DNA from: Pseudovirgaria hyperparasitica
Taxonomy: Eukaryota > Ascomycota > Dothideomycetes > Acrospermales > Acrospermaceae
Direction: 5' to 3'
DNA length: 64,000 nt
Assembly: GCF_010093815.1 (NCBI RefSeq)
Contig: NW_022985571.1
Coordinates: 103,731 to 167,730 of the forward strand
The notes under the pieces were generated by a model that saw only the letters and a program-made list of their open reading frames with translations, had not been told where the DNA came from and made no database searches. Positions 1 through 64,000 of the stretch are shown in pieces (the first letter of the stretch is position 1; every line of letters starts with the position of its first letter). The translations under genes and the position numbers were made by a program.

Positions 1-317
1 GGTTAGTAGAATAGTCTCTCTCTCTAGAGATTTTATCCTTAATATTATTATAGAGTTCTATATAGAACTAGAGAATTAGAGGTTTATTATTCTAGCCTAA
101 CTAACTTAAGACTTATTAGAATTTAAAGGTATAGTTAGATATAGATTTTATCTAGACTATTTACTAGATCTATCTCTTAGCTATTCTTTATTTATCTATA
201 TCTCTAAAGGTTATCTTAATATATTTCTTAAATTCTTTAAAATATTTAAAGATCTTAGTAGTATTATTCTATTAATTCTATAGATTATTTTCTATAAAGT
301 CCCTTAAGTAGAGTTTA
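1..317. repeat. RIP-degraded AT-rich repeat, left flank of LINE L1
   Basis: AT-rich sequence with almost no CA or TG dinucleotides. It is continuous with the DNA at 5656 onward: L1 was inserted here and the same 15-bp target is found on both sides. No coding potential or family could be recognised. Confidence 0.6.
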
Positions 318-332
318 AACTAAATAAGTATA
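318..332. repeat. Target-site duplication of L1, left copy
   Basis: AACTAAATAAGTATA at 318-332 is repeated exactly at 5656-5670 on the other side of L1. A 15-bp exact repeat directly next to the (TAA)n tail on one side and the 5' end on the other is the expected mark of target-primed LINE insertion. Confidence 0.9.
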
Positions 333-572
333 ATAATAATAATAATAATAATATTAGTAAACTAGGTAGAGTACCACTCTATAGGCGCATGCCTCCTCTA
401 GTCTAAGCTACTATATAAGAAGAAACCTACGAATAGGAAAAACTCCCTTATATCCATGACTACGCTCTGTCTATCCTCTCGTTCTTTTATATATATAGCC
501 CTAGGGGCTACCCATGGGCCTATAGCCTATGTTATAATGGTTTACCCTTAGGCAGCACGTGTAGGTGCGGAG

Positions 573-605
573 ATTATTAGTTAAGGGCTACCCTTAACTA
601 ATAAT
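573..605. repeat. Perfect palindrome, 3' end of L1
   Basis: Arms ATTATTAGTTAAGGG and its exact reverse complement, separated by the loop CTA. It could form a 15-bp hairpin in RNA. The same palindrome is found near the 5' end of this element. Confidence 0.95.
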
Positions 606-2520
606 CGCGGTTCTCCCGGGGTTCTTCCGACGTATACTAGGGTTCTTCTAGTATATATCGGGCTTCTTCCGGTATATATACGTAGGTCTACTAGAACTAG
701 GGGAGAGGAAGGTGTGTAAGTATCTATCGGGCGACGTCCTTAGAGTACTTATTAAGCTATCGCGTAATGTTAGAGGTCCTTATTATACGGACGAGGGCTT
801 ATCTTAGGGTATAGAGGCTAGAGCACGTCGCGAGGTAGTGGCGTATTATATCTCTCCGGCCGTAGTCCTCGTACTAGAGAGATACATCTAGGACGCCTCT
901 CTAGTAGAGGTAATATAGAAGATCTATAGCGCCTATTTAGGCTTAGAGGAGTATAGATACTTAGGCCTTCGTTAGCCCTTTATACATCTATTTACTTAGT
1001 TCCTTCTAAGGCCCTTAGATCTATTCTAGATACCTATTCTATTAGGAGGCCCACTAGGCTTTAAGTACCTCCCTCTATTTATCCTAGATCTACGACCGTA
1101 TAACGCGGCTAAGCTCCTTAGGGCTCTATTAGCTTAGGACGGCGTCCGGGTTATTTTAAACCTTCTACACGGTCTAGCTCGAGTCCGCCTCTATATAGTA
1201 TTTATATTATACTCGAGTTCGTCCTATAGTAGGGAGGGCCTAGTAATACGCGTGGATACGTGTACGTAGTACGGCGAAGGTATATACCCTATCTCCTCCA
1301 CGTTCTTATACTTATTATTTAGTAAAGTATATAAGTCTCTATATCTAGTAGAAGTCCTATATACTTATTACGTTTATCTCGCGTCGGAGAAGCATTATAT
1401 TAGTAGCTTTATATACGCCGGAGATAAGGCGGAGTATATAGTTTTATATAGACTTAAGCTTTACCCGCTAAGCTTATATAAGGGCCGTATACTAGTACTT
1501 ATATCCGTATATAAAGGCTAGGCGTGCTAGAGAGACGTATAGCTATCTCGCCTTATCCCGGGCTATTCCCTACGTAGATACCGTAATCCAGCATATAGCG
1601 GTTTCTACCTAGAGGGCTCTAGAGATAGCGTGTGCCACCTATGGTCCCTATTTTAGCTTATTATTAATTATAACGCCGAGTGCTCGTATACTCTATACTA
1701 GTAGTTCTATAAAGGCGTCGATTTAGGGGCGACGTACCCTCTCCCTAGTAGCCCATCCTCTATAGCGGTTAATAAAGTGTATAAGCTAGTATTTTTCAGG
1801 TACAAATTTTACTCCGTGGCGCTTTATCTACTATACATATTTCTCGTGGTCTCGTTCGAGTCGTGTATATATTCTACTAGTACTACTATTAACCGTAAGG
1901 AGGTATATATCGTCCACGTATCCGACTATCTCTATATATTCTATTCTCTAAAGGAGGTCTACTATAAAGAAGAGAAAGAGAATCGGGGAGATAGTACTCC
2001 CTTACGGGATGCCGTATACCGTCTCCTTATATTCGCTTCGGTATCCGGGGATATATATTTAAGTAGTCCTTTACGCGAGGAAGGACTATATAAATTATAT
2101 AATCTACTTAGGTATTCGCCTTATCCGGAGGTTATAGATAAGTCTTATATAGTTTACCTTATTAAACGCCCCTACTATATCTAGGGAGAGTAGCGTGACG
2201 ACTCGTTCTTATTTCTATATAGTCTAGATAACCTTAAGGATGTGTTAAATAGCTATAATTAGGGAGCTTCCTATCTTCGCCTTCTAGTTTACTAGGAGAA
2301 GGTCGTGTACCTATACTACTATACTTATCTTCTTAGTAATCATGGCTTCTAGTACCTTGCTAAGGTAGGAGAGGAGGGTAATCGGCCTCTATCCCTTCGG
2401 CGTGTTTAGGCTCTTCTCTAGTTTTAGGAGTATAACCGTGTATATAGTTTAGAAGCTCTATAGGTGGTATCCTATACGGGCGTACGCTCGGAATATATAG
2501 CCTATAATTAGTAAGGTCGC

Positions 2521-2703
2521 CTATATGGTCCTCTTAAGGCATCGATTTAGAATTCTATCTAGCCCGGGCGCTTTATCGTTCGGGAGTGTCTTAATAGCGC
2601 TAAGTATATTATCGTCCGTGATTTCCCTAGGGATACTTACGGCTTCCGGGTATTCCGTGCCGTTAATATCTAATAGGTCTACGGGTTCTAGAAGAGGGAA
2701 CAT
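2521..2703 (-). pseudogene. LINE L1 ORF2 reverse-transcriptase fragment
   Basis: A 60-residue open stretch on the minus strand with the motif NDKAPGLDRILNRCLKR, the block just upstream of the catalytic core in LINE reverse transcriptases. It is the longest unbroken sense piece of L1 ORF2. It fixes the family and orientation of L1. Confidence 0.85.
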
Positions 2704-5361
2704 AACCTCTCGTAGAATCTCTATTTTCTTAAGGCTCGTGGAGTATATCTTTTCTTAATATATAAGGGGGGGTATAAGTAGTGTAGGTGTCGGGGAGGCG
2801 GTACTTTTGGCCTATTTTACTATATACTATAGTCTAGTAGTATTATGTGTATATCTATCCGTGACTATACGCTACTATTTATATTACTCGTTACGGAGGA
2901 CCTTATCTCGTTATCTTCTCGTCTCTCTCTATTTATCCTACGCTTTAGGTATATAGTTATAGTATACGCGTGTGTATAATCTCTAGACTTCTCGCCTATA
3001 CTCTTATACTTAAGGTATGCTTTTCGGGTCTAGGGGTCTATATATTCGGTACGGCACGTATTTATCTCTTACTCCCTAGTACGCCTATAGGAGTATGTTC
3101 ACGGCCTAGTCGATGGCCGGGCCATTAGATACGTCGACTATAGACGGGTCTAGAATCGTCGATTCTAGGTCCTTTAGATACTTTTACTAGTTAGTATCCT
3201 TCCATAGCTATCGCCCTCGTTAGTCTTAAGAGGTGGATACGTCTATTATAGTCTCTATATATTCGTGGTTAGAGTCTATCTATATAAGGCTTAGGCGGTA
3301 GTATTAAGTTCTATTATAAATATGTCTAGTGGCTAGGGTAAGGTCGAGTATAGATCCGCCCTTATCTTATTTATATTTTCGCTAGATAATCTATTCTACT
3401 AGTATAAGAAGGTATAGGAAGCCGTGGTATTAGGTGCGTAGTTCTCTAGCTCGAAGCTCTTCGCGGGTGACGGTTAGTCTACCCCACTAGCTATAATAGA
3501 GGTTAAAGTCTCCTAGGAGGATATATTATCCTAGCTCGGTAGTACCCTTAAGTATATTATCCGCCTAAAGCGATCGGTTCTAATTATATATATTATATAT
3601 GTGGAGGGGTCCGATATTCGTCTAGAGGTATAGTATTATCTAGAGGTTATCCCGTTTAGTATACGACCATAATAAGAGTAGAATAGACTTATAAACATAG
3701 AAGAGGACTCTCCTCTCCGGTCCTAGGGGGTATATTATATAATATTCTAGGTGTGTTATTAGTTTATTCGTCTGGTAGTATTTATATAGCTCCTATATAG
3801 CGAGTATTATAGCTCCGGTCTCCTCGAGGAGTATCGCCTAGTTCTTATATTTATACTATACATTTATCTATATAATTAGGAGTGTATCTTAGTCTCTTAT
3901 TAGGTGCTAGAGAATATATATGCCTATATATTTATTCCTCTAAGACGCGACTATCCTCGTACGGCGGCGGCCTTAGTAATTCCTTAGGGCCGTTCTATTA
4001 TTAGCTTTCTCGGGACGGTTTACTATTCCTAACCGCTTTCTCGTAAGGAGGTAGTCTATAGTAGTAGTATTATAGTAAAGAGAGGAACGGTAGTAGGTCG
4101 CATCGTTTATAGCTACCTTACTCCCTTTATCCGGATTAAGTAGATATATTTAGTAACCTATTTACGTTTCGCGTACGTAGTCGACCACGACGGGTACTTA
4201 CCGTCGTAGTTAGAGTACTTCGCCGTATCCCTATCCCTCTAGCCCTCTCCTCGTGTTCTATAGGGGTACTCCTAGGTACTATATTCTTATTAATACTACC
4301 TATACCTAGTCTTTTAGGAGTACCGCTATGCCGTGTACCCGTATCTCTAATAGTTAAAGCACTATATTATCGCCTATACTCTATCCTATAGTTCCGCTAT
4401 AAGAAGCTCCCCTTCCGCTAGGAATCCCTCTTACGTAATTTAATACGCGAGGGCGGGGTCCTTAAGCTCTACTATTATAGTAGAGTATGCCTTCGATCTA
4501 GTTTTAATCCCTTATATATTCTTCTACCATACTCTTACGATCTTAATTCCTAGGTATTTTCGCTTATTTAACTATTCCATCCGCGTAATATCCTCTTCTC
4601 CGATAACCTATCCGCTTATAGATATAGAGTATACCTATATTAGGTATATAGCCGCCCTAATAGAGGCGCCTAGAAAGATACTACTAATCGCGTTCGGATC
4701 GCGCGAGATAGTCTACTACGCGATATTCGTTATCGTGGTAAGTACTACTCCTTCTAGCGTGAGTTTAGCGGCGATAACGTTTAACTATATTCCCTTTTAT
4801 TTATTAATCTTACTTACTATATCCTTTAGGGATACTTACTAGACCTATACTAGGGTGTCCTTATTCTAGATTATAACGTGTATACTATACGCCGCGTCGC
4901 CGGTCTAGGGGGCCCGTAGTATAGCCTCCGGTATTACTACTATTTATACCTATATACTAGGGCGCTTACCTTAAGTAAGTTCCTCCTAGATTCTACGTAG
5001 GCTAGCCTCTATTCGGTCGAGCCTACCCTCCGGTCCTCCTAGTTATATCTTCTTCTCCTCCTCTATAATTCCCTTTAGGTTCCGGATAAGGTTCTAGAAT
5101 ATATATAGAAGGGTCTTCTAGCCCTCTCCGGCTTCCTTCTCTATACGTGCTACCTAGTAGTTAATGCGATCTAGGAGGGTTTCCCCTCTCGGGGTCCTCT
5201 TTATTCTATCTATCTATAGCGGCGTGCGCCTTTAGGTGTGTTCTACGTTTTAGATAGGTGTATAGTTACCCTTAGTAATATCGCTATATAGCCTTTTCTA
5301 TTATACCGGTGGGGGTATATCCGGTATATACCGGGGTATATCGGTGCCTAAGGCCGCTATA

Positions 5362-5394
5362 TTTATTAGTTAAGGGCTACCCTTAACTAATAAA
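5362..5394. repeat. Perfect palindrome, 5' end of L1
   Basis: Arms TTTATTAGTTAAGGG and its exact reverse complement around loop CTA. The core is identical to the 3' palindrome of the same element. Confidence 0.95.
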
Positions 5395-5655
5395 AGGGGG
5401 TCGGCGTATCGGCGTTCTAGTAGCGTGGTCTGTGTCTCTATCTCCGTGAGGATTTTAAGAGGGTATATATATATCTTTACACGGCGATAACGTCTTAGTT
5501 TCGACGCTATACGTACGTGCGTGTAGTAGTAGTTAGTATACTCGGTATACTCTATCGATTAAGGTATATATCTTGCTATATTACCCCGAATGGACCAAGT
5601 TGGCCTCTTGGGGATGTAAAAGAAGTTTAAATATTAATAATAAAGTAAACTTCTC

Positions 5656-5670
5656 AACTAAATAAGTATA
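5656..5670. repeat. Target-site duplication of L1, right copy
   Basis: AACTAAATAAGTATA, an exact match to 318-332. Confidence 0.9.
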
Positions 5671-6600
5671 CCTTCCTTTAGTAATCTAGTAGTAAATATA
5701 ACTTATTCTTCTAGGTTCTAGATTTAGTAGATCTAGAGATATATTCTAATCTATATTAGAAATCCTTAGAGTTCGCTTTACTTATCTTTAAAAGATTCTA
5801 GGATTTTTCTTTTAAAGTCCTCTTTAGCTTTTCTAAGTTTAATATTTTCTCTCTAGAGCTCTATAACTTACTTCTCTAATTCTATAATAAGATATCTAAC
5901 TTATTCTATAGTTAGAACTTATAGAGTAGTTTATAAAGATAAGAACTATCTATTATTTACTATTTTTTATATTTAAATAGATAGTATAAATACTTACTTT
6001 AGAGTCTAAGGTAGTAATTAAACTATAATAAACCTTCTCTAGTAAGGATATAGCTTATCTCTAAAGTAGTCTATTATATAAAGTATTCTAGTTTTTCTAA
6101 AGATAAAGATACTTAGAAGGCTTAGAAGAGTATAAGTAGATTTATAGTAAGTATTAATAGAGTATAAATAGTAACTAGCTAGTAGGCGAGTAAAGTAGTA
6201 ATTATATTAGTATAAGTTTAAATTAATTACTATAGAACTATCTCTAGAGATTAGGTTTAAAGGGTCTATATAGTTCTACTAAGGTCCTTTAATTAGAATA
6301 CTTATTCTAAGTATCTAGTATATTATTTAGAATATTAGTATTCTATTTCTAATTACTTAGTAGACTACTTAGAATATCTATTCTAAGTACCTATAATTAG
6401 CTCTTCCTATAGATGCCTATCTTAGCCTTAGATTATTATCTAAGGCTACCTATAGTATTATAAGTACTCCTTCTAGATATTATACTATCTCTTACGCTAC
6501 TCGTGCTAGAGTCTACGTATCCTTCTATAGTTATAGCTAGTAATTTATTCTAGTATTTAGACTATTCTAGTTATACTATCTATTAGTATAGTAATCCATA
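5671..6600. repeat. Unclassified RIP-degraded repeat
   Basis: AT-rich, without genes. About 500 bp (roughly 6010-6520) are recognisably similar in the same orientation to 20625-21130, so this is a dispersed repeat. Family not recognised. Confidence 0.55.
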
Positions 6601-7275
6601 TCTATATACTAGAGCGTTTTTTCTAGATAAGGTCTATCTAGATCTTTAATAGACTAGCCTTAATCTAGTCTAGTCTAGACTCTAGATTTAACTCTAGTAT
6701 CTACTTTACTTCTATAGTAAGTTCTTAGATATTCTAGACTAGACTCTAGAAGATATTAAGAAGGGTAGCTTCTCTCTTCTTAACCTTTCTTTCTATATAT
6801 ACTATCTAGTATTTAATTTTATCTATAAGGGTATCCTCTAGTAGAGTTCCCTCTATCTTAGTTATCTATAGTATTTTATACCCTTAGTTATTCTTTATTT
6901 TCTAGATAGTAGTTTAGTTATTCTAGAATATACTACTATATAGCTATTTCTATTATACTAGTAGTAGGGATATACCTAGCGGAAGCTAGGGTATATTAGT
7001 ATCTAAGGCTACTATAATTATTAGTTAAGGGCTACTTTTAACTAATAAAAGAAAAGTTAATATATTAGTATTTATTAGTAGTAGTCTATACTTACTACTC
7101 TAAAGAGTTTTTAAGTATATATATATATAGTATCTCTATATATTAGTACTATTATATATTATATACTATATATATATATATATTAGAAGTTATTATACTT
7201 AGTATACTCTATTAATTAATATCTATAGATTACTATATCGCTCTAAATTAACTAGTTTTAGTCCCTTAGAGTATA
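6600..7275 (-). mobile_element. LINE 5'-end fragment
   Basis: From about 6745 it aligns by eye to the ORF1 start and 5' UTR of L2 (16680-17190), minus strand; 6600-6745 is a weaker match. It includes the 5' palindrome at about 7018-7050, here imperfect, and the 5' terminal block ending near 7275. The 3' part of the element is missing. That is the opposite of the usual LINE 5' truncation, so a later deletion or rearrangement is needed. Confidence 0.75.
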
Positions 7276-10200
7276 AGAAGTTTTATAGTATAAGATATAG
7301 TACTATATACTATAATATTCTTAATTATAGTATAATCTCTAACTCTAACTATAAATATAAGCTATCTATAATAGAAGAGAAGGAACTAGTTATTATATAG
7401 TAATATTAGTTAGAATTTTCGGACCTAGAAGTAAAGCTATACTATCTCTATCTAGGTTTACTTACTCTAGTATCTATAGATAAAATTAGATATATTCTAA
7501 AGTAAAAGAAATTCTTTATAAAGATTCTAGCTATAGTTTCTAATAAAGAACTTAAGGAGAGTATAATATCTATAGATAAGAAATAGAACTTTACTATTAT
7601 ACTTCTAAAAGATATAAGATTTAAGGTAGAGTAATTATCTAAGAGTAGTATTATTATATAGCTCTTAAAACTAGATAATAGATACTCTATAAAGGAAATA
7701 GCTTAAGTAGAATATATATAGATTCTAGTATAGTACTTTATAATAGATACTATAGAGGAAATCTAGAGCTACTATAGTTATATATAGAATATACTAGTAT
7801 CTTAGCTATAAGTTTTAAATAGTAAGAATATTTAGTACTATACTATATAGTAAAGAAGAGATAGATTAGTTTAGATTACTATTATAACTTAGCTATAAAA
7901 AGATATTATCTAAGAATAGATAATTAGACTACTAGACTTAATTATATAGTAATTATACTATAATTATAAAGCGATACTTATTATATATAAATACTAATAA
8001 TATATTCTCTATAGATATATAAGATTCTAGTATATTATATAATATATTAAAGGCCTTAATAATAGTTAGATAATAGTACTATAATCTTCTAGATACTAGT
8101 TCTAGTTAATCTACTATCTAAGTTCTCTAGAAGATAAGGCTAGAATTATAAAAAACGTCCGTAAAGTATACTTATAGATACTATTAAAAAAGACTATACT
8201 CTAAGACTTAGTTTAAAAATAGAGTCTAGTAGAGAATATAATAGCTAACTAGTATTAAGGAGTAGAAGAAAAGCTACTTAAGAAAGTCTATATACTATAT
8301 ATAGAAGATATAGTATATATATAGCTAATCTCTATAGTCTCTCTTAAAGACCTTATATAGAAATTTACTATAGTCTATAAGAAAATACTATAGTTTATAG
8401 ATTCTTTAAATTATAGTACTATAAATAACTAGATAACTATACTAATAATTATTTAAGATAGTTTCTATAAAGACTAAATTATATAGAATAGAAAAATTAA
8501 TAGACTTCTACTATAATACTTACTTAATAGATATACTTTAACTCTATCTAAAATCTCTATATAAACTATTATTATAAGCTTACTATCTAGTTTTAATAAA
8601 GTAGATAACTTTTTTATAATTAAAGGATTTATAAATACTAGTAAGATATAGTTAATTATTTTAGTAAGAGAGATTACTAAGAAACTAAAAGCTAGAGTCT
8701 CTATCTTAGATATTCTAATAGATCTAACTAAAGGCGTTATTAAATTAAGGATACTAGAAGAAATATAGACTCTAGTTATAAAGGTAATAGAGATAATTAA
8801 GATTCTATTATCTATTATAAAACTAGTACTAGCTACTACTATAAAGAAGATTAAATCTATAAAGAAGATAAAGTTAATTACTACTAAAATAATAGTATCT
8901 AAGATAGCTTCTATATTATCTAAACTTCTATCTACTCTAATAGAACTAGAGCTATAATCTACCTTAATTTCTATAACCTTATCTCTCTTAATTCCCGCTA
9001 CATTAACTATAAATACTATTAGTTAATATAAAGCGGAGATAAAGATACTTATCTTAGCTTATAAGAAAGAGATAGAAGTCTAGATTAAAGAACTTATAAT
9101 AGAAGCTCTAAAAAGATTCTTAGTAGAAGTATAAAAGATTACTACATAAAATATAGCTATAATAGTAGTAACTACTACGTCTATGGTAAATGCTTTATCT
9201 AAGAAAGAACTAATTATATAAATACTAAAAATTACTAGCTAGATATAAAGATTTATAGAGATAATTATAAATCTATAATATTCTAATAGTATAATAAAAA
9301 CTATAGAGTATACTATAGAAGTAGATATATAGAATATTAATAAAGTAATTAGAAGATATTAGTAATATATCTAAACTAGCTTTAAAAATTCTCTTACTAA
9401 GAAAGAGAAAGAGCTAGATAAAACTTCTATACTTTTTAATAAGATAGTAGCTACTAGTACTTATAGTTACTATTCTAAATTAGATAATATTTAGATAGAG
9501 ATACTAGTTTCTAGAATCTCTATATCTAAGTACTAGTACTAGTTTAATATATCTAAGTACTAGTTTAAAGAACTACTAGAATAAAATAAATAGAAGAATA
9601 AATTCTATAATATAGAAGACTTCTAAATAGAAGAAGCTACTACTATTAAAACTATTACTATTCTAATTATTAAAACTAACGAAGTTACTACTACTATTAA
9701 TAATACTACTACTAAAACTATACTAATAGTAGAAACTAATACTATAGTTAATATAGAGATTAACATTATTATAAGTACTACTATAGCTATAAATATAGAA
9801 ACTATTATTATTCTAATATCTATAGTTTCTACTTCTACTAAATCCACTTACTTAACTTAGCTAAGAAAAGATAATAATATATATAAATAGTTATAGATCT
9901 CTATAGCTATACTAATACTATAAATAGATTAAATAAATATAAAAGAAATAAGAGTAATAAGAATAGTACTAAATTATATATTTAAATACTCTAATAACTA
10001 ATTTAAAGCTCTCCTTAAGATTTATAATAGACTTTAGATAGTTACTATAAATCTAAAGATAATAGAAGCTATTCTTATATAAGAACTAGAGAGATAAAGA
10101 GCTATATTATAATAATACTATTAATACTTCTACTAATATCTAGAAAGTAATATTATATAGTATCTATATAAGTATCTAACTAAAGTAAGTCTACTAGAGT

Positions 10201-11771
10201 AAAGAACTTTAATATTATTATTTTAAGTAGTTAGAGGTAGCTATTATAGAAGATAATAAGAAGATAGATAATAGTAAGAACCATAGACTAAAGGTCCTAT
10301 ATATATAGCCGTAGATTCTATGAAGTAGCTAGGAATTAACTAATGAAATACTTAACTAAGACATAACATCTATATTCTTAATAATAGATATATAGAGTAG
10401 CTAGCCTAGGTTTATAGTAGTAGATATCTATTATATAGTATAGTACTTAATTATTTACTACTTCACGACGCTAACATATAGATATTTAGTATACCTAGAA
10501 TTAATATTATAGTATCTACTAGAGAGAGTCTAAGAAAGACTTCTAATTATAATATAACTATTAGTATAGGGTATAAAGTATATATTACTAAGATAGTAAC
10601 TCTAGCCTTATAATATACTCTATCTAAGAATAACTTTATAGTATTTACTAGAGAGTATCTAAGAAAGAGTTCTAGTTATAATACGACTACTAGTAAGAGA
10701 TAGATAGTATCTATTATTAAGATAGTAATTTCTATATTATAATAATTTAACTCTCTCTATATAAATAACTTTATAGTATCTACTATAGAAAGTCTAGAGA
10801 GATATCTTTCTCTATAACTAAAGATAGCTATTATAGAGTAAGTATTAGTTCTAACTATAGTATAGAAGAAGTTCTAAATATATTATCTAGTAGATATTTA
10901 TCTATTATAATACTTACTAATCTATCTATAGAACTATCTATTATATAGAACTATTATAGATTAAATTAAATTAGCTTTTAAATAGATTAAGGTCTAGCTA
11001 GCTATATACTAAAGAGAGTATACTATAGTATATATAGAAGGCTGTTAGTATAGTATAGGGTTATTTTAGAGAGTATTTAGATTACTTATAATAGAGTAGA
11101 ATAATAATTAGAAGGTATTATAGAGTTAGTAATAATATTAGTAGCTCTAGCTCTTAAGATATAACTATTATAGAGAATAGAATATAAAGAGAATAATAGT
11201 TTAATGTTATAGAGAACTAGAGAGAAGGAGTTAGTATATATCTAGCTATAAAGAGACTACTTAGAAGAATATAAGTAGAAATTAGTATAGAGTATTCTAA
11301 TCTATTATAGAACTAGTACTACTAAGAGAGACTAGTAGAGAGAGTAATATATATTACTACTACTATTATATATTTTAAATCTTTAGACTCTTTTTCTTTA
11401 TTTATAGTAGTATAATAATATATTATAGAGAGGGAATAGAAGAGATAATAGAAGATAAAAAGATAATAATAAGAAGCCTTAGATATACTAGAAAATTAAT
11501 AGTCCACGCCGCTAAGAGCTATAGATTTTTTACCTACTACTAAATATAATACTAGAGACTTATAACTAGAACTTATCTATAATACTATATCTATTAGTTA
11601 TAAAAAGTATATAGAATTACTTAGTATAACTAGAAGTATAATTTATTAGAATAGATTTTAAATTAAGGTTATAGTTAATTTATTATATTATAAAAGAGTG
11701 TTTTGTAGTATAGAATCTAGTAAGAGTACTAGTAGATAATAGATAAAATATTATATCTTTTTATAATTCTA
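7276..11771. repeat. Unclassified RIP-degraded AT-rich block
   Basis: 4.5 kb with no usable open reading frame. Part of the plus strand (roughly 8.7-10.3 kb) reads like one protein frame broken by many TAA/TAG codons, rich in Ile, Thr, Lys and Ser. This suggests a decayed transposon gene, but no domain is recognisable. Because TG is depleted here, TGA stops are rare in every frame, so this is weak evidence. A short tandem-repeat array lies at 10500-10890. Confidence 0.4.
10500..10890. repeat. Three degenerate tandem units of about 130 bp
   Basis: The phrase AGTATCTACT (or AGTATTTACT) followed by an AGAGAG..TCTAAGAAAG-like stretch starts at 10511, 10640 and 10775, i.e. 129 and 135 bp apart. 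The units have diverged by point changes. Confidence 0.6.
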
Positions 11772-11876
11772 TAGGAATTATTATACTTACTATACTCTAT
11801 TAATTAATATATATAGATTACTATATTACCCTAAATTAACTAGTTTTAGTCTCTTAGAGTATAAAGAGATTTTCTA
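11772..11876 (-). mobile_element. Isolated 5' terminus of the LINE family
   Basis: About 105 bp matching the extreme 5' end of the LINE (compare 17095-17190, minus strand), including the CTCTATTAATTAATATATATAG and TTAACTAGTTTTAGTC-type blocks. It stands alone, immediately beside the unrelated insertion L2. Confidence 0.75.
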
Positions 11877-11887
11877 GAGACTTAGTA

Positions 11888-11901
11888 TATTAATATTTAT
11901 A
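11888..11901. repeat. Target-site duplication of L2, left copy
   Basis: TATTAATATTTATA, repeated exactly at 17195-17208. Confidence 0.85.
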
Positions 11902-12142
11902 ATAATAATAATAATAATAATATTATATAACTAGGTAGAGTAGTACTCTATAGGCCTATGCCTTCTCTAGTCTAAGCCACTATATAAGAAGAAACCCTAT
12001 AGGGAAAAACTTCCTTATATCTATAACTATATCTCGTTAAACCTCTATTTCGTCTTAAGTATATAGCTATAGGGTACGCCTATTAGTCTATAGCCTATAT
12101 TACTATTATTTTACCCTTAGGTAGTATATATAGGTGCAGAGG

Positions 12143-12173
12143 TTATTAGTTAAGGGCTGCCCTTAACTAATAA
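12143..12173. repeat. Palindrome, 3' end of L2
   Basis: TTATTAGTTAAGGG, loop CTG, exact reverse complement. Confidence 0.95.
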
Positions 12174-15100
12174 TCGGGGTTCTCCTAGGGTTCTTCTAGT
12201 ATATATCGGGTTACTACCGGCGTATACCGGGTCTCTTCTAGTATATATTTCTAGGTCTACTAGTACTAGAGGAGTAGTAGATATATAAGTATCTATCGGG
12301 AGACGTTCTTAGGGTACTTATTAAGCTATTATATAATATCTAAAGTCTTCGTAACGTAGATAAGCTATTACCGTTATATATAGAGGTTAGGGTATATAGC
12401 TAGATAGTAGCGTATTATACCTCTCTAGCCGTACGCCTTATACTATAGGGAGATATTAGGAACGTCTCTCTTATAGATATAGTATAGAAGTTCTATAGCG
12501 CCCGTTTAGGCTTAGATAAGTATAGATACTTAGGCTTTCGTTAGCCCTTTATATATCTATTTACTTAGTTCCTTCTATAGCCCTTAAATCTACTCTAGAT
12601 ACCTATTCTACTAGGAGGTCTAATAGGTATAGAGTGCCTCTTTCTACTTATCTTAAGTCCACGACCGTATATTTTTTATAAGTTCTTAAAGACTCTACCG
12701 GTCTAGAAGAGCGTCCGGGTTATCTCGGACTTCTTATACTACTTAGCTAGAGTTAGCTTCTATTAAGCACCTATACCGTATTTAATTCCGGCCTATATAT
12801 AGAAGTACACGGTAATATATACTAATTCGTGCACGTAGCGCGGCGAAAGTATATTCTATATTTCCTATATATTCCTATACTTATTATTTAGTAAAGTATA
12901 CCACCCTCTATATCTAGTAGAAGTTATATATACTTATAACGTCTATCTCGCGTCGTAGTAGTACTATATTAGTAGCTTTATATACGCCTAATATAAGACG
13001 GAGTATACGGTTCTATATGGATTCGAGCTTTATTCGCCTAGTCTATATAAGGGCCGTGTACTAGTACTCGTATCCGTATATAAAGGCGGGTCGTACTATA
13101 GATATATATAGCTAGCGTGCCTTATCCCGGGCGGTTCTCTATATAGAGACTATAATCCGTTATATAGCGGCTTCTATCTAGAGGGCCCTAGAGACGGTAT
13201 ATACTACTTATAGTCCCTATTTAAGCTTACTATCTAGTATAACTCCGAGCGCGTGTATACTTTATACTAGTAGTTCGTTAAATATATTAATTCGGGGGCG
13301 TTATTTACCTTCTCTAGTTATCTATTTCCCTTAATAATTAATAAAGTATATAAGCTAGTATTTCTCCGGGGCGAACTTTACTCTATAGCGTTTTACCTAC
13401 TAGAGGTACCTCTTATAGTTCTATTCTAGTTGTCTACACGTTCGGTTAGTATTATTATTAATAGCTAGGAGATATATATTATCGGCGTATCCGACTACCT
13501 CTATATACTTTATTTCTTAAAGAAGGTCTACTGTAAAGAAGAGGAATAGAATCGGAGAGATAGTACTCCCTTATAGGATACCGTATACCGTCTCTTTATA
13601 TTCGCTCTAGTACCTAGAGATATATATCTAAGTTATTCTTTCTATAAGGAATAACTATATAAAGCGTGTAATCTATTCTAGTATTCGTCTTATCCGGAGG
13701 TTATAAATAAGTCTTATATAGTTTACCTTATTAAACGCTCCGGCTATATTAGTAAGAGAGAGGAGCGATACTACCCGTCCCTATTTCTATACGGCCTAGA
13801 CGACTTTAATAATATATTAGATAGCTATTATTAGGGAGCTATCTACCTTTATCTTCTAGTTCGGAGGGAGAAGATTATATTTCTATACCGTGGTACTTAT
13901 CTTCTTCGCTATCGTAGCCTCTAGTATCTTACCTAGGTAGGAGAGAAGGGTAATTAGTCTCTATCCCTTTAGAGAGTTAGAGCTCTTTTCTAGTTTCGGG
14001 AGTATAATAGTATAGATAACTTAGAAGCTCTAGGGGTGGTACCCCTATATAACGTATACTTAGAATATATAAGTAATAAGCGGTAGGGTCGCTTTTATAG
14101 TACTTTTTAGGCATCGATTTAGAATTCTATCTGGTCTAGGTACTTTATTATTTAGAAGTATCTTAATAATATTAAGTATATCCTCCTCCGTAACTTCTTC
14201 GGGGATATCTACTATATATAGATATTTAGTACCGTAAACGTCTAATAGGTCTACTAGTTCCGGGAGAGGGAATATGGCCTTCTATAGGGCCTTAGTTTTC
14301 TTAAGGCCCGTAGAGTATATTCTCCTCTAATATATTAGGGGAGGTATAAGTAGCGGGGGTATCGGAGTATCTACGCCCTTAGCCTATTTTACTATATACT
14401 ATAGCCCTATTACGTGTCGTATCTATTAACTAGTAATTATATACTACTATTTACGCCTTTTATTACGGAGGACTTTATCGCGTTATTATATTACTTCCTT
14501 CTATTCTTTCTATGACTCGGGTATTCTTATATAGTATACGCGTCTATATAGCCTTCGGACGTCTTATCTACTTTCCTATACTTAAGGAATCCCCTTTACT
14601 TCCGGGGGCCGGTATATTCGGTATAGTATATATTTATTTCTTATATTCTAGTATATTTATAGGAGTGTCTATACGGCCTAGTCTATGGCTAGGTCGTTAG
14701 ATATATCGACTATAGAGGGATCTAGAATCGCCGATTCTAGGTCCTTTAGGTACTTTTCCTAGTCGGTGTCCTTCTATATCTATCGTCCCCGTTATTTATT
14801 TAGGGTATATATATTTATTATAGTTTCTATGTATTCGTGGTCGGAATCCGTCTATACCTAGCCTAGGCGGTAGTATTAGATCTAGTAACTAATATACTCC
14901 GTGGTAAAGGTAAGGTTAAGCGTAGACCCGTCTTCGTCCTATTTATGTTTTTTCTATATAACTTATTCTATAGGTGTGAGTAGGTATAGGAAGTTATAGT
15001 AGCGGGTGTGTAGTTCCCTTACTCTAAGTTCTTCCCTAACTACGGCTAGGTCTCTCTACTATTAGTAGTAGAGGTTAAAGTCTTCTAGAAGGATATATTA

Positions 15101-16922
15101 CCCTAGTTCCGTAGTACCCTCGAGTATCTTATCTAGTATAAGTATATATTATTAGTTATATATATTATATATATATAGGGGGCCTATATCTATTTATAGG
15201 TGTAGTATTATTCTAAGGTTATCGCGCTCGGTATACGACTATAATAAGAGTAGTATTAACCTATAAATATAGAAGAGGACTCGTCTTTCTAGTCCTAGAG
15301 GGTGTATAGTATAGTATCCGGGGTGTATAGTTAGTTTACTCGTCTAGTAGTATTTATAGGGTTCCTAGATAGTAAGTATTATAGCCCTAGTCTCTTTGAG
15401 AAGCGTCGCCTAGTTCTCTCTTTTATATTATATATTTATCTATATAATTCGGAGTATATTCTAGTCCCTTATTAGGTACTAGAGAGTATATATACCTATA
15501 TACTTATTCCTTAGAGGCGCGACTATCCTCGCGCGGTAGCGGCTTTAACTATACCTTTTAGTTATTCTATTATCTTTAGAATAGTCTACTATCCTACCTA
15601 ACTACCTTCTAGAGAGGAGGTTAGGGGTATTATAAAGGAAGGGCTCGTGGTAGGTCTTATATTCTATAACTATCTTACGCCTCTCGCTTTTATCGTGCGA
15701 ATATATTCTATAACCTATTTATATTTTATATATATTAATGACTATAACGGGTATTTCCCGTCGTAGTTTAAATACTATACTATATCTCTATTTCTTAGTC
15801 TATCTCCTTGCGGTTCGTGAGGGCACTTCTAGATAGTATAGTCCCTACGGTACTATCCGTACTTAGTCTTCTATAAGTACCTTTATATAGTATATCTATA
15901 CCCTTAATAGTTAAAGCACTATATTATTATCTATACTCTATCCTATAGCTCGGCTATAAGGAGCTCTCCTTCTATTAGGAATCCCTTCTATATAATATAT
16001 TATATAAGGGCGGGGTCTCGGAGCTCTATAATTATAGTAGAGTGTTTTTTCGCCGTCGTCTTAATCGTCTATAGATTCTTCTACTACGCTTTTATAATCT
16101 TAATCCCTAGATATTTTCGCGTGTTAGATTATTCTATATACATAATATTCTCTACTCTAATAGCCTATCCCTATACGGGTACTATATATACTATAATTAG
16201 ATATATAGCTACCCTAATAGACGCGCCGGGGAAGATACTACCTATTACGTTTAGATCTCGCGAGATGTTTTACTATATAGTATTTATTATAGTAGTAAGT
16301 ACTACCCTACCTAGTATAACTTTAGTAGCTATAATACTTAACTATATTCCTTTCTATTTATTAATCTTATTTATAATTTCCTTTAGAGATATCTATTAGA
16401 CCTATACTAGCATGTTCTTATCCTAGATTATAATACGTATACTATATACTCTATCTATAGTCCTAGTAGTTCTTAGTATAGTAGCTCTAGATATTACTAT
16501 AATCTAAGCCTACGTATTAGGGCGCTTACCTTAGAATAGCTCTTCCTAGATTCTCCGTAGGCTAGCTTCTATTTAGTCGAGCCTACTACTAGATTCCTCT
16601 TATAGTAACTTCCTTTCTTTCTCTATAATTTCTCTTAGATTCTAGATAAGGTCCCGGAATATATAAAGGAGGGTCTTCTTTCCCTCCTCGGCGTCTCTCT
16701 CTATATATATTATCTAGTATTTAATTTTATCTAGGAGGGTCTCCCCTCTTAGGGTCCCCTTAGTCTAGGTTATCTATAGTACTTCGCACCCTTAGTTAGT
16801 TTCTATATTTTAGATAGGTATCTAGCTATCTATATTAATATTACTATATAGCCGTTTCTACCGTACTAGTAGGGGTATATCTAGCATCTACTAGGGTATT
16901 ACGATACCTAAGGCCGCTATGG

Positions 16923-16953
16923 TTATTAGTTAAGGGTAGCCCTTAACTAATAA
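16923..16953. repeat. Palindrome, 5' end of L2
   Basis: TTATTAGTTAAGGG, loop TAG, exact reverse complement. Confidence 0.95.
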
Positions 16954-17194
16954 AAGGGGGTTAGCATATTAGTATTTATTAGATATAGTCTATACTTATA
17001 TTATTAAAGAGTCTTTAAGTATATATATATAGTATCTCTATATATTAGTATCGTTATATATTATATACTATATATATATACGTGTGTCGGAGGTTATTAT
17101 ACTCGGTATACTCTATTATTTAATATATATAAATTACTATTTTACCCTAAATTAACTAGTTTAGTCTGTTAGGGTATAAGAAGTTTTTAAATAA

Positions 17195-17208
17195 TATTAA
17201 TATTTATA
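17195..17208. repeat. Target-site duplication of L2, right copy
   Basis: TATTAATATTTATA, exact match to 11888-11901. Confidence 0.85.
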
Positions 17209-17214
17209 GATAGA

Positions 17215-17430
17215 TAATTTATACTCTAGTCTCTAAGTAGATCTTAAGTATATATATATATATATATATATATAGTATATCTATACTTTAATAGTATTAT
17301 ATATTTTATACTATATATATATACTAGTAGTTAGTATACTTAGTATAATCTATTAATTAAAATAAAAAAATAGTATATTACTCTAAAATAACTAAGTTAG
17401 TCTCTTAGAGAGTATAACGAAGTTTTCTTT
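17215..17430 (-). mobile_element. LINE 5'-terminal remnant
   Basis: About 215 bp resembling the 5' end of the LINE, minus strand, heavily degraded, with a (TA)n run in the middle. It lies just outside L2 and is an older, separate copy. Confidence 0.65.
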
Positions 17431-17516
17431 TATAAATATAGAGATATTAAATAATACATACCTTTAAATATCTAATTTTGAACTTTAAGTATATTTCTAT
17501 ATATATTAATATCTAG

Positions 17517-17562
17517 AGTTATACTTAATATATATAGTTCCAAAGTAGAGTAGCTTATTAGT
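17517..17562 (-). repeat. Island-edge motif, copy 1
   Basis: On the minus strand this reads ACTAATAAGCTA and then runs into AAGTATAACTCTAGATAT-like sequence. It marks the left edge of gene island 1, reading outward. Related copies are at 27623-27664 and 60035-60082. Confidence 0.6.
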
Positions 17563-17630
17563 TCATATATTAACTTATCTTCTCTAAGTTTCATTACATA
17601 TACCATCTCATACATACCTGTACCGCGAAC

Positions 17631-18392
17631 ATGACGGCGCTCCGGTTCCCGATATGTTGTTCAACACGCCTGTCGATGATACACGCACCAAATACTTCTC
17701 GTTTTCTTCATCAGGCACCTACATTTTTCGTTCCTAAACCGCGCTCACGAGATATCGCGCCGTGTCGCAAGCGGACGCCAATCCTTCGTTGCCGCACATT
17801 TTTTACCGACTTCCTCCGTACCTCCAGCTCTCCGATCTCGCCGTCTCCCACCACCCTCAGCATAACTCGCAACATATCCTTCCCTTCCTCAGCCATATAT
17901 CCCATTATTGCAGACATATCCTCGTACAGCGCGTTCCTTCCCTTCTGTACCTCCTCTACCGTAACATCCTGGTCAGCTCCACATCCGCGTACAGGAAAGT
18001 TATACCCTGAAGAAGCGACCCTGACAATTGGTTGGCAGGGTATAGAAGAGTTGTTCGTAAGCCGCGTGTACTGTGTACCTGACAAGGCTGTTGAGGCATT
18101 GAGTGGGGATGCTGAAACTGAACTTGCCGCTGAGGATCTAGAGCATCATTACAAGGGGAGTGAGAAGAGGTCATGTGCGAGTGGTAGTGTATTTCAGAGA
18201 ATGCGGACGTCATGGAAGGTCGAGGATGCTGGCCAAGGTAGGTGCGAGGTGCAGCTAGAGATGGAGTATGTCTTTACGAATATGCTATATCAGCGGTTGG
18301 GGGGGACTGTGCAAGCTCGGGTTGCCGAGTACATGATTGAGGCGTTCGAAACAAGGGTTAAGGAGATCTTAGGGAAGCCACGCAGGATCTAG
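17631..18392 (+). CDS. COQ10: Coenzyme Q-binding protein COQ10, mitochondrial
   Basis: A 253-residue single-exon protein. COQ10 is a START-like lipid-binding protein of the mitochondrial inner membrane that binds coenzyme Q and is needed for efficient respiration and Q synthesis. The first ~65 residues are Arg/Ser-rich with no acidic residues until Asp41, as in a mitochondrial presequence. The START-like domain follows from about residue 78: SFPSSAIYPIIADISSYSAF matches the family's opening helix, LTIGWQGIEELFVSRV its central strands, and RMRTSWKV..C.VQLEMEYVF plus the closing amphipathic helix MIEAFETRVKEIL complete it. A somewhat long loop lies near residues 155-180. The ATG is the first in frame, close to the composition boundary at about 17.58 kb, so the promoter must be short or lie in AT-rich DNA. 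It faces PUP3 tail to tail. Confidence 0.87.
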   Translation: MTALRFPICCSTRLSMIHAPNTSRFLHQAPTFFVPKPRSRDIAPCRKRTPILRCRTFFTDFLRTSSSPISPSPTTLSITRNISFPSSAIYPIIADISSYSAFLPFCTSSTVTSWSAPHPRTGKLYPEEATLTIGWQGIEELFVSRVYCVPDKAVEALSGDAETELAAEDLEHHYKGSEKRSCASGSVFQRMRTSWKVEDAGQGRCEVQLEMEYVFTNMLYQRLGGTVQARVAEYMIEAFETRVKEILGKPRRI

Positions 18393-18701
18393 AAAAGCAG
18401 AGAGGTAAGAGTCCCACCAAGCAGGACGAGATATTCGCGAGGGTACGGCATATAGGACATACCTTCATGATTATAGTGGCTAGGCCACACATACTGTACT
18501 CAGCACCAATTTCAGCCTTTATAATCATGGCCTTCATGACGTATTCTAGTAATTTGTGCTACCAGTATTATAAACAAACCAGAGAAGACTCTCGAGTATG
18601 TCAGGCATGATTACGATTTTGGGAGTGCGTTTGCAAGTGCCCCTTACACGTGTGGCTTTCGGCTTCTTCAAGCCGTCCTTCTCGTGACCTCGCTCGTCTA
18701 T
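18393..18701. other. Convergent intergenic region COQ10/PUP3
   Basis: 309 bp of normal composition between two converging stop codons. It contains the 3' UTRs of both genes. No further gene or repeat was seen. Confidence 0.7.
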
Positions 18702-19355
18702 TCAATCCTGTCTTCCCTTTAGTAAGCGTTTGGTGACCTTATCCTTCTCGATGATGTAGACGTGTGCGCCCCAACCAGATAGTGCATCACGGTCGACCGC
18801 ATTGAGCAGAGCTTGTGAAACTGTTTCGAAGAGGTCCTCTGGGCCCTGAAACGCAATATTAGGTCGACACATGTCTAGAAGATAATGGCTAGTGGCACCA
18901 TACCAAATTGGGTTCCCAAAGTCCCTCGCATGTACCAAACAACTGGTCGCTCGCTGTACCGCTCACGATGAAGTCCTTCGCAAAATCTATGCACCCAATG
19001 CTGTCAAATCCGCAGATGAACGGCTTTCCTGTCGTATGATTGATACCTGCGATCACTGGACTAATGAAATACGGTCCAAATCGCTTCTCATAAAGCGAGC
19101 TGCTAACCAGGTTGGCCATGGTCTGTGGACTAATGTTGCGCTCCTCACGGAGCCTGTACATATTAACTTTGTAGCGGAAAAGATCGGAGACGGTTGAGAC
19201 GTCGGTTGCGAGGCCTGTGAGGCCGAGGTAGACATCGCCATAGTTGAAGATTTTCGGGAAGTTGTTCGACACGGTGAGGGCTTGCAGACCGAGGCGTAGG
19301 TCGCAGGCGATAGCTACGCAGTCCTTTCCAACCATAGCCACGCAGGCACCGCCAT
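18702..19355 (-). CDS. PUP3: 20S proteasome subunit beta type-3
   Basis: Beta-3 subunit of the 20S proteasome core, a structural, non-catalytic beta subunit. The conserved core starts GGACVAMVGKDCVAIACDLR and runs through LGLQALTVSNNFPKIF, YLGLTGLATDV, FRYKVNMYRLREER, SSLYEKRFGPYF, KPFICGFDSIGCIDFAKDF and VSGTASDQLFG to the C terminus DKVTKRLLKGRQD. A 58-bp intron lies at 18846-18903 (GTATGG...TTTCAG, with a CTAAT branch-like site) and joins LWEPNL to GPEDLFETVSQALL. The stop is TGA at 18702-18704. The 5' end is not resolved: the coding exon opens at 19355 in phase 1 after an acceptor TTAG. A 125-bp intron with donor GTAAGC (19356-19480) fits, but no ATG in the right frame was found upstream. 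Only the start codon is uncertain. Confidence 0.92.
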
Positions 19356-19480
19356 CTAAGATAATGTATCAGGTATTAGAGATCTGTGAAGATGTAGGTC
19401 ACAACACGCATACTTATTGAGAAAGGTGAGGACTAGAACATGGTTAGCTTTAAGCATAGACTTGGGTCATGAAGGCTTAC
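19356..19480 (-). other. Probable first intron of PUP3
   Basis: On the minus strand, donor ATG|GTAAGC at 19480 and acceptor ATCTTAG at 19356. Length 125 bp. An upstream exon is required because the phase-1 codon of the next exon needs one more base. Confidence 0.5.
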
Positions 19481-19483
19481 CAT

Positions 19484-19679
19484 GCTGCTGTCGTTGAAGC
19501 GGTAATAAAATTGAGAAGCTCCTGGAACGGAAATATAAGGCACATGAAAGAACCAGCCAGTTTATAAGAATGGGCGCGGAGTGAAGCTTTAGTCGTTCGT
19601 CTCTAGGGATCCCATAGTTAACTAATATTATTATTATTAGATAATTATAGAATATATAGTATATAACTACTAGCTCTTA
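19484..19679. other. Right edge of gene island 1
   Basis: Normal-composition DNA to about 19615, probably the PUP3 promoter and 5' UTR, then an abrupt switch to TA-rich sequence. Confidence 0.5.
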
Positions 19680-19728
<49 letters not shown>

Positions 19729-19975
19729 CGAGAAANNNNNNNNNNNNNNNNNNNNNNNNNNNNNNNNNNNNNNNNNNNNNNNNNNNNNNNNNNNNNNNNN
19801 NNNNNNNNNNNNNNNNNNNNNNNNNNNNNNNNNNNNNNNNNNNNNNNNNNNNNNNNNNNNNNNNNNNNNNNNNNNNNNNNNNNNNNNNNNNNNNNNNNNN
19901 NNNNNNNNNNNNNNNNNNNNNNNNNNNNNNNNNNNNNNNNNNNNNNNNNNNNNNNNNNNNNNNNNNNNNNNNNNN

Positions 19976-20070
<95 letters not shown>
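19680..20070. repeat. (TAA)n microsatellite with assembly gap
   Basis: Uninterrupted (TAA)n at 19680-19727 and again at 19976-20070 flank a 240-base run of N (19736-19975). The gap lies inside the microsatellite, so the true array length is unknown. Confidence 0.95.
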
Positions 20071-20072
<2 letters not shown>

Positions 20073-20075
20073 CTC

Positions 20076-21430
20076 TAATATTAATTTAACTTAAGAAGTA
20101 GAATATTATTATTCTTCTAGATATAGATAGTATCTAGAGTATATAGAATAAGTAAGATTATATAATATCTCTTTACTAGTCTTATCTATTCTAGCTCTAT
20201 TATATAATAATTAGAATAAGATAAAGCTAAAGTCTATAATAATAAGAGATATTTCTCTTTTTATAGTCTCTATAGCTATTAGCTAATAGAAGTCTCTACT
20301 TTTCTTCTAGAATATTTAAGAATATATACTATAATAGATATAGATAGATTAGTCTAGTCTAGAATAGTATATTTTACTACTCTTTATATACTACTAATAG
20401 ATATTATAAAAGATCTACTATTTCTTAAACTAAGTTATATAGAAAGAAAGTATTAGTTATTTCTTTTCTAATAAAGTAATTATTTATATCTCTTATTCTA
20501 TTTTTATAAGATAGCTTATATATATAGACTCTAATTAGTTCTCTAAGATAATAGAATAGAGTTATATAATACTTATAACTAATTCTTTAATAACTATATC
20601 TACTAATCTAATACTAAAATAGATCTATAAAGTATATATAATAAACCTTTCTTATAAAGTATAGCTTATCTCTAAAGTAGTCTATTATATAGAGTATTCT
20701 AGCTTTCTAATAGATAAATATATTTAGAATACTTAAATAGAGTTAAATAGAGTTATAATAAGTATTAATAGAGTATAAATTATAACTTACTAATAGATAA
20801 GTAAAGTAGTAATTATATTATAGTAAGTTAAATATTAATTACTATAGAACTATTACTAGAGATTAAAGTTAAGAAATCTATATAGTTCTACTAAGGTATC
20901 TTAATTAGAATACTTATTATAAGTACTCTATATACTACTTAGAATACTATTATTCTATTTCTAATTATTTAGTATACTACTTAGAATATCTATTCTAAGT
21001 ATCTATAATTAGTTCTCTTTATTAATATCTAATATTATTCTAGATTATTATCTAAGACTATCTATAGTATTATAGATATCTTATATATATATTATACTAT
21101 CTCTTATACTACTTATACTAATAACTATATATTCTTTTTTAGTCTTTATTTATAATCTATTATAGTATAAGAAAAGCTAAATATTAAAGTATTAGTAATT
21201 AAGATTTTATAATATATAAAATAAATAAGAAAATATTCTTCTTAAGTATAAAGATAGCTATAGAACTATAGCTAGATATATATATAGAGCTATAGATATA
21301 GTCTTCTATAATAGTAGATTTTAGCTCTATATAGCTACTTTTAATCTATTTTAGTTCTTTTAAATCTTTTAAATATATATTTATTAGTTTCTTATTAGTT
21401 TAATTCTTAGCTTAATAATATTATATATAT
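20076..21430. repeat. RIP-degraded repeat R2, first part
   Basis: AT-rich, no genes. Three relations were found. 20076-20247 resembles the 201-bp insertion at 48670-48870, which looks like a solo LTR. 20625-21130 resembles 6010-6520. 21290-21430 plus the continuation after 23220 resembles 31310-31990. It is interrupted by the M-LINE insertion at 21431. It is probably a decayed LTR-type element, thoroughly broken. Confidence 0.5.
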
Positions 21431-22621
21431 AGGCTACGAAGCCTTACGAACCGCGTCCACGTCGTCGTAGCTAGGCAATGCCTCTATAGAGGTAGTAAGA
21501 GGTTTAGAGCGGCGTTAATGGCGACCTAGTCGTCGCTAGATAGATAGTTAAAGAGTTTTCGCGGAGCGTCTACCTTACTAAACCACGCTAATATAACCTA
21601 GCTAGGGAAGTATATACTTCTATCCTATCCCTAATTAACGTGTTAAGAGAAGTTCACGAGAATAAAGGGATAAGAAAACCATCTAACGCGCTACTACTAT
21701 ATCGAAAGTAGGCCTAAATCTATCTTACTAACTAGGTAGAGGAAGCGGAGGTCCTAGTAGCGTAATAGGATACCTTAAGGCTTAAACGGCTCTAGAAACG
21801 TAAGGAACACGTCGAGGGTAACTAAGAAACTACTAGTAGAAGAACTTATTAAAGCTAACTCTTCTATAGTATTAAACTACGTTTATTAAGCCGCCTAGTA
21901 TAACTACTAGTAGCACGACTCTATTAAGACCTTTCGCTTAATATAAGATACTACTTTACTACTAATAGGTAGAGTAGCTCCTACGTATAAGAGATATTAT
22001 AGTCTACTATAGGAGGTAGAATACTAGAGTATATAGATAATAGTATATAGATATAGGTAGGAGGTAGCTATAGAGACCCTTTAAGAGTAGTAGAAATAAG
22101 TCGGGTCAGTAGGAAGAGAATACCTAAGTCGCCTAGGCGTATATACGTAAGGGATTTAGAGGATACTCTCCTATAAGACATGGTCGGCCTATTATAGAGA
22201 GATCCTTATAGATAACGCGAAACTAAAAAGTAGTAATACTTAAAGGCGGGGCGTGGTATATAGTAGTAACTACTAGCTCTAAGGACCTTACCCCTTTAAT
22301 AGGCTCTAACCCTTAGTATATCTAGAAGTAGATAGAATTATATCCTAGCTAGAGAGACTACTATATAGCCCGAGAGAATGGATGCGCGTATTAATTTATA
22401 AAGAGATAGAATATATTACCTATAAGGCACGTACGCTAGTATTATAAGTTTAAGGAGTAAACCTTATAGTTACCTAGCTAGGAGAGGCTTCGGTTACCTC
22501 TCCTAGTAGAGCTAGAGGTATAAGCCTAGAGGGGATAAGATAAGGCGAAAATAGAAGTAGAGTCTAATGGTATAGGGCACGTCGAACCTATAGAAGTTAT
22601 CTAACTCTGAACTAGAGGCCT
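21431..22621 (+). mobile_element. Module M, copy 1, fused to LINE 3' end
   Basis: A 1191-bp module, present a second time at 62152-63342 with the same length and the same first (AGGCTACGAAGCCTT) and last (GAACTAGAGGCCT) bases. It is much less RIP-degraded than its surroundings and still GC-rich in places. At 22622 it passes directly into the C-terminal part of LINE ORF2, so M heads a 5'-truncated LINE insertion. From ATG at 21518 to the end, one plus-strand frame (~368 codons) reads like protein with only TAA/TAG interruptions, but TGA is scarce everywhere here. No domain was recognised. It could be a captured cellular or transposon transcript. Confidence 0.8.
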
Positions 22622-23184
22622 ATACTACATCTATAAGAGAGGCGTTCCCGACACCTCCCTATGGTATAAGGCGTACGGCCGGAGAGGTATAATATACCAC
22701 TATCTAGCTATATACCCTAACCTCTATATATAATAGTAATAGCTTATCTATATTATAAAGACTTTAGATATTATACGATAGCTTAATAAGTACCCTAAGG
22801 ACGTCTCCCGATAGATACTTATATATCTACTACTTCTCTAGTACTAGTAGACCTAGAAATATATATCGGAAGAGACCCGGTATACGCCGGTAGTAACCTA
22901 ATATATACTAGAAGAACCCCGGGAGAACCCTAATTATTAGTTAAGGGTAGCCCTTAACTAATAACCTCCGTACCTATACGTGCTACCTAAGGGTAAAATA
23001 ATAGTAATATAGACTATAGGCTAATAGGCGTACCCTATAGCTATATACTTAAGACGAAATAGAGGTTTAACGAGATATAGTTATAGATATAAGAAAGTTT
23101 TTCCCTATAGGGTTTCTTCTTATATAGTAGCTTAGACTAGAGAAGGTATAGGTCTATAGAGTACTACTCTACCTAGTTATATAA

Positions 23185-23218
<34 letters not shown>

Positions 23219-23220
23219 TA
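22622..23220 (+). mobile_element. LINE 3' portion joined to module M
   Basis: Corresponds to L4 from about 55417 to its 3' end: the C-terminal Cys/His region of ORF2 (ACGGCCGGAGAGGTATAATA block), the 3' UTR palindrome at 22934-22964, and an (ATT)n tail at about 23187-23210. The flanks are TA-rich, so a target duplication cannot be defined. Confidence 0.85.
22934..22964. repeat. Palindrome in LINE 3' UTR
   Basis: TTATTAGTTAAGGG, loop TAG, exact reverse complement. Confidence 0.95.
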
Positions 23221-23830
23221 TATCTTTCTAATTTATAACTTCTTAGTTCTAGACTTATCTTTTCTAAGTACTAGTAGTTAAGATATAATATACTATATAG
23301 AAGTTAGTTTATTCTCTTAATATTTATTAGAGTATATAATTAATAATATAATAGTTATTAGTTTATATACTTTAATTTTCTTTCTTTATTATTAGTTTAA
23401 ATCTATAAGATATTATCTCTTAATTAATCTTTAAATATATAGTTAGATATTTATCTTAGTATAAAATAGTATATACTAGTCTATATTAGATTTTTATATC
23501 TTATTCTATTATACTATATAATATTATAGAACTATAGTAATTATTTATACTTATTATATATAGTAAGAATATAATTCTTTAGTTTTAGAGATAGCTTATA
23601 GAGTTTTCTAAGTATATATATATATATATATCTCTTAGTTTAGTTAGTACTTTATTCTCTATAATATTCTTATTCTCTTTATAATAAATATATTATTATA
23701 TCATACTCTATCTAAGCATCTATACTATATCTATTAGATACCTAAAAAGTATCAAGAGATATTATAGAGCTACTTTACTTTTCCGGCTATATAATAAGTA
23801 CCTCCGTCTACTCTTCTTATATTATTTGAA
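23221..23830. repeat. RIP-degraded repeat R2, second part
   Basis: Continuation of R2 after the M-LINE insertion; it resembles 31480-31990 in order. Composition turns normal at about 23.78 kb, where island 2 begins. Confidence 0.5.
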
Positions 23831-23834
23831 ACTC

Positions 23835-23870
23835 ATGAATAGCCTTTTGTCATGGCGTTACAATCAGTAA
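23835..23870 (+). promoter_or_regulatory. Short upstream ORF overlapping the Fmp32-type start
   Basis: ATG at 23835 opens an 11-codon frame that ends with TAA at 23870, past the main ATG at 23852 in another frame. If transcribed, it could reduce initiation at the main start. This is inference only. Confidence 0.35.
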
Positions 23871-24743
23871 TACTTCAGCCGACTTGGCTTCCTCGGAACA
23901 TCAGCAGATGCAAATATTCAACATTAACGAAAACTCGACTCACGAGCACGCCGGTACCAGTAATAATACACACCAGAAAGCTCCAAGCTTGCGAGCAAGG
24001 ATCTTTGAGCTACCCACCAGAATATCGCAACCACTGTATAGCCTCTTGTCAACGCCGTGGTTTCTCGGCTTCTCTGAGTCGAGCCCGGGATCATCATTTT
24101 GACACATTGAAGTTCGTCCAAAGACTCAAAGATGAAGGATTCTCGGAGGAGCAGGCTGTTGCCATGATGAAAGTGCTCAATGACGTTATCGAGGAAAGGT
24201 ACGGGGCAACACAAGTCTCCGTTATTTTGACTTATGTTAATGATACACACAGCATTCAAAACTTGACTAGAACCATGGTCTTGCGTGAAGATCAAGAACG
24301 AGCAACGTACACCCAGAAGGTCGACTTTGCGAAACTTCGTTCTGAACTCATGACTGCGGACTCTACCGAATCGTCACTCACTCGCGTCTCGCACGAACGT
24401 TTGACGAATGAGCTCACAAAGTTGAATTCGCGCCTTCGTGACGAGATCCAGAGGACTCAAGCGTCTGTCAGACTCGATCTTAACCTTGAAAAAGGCAGAA
24501 TCCGAGAAGAGGCCAATGTTCAAGAGTTGAAGCTCAAAGAAACAGAGACCAGGATCGAGCAAGAGACAGCTCAATTACGTGAGAAGCTTGAGGCTGTAAA
24601 GTTTTCCACCTTGCAGTGGCTCATGTACGCTCCCTGGCTGCGGCCCCTACATGACCGGACACCTTCGCTGATGTTTCTCCAACAGGGGAGTTTGCACCGG
24701 CACAGCAGCTTTGATTCTTGGTGCTTGGCGTCTCTTGATGTAG
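23852..24743 (+). CDS. FMP32: DUF1640/Fmp32-type mitochondrial coiled-coil protein
   Basis: Member of the CCDC90/MCUR1/Fmp32 family: mitochondrial inner-membrane proteins with a long coiled coil and a C-terminal membrane helix. Yeast Fmp32 acts in cytochrome c oxidase assembly; animal MCUR1 is linked to the calcium uniporter. Best model: exons 23852-24198, 24253-24624 and 24686-24743, giving 258 residues. Intron 1 (54 bp, GTACGG...CACAG) is a multiple of three and has no stop, so an unspliced frame reads straight through it; splicing gives IEESIQNLTRTMVLRED. Intron 2 (61 bp, GTACGC...CAACAG) restores the family's ending TLQWLMGVCTGTAALILGAW, the membrane segment. The Arg-rich N terminus fits a presequence. 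The coiled coil spans about residues 145-235. Confidence 0.9.
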
Positions 24744-25675
24744 TAATTAAGTGAGTTACTGAATCAGTCAAGCTACATTTATTCATCCGGAACAACCATT
24801 ACATGGTCTTTGGATATCACTATTTGACGGCTTTCTGTACATGTCAAGCTGGAAGTGAAACGAACCCGGAGTGCACCAACAACATCCGATGAACGTTCAC
24901 GAATGCAAAAGGAATACTCATAGAGGATCTACACAGGCTACAACTAACAATGAAACGTTCGCAACATGTATTGCGACGCTGAACTTCAGATGGGCTGCAC
25001 TATGTAGGAAACGCTGCAAATGGGCTGCTCTCCATAATTCTCAACATAACAGAGTTTGATTGTGAAGTTTCTCTTCCAAACGTGTTTGTTAGACGCATAC
25101 ACCATACATAGGAGCGGACCGCATTAGGTGTGCTTTAGGTACAGAGTGTCTTCTATTAACGGAGTGGCTCTATTGGCGCCTAACGAAGTATGCCAACCCC
25201 TCAACTTCTGTCACGTAGCTTAGCTTCACAGACTGCTGTCTGAGCGCAAGCAGTAAAGAAGGACTAGAGATAGATAGCTGTGATGGGTAAGAGGGAATGA
25301 ACAAAATGATATCGTGGTAGTGATCGCGCGACTTATGCACTCAGTGTAAGACTGTATGCATCCCTAACAAGTTCTATCAAAGCTGAGATTCTTGCCCCTG
25401 CTGTTGCATTGCGTACCCACGCTACAGAGCCGAAAACGTAGTGTCTGAATAACCGTAGAGAACGCAACGTGATCAGGCTAGTTGTTAAACAACGTGGTTC
25501 GCCGCTTCGAGGAGCAGGCGTAGGGGGAGGCGAGAACGTATAGGCAAGTGCGATTTAATATTATTTATTAAAACGAAGCTAGGTCAGTAACGTGTGAGCG
25601 GGTGCAGCCCAGACAGGTGAACAGGCAGCGGCTGGCTGTGTCTTCTGCGGCCTTGCGCCAACCTCGACCTACATT
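24744..25675. other. Intergenic DNA of island 2, no gene seen
   Basis: About 0.93 kb of normal composition with only short chance open frames. No tRNA-like fold, conserved protein or repeat was recognised. It probably holds the 3' UTR of the upstream gene and the distal promoter of the 14-3-3 gene. Confidence 0.55.
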
Positions 25676-25822
25676 ACATTACTACCTACTTGATCCCGTC
25701 TCTCCCAGACAAACACCCACTTCTTGCAACCTCCAACCCACCTACACCACCTGCCTTTGATTCTCCTACACTTGATCAACGACTGTCAACCTCATCCGCC
25801 ACACACAGGACTTTCAACGATC
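25676..25822 (+). promoter_or_regulatory. Pyrimidine-rich leader of the 14-3-3 gene
   Basis: A C/T-rich stretch (CCCGTCTCTCCCAGACAAAC and on) up to the ATG at 25823. This is typical of core promoter and 5' UTR DNA of highly expressed filamentous fungal genes. No TATA box is evident. Confidence 0.45.
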
Positions 25823-27165
25823 ATGACTACCGAAGTAAGTTTTATGGTCTACACAAGCGGGCTCGGTCCCGATCCATTTGATTCCCCTCAATGCTCGACC
25901 CCTCTACAATTCTTTCAAGTCAACCTTGACAGGAAACGATAGCTAACGTAGACACCACGCAGCGCGAAAGGTATCCTATACTTGGTCATATCTCATACGA
26001 AGAGAACCTGGAGACTGAACAAATGACAGCAAGACTTTCCTCGCGCGGCTGTGCGAGCAGGCTGAGCGCTACGATGGTGAGCCAAGCCTCAATGAGCACA
26101 ACATTGGTCATACACTAACGCAAATTTGCTTCAAGAGATGGTTAGCTATATGAAAGTCAGTATTCTTGAACTTGGTCATCTTTTCACGTCAACTAAGTCG
26201 TCTTGCAGGAAGTTGCGAAGCTCGCAAAGGTACATCCAACAGTTGCCTAGTACATCATCTGCGTGCAAGGTAAGCGCAACCATGAAACCAAATCTAACAA
26301 ACTTTCACAACAGACCGACAAAGAACTGAACGTTGATGAACGCAACCTCCTTTCTGTTGCCTACAAGAATGTCGTTGGAACCCGCCGCGCCTCATGGCGT
26401 ATAATCTCCTCAATCGAGCAGAAAGAGGAGTCTAAGGGATCTGACAAGCACGTCGGAACCATTCGTGAATATCGCCAAAAGATTGAGCTTGAGCTCGAGA
26501 ATGTCTGTCAGGATGTCCTCGATGTCCTTGACGAGTCGCTCATTCCTAGAGCTGAATCCGGAGAATCGAAGGTGTTCTACCACAAAATGTATGTCCTGAT
26601 ACCTGTACCCCGCCCTTGAAGACGGAGCTGTGTCAGTACAGTGGTCTTACCGAAAATAAAGGAAGGGTGATTATCACCGATACCTCGCTGAGTTCGCTTC
26701 CGGCGAGAAGCGCAAGGTCGCTGCCACCGCTGCCCACGAGGCTTATAAGGTATGTTTAATCTTTCAACTTACAGTGAATCATAATTCTGACTCTGAGTTT
26801 AGAACGCCACCGACGTTGCTCAAACTGAGCTTACTCCTACCCATCCTATTAGACTCGGCCTTGCGCTCAACTTCTCTGTCTTCTACTACGAAATCCTCAA
26901 CTCTCCGGATCGCGCGTGCCATCTGGCCAAGTCTGCTTTCGATGATGCGATCGCGGAGCTCGACTCTCTATCGGAAGAGTCCTACCGTGATAGCACACTG
27001 ATCATGCAACTCCTCCGTGACAACTTAACCCTTTGGACATCGTCAGATGGTGCCGAAGGCGAGGGTGCTGTTGATGCTGCGAAGACAACCGAGGGGAAAA
27101 GTGAGGAGACCAAGGAAGCCCCCGAGAGCGCGGAAGGTGCTCCAGCTCCAGCTGCTGCTTCGTAG
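25823..27165 (+). CDS. BMH1: 14-3-3 family protein, eight exons
   Basis: A phosphoserine/threonine-binding dimeric adaptor of signalling and cell-cycle control. Exons: 25823-25834, 25963-25970, 26030-26076, 26136-26155, 26209-26229, 26314-26588, 26662-26749 and 26803-27165. They total 834 nt, or 277 residues. All seven introns are GT-AG and 53-128 bp. The spliced protein starts [20 protein letters not shown] and contains the family signature [13 protein letters not shown] with the RRASWRI helix. It also has [18 protein letters not shown], the second signature [20 protein letters not shown] and an acidic, Ala-rich tail. Residues of the binding groove (Lys, Arg and Arg-Tyr in the usual places) are present. 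The short insertion [12 protein letters not shown], in place of the common GxELTVDER, follows from the splice sites chosen. Exon 2 is only 8 nt. BMH1 is the yeast name; yeast has two paralogues. Confidence 0.95.
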
Positions 27166-27622
27166 ATTCATCCAATGAGACGGCGCAGCTCAGTATTTGC
27201 ACCAGCATGTCATTCGGAGACCTCGCCGGGGCTGCATCCGGAGTGGACGATCGATGCTTTGTATGTCCCTTCGCTCACTAGCAGGTTGGATGGAGTTGTC
27301 TCTTCATTGAAAACCGATACACTATATGAGCGATATCGAAAATTACTCAATCCCTGCCCAATGAGATCATGCCTTCTCCGTTACTTCCCGGATCAAATTT
27401 TCCTTATAAATTCTACTTTGAGAATGGCTCTGCCATAGGATGAGTTCGACTGTCAGGGTCACGTGTCTCGCCTGTACTTTGTTTTTCTTTAATTAATAGC
27501 GACAACGGCGTGTTTATAGGATAATATTCCACAGCTTGCAGCGGTCACTGACAGGAGGAAAGGCCGTCATTGGCATCCACAAATATCCTGATTACCTGTG
27601 CTTGCCTTAAGTTGATATCCCT
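27166..27622. other. 3' flank of the 14-3-3 gene
   Basis: Normal-composition DNA with the 3' UTR. An 87-codon open frame at 27175-27438 has no recognisable protein and is treated as chance. Confidence 0.6.
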
Positions 27623-27664
27623 ACTAATAAGCTAACCCCCTAATGAACCATGTGATTTAAGTAC
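27623..27664 (+). repeat. Island-edge motif, copy 2
   Basis: ACTAATAAGCTAACCCCCTA, then ATTTAAGTACG. This is the least RIP-changed of the three copies. It lies exactly where island 2 turns AT-rich and reads outward. Confidence 0.65.
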
Positions 27665-27976
27665 GTGTCTATATATATACTTAATCTTTAATCTTAAAAT
27701 ACTTAATAACTATACCTTCTATATCTTCCTATAATACTATATTTAGAAGATAATCTCTTAATAGTTATTTACTATTACTATTATTATATCTATATATAAA
27801 TCTAGACTATTACTATTATCTATAGTAATCTATACTCTACTCTTTAAAAATATACTAAGAGATAATAAGACTTATACTAAGTAGCTAATTATTATCTTTA
27901 AATACTATCTTTTTAATAAGAGAAAAATCTATAAAATTAGATAATCTACTTAGATTAGATATAGATAGCTCTTATT
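27665..27976. repeat. RIP-degraded AT-rich DNA
   Basis: About 310 bp, no gene or family recognised. It is probably the body of whatever repeat begins with the island-edge motif. Confidence 0.4.
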
Positions 27977-28052
27977 AAGATTATTAATAGTTTAAATCTA
28001 AGATAGTTATAAAGTATATATTTTCTAAATATAACTATAGTTAGTTACTAAA
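27977..28052. repeat. Remnant of the 37.8/47.3-kb LTR
   Basis: About 75 bp similar to the first half of the long terminal repeat at 47307-47456 (TATTAAGATTATTAATA and onward). It is a degraded, partial fossil. Confidence 0.6.
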
Positions 28053-28151
28053 AAAAAACTTCTTTATACTCTAAGAGACTAAACTAGTTAATTTAGGGTA
28101 ATATAGTAATCTATATATATTAATTAATAGAGTATACTAAGTATAATAACC

Positions 28152-28182
<31 letters not shown>

Positions 28183-28205
28183 GTATATAGAATATAATAA
28201 TACTA
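28053..28205 (+). mobile_element. Isolated LINE 5' terminus, plus strand
   Basis: About 150 bp collinear with the first 150 bp of L4 (50685-50840), starting with AACTTCTT and the GACTAAACTAGTTAATT block. It is cut off where an opposite-strand LINE 3' tail begins. Confidence 0.75.
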
Positions 28206-28330
28206 ATATATAATAATAATAATAATATTATATAACTAGGTAGAGTAGTTTACTCTATAGATATATATCTTCTTTAGTCTAAGCTATTATATAAGAAGAA
28301 ACCTCTATAAAAGAAAAAACTTCCTTCTCT
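28206..28330 (-). mobile_element. LINE 3'-terminal stub
   Basis: Tail plus the last ~110 bp of the LINE 3' UTR, minus strand. It ends at CTCTCTATAACTAT, where a second LINE tail begins. This is a LINE-into-LINE insertion at a 3' UTR site. Confidence 0.75.
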
Positions 28331-29289
28331 CTATAACTATAATAATAATATTATTATTATTATATAACTAGATAGAGTAGTCTACTCTATAGATATATAC
28401 CTTCTCTAGTCTAAGCTATTATATAAGAAGAAACCTCTATAAAAGAAAAACTCCCTTCTCTCTATAACTATATCTTATTAAGTCTTTATATTATCTTAAG
28501 TATATAGCTATTAGAAATACCTATAGACCTATAATCTATAGTACTATTATTTTATCCTTAGATAATATATATAGAGTATAGAGGTTATTAGTTAAGGGTT
28601 ACCCTTAACTAATAATTAGAGTTCTTCTAGGGTTCTTCTAGTATATACTAGGGTCTATCTAGTATATATTTAGTTTCTTCTAATATATATATCTAGATCT
28701 ATTAGTACTAAGGGAGTAGAAAATATATAAGTATCTATCTAGTAATCTTCTTAGAGTACTTATTAAGCTAATATATAATATTAGAGATTCTTATTATATA
28801 GATAAGTAATTATCTTTATATATAGAGGTCTAGGTATATTATAAGATAATATTATATTATATCTCTTTAGCTATATATTTTATACTATAGAGATATATCT
28901 AGAATATCTCTCTAATATAGATAGTATAGAAGTTCTATAGCTTCTATTTAGACTTAGAGAAGAATAGATATCTAGGCTTTTATAAGCCCTTTATATATCT
29001 ATTTACTTAGTTCCTTCTATAGTTCTTAAATCTATTCTAGATATCTATTCTATTAGAATATCTAATAGATTTAAAGAGCTTCTCTCTATCTATTCTAGAT
29101 CTATAACTATATAGTCTATATAAGCTTCTAAGGATTCTACTAGTCTAGAGAGATATCTAGATTATCTTTAATCTCTTATATAATCTAACTTAAGTCTATC
29201 TCTATTAGATACTTATACTATATATAAGTCTAGTCTATATATAGAAGTACTTAATAGTAGATACTAACTTATATATATAGCGTGGTAAA
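28331..29289 (-). mobile_element. LINE 3' portion
   Basis: Minus-strand 3' end of the LINE family with (AATAAT) tail, 3' UTR palindrome at 28585-28615 and the C-terminal part of ORF2, heavily degraded. It stops where the LTR at 29290 starts. Confidence 0.85.
28585..28615. repeat. Palindrome in LINE 3' UTR
   Basis: TTATTAGTTAAGGG, loop TTA, exact reverse complement. It is preserved although the rest of this copy is heavily mutated. Confidence 0.95.
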
Positions 29290-29530
29290 TATAAGGATTA
29301 TAGACCTAGGATAGTAGTCTAATAGATTATAGAAGGATTTAGAAATATATTTAAAAGAGTAGTCTACTCTTATAATAAGGTTAATTCCTAAAGAGTAGAA
29401 ATTAAGTATATATAGTCTACTTATATAGTACCCTTACTTAATCTAGCTAACTTAATCTAGATTTATCTATTATAAGACTATACTAGACTATAGAGGTCTA
29501 GTTAAGTCTATTCTAGTATTAGTTCTAATA
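29290..29530 (-). repeat. G1 LTR, left (3' LTR)
   Basis: 241 bp, about 93% identical by hand alignment to 37058-37298. Confidence 0.9.
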
Positions 29531-31990
29531 ATATTCTTCTTCTTTTTATACTTCGCCCTAAAGTACTTAACTATATATAGATCTATAATTCTATAAGTAT
29601 TATATTTATATATATATCTAATTAAACCTATATAATATTATTAATAGCCTTTGTGTTAGTAAACTTAAAATCTTAATTTACTTTTATTAGCTTATATACG
29701 CGCTTATCTCTTACTTTCTAGCTATTACCTTAGAGGTAGCTCTATAGGTTATATAACTACTATATTAACTAAACTTATATTTAACTCTCTTATTCTAAAT
29801 TTTCTTCTTTAGTATATCTATCTTACTCTTAAGATAAGTTATTAATTTATATATTATCTCCTTTAGTTTAGATTCGTTTAGATCTAGAGTAATCTATTCT
29901 TATTAGAACTAGTTCTATATAATCTATTAAAATTATTATAGTTACTAATTTAGCTTTCTTAATTACTCTTAAGACTAAACGAGTATTCTATTCTTAGATC
30001 TCTAGCTAATATATATATATAGATATCTAATACTAGTTCTATTTCTAAGTCTATCTTCTTCTCTTATAAGACTTACTCTAAAGAAATTACCTCTATTCTA
30101 GCTATACTAGCTAAAAAGTCTACTTATTATAGTAGTATAAAGATATACTCTAAGTTAGAGAAGAACATAGCTAAGACTACTACTACTATTATTACTACTA
30201 AGATAGCTATTAGTTACTCTAATCTAGATAATTCTAATACTAGTATTATAGAAGAAGTAGCTATAAAGTCTACTTATACTTTCTTATACTATCTATCTAC
30301 TCTATCTTCTTTAGAGAATAAAGAAGATCTTATTATAGATAATAATTAAGAGTTTATACTCTTACTACTCTACTCTAAATACTATTTCTCTTTTTAGTCT
30401 AATATAGACTAACTTAATTATTCTAGATTCCTTTAGAATCTTATTATTTACTCTAAGTCTAGCTCTACTAATAATAAGATCTAGGTTACTAAAGATACTA
30501 AATATAGTTATAGTTTATACTATAGAAAAATAGTAAACTATAGTTTAATATACTATAAGTATATTAAGACTTATATAACTAGCTCTAAATATCTCTTTTA
30601 CTCTAACTCTAGTACTAGTTATTATTCTACTAACTCTAATAGTTCTATATACTCTATCTTTACTCTATCTATCTACTACTACTACTATACTATTCTTAGT
30701 AAAGTTTATCTTTAGATAAGTCTATTAGACTATTTTAGTCTAGAGTAATCTAAAGTTATCTATACTAATATATTTTTAGATTTCTATTTATATATAAGAT
30801 ATATATAATAATCTTTATATCTATAAGACTCTTAGTAGTTCTAGTAGTTATCTAGTCTTTATATATAGAGAGTTTAGAAAATACTATAAGCTCTTTCTAG
30901 AGATTATTAAAGTATAAGTTTAGAAACTATTAATTACTCTTAATCTTAGCTTATAATTTTTAGTTACTATAAGATTTCTAGTACTTAGACTATCTATTCT
31001 AAAGAGTTAGTTTTAGCTACTAAGACTATAGAAGAGATTTAGTATATCTCTTTTTATCTAACTTATACTACTAATAGATCTTATAAGAGATCTACTAGTT
31101 CTCTCTCTAAGTTACCTTATAAGAGAGTATATATTCTATTCTAGATTATTCTAGATTATATTAGCTAACTTTAGATCTAGTTACTCTAGTCTAGTATATA
31201 GTTCTTCTTCTACTAGACTCTAGTTAATTAGATAGCTAGTATCTAATCTCTACTACTATATTATCTTTTTAGATTAGTTAGTTTACTCTAAAAAGAAGAA
31301 TAAAATAAAGGAATAGCTCTATAGGTCTATATACTAGTGTTTCTATATAGTATATTATAGCTCTATCTATCTAGTTTCTATCTATTTTAGTCTTTTTTAG
31401 ACCGTTTAGATATCTACTTACTAGTTTTCTAGTAATTTAATTCTTAATTTAATAATATTATATATACTCTTATTTATTCTATAACTATTAAATTCTAGAT
31501 TCTAATTTACTTTAAGTTACTTAAGTTTAGATAATATATATAAATTAGTTTATCTCTCTAAATTATATTAGAGTATCTAAACTAGTAGTCTAGTAGTTAT
31601 TAGTTTAGGTACTCTAACTTTTTATATTATATATTATATATTTAATTCTATTAGAAGGTATCTTTTTAAGTTCTTAGTTCTATATTTTTCTTATATATAA
31701 TAGTCTATATTAGTCTATTCTAGACTTTTCTATATTATTCTATTATAATATATTATATTATATATCTATAATAGTTATTTATATTTTCTTCATATTTAGT
31801 AACTATATATTACTTAAACTATAGGCCTACCCTATAGAGTTTTCCTAGTATATATTTAAGATTTATAATTTAATACTTTATTCTCTATAGTATTCTTTTT
31901 CTTTTTATAATAGCTCTAATAGTACTAGGTTTATAGTAGTAATATATTATTCTATAACCTCTATTTATATATAGATATCACGGTACTTAA
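29531..31990. repeat. Unclassified segment within G1
   Basis: Lies between the G1 left LTR and its integrase-like region. Its plus strand (about 29.85-31.45 kb) reads more like decayed protein, Ser/Leu/Tyr-rich, than its minus strand, opposite to G1. The part 31310-31990 resembles repeat R2 (21290-21430 and 23220-23720). It is probably a second fossil inserted in G1, broken in many places. Family unknown. Confidence 0.45.
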
Positions 31991-34900
31991 GATATATACT
32001 ATAGGTTTCTAGATATTCTTATTCTTAGTATAGTTCTTCTAATAGATTTAATACTTCTAGATACTATTCTTATTAAGTCTATAATTAATAATATAGTCTA
32101 CTTTATATATATCTAGTCTATCTTAGAGTATAATAGAATATAACTATATATTTATATAATTATATATATTAGATTAAAACCTTTCGAGTAATAAGATATA
32201 GAATATATTATAGACTTTTATATTATTTTCTAGGTTAAGCTTATAGACTCTTAGACTAATATAATATTTAATTTAGAAGAGACTAGGTATTTTATAATTA
32301 AGCTTTTTATTTACTTATAATATTTATATATTATAGATATTAAGAAGAACTTTATCTTTCTTCTTATATATTTAATCTTTAACTAATCTATTATAGTACT
32401 TTATATATAACTTATTTACTTACTAGATTATTATATAATAGTTATATATAGCTTTAAAGATTTTAATTACTAGTTTCTATATATATATATATTAATATCT
32501 ATTATTTAGTTAAACTAGATCATATAAGGTTTAAAATCTATTCTTAGACTATATTTTAGGTTCGCCTAGAAGAGTATAACGTCTATTATACTATAATAAC
32601 TATTATTATAAGTAAATTCTACTATACTTAGTAGAGAGGCCTAGTTATCTTATTTAAAATTTTAGAATATATAAAGGTAGACCTTAAGTATTTAGTTCTA
32701 TTACTCTATCTAACTATCTATTTATAGATAGAATACTATTAATATATTTCTATTTATACTAGCTATTTTATAGAATAACATCTAGAATTTAGATATAAAT
32801 ATACTTCCTTAGTCTATAATAATTCTTTTTAGTATATTATAGACCTTAATAATCTTATTCTAGAGTACTTATACTAGTTCTTTTAATATAATTATCTTCT
32901 ATATAGAGATATACCTAGATATCTTTATAAGCCTATCTATAATAATAAGAATTAAATTATAACTTATTCTAAGTATCTTACTTAGAGATAAGTTAACTAT
33001 AAAATCTATAATAATATCTTTCTATATAAAGAGGGGGACTAGTAGAGACTATAAATTCCTATATAGCTTATATCTAGATACCTTTATTCTTTAATAAATC
33101 AGATAAGTAGCTATCTATTCTTTAATATACTTAGATATATCTTTCTAAAAATAGTACTAACAAATCAAGCTTAGGGTATATATATACCCAAAATATTCTA
33201 CTAGATTAGTATTATAGTATTAGCTAACTATAGTAAATTATATATTATCTATTAGTATATAGTACTTTCTATTATAGTAGAGTAAGCTATCTATAAAGGT
33301 CTACTTATAGTCTACTTTAGTCTATAATAATCTATCTTACTATATTTTATATAACTTTAAAACTATTAGATCTATCTTTTATAGATCTATAATTAACTAG
33401 ATAAGGTCTACTTAATATATCTACTAGGTACTATCGCCCTCTCTAATAGTGCTAATAAATAGCTTACTAGAGACTATAGTACCGTGTCTTTAGTTACCGG
33501 CTTCGGTCTTATAAATTTAATTACTAGTATTAATATTAGTATCTTACTAATTATTAGATAACTTATTATCTAGCCTTATCCTTAAGAGTTAGGTCTATAG
33601 CTACTCTAGAACCCTATAGCTACTATAATTCTAGGCAACTTCTTTATAGTTAGGTCTTCTTAATATTCTATTAGCTAGATTTATACTTCTAGATTAATAG
33701 TAGATTATAAAGTAGAAATTTATAAGCTACTTAGTCTATTAAATCTATTAATAATTTAAAACTATTATACTTATAAACCTCTTTAAGTTATAGTAATTAG
33801 TTAGTAACTTAATATTATATATAGTACCTTTAAGATAATATCGCTACTACTTAAATAACTCTTCTATTACTAGTAGCTCTTAGTTATAAATAGTATATCT
33901 AGTCTTAACGTTAGCTATCTTATATAGGAAGAATATAACTAGATACTATTAGATCTTTTTAGACTCTATTAGTCTAGACTAGAAGAGTATATCTAAGATT
34001 ATAAATTCTAATATATTAGTTTTAACACAAATAGATTTAGTTAGATTAAAGTATACTAGTAATAGAGTAGTTATAAATACCTCTTTAATCTTCTTAAAGG
34101 ATATTCTTTTAACCTCTATTAATTTAATAGATTATAACTTAATATTATACTATTTCTATCTATTACGGACCATAATAGATAAATTAGTAGTAGTAGTATA
34201 TATATTAAGTAGTGCGGCTAGATAGAAGAAGTATTTAATAAATTTTTAATAGTAGTTAGCAAAGCTAATAAAGATATATATATCTTAAATAGATTTTAGT
34301 TTAGGCTATTCCACGATAGTAGTAACCCTATCTCTCTCTATAGTTATACCTTAGTTAGTAATAATAAAGCTAAGAAAGTTAATATAGTTCTAATGGAACT
34401 TATATTTAGATAGCTTAATATATAGCTTATACTTTTCTAGTCTATCTAGAACTATATATATATACTAGATATACTTCTCCTTATTATCTAAGAAGATAAG
34501 AATATTATCTAGGTATATAATATATATCGTATTAAGTAGGCCTACTAGCGTATTATTAATATACGCTTAGAAGATACCTAGCGCGTTAGTTAGTCTAAAA
34601 GGGACTATAGTATACTTAAAGTATCTATAACGGGTTCTAAAAGCTATTTTCTATTTATCGCCCTCCTTAATATAAAGGCGATAGTAGATATTATATAGAT
34701 TAAGCTTAGTAAAGATCTTTATATATTCTAGTCTATTAATAGACTTAAAGATAAGAGGTAGTAGATAATAATTCTTTTATATAATATTATTTAGACTATA
34801 GTAGTTAATATATAGATAGAGGCTTCTATCCTTCTTCTTTATAAAGAGGATTAGAGCTCTAGCTAGAGATATACTAGGTCTAATCTATTTTTATATAAGG

Positions 34901-37057
34901 TTCTTTTTAATATATTCTTAAAGGACTTATAATTTAGGTTCTAAAAGAGAGTAGATAGGTCTATATAGAGGTTACTAGCCGTCTTTAAGATTAATAGTAA
35001 GATTAGTAGATTAGTATTAAGGTAGTTAAGAGAAATTAATTACTAATATAATATATTAGTATATTTTATACTAATATAGTAGGTTTTTATCTACTTTAAT
35101 ACTAAGCTTACTATTTTAGATAAGTAAGAGTATATAGATAGTAGAGATTACCTTCTTATAATGTTTATAGAATTATTTATTATTAATAATCTATACTAGT
35201 TTCTATTAAGGTAGGTTTATATACTAGCTAGCTATTTTCTTAAGAAAGTCTAGTTTTAGATTATATTTCTTAAGCTATAGTATATCTAGAATTATATTAA
35301 AGGGACTATCTACCATAATAAAGGTTAAGTAGTAGAGTTTCTATTTCTCTCCGCTATTCTAGATACTATATTTAATAGTATAGATACTATATAACTTAAT
35401 ACAGCCGTTAATACTATAGAATATAGTATCTATTAGAGCTTAGATATTAATATTAAGTTCTTATACTTATTAAGTTAATATAATATTAGTAGATAAACTA
35501 CTATTAAGTATTACGGTCTAATATTATCTATAAGGGACCTTAATAGATCTAGTCTATAGTTTAATATACTATTTAACTAGTTATCTCTCTATTATAGTTA
35601 TATCTATAAGTTATAAGGGTTTCTTATAGACTATTAGTTTTTTATATTCTATACTAGATAGTTAGACGCGATATATTCTAGCTACTAGCACTTATAATAT
35701 ATAACTAATTAGTTAGTTATATTAGTACTTAGTAGTTTTTCTAAGTAGTACTTAGGTACTATATATTCTATTCTACTATAGATATAGTAAGTAACTTTAG
35801 ATCGTTTATATAAGTTAGTTCTTATATCTTAAGGTATTAATTAGTAGGGGGATCTATAATATAATTCTTATGGTTTTAAGTTTAAGGCGTAGTAGTAGCC
35901 TTATAATATCCCGCGAGATCTATTACTAAATTAGTTTTAGTTAGATAATTTTATATCTAATTAGATTATTAGAAATAGTTATATACTAGCACGGCGTTAG
36001 TTATTTATTATATACTAGTATTACTCTATAAGATTTATAAGAGCTTAAAGGTCTATAGAAATTATTATTATAAGGTTAAGATAGTTCTTTACGCTTAGGG
36101 TAAGGGACTATTTAAAGTCGTTATATTATTAAATTATATAATCTTCTTTAGCTTCTCTCTAGAGAGGTTAGAGATATTTAAGAAGTTATAATAGTAATTA
36201 ATTATCCCGTTATTAAGTCTTAAAGATATAACCCTAGGTCTAATCTTATCTTTCGGCTCTATCGCTAAAATATTAGAGAAGGAATTTAGTAAATGTATTC
36301 TAGTTATAGGCGTCCTTAGAATATTTAATTTAGTATACTATCTAATATTCTAAAGGCGTTAGATTAAGGTAGTTCTAGACGAATCTAATTTTATTACTAT
36401 CGTTCGTAAATAGATAGAAGAATTAGCTATATTAATAAGTCTATATATAGAAACTCTTTCTACTTTTACTATTAAAGTAAGGTAGTTTCTTAGGTTAGAG
36501 TAATTAAGATAGTAGTAGACTAGAATAGACTATTTTAGTTAGTATAGATCTATATAAATATAGATTAGTTATTACTAGGACTAAAGCGTATAATATAGCT
36601 TTAAGTCTTATAGTATATTCTTAAGCTTCGTCGAGTTCACGTAGTTATTACTTAAGTTAAGTCTAATATTACCTTTCTTTATATAGTCTAGTATATATAT
36701 TATTATAAGATATAGTTAATATTAGGTAATTCTAATAGATTAAGTTATGAATATTAATAGAGTCTAGCCTCGTATTAAGGTTAGATCTAGTATAGTTTAA
36801 ACTAGACTAAGATAGAGTATAGTAGACTCTATTCTTATATTCTATAATATCTTCTATAGTTATATAGAATATTATATAAGTTATTAGTATAATAGTCTAT
36901 AAGATATAGTTATTAGTAGAGGTAGTTATAGATAGACTATTCTTCTTATTTAAGTAGAAAGAAGGTCTACTATAAGAGATAGTACTATAAGTATTATAAT
37001 AAGTAGTTAGAGCTATTTCTATAAACTACTATTATACTATATAAAGAGAAATTAAAA

Positions 37058-37298
37058 TATAAGAATTATAGACGTAGAATAGTAGTCTAATAGGTTATAG
37101 AAGGATTGAGAAATATATTTAAAAGGGTAGTCTACTCTTATAATAAGGTTAATTTCTAAAGAGTAGAAATTAAGTATATATAGTCTACTTATATAGTACC
37201 CTTACTTAATCTAGCTAACTTAATCTAGATCTACCTATCACGAGACCGTACTAGACTATAGTAGTCTAGTTAAGTCTATTCTAGTATTAGTCCTAATA
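37058..37298 (-). repeat. G1 LTR, right (5' LTR)
   Basis: 241 bp, partner of 29290-29530. Confidence 0.9.
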
Positions 37299-37750
37299 GA
37301 TAGCTAGAAAGATAGTATAAAAATTAATTATCTCTAAAAATACTTTCTTAAATTCTATTTAAATATATATAGTCTCTATATAGAAGATTAAAAATTACTA
37401 TAGTTTTATAAAAGAGATTAAGAGAATTATAACTAATCTAGAAGATATTAAGTACTTTAAGATAGCTAATAAGAAATAGAAAAAAGACTATAATACTATA
37501 ATAAGAAGTATAATAAATATAAGATTATATAAATATTATACTATAGTCTAAAAGAGTAAGTATAGAGATACTAGTATATAATCTATATATATAAGTAGAG
37601 ATCTAAAGAAAGAATCTAGATTCTATTATAGACTAAAGAAGATATAAAAGATAAAGTAGATTAACTAGATAGATAGAAATAGAATCTATAAAAAAGAGCT
37701 CTACTACTATTATAGATTATTTAGATACTAGATTAGAAGTTATTTATATA
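37299..37750. repeat. RIP-degraded AT-rich DNA between two LTR fossils
   Basis: About 450 bp, no family recognised and no gene. It is not the continuation of the LINE found to the left of G1. Confidence 0.4.
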
Positions 37751-38050
37751 TATTAAGATTATTAATAAGTTAATTTAAATTAGTTATAAAGTATACCATT
37801 TTCTATCTATATATCTAGTTGGTTATATTTANNNNNNNNNNNNNNNNNNNNNNNNNNNNNNNNNNNNNNNNNNNNNNNNNNNNNNNNNNNNNNNNNNNNN
37901 NNNNNNNNNNNNNNNNNNNNNNNNNNNNNNNNNNNNNNNNNNNNNNNNNNNNNNNNNNNNNNNNNNAGTTGGTTATATTTATATATCTAACTGGTTCGCT
38001 ACTATCTATAGTAATTATATATAATATATACTACTACTATAGCTATAATA
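37751..38050 (-). repeat. G2 LTR, left, split by an assembly gap
   Basis: Matches 47307-47456 on both sides of 135 N bases (37832-37966). AGTTGGTTATATTTA occurs immediately before and again immediately after the gap, so the gap lies in an internal tandem repeat of the LTR. Confidence 0.85.
37832..37966. other. Assembly gap
   Basis: 135 N bases. Any open frame spanning this gap is artefactual. Confidence 1.
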
Positions 38051-41000
38051 AGGTACCTAAATTTAAGAAAACCTACTACTATTCTTAGTAGCTTTATATA
38101 TAATACTTAGCTAGATACGGGTTTATATCTTTATAGATACTATAGCGCGGTTAATCTATTACTAAACTAATATTAGAGAGTTTCTTAGTAGACGCGACGT
38201 GCTTTATAGTACCCTTAGAGTAATCTTATTACTTAGCTAGTAGCTTAGTAACCTTAATATCTTAATAATTATTCTAGTTAACTTATAGTATCTTACTAGT
38301 AGATAGTATACTAGTTAGTTTATATAAAGTTATTATAGTCTTATCTTATATACTATTAGAGTTATTATCTAGAAAAACTAGCCTTATAATCTTTTAGTAT
38401 ATCTTATAATATAATAGTCTATTTAGTAGTAGTTTAGTAAGGTAAGATTTATACTACTTATAACTATAAGTAGCTATAGTAGTATTCTTAAGTCTAAAGC
38501 TATAATAGTAGTAGATATTCTAGTAGTATTTAACTATTTACTTTAGTATTAACTCCTTAGTATAGAGCTTATATTTAGTATTATAGACTAGATTTAGATA
38601 TTTCTATATATACTTACTAATTTTATTATTAAATAATCTTATAGTATACTTACCGTATTTATAAATTAACTTTATAGACTTAAGAAGATTAACTACCTTC
38701 TCTAGAGGCCCTAGTTACTTAATTAGCTTATCTATCTAGTATAAGTACTATTCTAGTTCCCTATGGTTAGCTAGAGAATAAGCTAACTTACTTAGGCTAG
38801 GTAGAAGACCTAGACGGTTAACTAAATTAGACTACTTAGACTTTTATTAAAATAACTAAGATAATATTTTTAAGATAGTTAAGGTTATCTTAAGAACTAG
38901 ATAGAGCTATACTATAGTAGAATTACTATTAATTTCTTCCTTATCTAATAAGATAATGAGTTATTTCTTTATAAGCTTAGATTAGATAATAGAAGGCTCC
39001 TTCTTAATAGATGGTTTTTTAAAAACTAGACTTTCTATAACTACTCTATTAAGACTCTATATCTTTTTAGTAGTACTTACTTTCTACTAAAAATCCTAGA
39101 ATAATATAATATATATATCTAGGTTGCTCTTAACTTTAAAGAAGTCTTTAGTTATTAAAAGAGTATACTTAAATATAGGTTACTTATATCTATTTTTAAC
39201 TAGGTTAATACCTTTATTACTAATAAGTTTATAGAGAGTTTTAGTTTACTTAAGAAGTATTATATATAGATTATTTCTAGTAGCTATTAGTACTAACGTT
39301 GAAAATTATACCTAGATAGCTACTATAGTTCTCTAATTAACTATATTTACCCTAATTAATAAGGTTATATTATATAGCTATTAGTAGATATTAGTAAGAT
39401 AGATGTTAGTCTAGATTAATTAGTTAATAATTCTTTTAACTATATTAAGGTTATATATATAGATATCTAATATAGTCGCTTTCTTATTATCTAGCTAATC
39501 TTTCTATAGAATTATAATTAGATTAAGTCTTTATATACTAGTTTTAAAATTAATTATATAACTTAATTTAGATATAAAAAGTAATAGATTACTAATATTT
39601 AGTACTAAGCTACCCGAGTTTGTTTACTATCTACTTAACTAACTATATAGTAAGCTAAAGTCTAAATTATTAGTAGTAGTTAGTAATATAAGTAACGTAG
39701 TATATATATAACCTAATTATTAAGATTATACTATAATTAGATTATCTACTAGACTCTTTATAGTTAGTTATATAGCGCTTATAATCTTTAATAGTTACTT
39801 AGCTAAGATACTACTATCGTTATCTTCGTACCTATATACTAGATTAATATCTAAGGGTACTATCTAAGTATAATAGTCGGTTTTATTTACTATAAGTAGC
39901 TTATCTTTAATTATCTAGGGCTTAGAATAAGTCTTCTCTAGTATCTACTAATAATATAGTAGTAATATTACTACTCTACTAAGTATAAATTAATTAAAGA
40001 TAATTATAACCTTATTATTTAAAACGCTAGGGGCTCTATATAGAAGATATCTATTCTAAAACTATCCTTCTTTTAAGAATATAGCTAGCTAGTAGATACT
40101 AACCTCGCCCTTTCTTATAATTTATTACTCTATTATTATTATAATAATTAGTAACTTTACTTAGTTAGATAGTTAGATATTTATAGATAGCTAAGTTATA
40201 TAGTTCTCTATAATATTAATAGAATAATCTATATAAAATAGCTATAAATTATATTTTAATAGGTACCGTTATTTAGTTATAGAGAAATTATCTACTACTA
40301 GTCTATTACTAGAGATCTATATAGATAGAGCTAACGATAAAGAGTATTCTATTACTATATATTCTAGAAGAATTAGTAGAAAAGCTTTTAATAAGCTAGA
40401 AAAATTCTTAGAATCTAACTAGTCTACTATTACGTTATATAGATCTATATAGAATAGTTAGTTAGCTAGTTTAATATTTACTTATATCTAAATCTTTTCT
40501 ATAGACTAATAGTAGTACTTTTTACCTACCTTTAGACGTAGATATAGAAGAATATTAGTTAGTTTAGATTAAGTATAACTATTATAAGTCTACTAAATTA
40601 ATATACTAGGTCTTATAAGAATAAAGCTAGTTATATATAGTAATTAGTTAATATTATAGAGTATTTATAGATTAGTAATTATAAATAGTAGACTATATAG
40701 TTAGCTTAACTATAGTACTCGTTTTTAGTTAATAGATCTAGATCTAGTACTAATCTTCAAGTAAATAATATAAGGAAGTACTTAATAGTTATATATCTAT
40801 AAAATACTTTAGTAAATATATATATTATAATACTACTTATTATAATAGATATTAATAGCTCTCTATCTACGACGGCTAGAGACGGATAGATATTATAACT
40901 TTAAGTAGTTATTAATCTAGCTAGGCTCCTAGTAGACTATTTCTATAAACTTATCTAAGGTTATATTCCTTAACTAAGTCTAATAGAAGTATACTTTACC

Positions 41001-44000
41001 GGATCTACTAACCGAATTCTAGACTATTACTATATACTATTATCTAGTATTTAATAGTTAGTTTATAATTATACCTAATCTAAATATAGCGCTAATTATA
41101 GATAGCTATTACTATCTACTTATTTATAATAGTAAGTAGATGTATATCTTCTCTATAGTTAAAGTAGTTAAGTTCCTTTAGAAATAGTTCTAACTATTTA
41201 ATAGATATTACTAGATATATTTTCTATATCTCTAGTAGCTCTAGTTTATATATCTAATAGTCTACTATATATTTAATTGGTACTAGTCTAACTCGCTATT
41301 AGCTAAGCTTATAATAAGTATCTAGAATCTTATACCCTTTATATAGTTAAATATAGATCTAGTTACTAGAAGTAAGGTCTAGTAGAGACGTATAGCGTCT
41401 ATTAAAACGCTCCTTTATATATATCTAGATGAATATTAGTATATCTAACGTCTCTTTTTAGTTTATATTATACTTTTACATATAATTATTTACTTCTATT
41501 AAACTAGTCTTCTTAAATAGAGTACCTTTAGATAGTTAGAAGCTATATACTATCTTATTTAGAGATTTTTATATTAAGGCGTTTATTAAATTATTTATAA
41601 GCCGGTAGACTAATAGAATATCGATTATCTAATCTATGGCTAGTAATATTAAAATAAGAAAACATAGGGTAATCTCTACTATTTAGTTCGTATATTTACT
41701 TTAACTATTACTCTATTTATAATAAGTAGTTAATACTAGGAATTTAGTACTAATACCCTCGAAAATTCCTTTCTAAAATAATAATGGGAATTTTTAGTCT
41801 CTATTATAAATAATTATAGCTAGAACTCTCTATTCTAGTAGTATACTTCTTCTAAATATAGTTATCTATTATATAGTAGTCTAGTTATTCCGGCCTAGAA
41901 TAAGGTAGATTCGCTTAGTAAACTTATCTATTATAGTAAGTAGTATATTAAGTCTATTCTATATTAGTAGTCTAAGAATAAAGTCTATTATAATTATATA
42001 AAATGGTATTAGTAGTAACTAGACTAGCTTTAATTTACTATATAGTATATATCTTTATATTTAGTAAGTTTTATAGATAGAATAGTACTAAATATAGTAC
42101 TTTAGACGCTTTATAAGCTAATAAATAAAGTAGTCTACACGAATTTAATTATATACTTAGAAAAAACCTATATAAGCGCTTTTATTATAGAATTAAGCGA
42201 AAATATCTCTATTAAGTAATTTTAGTATATAGATCTAATATCATCTATTAAGTTAATTAATAAAATAAATTATACTATTAGTAAATTAAAAAGGAATTAG
42301 TTAGATAATATTATTATTCTAGTCTAGTACTATAGCTTTTATACTTATCTAGTACTTATTATTATTATATATATTAGCTAGTTACCTTATAAATTTAGAG
42401 TTAATTTTAACTATTATAATATTAAATATTAAGAGCTCCTTAAGAATATCTAAGTCTCTTAGCTAGACTCTATTATAGATCTAATAGAGCTAAGAAAGAG
42501 CGTTAGATACTACGTACTCTTTATCTAGTCTATATTTAAGCTCTAGGTTAAACTATAATAGATACTATAAGGTCTATACTAGTTAGAGATTTAGCTTATT
42601 AACTAATAAGCTTATAAGTACTATCTACTAAATAATACTTAAAGTAGCTACATAGTTAGTAATAATAATTATTAGTTAGTCTAAACTATTAACTATATAG
42701 TATATTTAGTATATAGTCTATACGACCGCTACTACTTTAAGCTCTATTAGCTAGTACTATAACTTAGCTATAGAGAGTTCTTTACTAAGGTATAGAATAG
42801 ACTTAATATCTAATTATCTAATCTTTATAATATCGCCCGCTTCTTCTTTAATATAGTAAGTAAAGACTCTAAAGCTATACTTTAATATATTATTATCTAT
42901 ATAGAGCTATTATTTTAGATTATAGTAGATAAGCTTAGTCTTATCTATAAAGACGGCCTAAATACTCTTCTAGAATACTAGTAGCTAGTCTATTTAAGTA
43001 ATCTTTATTTATTTATAGTATACTATATATATATATATATTCCGCTAAAGATACTTCTTTAAGAAGACGTGTTTTCTCTATCTATAGATTCTAGGTAAGT
43101 TAAGTATAATATAGTATATATTACTATAACTAACTAGTTAGTCTAAGGTAGTATTTAAGCTTATTAAGCGTATTAGAATACTAAAGATTATATATAGCTA
43201 CTAATTTCTTAGCTATAGTAGAGAGTCTATAAGTATTAACCTTCTAACTAAGTAGGGTAATAGATAGGTATTCTAAGTAATACTTTTTATCTTTAAGTAT
43301 TAAGTTTCTTACTTATAGTATAGTAAATACTTACTAAAGGTAGTTAAGATACTTATTAAGTTCCTTACTAAATATAGAAATATTATTAATATATACTATA
43401 GTAAATACCTTATATCTAGCTTCGTATAAGATCTTATTAATCTACCTCTATATATATAGTAGAGAGTTATAGAAACCTATTAGAATAATATTTAACTACT
43501 TCTAGCCTTAGTATAATATAAATATTAGTTTATAATAGTCTTTCTTAGTAACCGGCTACTAGTAGAAGAAGCTAGCTATATTAATAATAGATATAAACTT
43601 CTTTCTAGCCGTATATTAGATAATATTACCCTTAAGTGATAATAGATAGAAGTTCTTAATACTAATTTTATTTAGGTCTCTTATATCTCTAACTACCTAA
43701 CTAGTGTCTTTGCGTAATATCTAGGTAAGTAATTTTACTATAGAGTATATAATAAATTCTAGAAAACTAAATAGTATTAAGTATATTAGATATTCTATAT
43801 AACCTTATATATAAAGCTTATTATATATCTTATTAATAATAGTCTTACTACTTACCCCTAATAGATAGATATAGTAGCTTAGCTTTATACTAGCCGTTTT
43901 CTAGTTACTTACTAGAGGAATATATATCTAATTCTTCTCTAGAATATTTATAAGTCTAGTATTATAAAATAAGCTAGTATAACTTCGGATAATATTATTA

Positions 44001-47000
44001 AACTTCTAGATAGCTACTTTATCTTTAGTATAAATTTTTACTCTAAACGCGCCTATCTATTTAACTTTATTAAGCTAAGTAAGCTTTATAGATAATCCCT
44101 CTATACTATCTAAAGAGACTACTTTAGTCTAAAATATATAGAGAGTATCTATTTTATCTATTAATATACTAAGTCTTATATTTTTATTTTTATATACTAA
44201 TCTAAATCCATAGTTTATAATAAATATATATACTATATTTTAGTTAGTAAGATATATATAGACGTCTCTACCTTAACTAAGTCTTATACTTATATATATT
44301 AGAGTAAATATATAATCTTCTATAGCTAACTTATACTAGTAATAGATTATAATTAGAACTAGTATAAGTATTTATAGCTAGAGAATAGTATACTATAAAA
44401 TGGTTACTCCCTAGTATACTACTAGTTAAATAGTAGTAGTAAAGGTTAGTATAGTAATCCTACTATATATACCGATAGTTATTATATATATACTTATATA
44501 GATATCTATCTTTTAAGATACTATAAGATCTATTCTAAGAAGGAGATCTATCTATAGATAGTTAAGGATATATACCTTATATATTACTTTTATAGTTATA
44601 GTAGTTAAACTATTAGACGTTTAGCCTAGAAGGAATAGTATAATAACTATAAATTTAGTTAACTTTATAGGCTTAACTCCCTCTACTTCCTAAATAGAAA
44701 TAGCTAGTTAGATAAGTATTTAGGTATTAGAGTTCTACTATTTAAGAAAAGCTTAGTTAATTAGTATTACTACGCTTTCTATATCTAGGTAGATATATTT
44801 AATAGGGCTATTAAGACTAAGTAAGGCCTTAACTTAGATATAGTATAATTCTTTATATACTTACCTAGTATCTAGTAGACTATTAATTAATAATAGTACT
44901 ATATTACCCTAGAGATTATAATATATAATATCCGATCTTAGAACTATATAATTATATAGAGGAACTTTAGCCTTTACTATTATCTTAAGGTACTTTCTAT
45001 TCTTAAGGTACTTAAATAGCTTATTTTATAATAGAAATACCTTATTATAAATATTATATTAGATCTAGTATACTAGGTATATATTAGTTACTTAGTATAC
45101 TATAAATTATAAAGGTAGACTCTTATTAATATTACTAGGTAGTAGATTAAGGCTAGTAAGGCTAGTTTTATTACTAAACTATACTAGTTTAATAGTATCT
45201 ATATTAGTTAGTCTAAGGTAGAAGAAAGCTTCTTTAACCCCTATATAGTAAGTATCTTTAATATCTAGATTATATAATTCTTTCTAAATATTATATACTT
45301 AGTAGAATAGTTATAGTAGTTAGATAAATCGTCTATTATTACTAAGAGACTAAGACTAGCTAGTATAGAGCTTATTAGTTATTCTAGAACTAGTAGAATA
45401 ATCTATAGAAGCGCTAGTTATAGCTAGTAGCTAATATATATTAGCTAATATCTTTTAACTATCTTTATCTAAACCTTCTACTTCTTATTAGAACTACTAT
45501 AGAGGGTAGAACTAGTATAAGTTATAATATTAATTAGATTAATTAGTTATAAGATAATAGCTATTAGACTAGCTCTAGTCTTAATAGTTACTAACTAGTT
45601 AAGGTAAGTTATAGTAATAAGAACTATTATATTAACTATCTTCTCTTTCTTATTAAGTAAATTAACTTAAAGTACTATACTATATACTACTAAGATAATA
45701 GTAGATAAGTTAGTACTATTCTTTACGTTTTACTTATAGAGTTTATATAAATTAGACTAGAGATATAGATTCTATTAGTAGAGATAGACCCTAGTAAAGA
45801 AGAATATTAATACTATTCTATATAAATATCTAAGCGTTTTAGCTAGAAGGGTCTAATAGTTATATAGTACTATAGTTATAAGCTATAGTATATATATATA
45901 AAGTAACGTTAGCTTAGAAGCGGGCCTATTAGAGAGTATATCTTTATATTATAAGAGATAATAGAGTATTAGATAATAGCTACTTAAACTACTTAATTAA
46001 GGCCGTAGTCTAGATATCTAAATTAGATAAGTAATAGAGCGCTTTCTTCTTAAGATTAGATAATTCTAATATAAACTACTTAAGGGTATATCCTTATAGA
46101 TACTAGGAGATTTTTAACTTGATAGTTTTAGTTCCTCTAGCTATAGTAGCGTCTTTAATCCGGTTAAGAAAGATATATATACTATATATATATATATTCT
46201 AACTAGTAAAAATAATATCTCTATCTCTAAAGCTATAATCTAAATTAGACTAGAAGAATCTAATTTCTTATATTCTAAACTCTTAACCGTCCTTATTATT
46301 ATTAAATAGTAGGTTTTTACTACTATCTATTAGATTTTAATTATTATTCTATAAAATACCTACCTACTAAGTAAGAGTCTACTAGATTATAGCTATAATT
46401 ATAGCTTACTACCTTACTATAAAGTCCCTATTATTAGTTATTAGGGCCCTAGCTAGTATACTACTATTACTAGCGTCTATATCTATCTAATATAGTATAG
46501 TATATTCTACTAAAGTACTAGTACGTTTAGGGTAGTTAGATATAGTAGCTTCTATACTAGAGCTTACTATATAATTAACTAAGTCTAATAAGCTTAAGAA
46601 CACCCTAGGGAGTCTAATAGTTAATAGATACTAAGCTTAAATTAATAGATTATTTAGAAATATATTATACACCTCTTATAATACTAGATAATTTATTAAC
46701 TACTATAGTAGAAAAGACTTAGTAGCTAGCCTTCTACTTTATAAAGAACGTTCTAGAGTAGAGAATAGTAGATAGTTAGTAATAAGATAATTAAGTACTA
46801 TCTTAAGTAGTAGTAGATTTCTAAACGTCTATTAATTAACTTATCTATAACTAAATAGTTAATACTCTAGAAGAACTAAGTCCTCTAGTAGTAATATAAG
46901 CTATTATTATAAGCGGCTAGTAAGAGTATAGAAAATATAAAATTACTAGTATCTAGTATATAATAGAAAACTTTTTAAGCTAAATAGTAAAATATAGAAG

Positions 47001-47306
47001 TAATAGAGTTATAGATATCTAGTTTAATCTATATATAGTCTTATAATTAGTAAGTAGAGTATTCTTAAGCTCTAGAGAGTTAAGTTTATAGTAATATAAT
47101 AAGTATATTCTACTTATACCGTATACTAGGAGGAGAATATTCTACTAGTCTATTATAAAGTAGTTAATATAGATAGTATAGTAGAGAGAAGGTCGCTTAA
47201 ACTAGTAACAATTCTAGTATTACTATATTAATAAAGATAGTCTAGTAAAGAGGACTTAGTATTCGAAGTATATAAACTAGTAGATACTAAGTTTTAGCTA
47301 CTACTT

Positions 47307-47456
47307 TATTAAGATTATTAATAAGTTAATTTAAATTAGTTATAAAGTATACTATTTTCTATCTATATATTCGGTTAGTTATATTTATATATCTAACCGG
47401 TTCGCTACTACCTATAGTAATTATATATAATATATACTACTACTATAGCTATAATA
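47307..47456 (-). repeat. G2 LTR, right
   Basis: 150 bp, begins TATTAAGATTATTAATAAG and ends GCTATAATA; partner of 37751-38050. Confidence 0.85.
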
Positions 47457-47822
47457 ATATATAAATCTCTTTTTAATCTCTAAGAAGAAAACTATAAAGA
47501 TTAAGTAAGTTAAAATTATATATCTATTAGAGATTAAAGATAATCTTATAGAGTCTAAGAATAAATACTTAGAAAATACTTAATTTCTACTTAGAGCTAG
47601 AAATAGAGAGTAGATTATTTATTAGTAGAAGAAGAGACTAAGTTCTAAAGTATAATAGATAGAAACCTTATATATATAGATATAGTCTTTAAGAAAGCTA
47701 TTAGAACTTTTATATTTATTTATAAAAACTATTAGTACTATATATTATAATCTAAGAAGATCTTATAGAACGTCTTAGACTTTTATATAAATTTTTTAGA
47801 GAATATATAATAAAGAAAATAA
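47457..47822. repeat. RIP-degraded AT-rich DNA
   Basis: About 365 bp with no recognisable gene. Its continuation lies beyond L3, from 57282. Confidence 0.4.
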
Positions 47823-48070
47823 TATATACTATAATAATAATATTATTATTATTATATAACTAGATAGAGTAATACTCTATAGATCTATATCTTCTCTAGT
47901 CTAAGCTACTATATAAGAAGAAATCTAGTAAGAAAAACTTTCTTATTCTAATAATAATATCTTATTAAACCTTTATTTCTTCTTAAGTATATAGCTATAG
48001 AGTATATCTATTAGTCTATAGTATATATTATTATAATTTTACCCTTAGATAGTATATATAGATATAAAGG

Positions 48071-48101
48071 TTATTAGTTAAGAGCTACCCTTAACTAATA
48101 A
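48071..48101. repeat. Imperfect palindrome, 3' end of L3
   Basis: Same palindrome as in the other copies, with one mismatched arm position (AAGAG for AAGGG). Confidence 0.9.
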
Positions 48102-48669
48102 CTAGGGTTTATCTAGAGTTCTTCTAGTATATACTAGATTTCTTCTAATATATACTAGGTCTCTTCTTATATATATTTTTAGATCTATTAGAATTAGAGA
48201 AGTAATAGATATATAAGTATCTACTAGATAATATTTTTAGAATACTTATTAAGTTATTATATAATATTAGAGATTCTTATTATATAGATAAATATTTATC
48301 TTTATATATAAAGATTAGAGTATATTATAAGAAAGTAGTATATTATATCTCTCTAGCTATATATCTTATACTATAGAGATATATTAGAAATATCTCTCTT
48401 TTAGAAGTAGTATAAAAATTATATAATATCTATTTAGACTTAGAGAAGTATAGATATCTAGGTCTCTATAAACCCTTTATATATCTATTTACTTAGCTTC
48501 TTCTATAGTTCTTAGATTTACTCTAGATATCTATACTATTAGAAGATCTACTAGACTTAGAGTATCTCTTTATACTTATCTTAGATCTATAACTATATAC
48601 TTTATCTAAGTATTTAAAGATTCTATTAGTTTAAAAGAGTATCTAGATTATTTCTAATCTCTTATACTA

Positions 48670-48870
48670 TAATAGATATAACTAAGATATTACTATAATA
48701 GTAGACTAAAATATATTATAATTTAACTTTAAGAAGTAGAAATAAATCTATATAGACTATAGCTTAAGTATATAGTTTAAGTAAGATTATATAATATCTC
48801 TATTCTAGTTCTATCTATCTTAGCTTTATTATATAATACTAGAGATAAAATAAAGCTAAAGTCTATAATA
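48670..48870. repeat. 201-bp insertion in L3, solo-LTR-like
   Basis: Interrupts LINE ORF2 and is flanked by TATACTA at 48663-48669 and 48871-48877. The insert begins TA and ends TA, as RIP would leave TG...CA. About 170 bp match 20076-20247. It is read as a solo LTR fossil; a MITE is the alternative. Confidence 0.55.
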
Positions 48871-50647
48871 TATACTACTTAGTTTAAGTCTATTTCTATT
48901 AGATACTTATACTAAAGTAAAATTAAGTCTACATATAGAAGTACTTAGTAGTATATACTACCTTATATATATAGTATAGTAAAGGTATATTCTATATTTT
49001 CTATATGTTTCTATACTTATTATTTAGAAAAGTATACTACTCTCTATATCTAGTAAAAATCTTATATACTTCTTATATTTATCTTACGTTATAGTAGTAC
49101 TATATTAGTAGCTTTATATATACTAGATATAAGATACTAGAGTATATAGTTCTATATAGATTTAAGTTTTATTTATCTAGTCTATATAAGAGCTATATAC
49201 TAGTACTTATATCTATATATAAAAGTAGATTATATTATAAAGATATATAGCTAGTATACTTTATTCTAGGTAGTTCTCTATATAGAGACTATAATCTAGT
49301 ATATAGTAGCTTCGGTCTTAAGGGCCCTAGATATAATATATATTATCTATAGTCTCTATTTAAGTTTATTATTAATTATTATACTAAGTATATATATACT
49401 CTATATTAGTAGTTTAGAGAAGATATCTAATATAGAGTATTATTTACTATCTCTAGTAGTCTATCTTCTATAATAGTTAATAAAGTATATAAGTTAGTAT
49501 TTTTTAGAGATTAACTTTACTCTATAGTACTTTATCTATTAGATATATCTCTTATAGTCTTATTTAAGATACTTATATATTAGACTAGTATTATTATTAA
49601 TAGCTAGAAGATACATATTATCTATATATTCTACTATCTCTATATATTATATTCTCTATAGAAGATCTATAGTAAAGAAGAGAAAAAGAATTAGAGAGAT
49701 AGTATTTTCTTATAGAATACTATATATTATTTTCTTATACTTACTTTAGTATCTAGGAATATATATCTAGATAATTCTTTTAGTAAGAAAGAACTATATA
49801 AACTTTATAATCTATTTAGATATATATCTCTTCTATAGATTATAGATAAGTCTTATATAGTTTACTTTATTAAATATATTAGCTATATTAAGAGAGAGTA
49901 GTATTATTATATATCTCTACTTCTATATAGTCTAGATAACTTCTAGAATATATTAGATAATAGTAATTAGTAAGCTTCTAGTCTCTATCTTCTAGTTTAC
50001 TAGAAGAAGATTATATTTCTATACTATAATACTTATCTTCTTTATAATTATAGTCTTAAGTATCTTACTAAGATAGAAGAGAAGGGTTATTAGTTTCTAT
50101 CCTTTTAGAGAATTAGAATTCTTCTCTAGATTTAGAAGTATAATAATATAGATAGTCTAGAAACTTTAGAGATAGTATCTATTTTTAATATATATCTAGA
50201 AGATAAGACTAATAAGTAGTAGAGTTATCTATATAGTATATTTAAGGTATCTATTTAGTATTCTATCTAGTCTAGATACTTTATTATTTAGAAGTACTTT
50301 AATAGTATTAAGTATATTCTTCTCTATAACCTTCTTAGAGATATTAATTATATCTAGATATATAGTACTATTAATATCTAATAGGTCTACTAGCTCTAGA
50401 GGGGGAAATATAACTTTATATAGAATTTCTATCTTTTCTAGACTTATAATATATATTTCTCTCTAGTATATTAGAGAAGATATTAGTAGTAGTAGTACTA
50501 GTATATCTATACTCTTAGTCTACTTTACTATATACTATAGTTCTATAGCTTATTATATATATTTAGTAGTAATTATATACTATTATTTATATTATTTATT
50601 ATAGAGAACCCTATTATAGAATTAGATAGTCTCCTTCTATTTCTTCT

Positions 50648-50660
50648 ATACTTTAGTTAT
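50648..50660. repeat. Target-site duplication of L4, left copy
   Basis: ATACTTTAGTTAT, repeated exactly at 55999-56011. The site lies in L3. Confidence 0.85.
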
Positions 50661-50918
50661 TACTATTATTAATATTAAAGAGAAAAAACTTCTTATACCC
50701 TAACGGACTAAACTAGTTAATTCGGGGTAAAACAGCGATTTACATACATCAAATGATAGAGCATACCGAGTATAATAACCTCCGACATACGTGCGTACGT
50801 ATAGCGTATAATACACGACGATACTAACGTATAGAGACACTATATATATACGCTTAAAGACTCTTCGATAACACGAGCATAGACTATATCTAATAAATAC
50901 CGACACGCCGACCCCCTT

Positions 50919-50949
50919 TTATTAGTTAAGGGCTACCCTTAACTAATAA
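50919..50949. repeat. Palindrome, 5' UTR of L4
   Basis: TTATTAGTTAAGGG, loop CTA, exact reverse complement. Confidence 0.95.
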
Positions 50950-51069
50950 TTATAGCGGCCTTAGGCACCGACGTACCTCGGCTTCCACTAGGTATACCCC
51001 TAATACTAGTACGGTAGAAACGGCTATATAGCGGCATATTCTAGGACGATTAAACCCCCGTCTAATAAA

Positions 51070-52300
51070 CGACGAATAACTAAGGGCGTATAATACTATA
51101 GATAATAGAGACGGAGGGGACCCCGCCCGGGGAGACCCTTCTAGATAAGATTAACTACTAGATAGCACGTATAGAGGGGGAAGTCGAGAAGGGAGAAACG
51201 GCCCTCCTTAGTATCTTCCGGAACCTTATCTAGAATATTAGAGAGCTTACCATAGGAGTAAAACAGGCGCCGGAACTAGACCCGGAATCTAGACTAGATT
51301 ATATAGAGGCTAGCCTATAGAGGATCTAGGAGGGCCTTATCTAGGGAAAACGCCCTAGTACGTGGGCATAGATCGCCGCACCTATAAGCGGAACAGCCAT
51401 ATTAGCTAAAATACTAAGGGCACCTACGGACGGGGCATATAGTATACGAGTTACTATCTAGAATAAAGAAGTACTCATATAAGTCTAGTAAGCGTCCCTA
51501 AAGGACATTATAAATAAGATTAACGAATAGAAAGGGATATAGTTAAATATAGTGGCCGCCAAACTCACCCTAGAAGGTATAGTACTAACTACTACTACTA
51601 ACACGGCCTAGTAGACTATCTTGCGCGACCCGAACGCGATTAACGACATCTTCCCTAGCGTGTCCGTCCACGTAACCACGTACCCGATATAGATATATAC
51701 TATCTCTATCTAAGGACACGTTATTAGAGAAGACGATATCGAGCGAATAGAGTAATCTAATAAACCGAAGTACCCTAGGATTAAGATCGCGAAGGCGTAG
51801 TAGAAGAACGTCTAGGGGATTAAGATAAAATTAAAAAAGTACTCTACTATAATAGTAGAGCTTAGGGACCCCGCTCTCGCCTATAGAATAACGTAGGAGG
51901 GCTTCCTAGCCGAAGGAGAGCTACTTACGGCGGAACCATAGAATAGGGCATAGGTAATGACGCAATGCTTCAACTATTAAGAATATAGACATACTAGGCA
52001 GAGGTGCTCTTAGAAGACCGCCTATAGGTAGTATAAATAGGGCTATAATACTAAGGAATGCCCTTATAAGACGCAGAGCGACGAGACGCGAGATAGGGAC
52101 ATCGCTAAGTACTCTAACTACGACGGGAAACATCTATCCTAGTCGGTAACGTACACGAAACGTAAGTAGGTCGTAGAATATATTAACGCGATAAAGACAA
52201 GAGGAGTAAGATAGATATACTAAGCCATAAGGCCCTCGCTACCCTCGCCGCTATCCCTAACTTTACTTATAAATCTAGTAACTACCCCCCGAAGAGGAGA
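51070..52300 (+). pseudogene. LINE L4 ORF1, zinc-knuckle protein
   Basis: Gag-like RNA-binding protein of the LINE. The C-terminal part reads QCFNY..EYRHTRQRC and later GYNTKECPYK, two CCHC-type knuckles in which some codons are RIP-changed. Boundaries are approximate. The minus-strand open frame at 51921-52133 is its antisense shadow. Confidence 0.7.
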
Positions 52301-52439
52301 GGATAACACGTAATAGTATACTATATAGAGAAAGATAGGCCGACCCCGGGGTATACTCAAAGCTGCTACCGCGCGAGAATAATCACGCCTTAGCGCTACT
52401 AATATATAGACTTAAACTTTCTCTAGCACCTAATGAGGG

Positions 52440-55400
52440 CATAACATATACTTATTATTATATAGGCGAACGTATAATATAAACGAGAAAACCAAGCGAC
52501 GCTCCTAGAAGAGATAGAAGCCATAATAATAGCTATCTAGGAACCATATAAACACTACTAAACCAATAAGCTAATAACACACCTAGAATACTATACCATC
52601 CACCCTACGGGCCCGGATAGGAGAGTTATGTTTTATATATATAAGTCGATCCCGCTCTTAGAATGGTCTTATACCGAACGTGATAACCTCCGGATAATAC
52701 TATATCTCTAGATAAGTATAGGGCCTCTCTATATCTATAATATCTATAATTAATAGCGATCGCTTACGCTAGATAATATACTCGAGGGCACCACGACGCC
52801 GGGATAACACATCCTCCTAGGCGACTTTAATCTCTACTATAGATGGTAGGGAGGCCTAGCCGTCGCGAGAGAAGAACTTAGAGTAAGGGAACTATACACA
52901 CGGTACCACGACTTCCTATACCTCCTTATACCCGTAGGGTAGATCACCTAGAGGAAACATAAATAGGACGAGAACGGGTCTACGCTCGACCTTACCCTCG
53001 CCACCGAGTACATTAGCCATAGAGTATAGTACTACCGCCCAAGCCGGATATAGACGGACTCCGACCACGAATATATAGAAACCGTAATAGACGTCTCTAC
53101 TCTTAATAAATAATATAGAAAATAGCTATAGAAGGATACTAATTAGGATAAATACCTAGAGGACCTAGAATTAGTAATTCTAGACCCCTCTATAGTCGAC
53201 GTATCCAACGGCCTAGCCATAGATAAGGCCGTGTAAGTCCTCCTTTAAGTATACTAAGCCATGAGAGATAAACACGTACTATACTAAATATATAGATCCC
53301 TAGAAGCGAGGGGTATACCTTAAATACGAGAGTATAGAAGAGACGCCCGTAGACTATATATATATATATACTATATCTAGACGACCGAGGCCTAGGAAGA
53401 GTAGAAGGAAGTAGTATAATATCGTAATAGGGCCCTCCGTAATAAATAATAAAAATAATAGCGTATGATTACTAATAAACACACACGGTAAGCCGTAGGG
53501 CTATAGTGTATAGTAAAGTAGGCTAAGGGTATAGACGCGCCGACACCGCCGCTACTAATACCTCCCCTAATATACTAAGAGAGAATATACTCTATAAGCC
53601 CGGAGAAGACGGAGATCTTATATAAAGTTATGTTCCCCCTCCCGGAGCTAGTAGACCTATTAGATATTAATAATACTAAATATCTAGATATAATCGATAT
53701 CCCCTAAGAGGTTACCGAGGAGAATATACTCGACGCTATTAAAGTACTCCCGAATAATAAGGCACCCGGACTAGATAGGATACTAAATAGATGCCTTAAA
53801 CGCACTATACTAGCTACCCTACCGCTTATTAGTTATATATTTTAAGTATATATTAAGAACGGATACCACCCCTAAAGCTTCCGGGCCGCCTATACTATTA
53901 TACTTCTAAAACTAGGGAAGAACCCTAGCTCCCCAAAAGGATAGAGGCTAATCGCCCTCCTCTTCTATCTTAGGAAGATACTAGAGGCTACGATTACAAA
54001 GAAGATAAGCGCCGTAGTATAGGAATATAACCTCCTCCTAGTAAACTAGAAGGCGAAGACTAGAAGCTCTCTAATTACCGCTATCTAATATATCCTCGAA
54101 GTCGTCTAGACCGTATAGAAGTAGGGACGTATAGTAACGCTACTCTCCCTTAACATGGCCGGCGCATTTAATAAAGTAAACCACACGAGACTTATCTATA
54201 ACTTACGGAAGAGGCGTATACCCGTGTAGATTACGCGGTTTATATAGTCCTTCCTCGCTAAAAGAGTTACCTAGATATACATCTCTAGATATCGAAGTAA
54301 GTACGAGAAGACGGCTTACGGCATCCTATAAGGAAGTACTATCTCTCTAATCCTCTTCCTCTTCTTTACTATAGACCTTCTCTAGAGAATATAATATATA
54401 GAGGTAGTAGGATACGTAGACGATACATACCTTCTAGCCATTAATAATAATACTAGCCAAATATATAGACGACTCGAATAAGACCATAGAAGATATATCT
54501 AATAGGCAAAGCGCTACGGAGCAAAGTTCGCCCCTAAAAAGTACTAACTTATATACTTTATTAACCGCCGTAGGAAATGGGCTACTAGGGAAGGTAAGCG
54601 ACGCCCTAGAATAGACGCCTTCGACGAACCGCCGACATAAAGTATACGCGTACTTAGCGTTATAATCGATAATAAGCTTAAATAGGGACCATAGGTAGTA
54701 TATACCGTTTCTAGGGCCCTCTAGATAGAAGCTACTATATAACGGATTATAGCCTCCACGTAGAGAACCGCCCGGGATAAGGTACGCTAGCTATATATAT
54801 CTATAGTACGACCCGCCTTCACGTACGGACACGAGTGCTAGTATACGGCCCTTATATAGACTAGGCGAATAAAGCTCGAATCTATATAGAACCGTATACT
54901 CCGTCTTATATTAGGCGTATATAAAGCTACTAATATAGTACTACTACGACGCGAGATAGACGTTATAAGTATATATAACTTCTACTAGATATAGAGGGTA
55001 GTATACTTTACTAAATAATAAGCATAGGAACGTATAGAAAATATAGAATATACCTTCGCCGCGCTACGCGTGCGAGTTAGCGTATACTACTAAGTACTCT
55101 TATATATAGGCCGGACTCGACTATGGTATAAGTGCCCGATAGAAATAGACTTAAACTAAGTAGTATAAGAGATTAAGAATAACCTAGATACCCTTCTAGA
55201 CTAATAGAGTCTTTAAGAGCTCGGATAAAGTATACGGTTATAGATCTAAGATAAGTAGAAAGAGACACTCCGGGCCTAGTGGGCCTCCTAGTAGAATAGA
55301 TACCTAGAGTAGATCCGAGGACCATAGAAGGAGCTAAGTAAATAGATATATAAAGGGCTTATAAAGGCCTAGATATCTATACTTCTCTAAGCCCGAACGG

Positions 55401-55600
55401 GCGCTATAGAACTTCTATACTACCTCTATAAGAGAGGTATCCCTAACGTGTCTCTATAGTATAAGGCGTGCGGCCGGAGAGGTATAATACGCTACTATCT
55501 TATAATATACCCCGATCTTCACACGTAAAGGCAGAAGCTTATCCACACGATAAGAACCTCTAATATTATATGATAGCTTAATAAGTACCCTAAGGATATC
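52440..55600 (+). pseudogene. LINE L4 ORF2, endonuclease and reverse transcriptase
   Basis: Starts near QANVQYKRENQATLLEEIEA, the usual opening of AP-endonuclease domains in LINEs. GDFN and SDHE endonuclease motifs and the KAPGLDR and YVDD reverse-transcriptase motifs follow in order. After the RT comes RLILGVYKAT..VLLRRE, then RTGAIELLYYLYKRGIPN and a Cys motif, the standard fungal LINE C terminus. Many glutamine and tryptophan codons have become stops. Confidence 0.85.
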
Positions 55601-55728
55601 TCCTAATAGATACTTATATATCTACTACTCCTCTAGTACTAGTAGACCTAGAAATATATACTAGAAGAGACCCGGTATACGCTAGTAGTAACCTAATATA
55701 TACTGGAAGAACCCCGGGAGAACCCTAA

Positions 55729-55759
55729 TTATTAGTTAAGGGTAGCCCTTAACTAATAA
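55729..55759. repeat. Palindrome, 3' UTR of L4
   Basis: TTATTAGTTAAGGG, loop TAG, exact reverse complement; the loop differs from that of the 5' palindrome of the same copy. Confidence 0.95.
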
Positions 55760-55998
55760 CCTCCGTACCTATACGTACTACCTAAGGGTAAAATAATAGT
55801 AATATAGGCTATAGGCTAATAGGCGTACTCTATAGCTATATACTTAAGACGAAATAGAGGTTTAACGAGATATAGTTATAGATATAAGGAAGTTTTTCCC
55901 TATAGGGTTTCTTCTTATATAGTGGCTTAGACTAGAGGAGGCATAGGCCTATAGAGTACTACTCTATCTAGTTATATAATATTATTATTATTATTATT

Positions 55999-56011
55999 AT
56001 ACTTTAGTTAT
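55999..56011. repeat. Target-site duplication of L4, right copy
   Basis: ATACTTTAGTTAT, exact match to 50648-50660. Confidence 0.85.
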
Positions 56012-57281
56012 CTAGATATAATATATATATATATATATATATAGTCTCTAGGCTTCTTATCTATATTCTTATATTTAAGGTATACCCTTTATATCTAGAG
56101 ACTTATATATTTAATATAGTATATATTTATCTCTAGTATTCTAGTAGACTTAAAGAAGAACTTATATAGCTCTATCTATAGCTAGACTATTAGATATATT
56201 AACTATAGAGAGATCTAGAATTACTAATTCTAGATTCTCTATATACTTTTTCTAGTTAGTATTCTTTTAGAGCTATCTCCCTTATTATTTATTAGATATA
56301 GATATATCTTCTATAGTTTCTATATACTTATAGTTAGAGTCTATCTATATCTTACTTAGATAGTAGTATTATACTCTATAGCTTATATATTTAGTAGTAA
56401 GGGTAAGGTTAAGTATAGATCCTTTCTTATTCTATTTATATTTCTTCTATATAACTTTTCTAATAGATATAAGAAGGTATAGAAGGTCTTAGTATTATAT
56501 ATATTATTCTTTTACTCTAAGTTCTTTTCTTATAACTATTAGATCTCTCTACTATCTATAGTAAAGATTAAAGTTATCTAGTAGAATATATTATTCTAAT
56601 ATTATAATACTTTCTAGTATAGTATCTAGTATAAGTAATTCTTTCTAGTTATAAATATTATAGATATAGAGAGACTCTAAATTTATCTAGAGATATAATA
56701 TTATTTAGAGATTATCTTATTTTATATAGAACTACTCTAAGAGTAGAATTAATTTATATATATAGAATAGAACTCTTCTATCTAGGCCTAGAAGATAGAT
56801 AGTATAGTACTCTAGATATATTATTAGTTTATTAGTTTAGTTATATTTATATAGTTTCTAGATAGCTATTATTATAGTATCTATCTCTTCTAAGAGTATT
56901 ATCTAGTTTTCTTATTTATATTATATATTTATCTATATAATAATAAGTATATCTTAGCTTCTTATTAGATACTAGAAAATACTTAGATCTATATACTAGT
57001 AGTATTAAGGTATAATTATCTCTATATAGAAGCTATTTTAAGGATATCCCTAGATTAGTCTATCTTTCTCTACTTACTACTCTAAAGAGTTTTTAAGTAT
57101 ATATATATAATATCTCTATATATTAGTACTATTATATATTATATACTAGGTATATATATATTAGAAGTTATTATACCTAGTATACTCTATTAATTAATAT
57201 ATATAGATTACTATATTACTCTAAATTAACTAGTTTTAGTCTCTTAGAGTATAGAAAGTTTTTCTATCTAATTAAAATTAT
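56012..57281 (-). mobile_element. LINE L3, 5' part after the L4 insertion
   Basis: Continues L3 through the ORF2 endonuclease region to about 57063, then jumps straight to the 5' terminal ~210 bp. About 1.4 kb (ORF1 and most of the 5' UTR, including the 5' palindrome) is missing compared with L2. L3 therefore has an internal deletion. Confidence 0.8.
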
Positions 57282-57291
57282 AAGAAAATAA

Positions 57292-58140
57292 GTCTTTAAG
57301 TTAAAAAAAAGTATATAGCTATACTAGAGATAACTATACCCTATATAATAGATATACTCTTTATTAGTATTAAGGTATAGAATATAAGTAAATCGTTAGT
57401 TAATTAGATTATAAGAACTAGATAGTATAGTAGTAAAGATTCTAAACTACTATTTACTTATAACTCTATATCTATATATTATCTCTATATATATAGAAAG
57501 ACTAGAGTTATTATATACTAGTATATATCTATTCTATAACTACTAAGTAGAGTTATAAGTATATAGAATAAATAGTTATAGAGTAAGAGACTAGATAAAA
57601 GATTATATAGATATATTTTTAATATTTAATAGAAGAATCCTTCTATTACTAAATCTATATTATAAGTATATAATTTATAGTTTTAGATTAATAGATCAAA
57701 TAATAGAAAATATAGATATATTTCTAATATTTAATAGAATAATAACTCTAGAAGTACTAGAAATACTTAATAAGAAGTAGAAGAACTCTAGAATCTATTT
57801 AGAATAATACTAGAAGTACTAGAAAGTCTAAAAGTATTAGAAGTATTATTTAGTCTCTAATATAGATTATATATTATATAGAAATTATAATAGAAGATTA
57901 TATAAGAGTTTCTATATCTATAGCTTTATCTTATATATTATAGCTTTAATAAGAGAAGATAAAGTTATTAGAGTACTACTCTATTCTATATAATATAGAT
58001 TTTTATTATACTTAATATTATCTACTATAAGTAATTAGTTAGAATTTATCTAATAGTATAATTAACTATTTTATTTATATAATTTAACTTAATCTATTAT
58101 ATATAATCTCTATACTAATTTCTCTATTCTATATATATAT
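57292..58140. repeat. RIP-degraded AT-rich DNA left of island 3
   Basis: About 850 bp with no recognised gene. A phrase close to ATAGATATATTT.TAATATTTAATAG occurs twice about 100 bp apart (near 57613 and 57712). It continues the sequence at 47457-47822, split by L3. Confidence 0.4.
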
Positions 58141-58262
58141 CTATGAATATCTTATCTTATCTACTATATATTACTATAAGTACACGTGTTTTGTCTTATC
58201 GTGTTGCTTGGTATATCACCTACCTTCAGTTTTCTCTTCACCACCTGACCACCTATCTGCCA

Positions 58263-59891
58263 ATGGCATCTCCTCCAAGTTCTCCACCACTGGCTATATT
58301 ACCGCAGCGGCCCTCTAACAAACGTCAACGCTCCGGTGAAGTTACCGACTTCTTCTCTAGTGATCCTGCGCCCGTCTTCTCCTCAGATGACTGGCAAGAT
58401 GCGTCGATAGAGCAGTATGAAGCACCGCGGAGGAAGAGAACATTCAGGGGCCCATGGTGGAAAAGCTGCAAGAGATGGGAGCCTGCAACTATGCTGACAT
58501 CAGAATCCCATGTGATGTCCCTAGCAAGGAACCTTGACAGCGGTGTATGGATAGACAACGATGATAGCATTGCGTTATCGTCCTCTTTATCGACTCTACT
58601 TAACGGCCCTACTACTACCGATACCTCCTATCAATTGACATTTTGTCCTGATTGGCAGCAAAAATACCCAGCGCCATTACTTTCACAGGCTGAGCTGCAG
58701 GCTCAAGGATTAGTCGAAAGTTGCCTCGAGCAAGGCACGCAATATGTCGACATGAGGTATGTATGGTCTTCAAACCATGGTCATAGGATTCTGATTTCAA
58801 GCAGCAACTTGGGCTTGGAAAAATTAGATGGGAGCATAATCCAGCCGATTAGGGCTTTCAGTACTGTTCCCATGGCATGCGACCGCGACTTCCGACCACA
58901 ACTTAAGATCCTATTGTCAATGAACTCTCTTCAAACTTTGCCGAAAGAAATCTGGGAGCTAAATCATATCGTTCACCTCGGTTTACGTCAAAACAGATTA
59001 GAGACCTTATCCCCCAACATAGCAAAGCTCGTAGATCTACAGTCCCTCGACATCACTGGAAATAAAATCCGCTGGCTTCCATGGGAGCTTCTATCATTGA
59101 TCACCCCGTCGAGGAGCCTGGCGATGTTTCACGTGGAGCACGGAAATCCCCTACTCATGCCATTCGAAGGCTTGCCCGAGTTCCCATCATGTATACGTGA
59201 ACTAGCCATAGGCCACCATCAAGATTTTGTACAAACCAAGCCCGAGACCAATTCCGGCCACGCAACTGAGATGCAGAGGTGGCTTTGCAGAATCGGTGAG
59301 ACAATCCATGCAGGCAAATTATATGGTGAGGGTTTATCTAACAGCCACTGTATACCCTCAAAGCCGTGGCTCGTAGGATGCTCGGAAATGGCCCGCTTTA
59401 GTAGCGATGGTACACTCGCTAACGGTTCACCAATTGCTCCTTCACTCGTACCTCTAGAACAGAGATCATTAAAGGCGTATTTGGTGGACGATCTGCCCCA
59501 GCCACAACGAATATCTTGTAGTCGTGTGGGCTCTCTTTTTGAGCTCTCACTTCGAAGAGTAACAGCGTTAATATCTACAGAGCAACTTCGGAAATATGTA
59601 CCAGATCTCCCAGAAGGGCCCTTCCAGCGTGCTCTTACAGAGGCTGAACACGTTCAAGCTGACGGAGGTCGTACTTGTTCTGTTTGTGGCCAATTGTACA
59701 TCCTTCCTCGAGCAGAATGGATGGAATTTTGGCATGTTCATCGCTCTGGAGCTACGGCTGGCATCAACGGCCATCTTCTCCCATTTCTCCGAAGAGCTTG
59801 TAGTTGGCGCTGCGGATACACCGCCTTCTGTAATATAAGGAGTGCATATGGTAGATACGCCGCTAAGTGTACTATAAATTCATTTCCATAA
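58263..59891 (+). CDS. Leucine-rich-repeat protein of unknown function
   Basis: An intronless 542-residue protein counted from the ATG at 58263. The frame is open from 58143, but the extra 40 codons lie across the AT-rich boundary and read as hydrophobic, low-quality sequence, so MASPPSSPPLAILPQRP is preferred as the start. The N-terminal ~60 residues are Pro/Ser-rich with a basic patch (NKRQR, RRKR) that could act as a nuclear signal. About three leucine-rich repeats lie at roughly residues 212-278 (LQTLPKEIWEL, HLGLRQNRLETLSPNIAKLVDL, SLDITGNKIRWLPWELL). A C-terminal cysteine cluster (CSVCG and CSWRC) may bind metal. The last ~25 residues look unlike the rest. The protein family resembles fungal LRR proteins of unknown role. 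It is the only gene of its island. Confidence 0.78.
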   Translation: MASPPSSPPLAILPQRPSNKRQRSGEVTDFFSSDPAPVFSSDDWQDASIEQYEAPRRKRTFRGPWWKSCKRWEPATMLTSESHVMSLARNLDSGVWIDNDDSIALSSSLSTLLNGPTTTDTSYQLTFCPDWQQKYPAPLLSQAELQAQGLVESCLEQGTQYVDMRYVWSSNHGHRILISSSNLGLEKLDGSIIQPIRAFSTVPMACDRDFRPQLKILLSMNSLQTLPKEIWELNHIVHLGLRQNRLETLSPNIAKLVDLQSLDITGNKIRWLPWELLSLITPSRSLAMFHVEHGNPLLMPFEGLPEFPSCIRELAIGHHQDFVQTKPETNSGHATEMQRWLCRIGETIHAGKLYGEGLSNSHCIPSKPWLVGCSEMARFSSDGTLANGSPIAPSLVPLEQRSLKAYLVDDLPQPQRISCSRVGSLFELSLRRVTALISTEQLRKYVPDLPEGPFQRALTEAEHVQADGGRTCSVCGQLYILPRAEWMEFWHVHRSGATAGINGHLLPFLRRACSWRCGYTAFCNIRSAYGRYAAKCTINSFP

Positions 59892-60034
59892 CAAGAGGAT
59901 TAAGATAGAGACATAGTATATTAGGAATTAGCTATGAACGGAGCCCTTAGGCACGTGTGTAGGACGTGTCCTTCCATATGTGTTTTCGACTTTATAAGTA
60001 ATGTTCTCTACCCTTAAAGTAGTTTAACATATCT
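59892..60034. other. 3' flank of the LRR gene
   Basis: Short normal-composition stretch that turns AT-rich at about 60.0 kb. No further gene. Confidence 0.5.
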
Positions 60035-60082
60035 ACTAATAAGCTAACCTACTAATAAATATTATAATTTAAGTATAACTCT
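60035..60082 (+). repeat. Island-edge motif, copy 3
   Basis: ACTAATAAGCTAACCTACTA, then ATTTAAGTATAACTCTAAAT. A RIP-changed version of the sequence at 27623-27664, again at an island edge and reading outward. Confidence 0.65.
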
Positions 60083-60090
60083 AAATATCT

Positions 60091-60288
60091 ATAATAATAA
60101 TATTATTATTATATAACTAGGTAGAGTAGTTTACTCTATAGATATATACCTTCTCTAGTCTAAGCTATTATATAAAGAGAAACCCTTTTTTTAAAAGAAA
60201 AAACTCTCTTCTCTTTATAACTATATCTTATTAAGTCTATATATCTTCTTAAGTATATAGCTATTAGATATATCTATAGATCTATAAT
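60091..60288 (-). mobile_element. LINE L5, 3' terminal piece
   Basis: Tail and first ~190 bp of the LINE 3' UTR on the minus strand. It is interrupted at 60288 by the 952-bp element and continues at 61241. Confidence 0.85.
60276..60288. repeat. Target-site duplication of the 952-bp element, left
   Basis: ATAGATCTATAAT, repeated exactly at 61241-61253. In undisturbed copies (e.g. near 28520) the site occurs once. Confidence 0.85.
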
Positions 60289-61240
60289 TAGCTAGATAGT
60301 ATAGTAGTAGTATACTATATTACTAGAAGCGTTTATTATCTAATATTATAGGTTTAAATTCTATAATAGCTACCTTTTTATATACTAGTTTTTATATACT
60401 CTACTAAAGATATATAGAGTTAAGTAAGTATATAATATAAAGATTACTATTATATAATTACTTAGTTCTAAGTAATAGTTAGATAATATAGTAGTATTAT
60501 ATAATAAAATTATCTAACTTAGCTATCTATCTATACTACCTTAAGTAGTAGAGCTAAGTCTAGAGTAGCTAGATCTAAAAAATCCTACTTAGCTTAAATT
60601 ATAGAATATATATATAGAGCCTTATCTATCTCTATAGAGTCTTATCTACTCTAATCTAGCTTAGCTTATACTTACTCTAGCTTAGTAACTATAAAATAGA
60701 TAGTAGTATCTAATTAAGTATTCTATCTACTAATAGATAATTATATAGTTCTAAAGAATAATTTCTAAATTTAGTCTAGCTAGGGTTAGTACTAAGGCAC
60801 GGACCTATTAGATATATACCCTCTCTAGTATTAGTTATCTTAATTAATAACTAATATCTAGCGTAAAGCTATATTTCTATAGATAGAAAAAACCCGGTAG
60901 TATAGAAATAATAGACTAGGCCTAGCCTAGTAATCTATCTAATTATAGAAGAGATAATACTTACTATAGTTAGTTAGGGTATTATTAAGAGCTAATACTA
61001 ATATAGTAATAAAAAAGTCTAATTTTAAAAAGAATAAGAAGTAAGTTTATTATCTAATAGAATTTAAGAACTTAGACTAGACTAGGTTAGATTAGTAATA
61101 GGGTCTAGTTAGAGAGCTAATTATAGAAGGTTTTCTTATATATATAGTAGCTTAGACTAGAGAAGGTCTATACCTATAGAATATATATATAGCTATATAT
61201 ATAGTTCTTCCTAGTTAAATACTAATATTATTATATTATT
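60289..61240 (+). mobile_element. 952-bp non-autonomous element with LINE 3' tail
   Basis: Inserted in L5 with an exact 13-bp target duplication. Its last ~115 bp (61128-61240) match the LINE 3' terminus, including the TATATAGTAGCTTAGACTAG block and an (ATT)n-like tail. The first ~840 bp are unrelated to the LINE and to anything else recognised here. There is no long open frame and no clear pol III A/B boxes. It does not contain the LINE 3' palindrome. It is best read as a non-autonomous retroposon moved by the LINE enzymes, or as a template-switch chimera. Confidence 0.75.
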
Positions 61241-62151
61241 ATAGATCTATAATCTATATTACTATTATTTTATTCTTAGATAATATATATAGAGTATAGA
61301 GATTATTAGCTAAGGGTTACCCTTAGCTAATAATTAGAGTTCTTCTAGAGTTCTTCTAGTATATACTAGAGTCTATCTAGTATATATCTAGTTTCTTCTA
61401 GTATATATATTAAGATCTACTAGTACTAAGAGAGTAGAAGATATATAAGTATTTACTAGATAATTTTCTTAAAGTACTTATTTAGCTAATATATAATATT
61501 AGAGGTTCTTATTATAGAATAAGTATTTATCTTTATATATAGAGATCTAGATATATTATAAGATAGTATTATATTATATATCTCTAATTATATACTTTAT
61601 ACTATAGAGATATATCTAGAATATCTCTCTAGTATAGAAAGTATAAAAGTTCTATAGCTTCTATTTAGGCTTAGAGAAGAATAGATATTTAGACTTTTAT
61701 AAGCTCTTTATATATCTATTTACTTAGTTTCTTCTATAGTTCTTAAATCTACTCTAAATATCTATTCTATTAGAATATCTAATAGACTTAAAGAGCTTCT
61801 TTCTACTTATTCTAGATCTATAATTATATAGTCTATATAAGTTTTTAAGGGTTCTACTAGTATAAGAAGGTATCTAGATTATCTTTAATCTCTTATATAA
61901 TCTAACTTAAGTATATCTCTATTAGATACTTATATTATATTTAAATCTAGTCTATATATAGAAGTACTTAATAGTAGATACTAACTTATATATATAGTAT
62001 AGTAAAAGTATATTCTATATATTCTATATATTTCTATACTTATTATTTAATAAAGTATATTACCCTCTATATCTAGTAGAAGTTCTATATATTTATTATA
62101 TTTATCTTATATTATAGTAGTACTATATTAGTAGCTTTATATATACTAGAT
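61241..62151 (-). mobile_element. LINE L5, continuation
   Basis: 3' UTR and C-terminal ORF2 of the LINE, minus strand, strongly degraded. The palindrome is at 61302-61334. It is cut at 62151 by the M-headed insertion. Confidence 0.85.
61302..61334. repeat. Palindrome with compensatory change
   Basis: Arms TTATTAGCTAAGGG and CCCTTAGCTAATAA around loop TTA. Compared with all other copies (GTTAAGGG/CCCTTAAC), both arms changed together from a T-A pair to a C-G pair, so pairing is kept. Confidence 0.9.
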
Positions 62152-63342
62152 AGGCTACGAAGCCTTATAAACCGCGTCCACGTTATCGTAGCTAGGCAAT
62201 GCCTCTATAGAGGTAGTAAGAGATTCGGAGCGGCGTTAATAGTAACCTAGTCGTCGCTAGATAGATGGTTAAAGAGTTTTCGCGGAGCGTCTACCTTACT
62301 AAACCACGCTAATATAACCTAGCTAGGGAAGTATATACTTCTATTCTATCCCTAATAAACGCGTTAAGAGAAGTTCACGAGAATAAAGGGATAAGAAAAC
62401 CATCTAACGCGCTACTACTATGTCGAAAGTAGGCCTAAATCTATTTTACTAACTAGGTAGAGGAAGCGGAGATTCTAGTAGCGTGATAGGATACCTTAAG
62501 GCTTAAACGGCTCTAGGAACGTAAGGAACACGTCGAGGGTAACTAAGAAACTACTACTAGAAGAACTTATTAAAGCTAACTCTTCTATAGTATTAAACTA
62601 CGTTTATTAAGCTATCTAGTACGACTACTAGTAGTATAACTCTATTAAGACCTTTCGCTCGATACGAGATACTACTTTACTACTAATAGGTAGAGTAGCT
62701 CCCGCGTACGAGAGATGTTATAGTCTACTATAGAAGGTGGGATACTAGAGTATATAGATAATAGTATATAGATATAGATAGGAGGCAGCTATAGGGACCC
62801 TTTAAGAGTAGTAGAAATAAGTCGGGTTAGTAGGAAGAGAATACCTAAGTCGCCTAGGCGTATATACGTAAGGGATTTAGAGGATACTCTCCTATAAGAT
62901 ATAGTTAGCCTATTATAGAGAGATCCTTATAGGTAACACGAAACTAAAAAGTAGTAATACTTAAAGGCGGGGCGTGGTATATAGTAGTAACTACTAGCTC
63001 TAAGGACCTTACCTCTTTAATAGGCTCTAACCCTTAATATATCTAGAAGTAGATAGAATTATATTCTAGCTAGAGAGACTACTATATAGCCTAAGAGAAC
63101 GGATATATATATTAATTTATAAAGAGATAGAACGTATCGCCTATAAGGCATATACGCTAGTATTATAAGTTTAAGGAGTAAACCTTATAGTTACCTAGCT
63201 AGGAGAGGCTTCGGTTACCTCTCCTAGTAGAGCCGGAGGTATAAGCCTAGAGGGAATAAGATAAGGCGAAAACAGGAGTAGGGCCTAATGGTATAGGGCA
63301 CGTCGAACCTATAGGAGTTATCTAACTCCGAACTAGAGGCCT
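62152..63342 (+). mobile_element. Module M, copy 2, fused to LINE 5' UTR
   Basis: 1191 bp, the same length and ends as copy 1 at 21431-22621, and nearly identical apart from scattered transitions. At 63343 it joins the LINE about 40 bp from that element's 5' end (AACGGACCAAACTGG, matching L4 at 50702). It was inserted in L5 (opposite strand), again as the 5' head of a LINE insertion. Confidence 0.85.
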
Positions 63343-64000
63343 AACGGACCAAACTGGTTAATTCGGGGTAAAACAGCGATTTACATACATTAAACAATAG
63401 AGTACACCGAGTATAACAACCTCTAACACACGTGCGTACATGTAGCGTATAATACACGATAATACCGACGTATAGAGATACTATATATATACGCTCGAAG
63501 ACTCTTTAATAATATAAGTATAGACTATATCTAATAAACGCTAATACGCTAACCCCCTTTTATTAGTTAAGGGCTACCCTTAACTAATAACTATAGCGGC
63601 CTTAGGTATCGTAATACCCCGGTATACGCCGGATATACCCCTACTAGTATAGTAGAAACAGCTATATAGCGATATTAATATAGATAGCTAGATATCTATC
63701 TAAAATATAGGAACTAACTAAGGGTGCGAAGCGCTATAGATAACCTAGACTAAGGGGACCCTAAGAGAGAAGACCCTCCTAGATAAAATTAAATACTAGA
63801 TAATATATATAGAGAGGGACGCCGAGGAGGGAAAGAAGACCCTCCTTTATATATTCTGAGACCTTATCCGGAATCTAAGAGAAATTATAGAGGAAGAAAG
63901 GAAGTCGTTACGAGAGGAACCTAGTAGTAGACTTAACTAAATAGAAGCTAGTCTACGGAGAATCTAGAAAGAGCTATTCTAAGGTAAGCGCCCTAACACG
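63343..64000 (+). mobile_element. LINE L6, 5' part, runs off the window
   Basis: Collinear with L4 from 50702: 5' UTR, palindrome at about 63559-63590, and the start of ORF1. It is less degraded than L3 and L5. Its 3' end lies beyond the window. Confidence 0.88.
63559..63590. repeat. Palindrome, 5' UTR of L6
   Basis: TTATTAGTTAAGGG, loop CTA, exact reverse complement. Confidence 0.95.

Follow-up and report, generated by a model that had tools for sequence, protein, structure and literature searches.

A non-coding sequence module of about 1.2 kb, here termed M, was found joined in sense to the 5' side of variably truncated LINE copies in Pseudovirgaria hyperparasitica, and its first base is also the first base of a predicted HDV-like ribozyme. 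Two copies lie in the window, the whole 64,000-nucleotide stretch that was analysed (assembly GCF_010093815.1, contig NW_022985571.1, positions 103,731 to 167,730 of the forward strand). Sequence comparison establishes M as a separate module with constant ends, joined to LINEs at many junctions in single insertions and headed by a putative ribozyme fold in which one lineage shows compensatory changes. From this we infer cleavage by the ribozyme, template switching as the joining step and a parasitic status. M would be a separate non-coding RNA whose own HDV-like ribozyme is predicted to form its 5' end. During target-primed reverse transcription of LINE RNA, the enzyme would halt inside the LINE, mostly after copying a C, and pass over to an M RNA at its 3' end (...GGAGGC), the switch presumably being aided by one base pair between the terminal G of the cDNA and the terminal C of M. 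It would then copy M as far as the ribozyme-made 5' end; that the unit is inserted with a target duplication is shown by the duplications themselves. Itself non-coding, M would in this way be carried by at least three LINE subfamilies, behaving as a parasitic RNA and not as a component of the LINE. Taken as a whole, this model of a ribozyme-headed, parasitic M RNA joined to LINE by template switch is considered probable.

The two window copies, 21431-22621 and 62152-63342, are both 1191 bp long and align at 93.5% identity with zero gaps, which confirms the claim of the initial annotation that one sequence occurs twice with the same start, end and length. Bases 21431 and 62152 were assigned to the target duplications, leaving M proper as given in Table 1. 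A search of the 35.03-Mb, 59-contig assembly returned 37 matches with a window copy as query and 39 with a RIP-free query; after split matches were merged, these amount to at least 37 copies genome-wide, a recurrence far past chance. The 5' end is shared by 33 of the 37, which start at the same base, G1, give or take RIP. Three others (L037, L042 and L027b, the second M copy in L027) start inside M, and L036 borders unread bases. The 3' end is kept in 34 of the 37 copies; it is gone in L031 and L041, and L032, whose M-LINE junction was not resolvable, stands outside the set of 34. It reads ...GAACTGGAGGC in L029 and L030, the last bases being GGAGGC, and differs by 1-2 nt between copies. All 34 copies with an M 3' end continue directly into LINE, in sense. 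The initial annotation had called for a search for M copies without LINE and for a single-copy M gene; none of the 34 lacks a LINE, and the genome-wide searches found no solo M gene in the assembly and, among the coordinates of the matches, no tandem M. One 29-base pattern from a conserved block of M gave 0 matches in IMG/VR. By eye, M in L031 breaks off near base 973, where it meets a sequence resembling a DNA-transposon transposase gene.

Table 1. Features of the M-LINE units and reference LINE copies in the window (positions are those of the window).
Feature	Position	Strand	Remarks
LINE L1 without M	323..5601	-	Junction-mapping reference; ends approximate
LINE L2 without M	11890..17218	-	Ends approximate
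Left target duplication, copy A	21419..21431	.	13 bp, AT-rich; partner 23206-23218
M copy A	21432..22619	+	1188 nt, from ribozyme G1 (predicted) to GAGGC; A-type; RIP-mutated
Predicted HDV-like ribozyme region, copy A	21432..21506	+	T at catalytic C, so predicted inactive; without an Rfam HDV match
LINE joined to M copy A	22620..23205	+	5'-truncated 3' part, from ~4812 of L2; (ATT)n tail
Right target duplication, copy A	23206..23218	.	13 bp
LINE L4 without M	50699..56000	+	Ends approximate
Left target duplication, copy B	62137..62152	.	16 bp; partner outside the window, C23:172353-172368
M copy B	62153..63340	+	A-type; RIP-mutated
Predicted HDV-like ribozyme region, copy B	62153..62227	+	T at catalytic C
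LINE joined to M copy B	63341..64000	+	Nearly full-length, from ~127 in L2 coordinates; continues past the window

The LINE partner belongs to the family of the window copies L1, L2 and L4, with a more diverged relative in L029 and L042. Comparison within the window bore out the earlier statement that L1, L2 and L4 lack M and that M lies outside the standard element. The LINE part that follows copy A corresponds to L4 from 55415 onward, and the one that follows copy B, which is LINE 5' sequence, to L4 from 50699 onward, in agreement to within 2-3 bases with the joins first reported (55417 and 50702). Junctions were tabulated for 33 of the 34 copies, L035 being omitted as a segmental duplicate of L034; those of L009, L022 and L027 were taken from a separate mapping pass, and those of L030, L037 and L042 were extrapolated across 6-16 bases. 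The spread of junctions, another point singled out for checking, proved wide: the 33 occupy 28 different LINE positions between ~127 and ~5090 of ~5400, and no one junction is common to all M-LINE copies.

Target duplications were sought in 24 units between the bases preceding M and the sequence past the (ATT)n tail of the LINE. Exact duplications of 11-19 bp adjoining M were found in 19 of the 24 (the longest takes in part of the tail), and 19 of the 21 units whose tail was located reach 11 bp. When the left flank of one unit was set against the right flank of another as a control, leaving out the pair L018/L023, 1 of 418 pairs showed a match of at least 11 bp. The duplication at L030 contains one mismatch (by eye), no duplication was seen at L009 and L029, and L011 and L020, counted among the 24, were not testable. 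The right end of the insertion starting at 62152, left to be located by the initial annotation, lies at ~C23:172352, past the window, so that copy B forms a 6.5 kb unit with an exact 16-bp duplication, TTATATATACTAGATA, at both sides. As the duplications surround M and LINE together, each M-LINE unit represents a single insertion. With 28 sites among 33 junctions and target duplications around whole units, the original suggestion that a constant M 3' end on variable LINE positions fits template switching is supported.

Two further units, L018 (C23:202589) and L023 (C23:298580), lie at the same spot in copies of one repeat, with ~735 bp of left flank in common, near-identical duplications and 90.8% identity over the aligned stretch including M. 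Their LINE junctions differ (5027 versus 3149) and their 5' joins are slightly different; they may be independent insertions at one site, or a duplication followed by change. By eye, what appears to be the L030 target site without an insert lies in the left flank of L031.

The LINE base opposite the last C of M is C in 23 of 33 junctions and at 19 of the 28 distinct sites, whereas C makes up 0.17-0.21 of the reference LINEs. At a content of 0.21 this excess has p = 2.5e-9 for the 33 junctions and 1.2e-7 for the 28 sites; for the distinct sites, p would be 4e-5 were the C content 0.30. Ten of the 33 junctions have a non-C LINE base, and in six of these M ends at GG, without its own last C, the next base being a LINE T or A with zero overlap. 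At L021, scored as C, M ends two bases early, and L042, scored non-C via the L1 alignment, would be C if the L4 alignment were used. The CT-type microhomology initially proposed for both window joins was upheld as a single C at copy B, where the LINE has C, and failed at copy A, where the LINE has T.

Constant M 3' ends and variable LINE starts would be expected equally if M RNA and LINE RNA fragments were ligated first and the fused RNA then reverse-transcribed, a route that is possible but on the unlikely side. The candidate ligase for such a fusion in fungi would be tRNA ligase. Ligation through RtcB has been proposed for U6-L1 chimeras (PMC13174262, in excerpt, citing Moldovan 2019), and an M 3' end made by a ribozyme, with the 2',3'-cyclic phosphate that HDV ribozymes leave (PMC5640933, in excerpt), would suit such a ligase; the six GG junctions without overlap also agree with it. 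The LINE-side C excess, however, directly fits one-base priming, and ligation would need a nuclease cutting LINE RNA before C; the shifts of 1-2 nt in the M 3' end count against it as well.

Template switching, the preferred joining step, has a counterpart in the template jumps of R2, in which the LINE enzyme switches to other RNAs (PMC3414825, in excerpt). The same source, as excerpted, describes the R2/R1 hybrid SIDEs of Drosophila, in which a 5' part with an HDV-like ribozyme, derived from R2, stands ahead of the 3' end of another LINE, as in M-LINE, and the fusion spreads as a unit. By analogy, a non-autonomous element or a lost LINE might have M as its 5' module, the ribozyme freeing M-LINE from read-through RNA and the chimeras moving as units. 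Five junction sites, each common to two copies, are in keeping with this, but the 28 distinct positions among 33 junctions point to mostly first-generation, independent joins rather than descendants. Furthermore, two of the five sites (4912 and 4824) are each hit by one A and one B copy, the two M types described below, which argues for recurrent joins; the other three are shared by two B copies. Propagation as units is therefore judged unlikely.

The prediction that M begins with an HDV-like ribozyme, cutting just before G1, rests on position, descriptor and covariation, the Rfam scores being low. At lax Rfam thresholds the RIP-free copy L030 gave four matches, of which HDV_ribozyme alone lay at an M end; it covered the whole model from the first M base with 26.1 bits, below the RF00094 gathering score of 50, at a genome-wide E of 1.61. 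Such an E would be worthless alone, and the weight comes from position rather than score, since the one HDV_ribozyme match in the whole genome at E<=10 (best 86 of 675 candidates scored) is at the M start. L029 gave 24.5 bits at the M start, also below 50, and two of the four RIP-light copies scanned against Rfam (L031 and L039) were without an HDV match at E<=5. RIP-mutated window copy A had no Rfam HDV match at E<=10, and no Rfam family reached its gathering score in the window. A descriptor comprising P1, P2, P3, L3, the GGGCAA stretch and a C in J4/2 was written after L030 had been seen, and its result consequently speaks to specificity, not discovery. Run over the window and the collected loci (579,570 bases, a figure that includes both strands and the overlaps between loci), it matched at M base 1 and nowhere else, in L029, L030, L031, L039 and L012 (same as L006). 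The M minus strand gave no ribozyme match in L030 (Rfam) or in the descriptor scan. As a DNA query, the 90-nt ribozyme region hit 33 places, all of them M; 32 of these are M starts, and the remaining one lies in L037, a truncated copy.

For the structure, 31 of the 33 copies starting at G1 were aligned, L032 and L035 being omitted. The predicted nested double pseudoknot (P1, P2, P3, P1.1 and P4) has 24 pairs, and 92.5% of the 744 cells can pair, against 22-50% when the partner is slid by 1-3 columns; the second P1.1 pair is present in 8 of 31 rows. Both sides have changed at eight pairs in 13 cells, an outcome reached in 0 of 500 shuffles, while the number of further pair types was not beyond shuffles (matched in 74 of 500). 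Because RIP can alter both arms of a stem in which TG faces CA, little is proved by most of the double changes across the 31 rows. Clean compensatory changes stem from one lineage, that of the RIP-light L031, in which 11 paired positions are changed relative to L030 and all 24 pairs are retained; P2 shows a double transversion from C-G to A-U, and P4 is rebuilt. The bases that we take to form the active site (L3 UCC..CG, GGGCAA and the catalytic C) are all present in L029, L030, L031 and L039. At the catalytic position 10 of 31 rows have C and 21 have T, both window copies among the latter; copies with this C-to-T change should have been inactivated by RIP. The first G of M reads A in 6 of the 31 aligned copies, and as the preceding base is T in five of these (by eye), the G-to-A change fits RIP of TG. 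If the prediction is true, cleavage at base 1 would provide a concrete cause of the fixed 5' end of M. The last bases of M, GGAGGC (e.g. L029, L030), are complementary to the P4 5' strand (GCCUCC/U), maybe by chance.

Most M copies are RIP-mutated. Those of the window are depleted in CA/TG with TA in excess, the signature of RIP, which points to a filamentous ascomycete as the probable host, and their (CA+TG)/(AC+GT) ratio is 0.14, versus 1.02-1.03 in RIP-free L029 and L030 and 0.92 in L031. As RIP makes transitions, lineages were compared by transversions only, in a 15-copy subset of 30 aligned copies. Seven B-type copies differ pairwise by 0-2 transversions over 1,205 sites and four A-type copies by 0-2 over 1,187 sites, so each type looks derived from one near-uniform source. 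Between A and B there are 40-42 transversions over ~1,180 sites (44-45 where L029 is compared) plus indels. L030 lies 1-2 transversions from B, and L029 lies 6 from L030 and 7-8 from B. Relative to B-like copies, L031 shows 19-22 transversions over 971 sites and L032 105-109 over ~1,096 sites, giving at least four M lineages (A, B, L031 and L032). B-type M is joined to LINEs of the L1, L2 and L4 types and A-type M to those of the L1 and L2 types; the history of M is therefore not that of any single LINE type.

As far as tested, M is non-coding. A protein-coding M was rejected, the reading frames being short, the long ones not common to L029 and L030, and three M frames staying without a Pfam match below E 0.2. 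Comparison of L030 with L029, L031 and window copy A also showed indels of 1, 2, 4, 6 and 11 bases, often not multiples of three, the lost 3' end of L031 aside. A viroid-like circular RNA was likewise rejected, the fold being unexceptional and the predicted ribozyme being found in one polarity only. Fold stability gave z of -2.1 to -2.3 for L030 (both strands) and -0.7 to -1.1 for the L029 plus strand (60 shuffles each), with the same pair fraction as the shuffles and no rod-like shape.

The near-uniformity of 0-2 transversions within each type would also be expected of one master gene, as if M were an ordinary abundant host non-coding RNA caught by chance by the LINE machinery. WEIRD RNA, from a comparable chimera of Magnaporthe considered below, is abundant, and its capture was suggested by its discoverers (PMC2104539, in excerpt). 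Against this stand the failure to find a solo M gene in the assembly, the divergence between A and B, which would seem fast for a housekeeping RNA, and the fact that 5' HDV-like ribozymes are known from retroelements (PMC3414825 and PMC4035085, both in excerpt). A chance-captured host RNA is consequently thought improbable. The initial annotation had offered an abundant transcript and a LINE parasite side by side; the parasite is favoured by inference, and the abundant host RNA is kept as a rival.

A quite doubtful variant is that M is a ribozyme-processed RNA parasite without a DNA master, of which LINE reverse transcription leaves only DNA fossils. One HDV-like ribozyme would then cut unit-length RNAs from concatemers or circles, making both constant ends, and the M 3' end would arise without further parts, but the lack of tandem M among the matches and of a rod-like fold speaks against it. 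If true, this would explain the absence of a known solo gene for M and for WEIRD alike. That M is a DNA transposon or a standard LINE part is, despite its constant length and ends, so improbable as to be ruled out by the spread of junctions, duplications that bracket M plus LINE rather than M alone, the absence of terminal inverted repeats, the M-free L1, L2 and L4 of the window and the finding that none of the 34 copies lies outside LINE.

The architecture itself is already known, and M-LINE appears to be a MINE-like chimera family whose new element is a module headed by a predicted HDV-like ribozyme. MINE, a chimeric retroelement of Magnaporthe grisea/oryzae, consists of WEIRD (GenBank EF585235-EF585237) and MGL (PMC2104539, in excerpt, here and throughout this paragraph). 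As in M-LINE, a non-coding 5' module of ~1.1-1.2 kb, full length and with constant ends, stands on a 5'-truncated LINE at many sites, with target duplications, no solo module and junction sites in common between copies. In Table 3 of that report, 16 of the 18 representative rows have a C ahead of the switch point, as counted for this analysis, versus 23 of 33 junctions here, and the MINE authors saw no microhomology. Single-base pairing between cDNA and acceptor would explain the C bias both here and in Magnaporthe, if WEIRD too ends in C. M differs in its predicted ribozyme, none being mentioned for WEIRD in the excerpt, and in that most M copies are RIP-mutated and fall into at least four lineages. 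M shows chance-level similarity to one 20-nt MINE primer, the sequence with which it was compared. The open-access literature yielded no report of a ribozyme in WEIRD, nor of an HDV-like ribozyme heading fungal LINE chimeras; HDV variants as such have been reported, 230 of them in 26 fungal species (PMC5640933, in excerpt).

The mammalian U6-LINE-1 chimeras with which M was first compared are a sound parallel, having a small RNA in sense on a truncated LINE with target duplications (PMC13174262, in excerpt), and MINE is a closer precedent that had not been named. U6, however, is a known host gene, whereas M carries a predicted ribozyme and no source gene for it was found in the assembly. HDV-like ribozymes also occur in retroelements as Pr77 of the trypanosomatid L1Tc/ingi elements, where they belong to the LINE and its relatives (PMC4035085, in excerpt), unlike the predicted ribozyme of M, which belongs to an independent module. 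WEIRD-type modules have been abundant, non-coding, gene-less orphans on LINEs (PMC2104539, in excerpt). A ribozyme at M base 1, if true, would shift such a module from captured housekeeping RNA to candidate LINE parasite, and it raises for Magnaporthe the question of whether WEIRD starts with the same fold. The proposed switch also bears on how a LINE enzyme may choose its acceptor RNA, namely through one base pair at the acceptor 3' end.

On the LINE side, the best 40 of 409 genome candidates for the first 352 bases of the L1 5' region match it nearly full length, and copy B's is the only mapped M junction within this far-5' region. With at least 40 such 5' regions and one M junction so far 5', most of them cannot carry M. 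No ribozyme match was found at the LINE 5' end on window L1, a weak negative given that this copy is RIP-mutated and RIP-mutated M fails likewise; the L046 stretch, chosen for an un-RIPped LINE 5' end, had no LINE in it. Pfam returned nothing for five short LINE pieces or for a 200-aa intact piece. The LINE C-terminal piece is stop-free in 3 of the best 150 of 238 candidates, at C26:232222-232821 (L029), C39:16712-16945 (L044) and C46:23011-23352 (L042), two of them short; those in L029 and L042 are M-LINE chimeras. An un-RIPped L2-type LINE at L044:809 skips from 4586 to 4858, which may reflect an internal deletion or a LINE-to-LINE switch.
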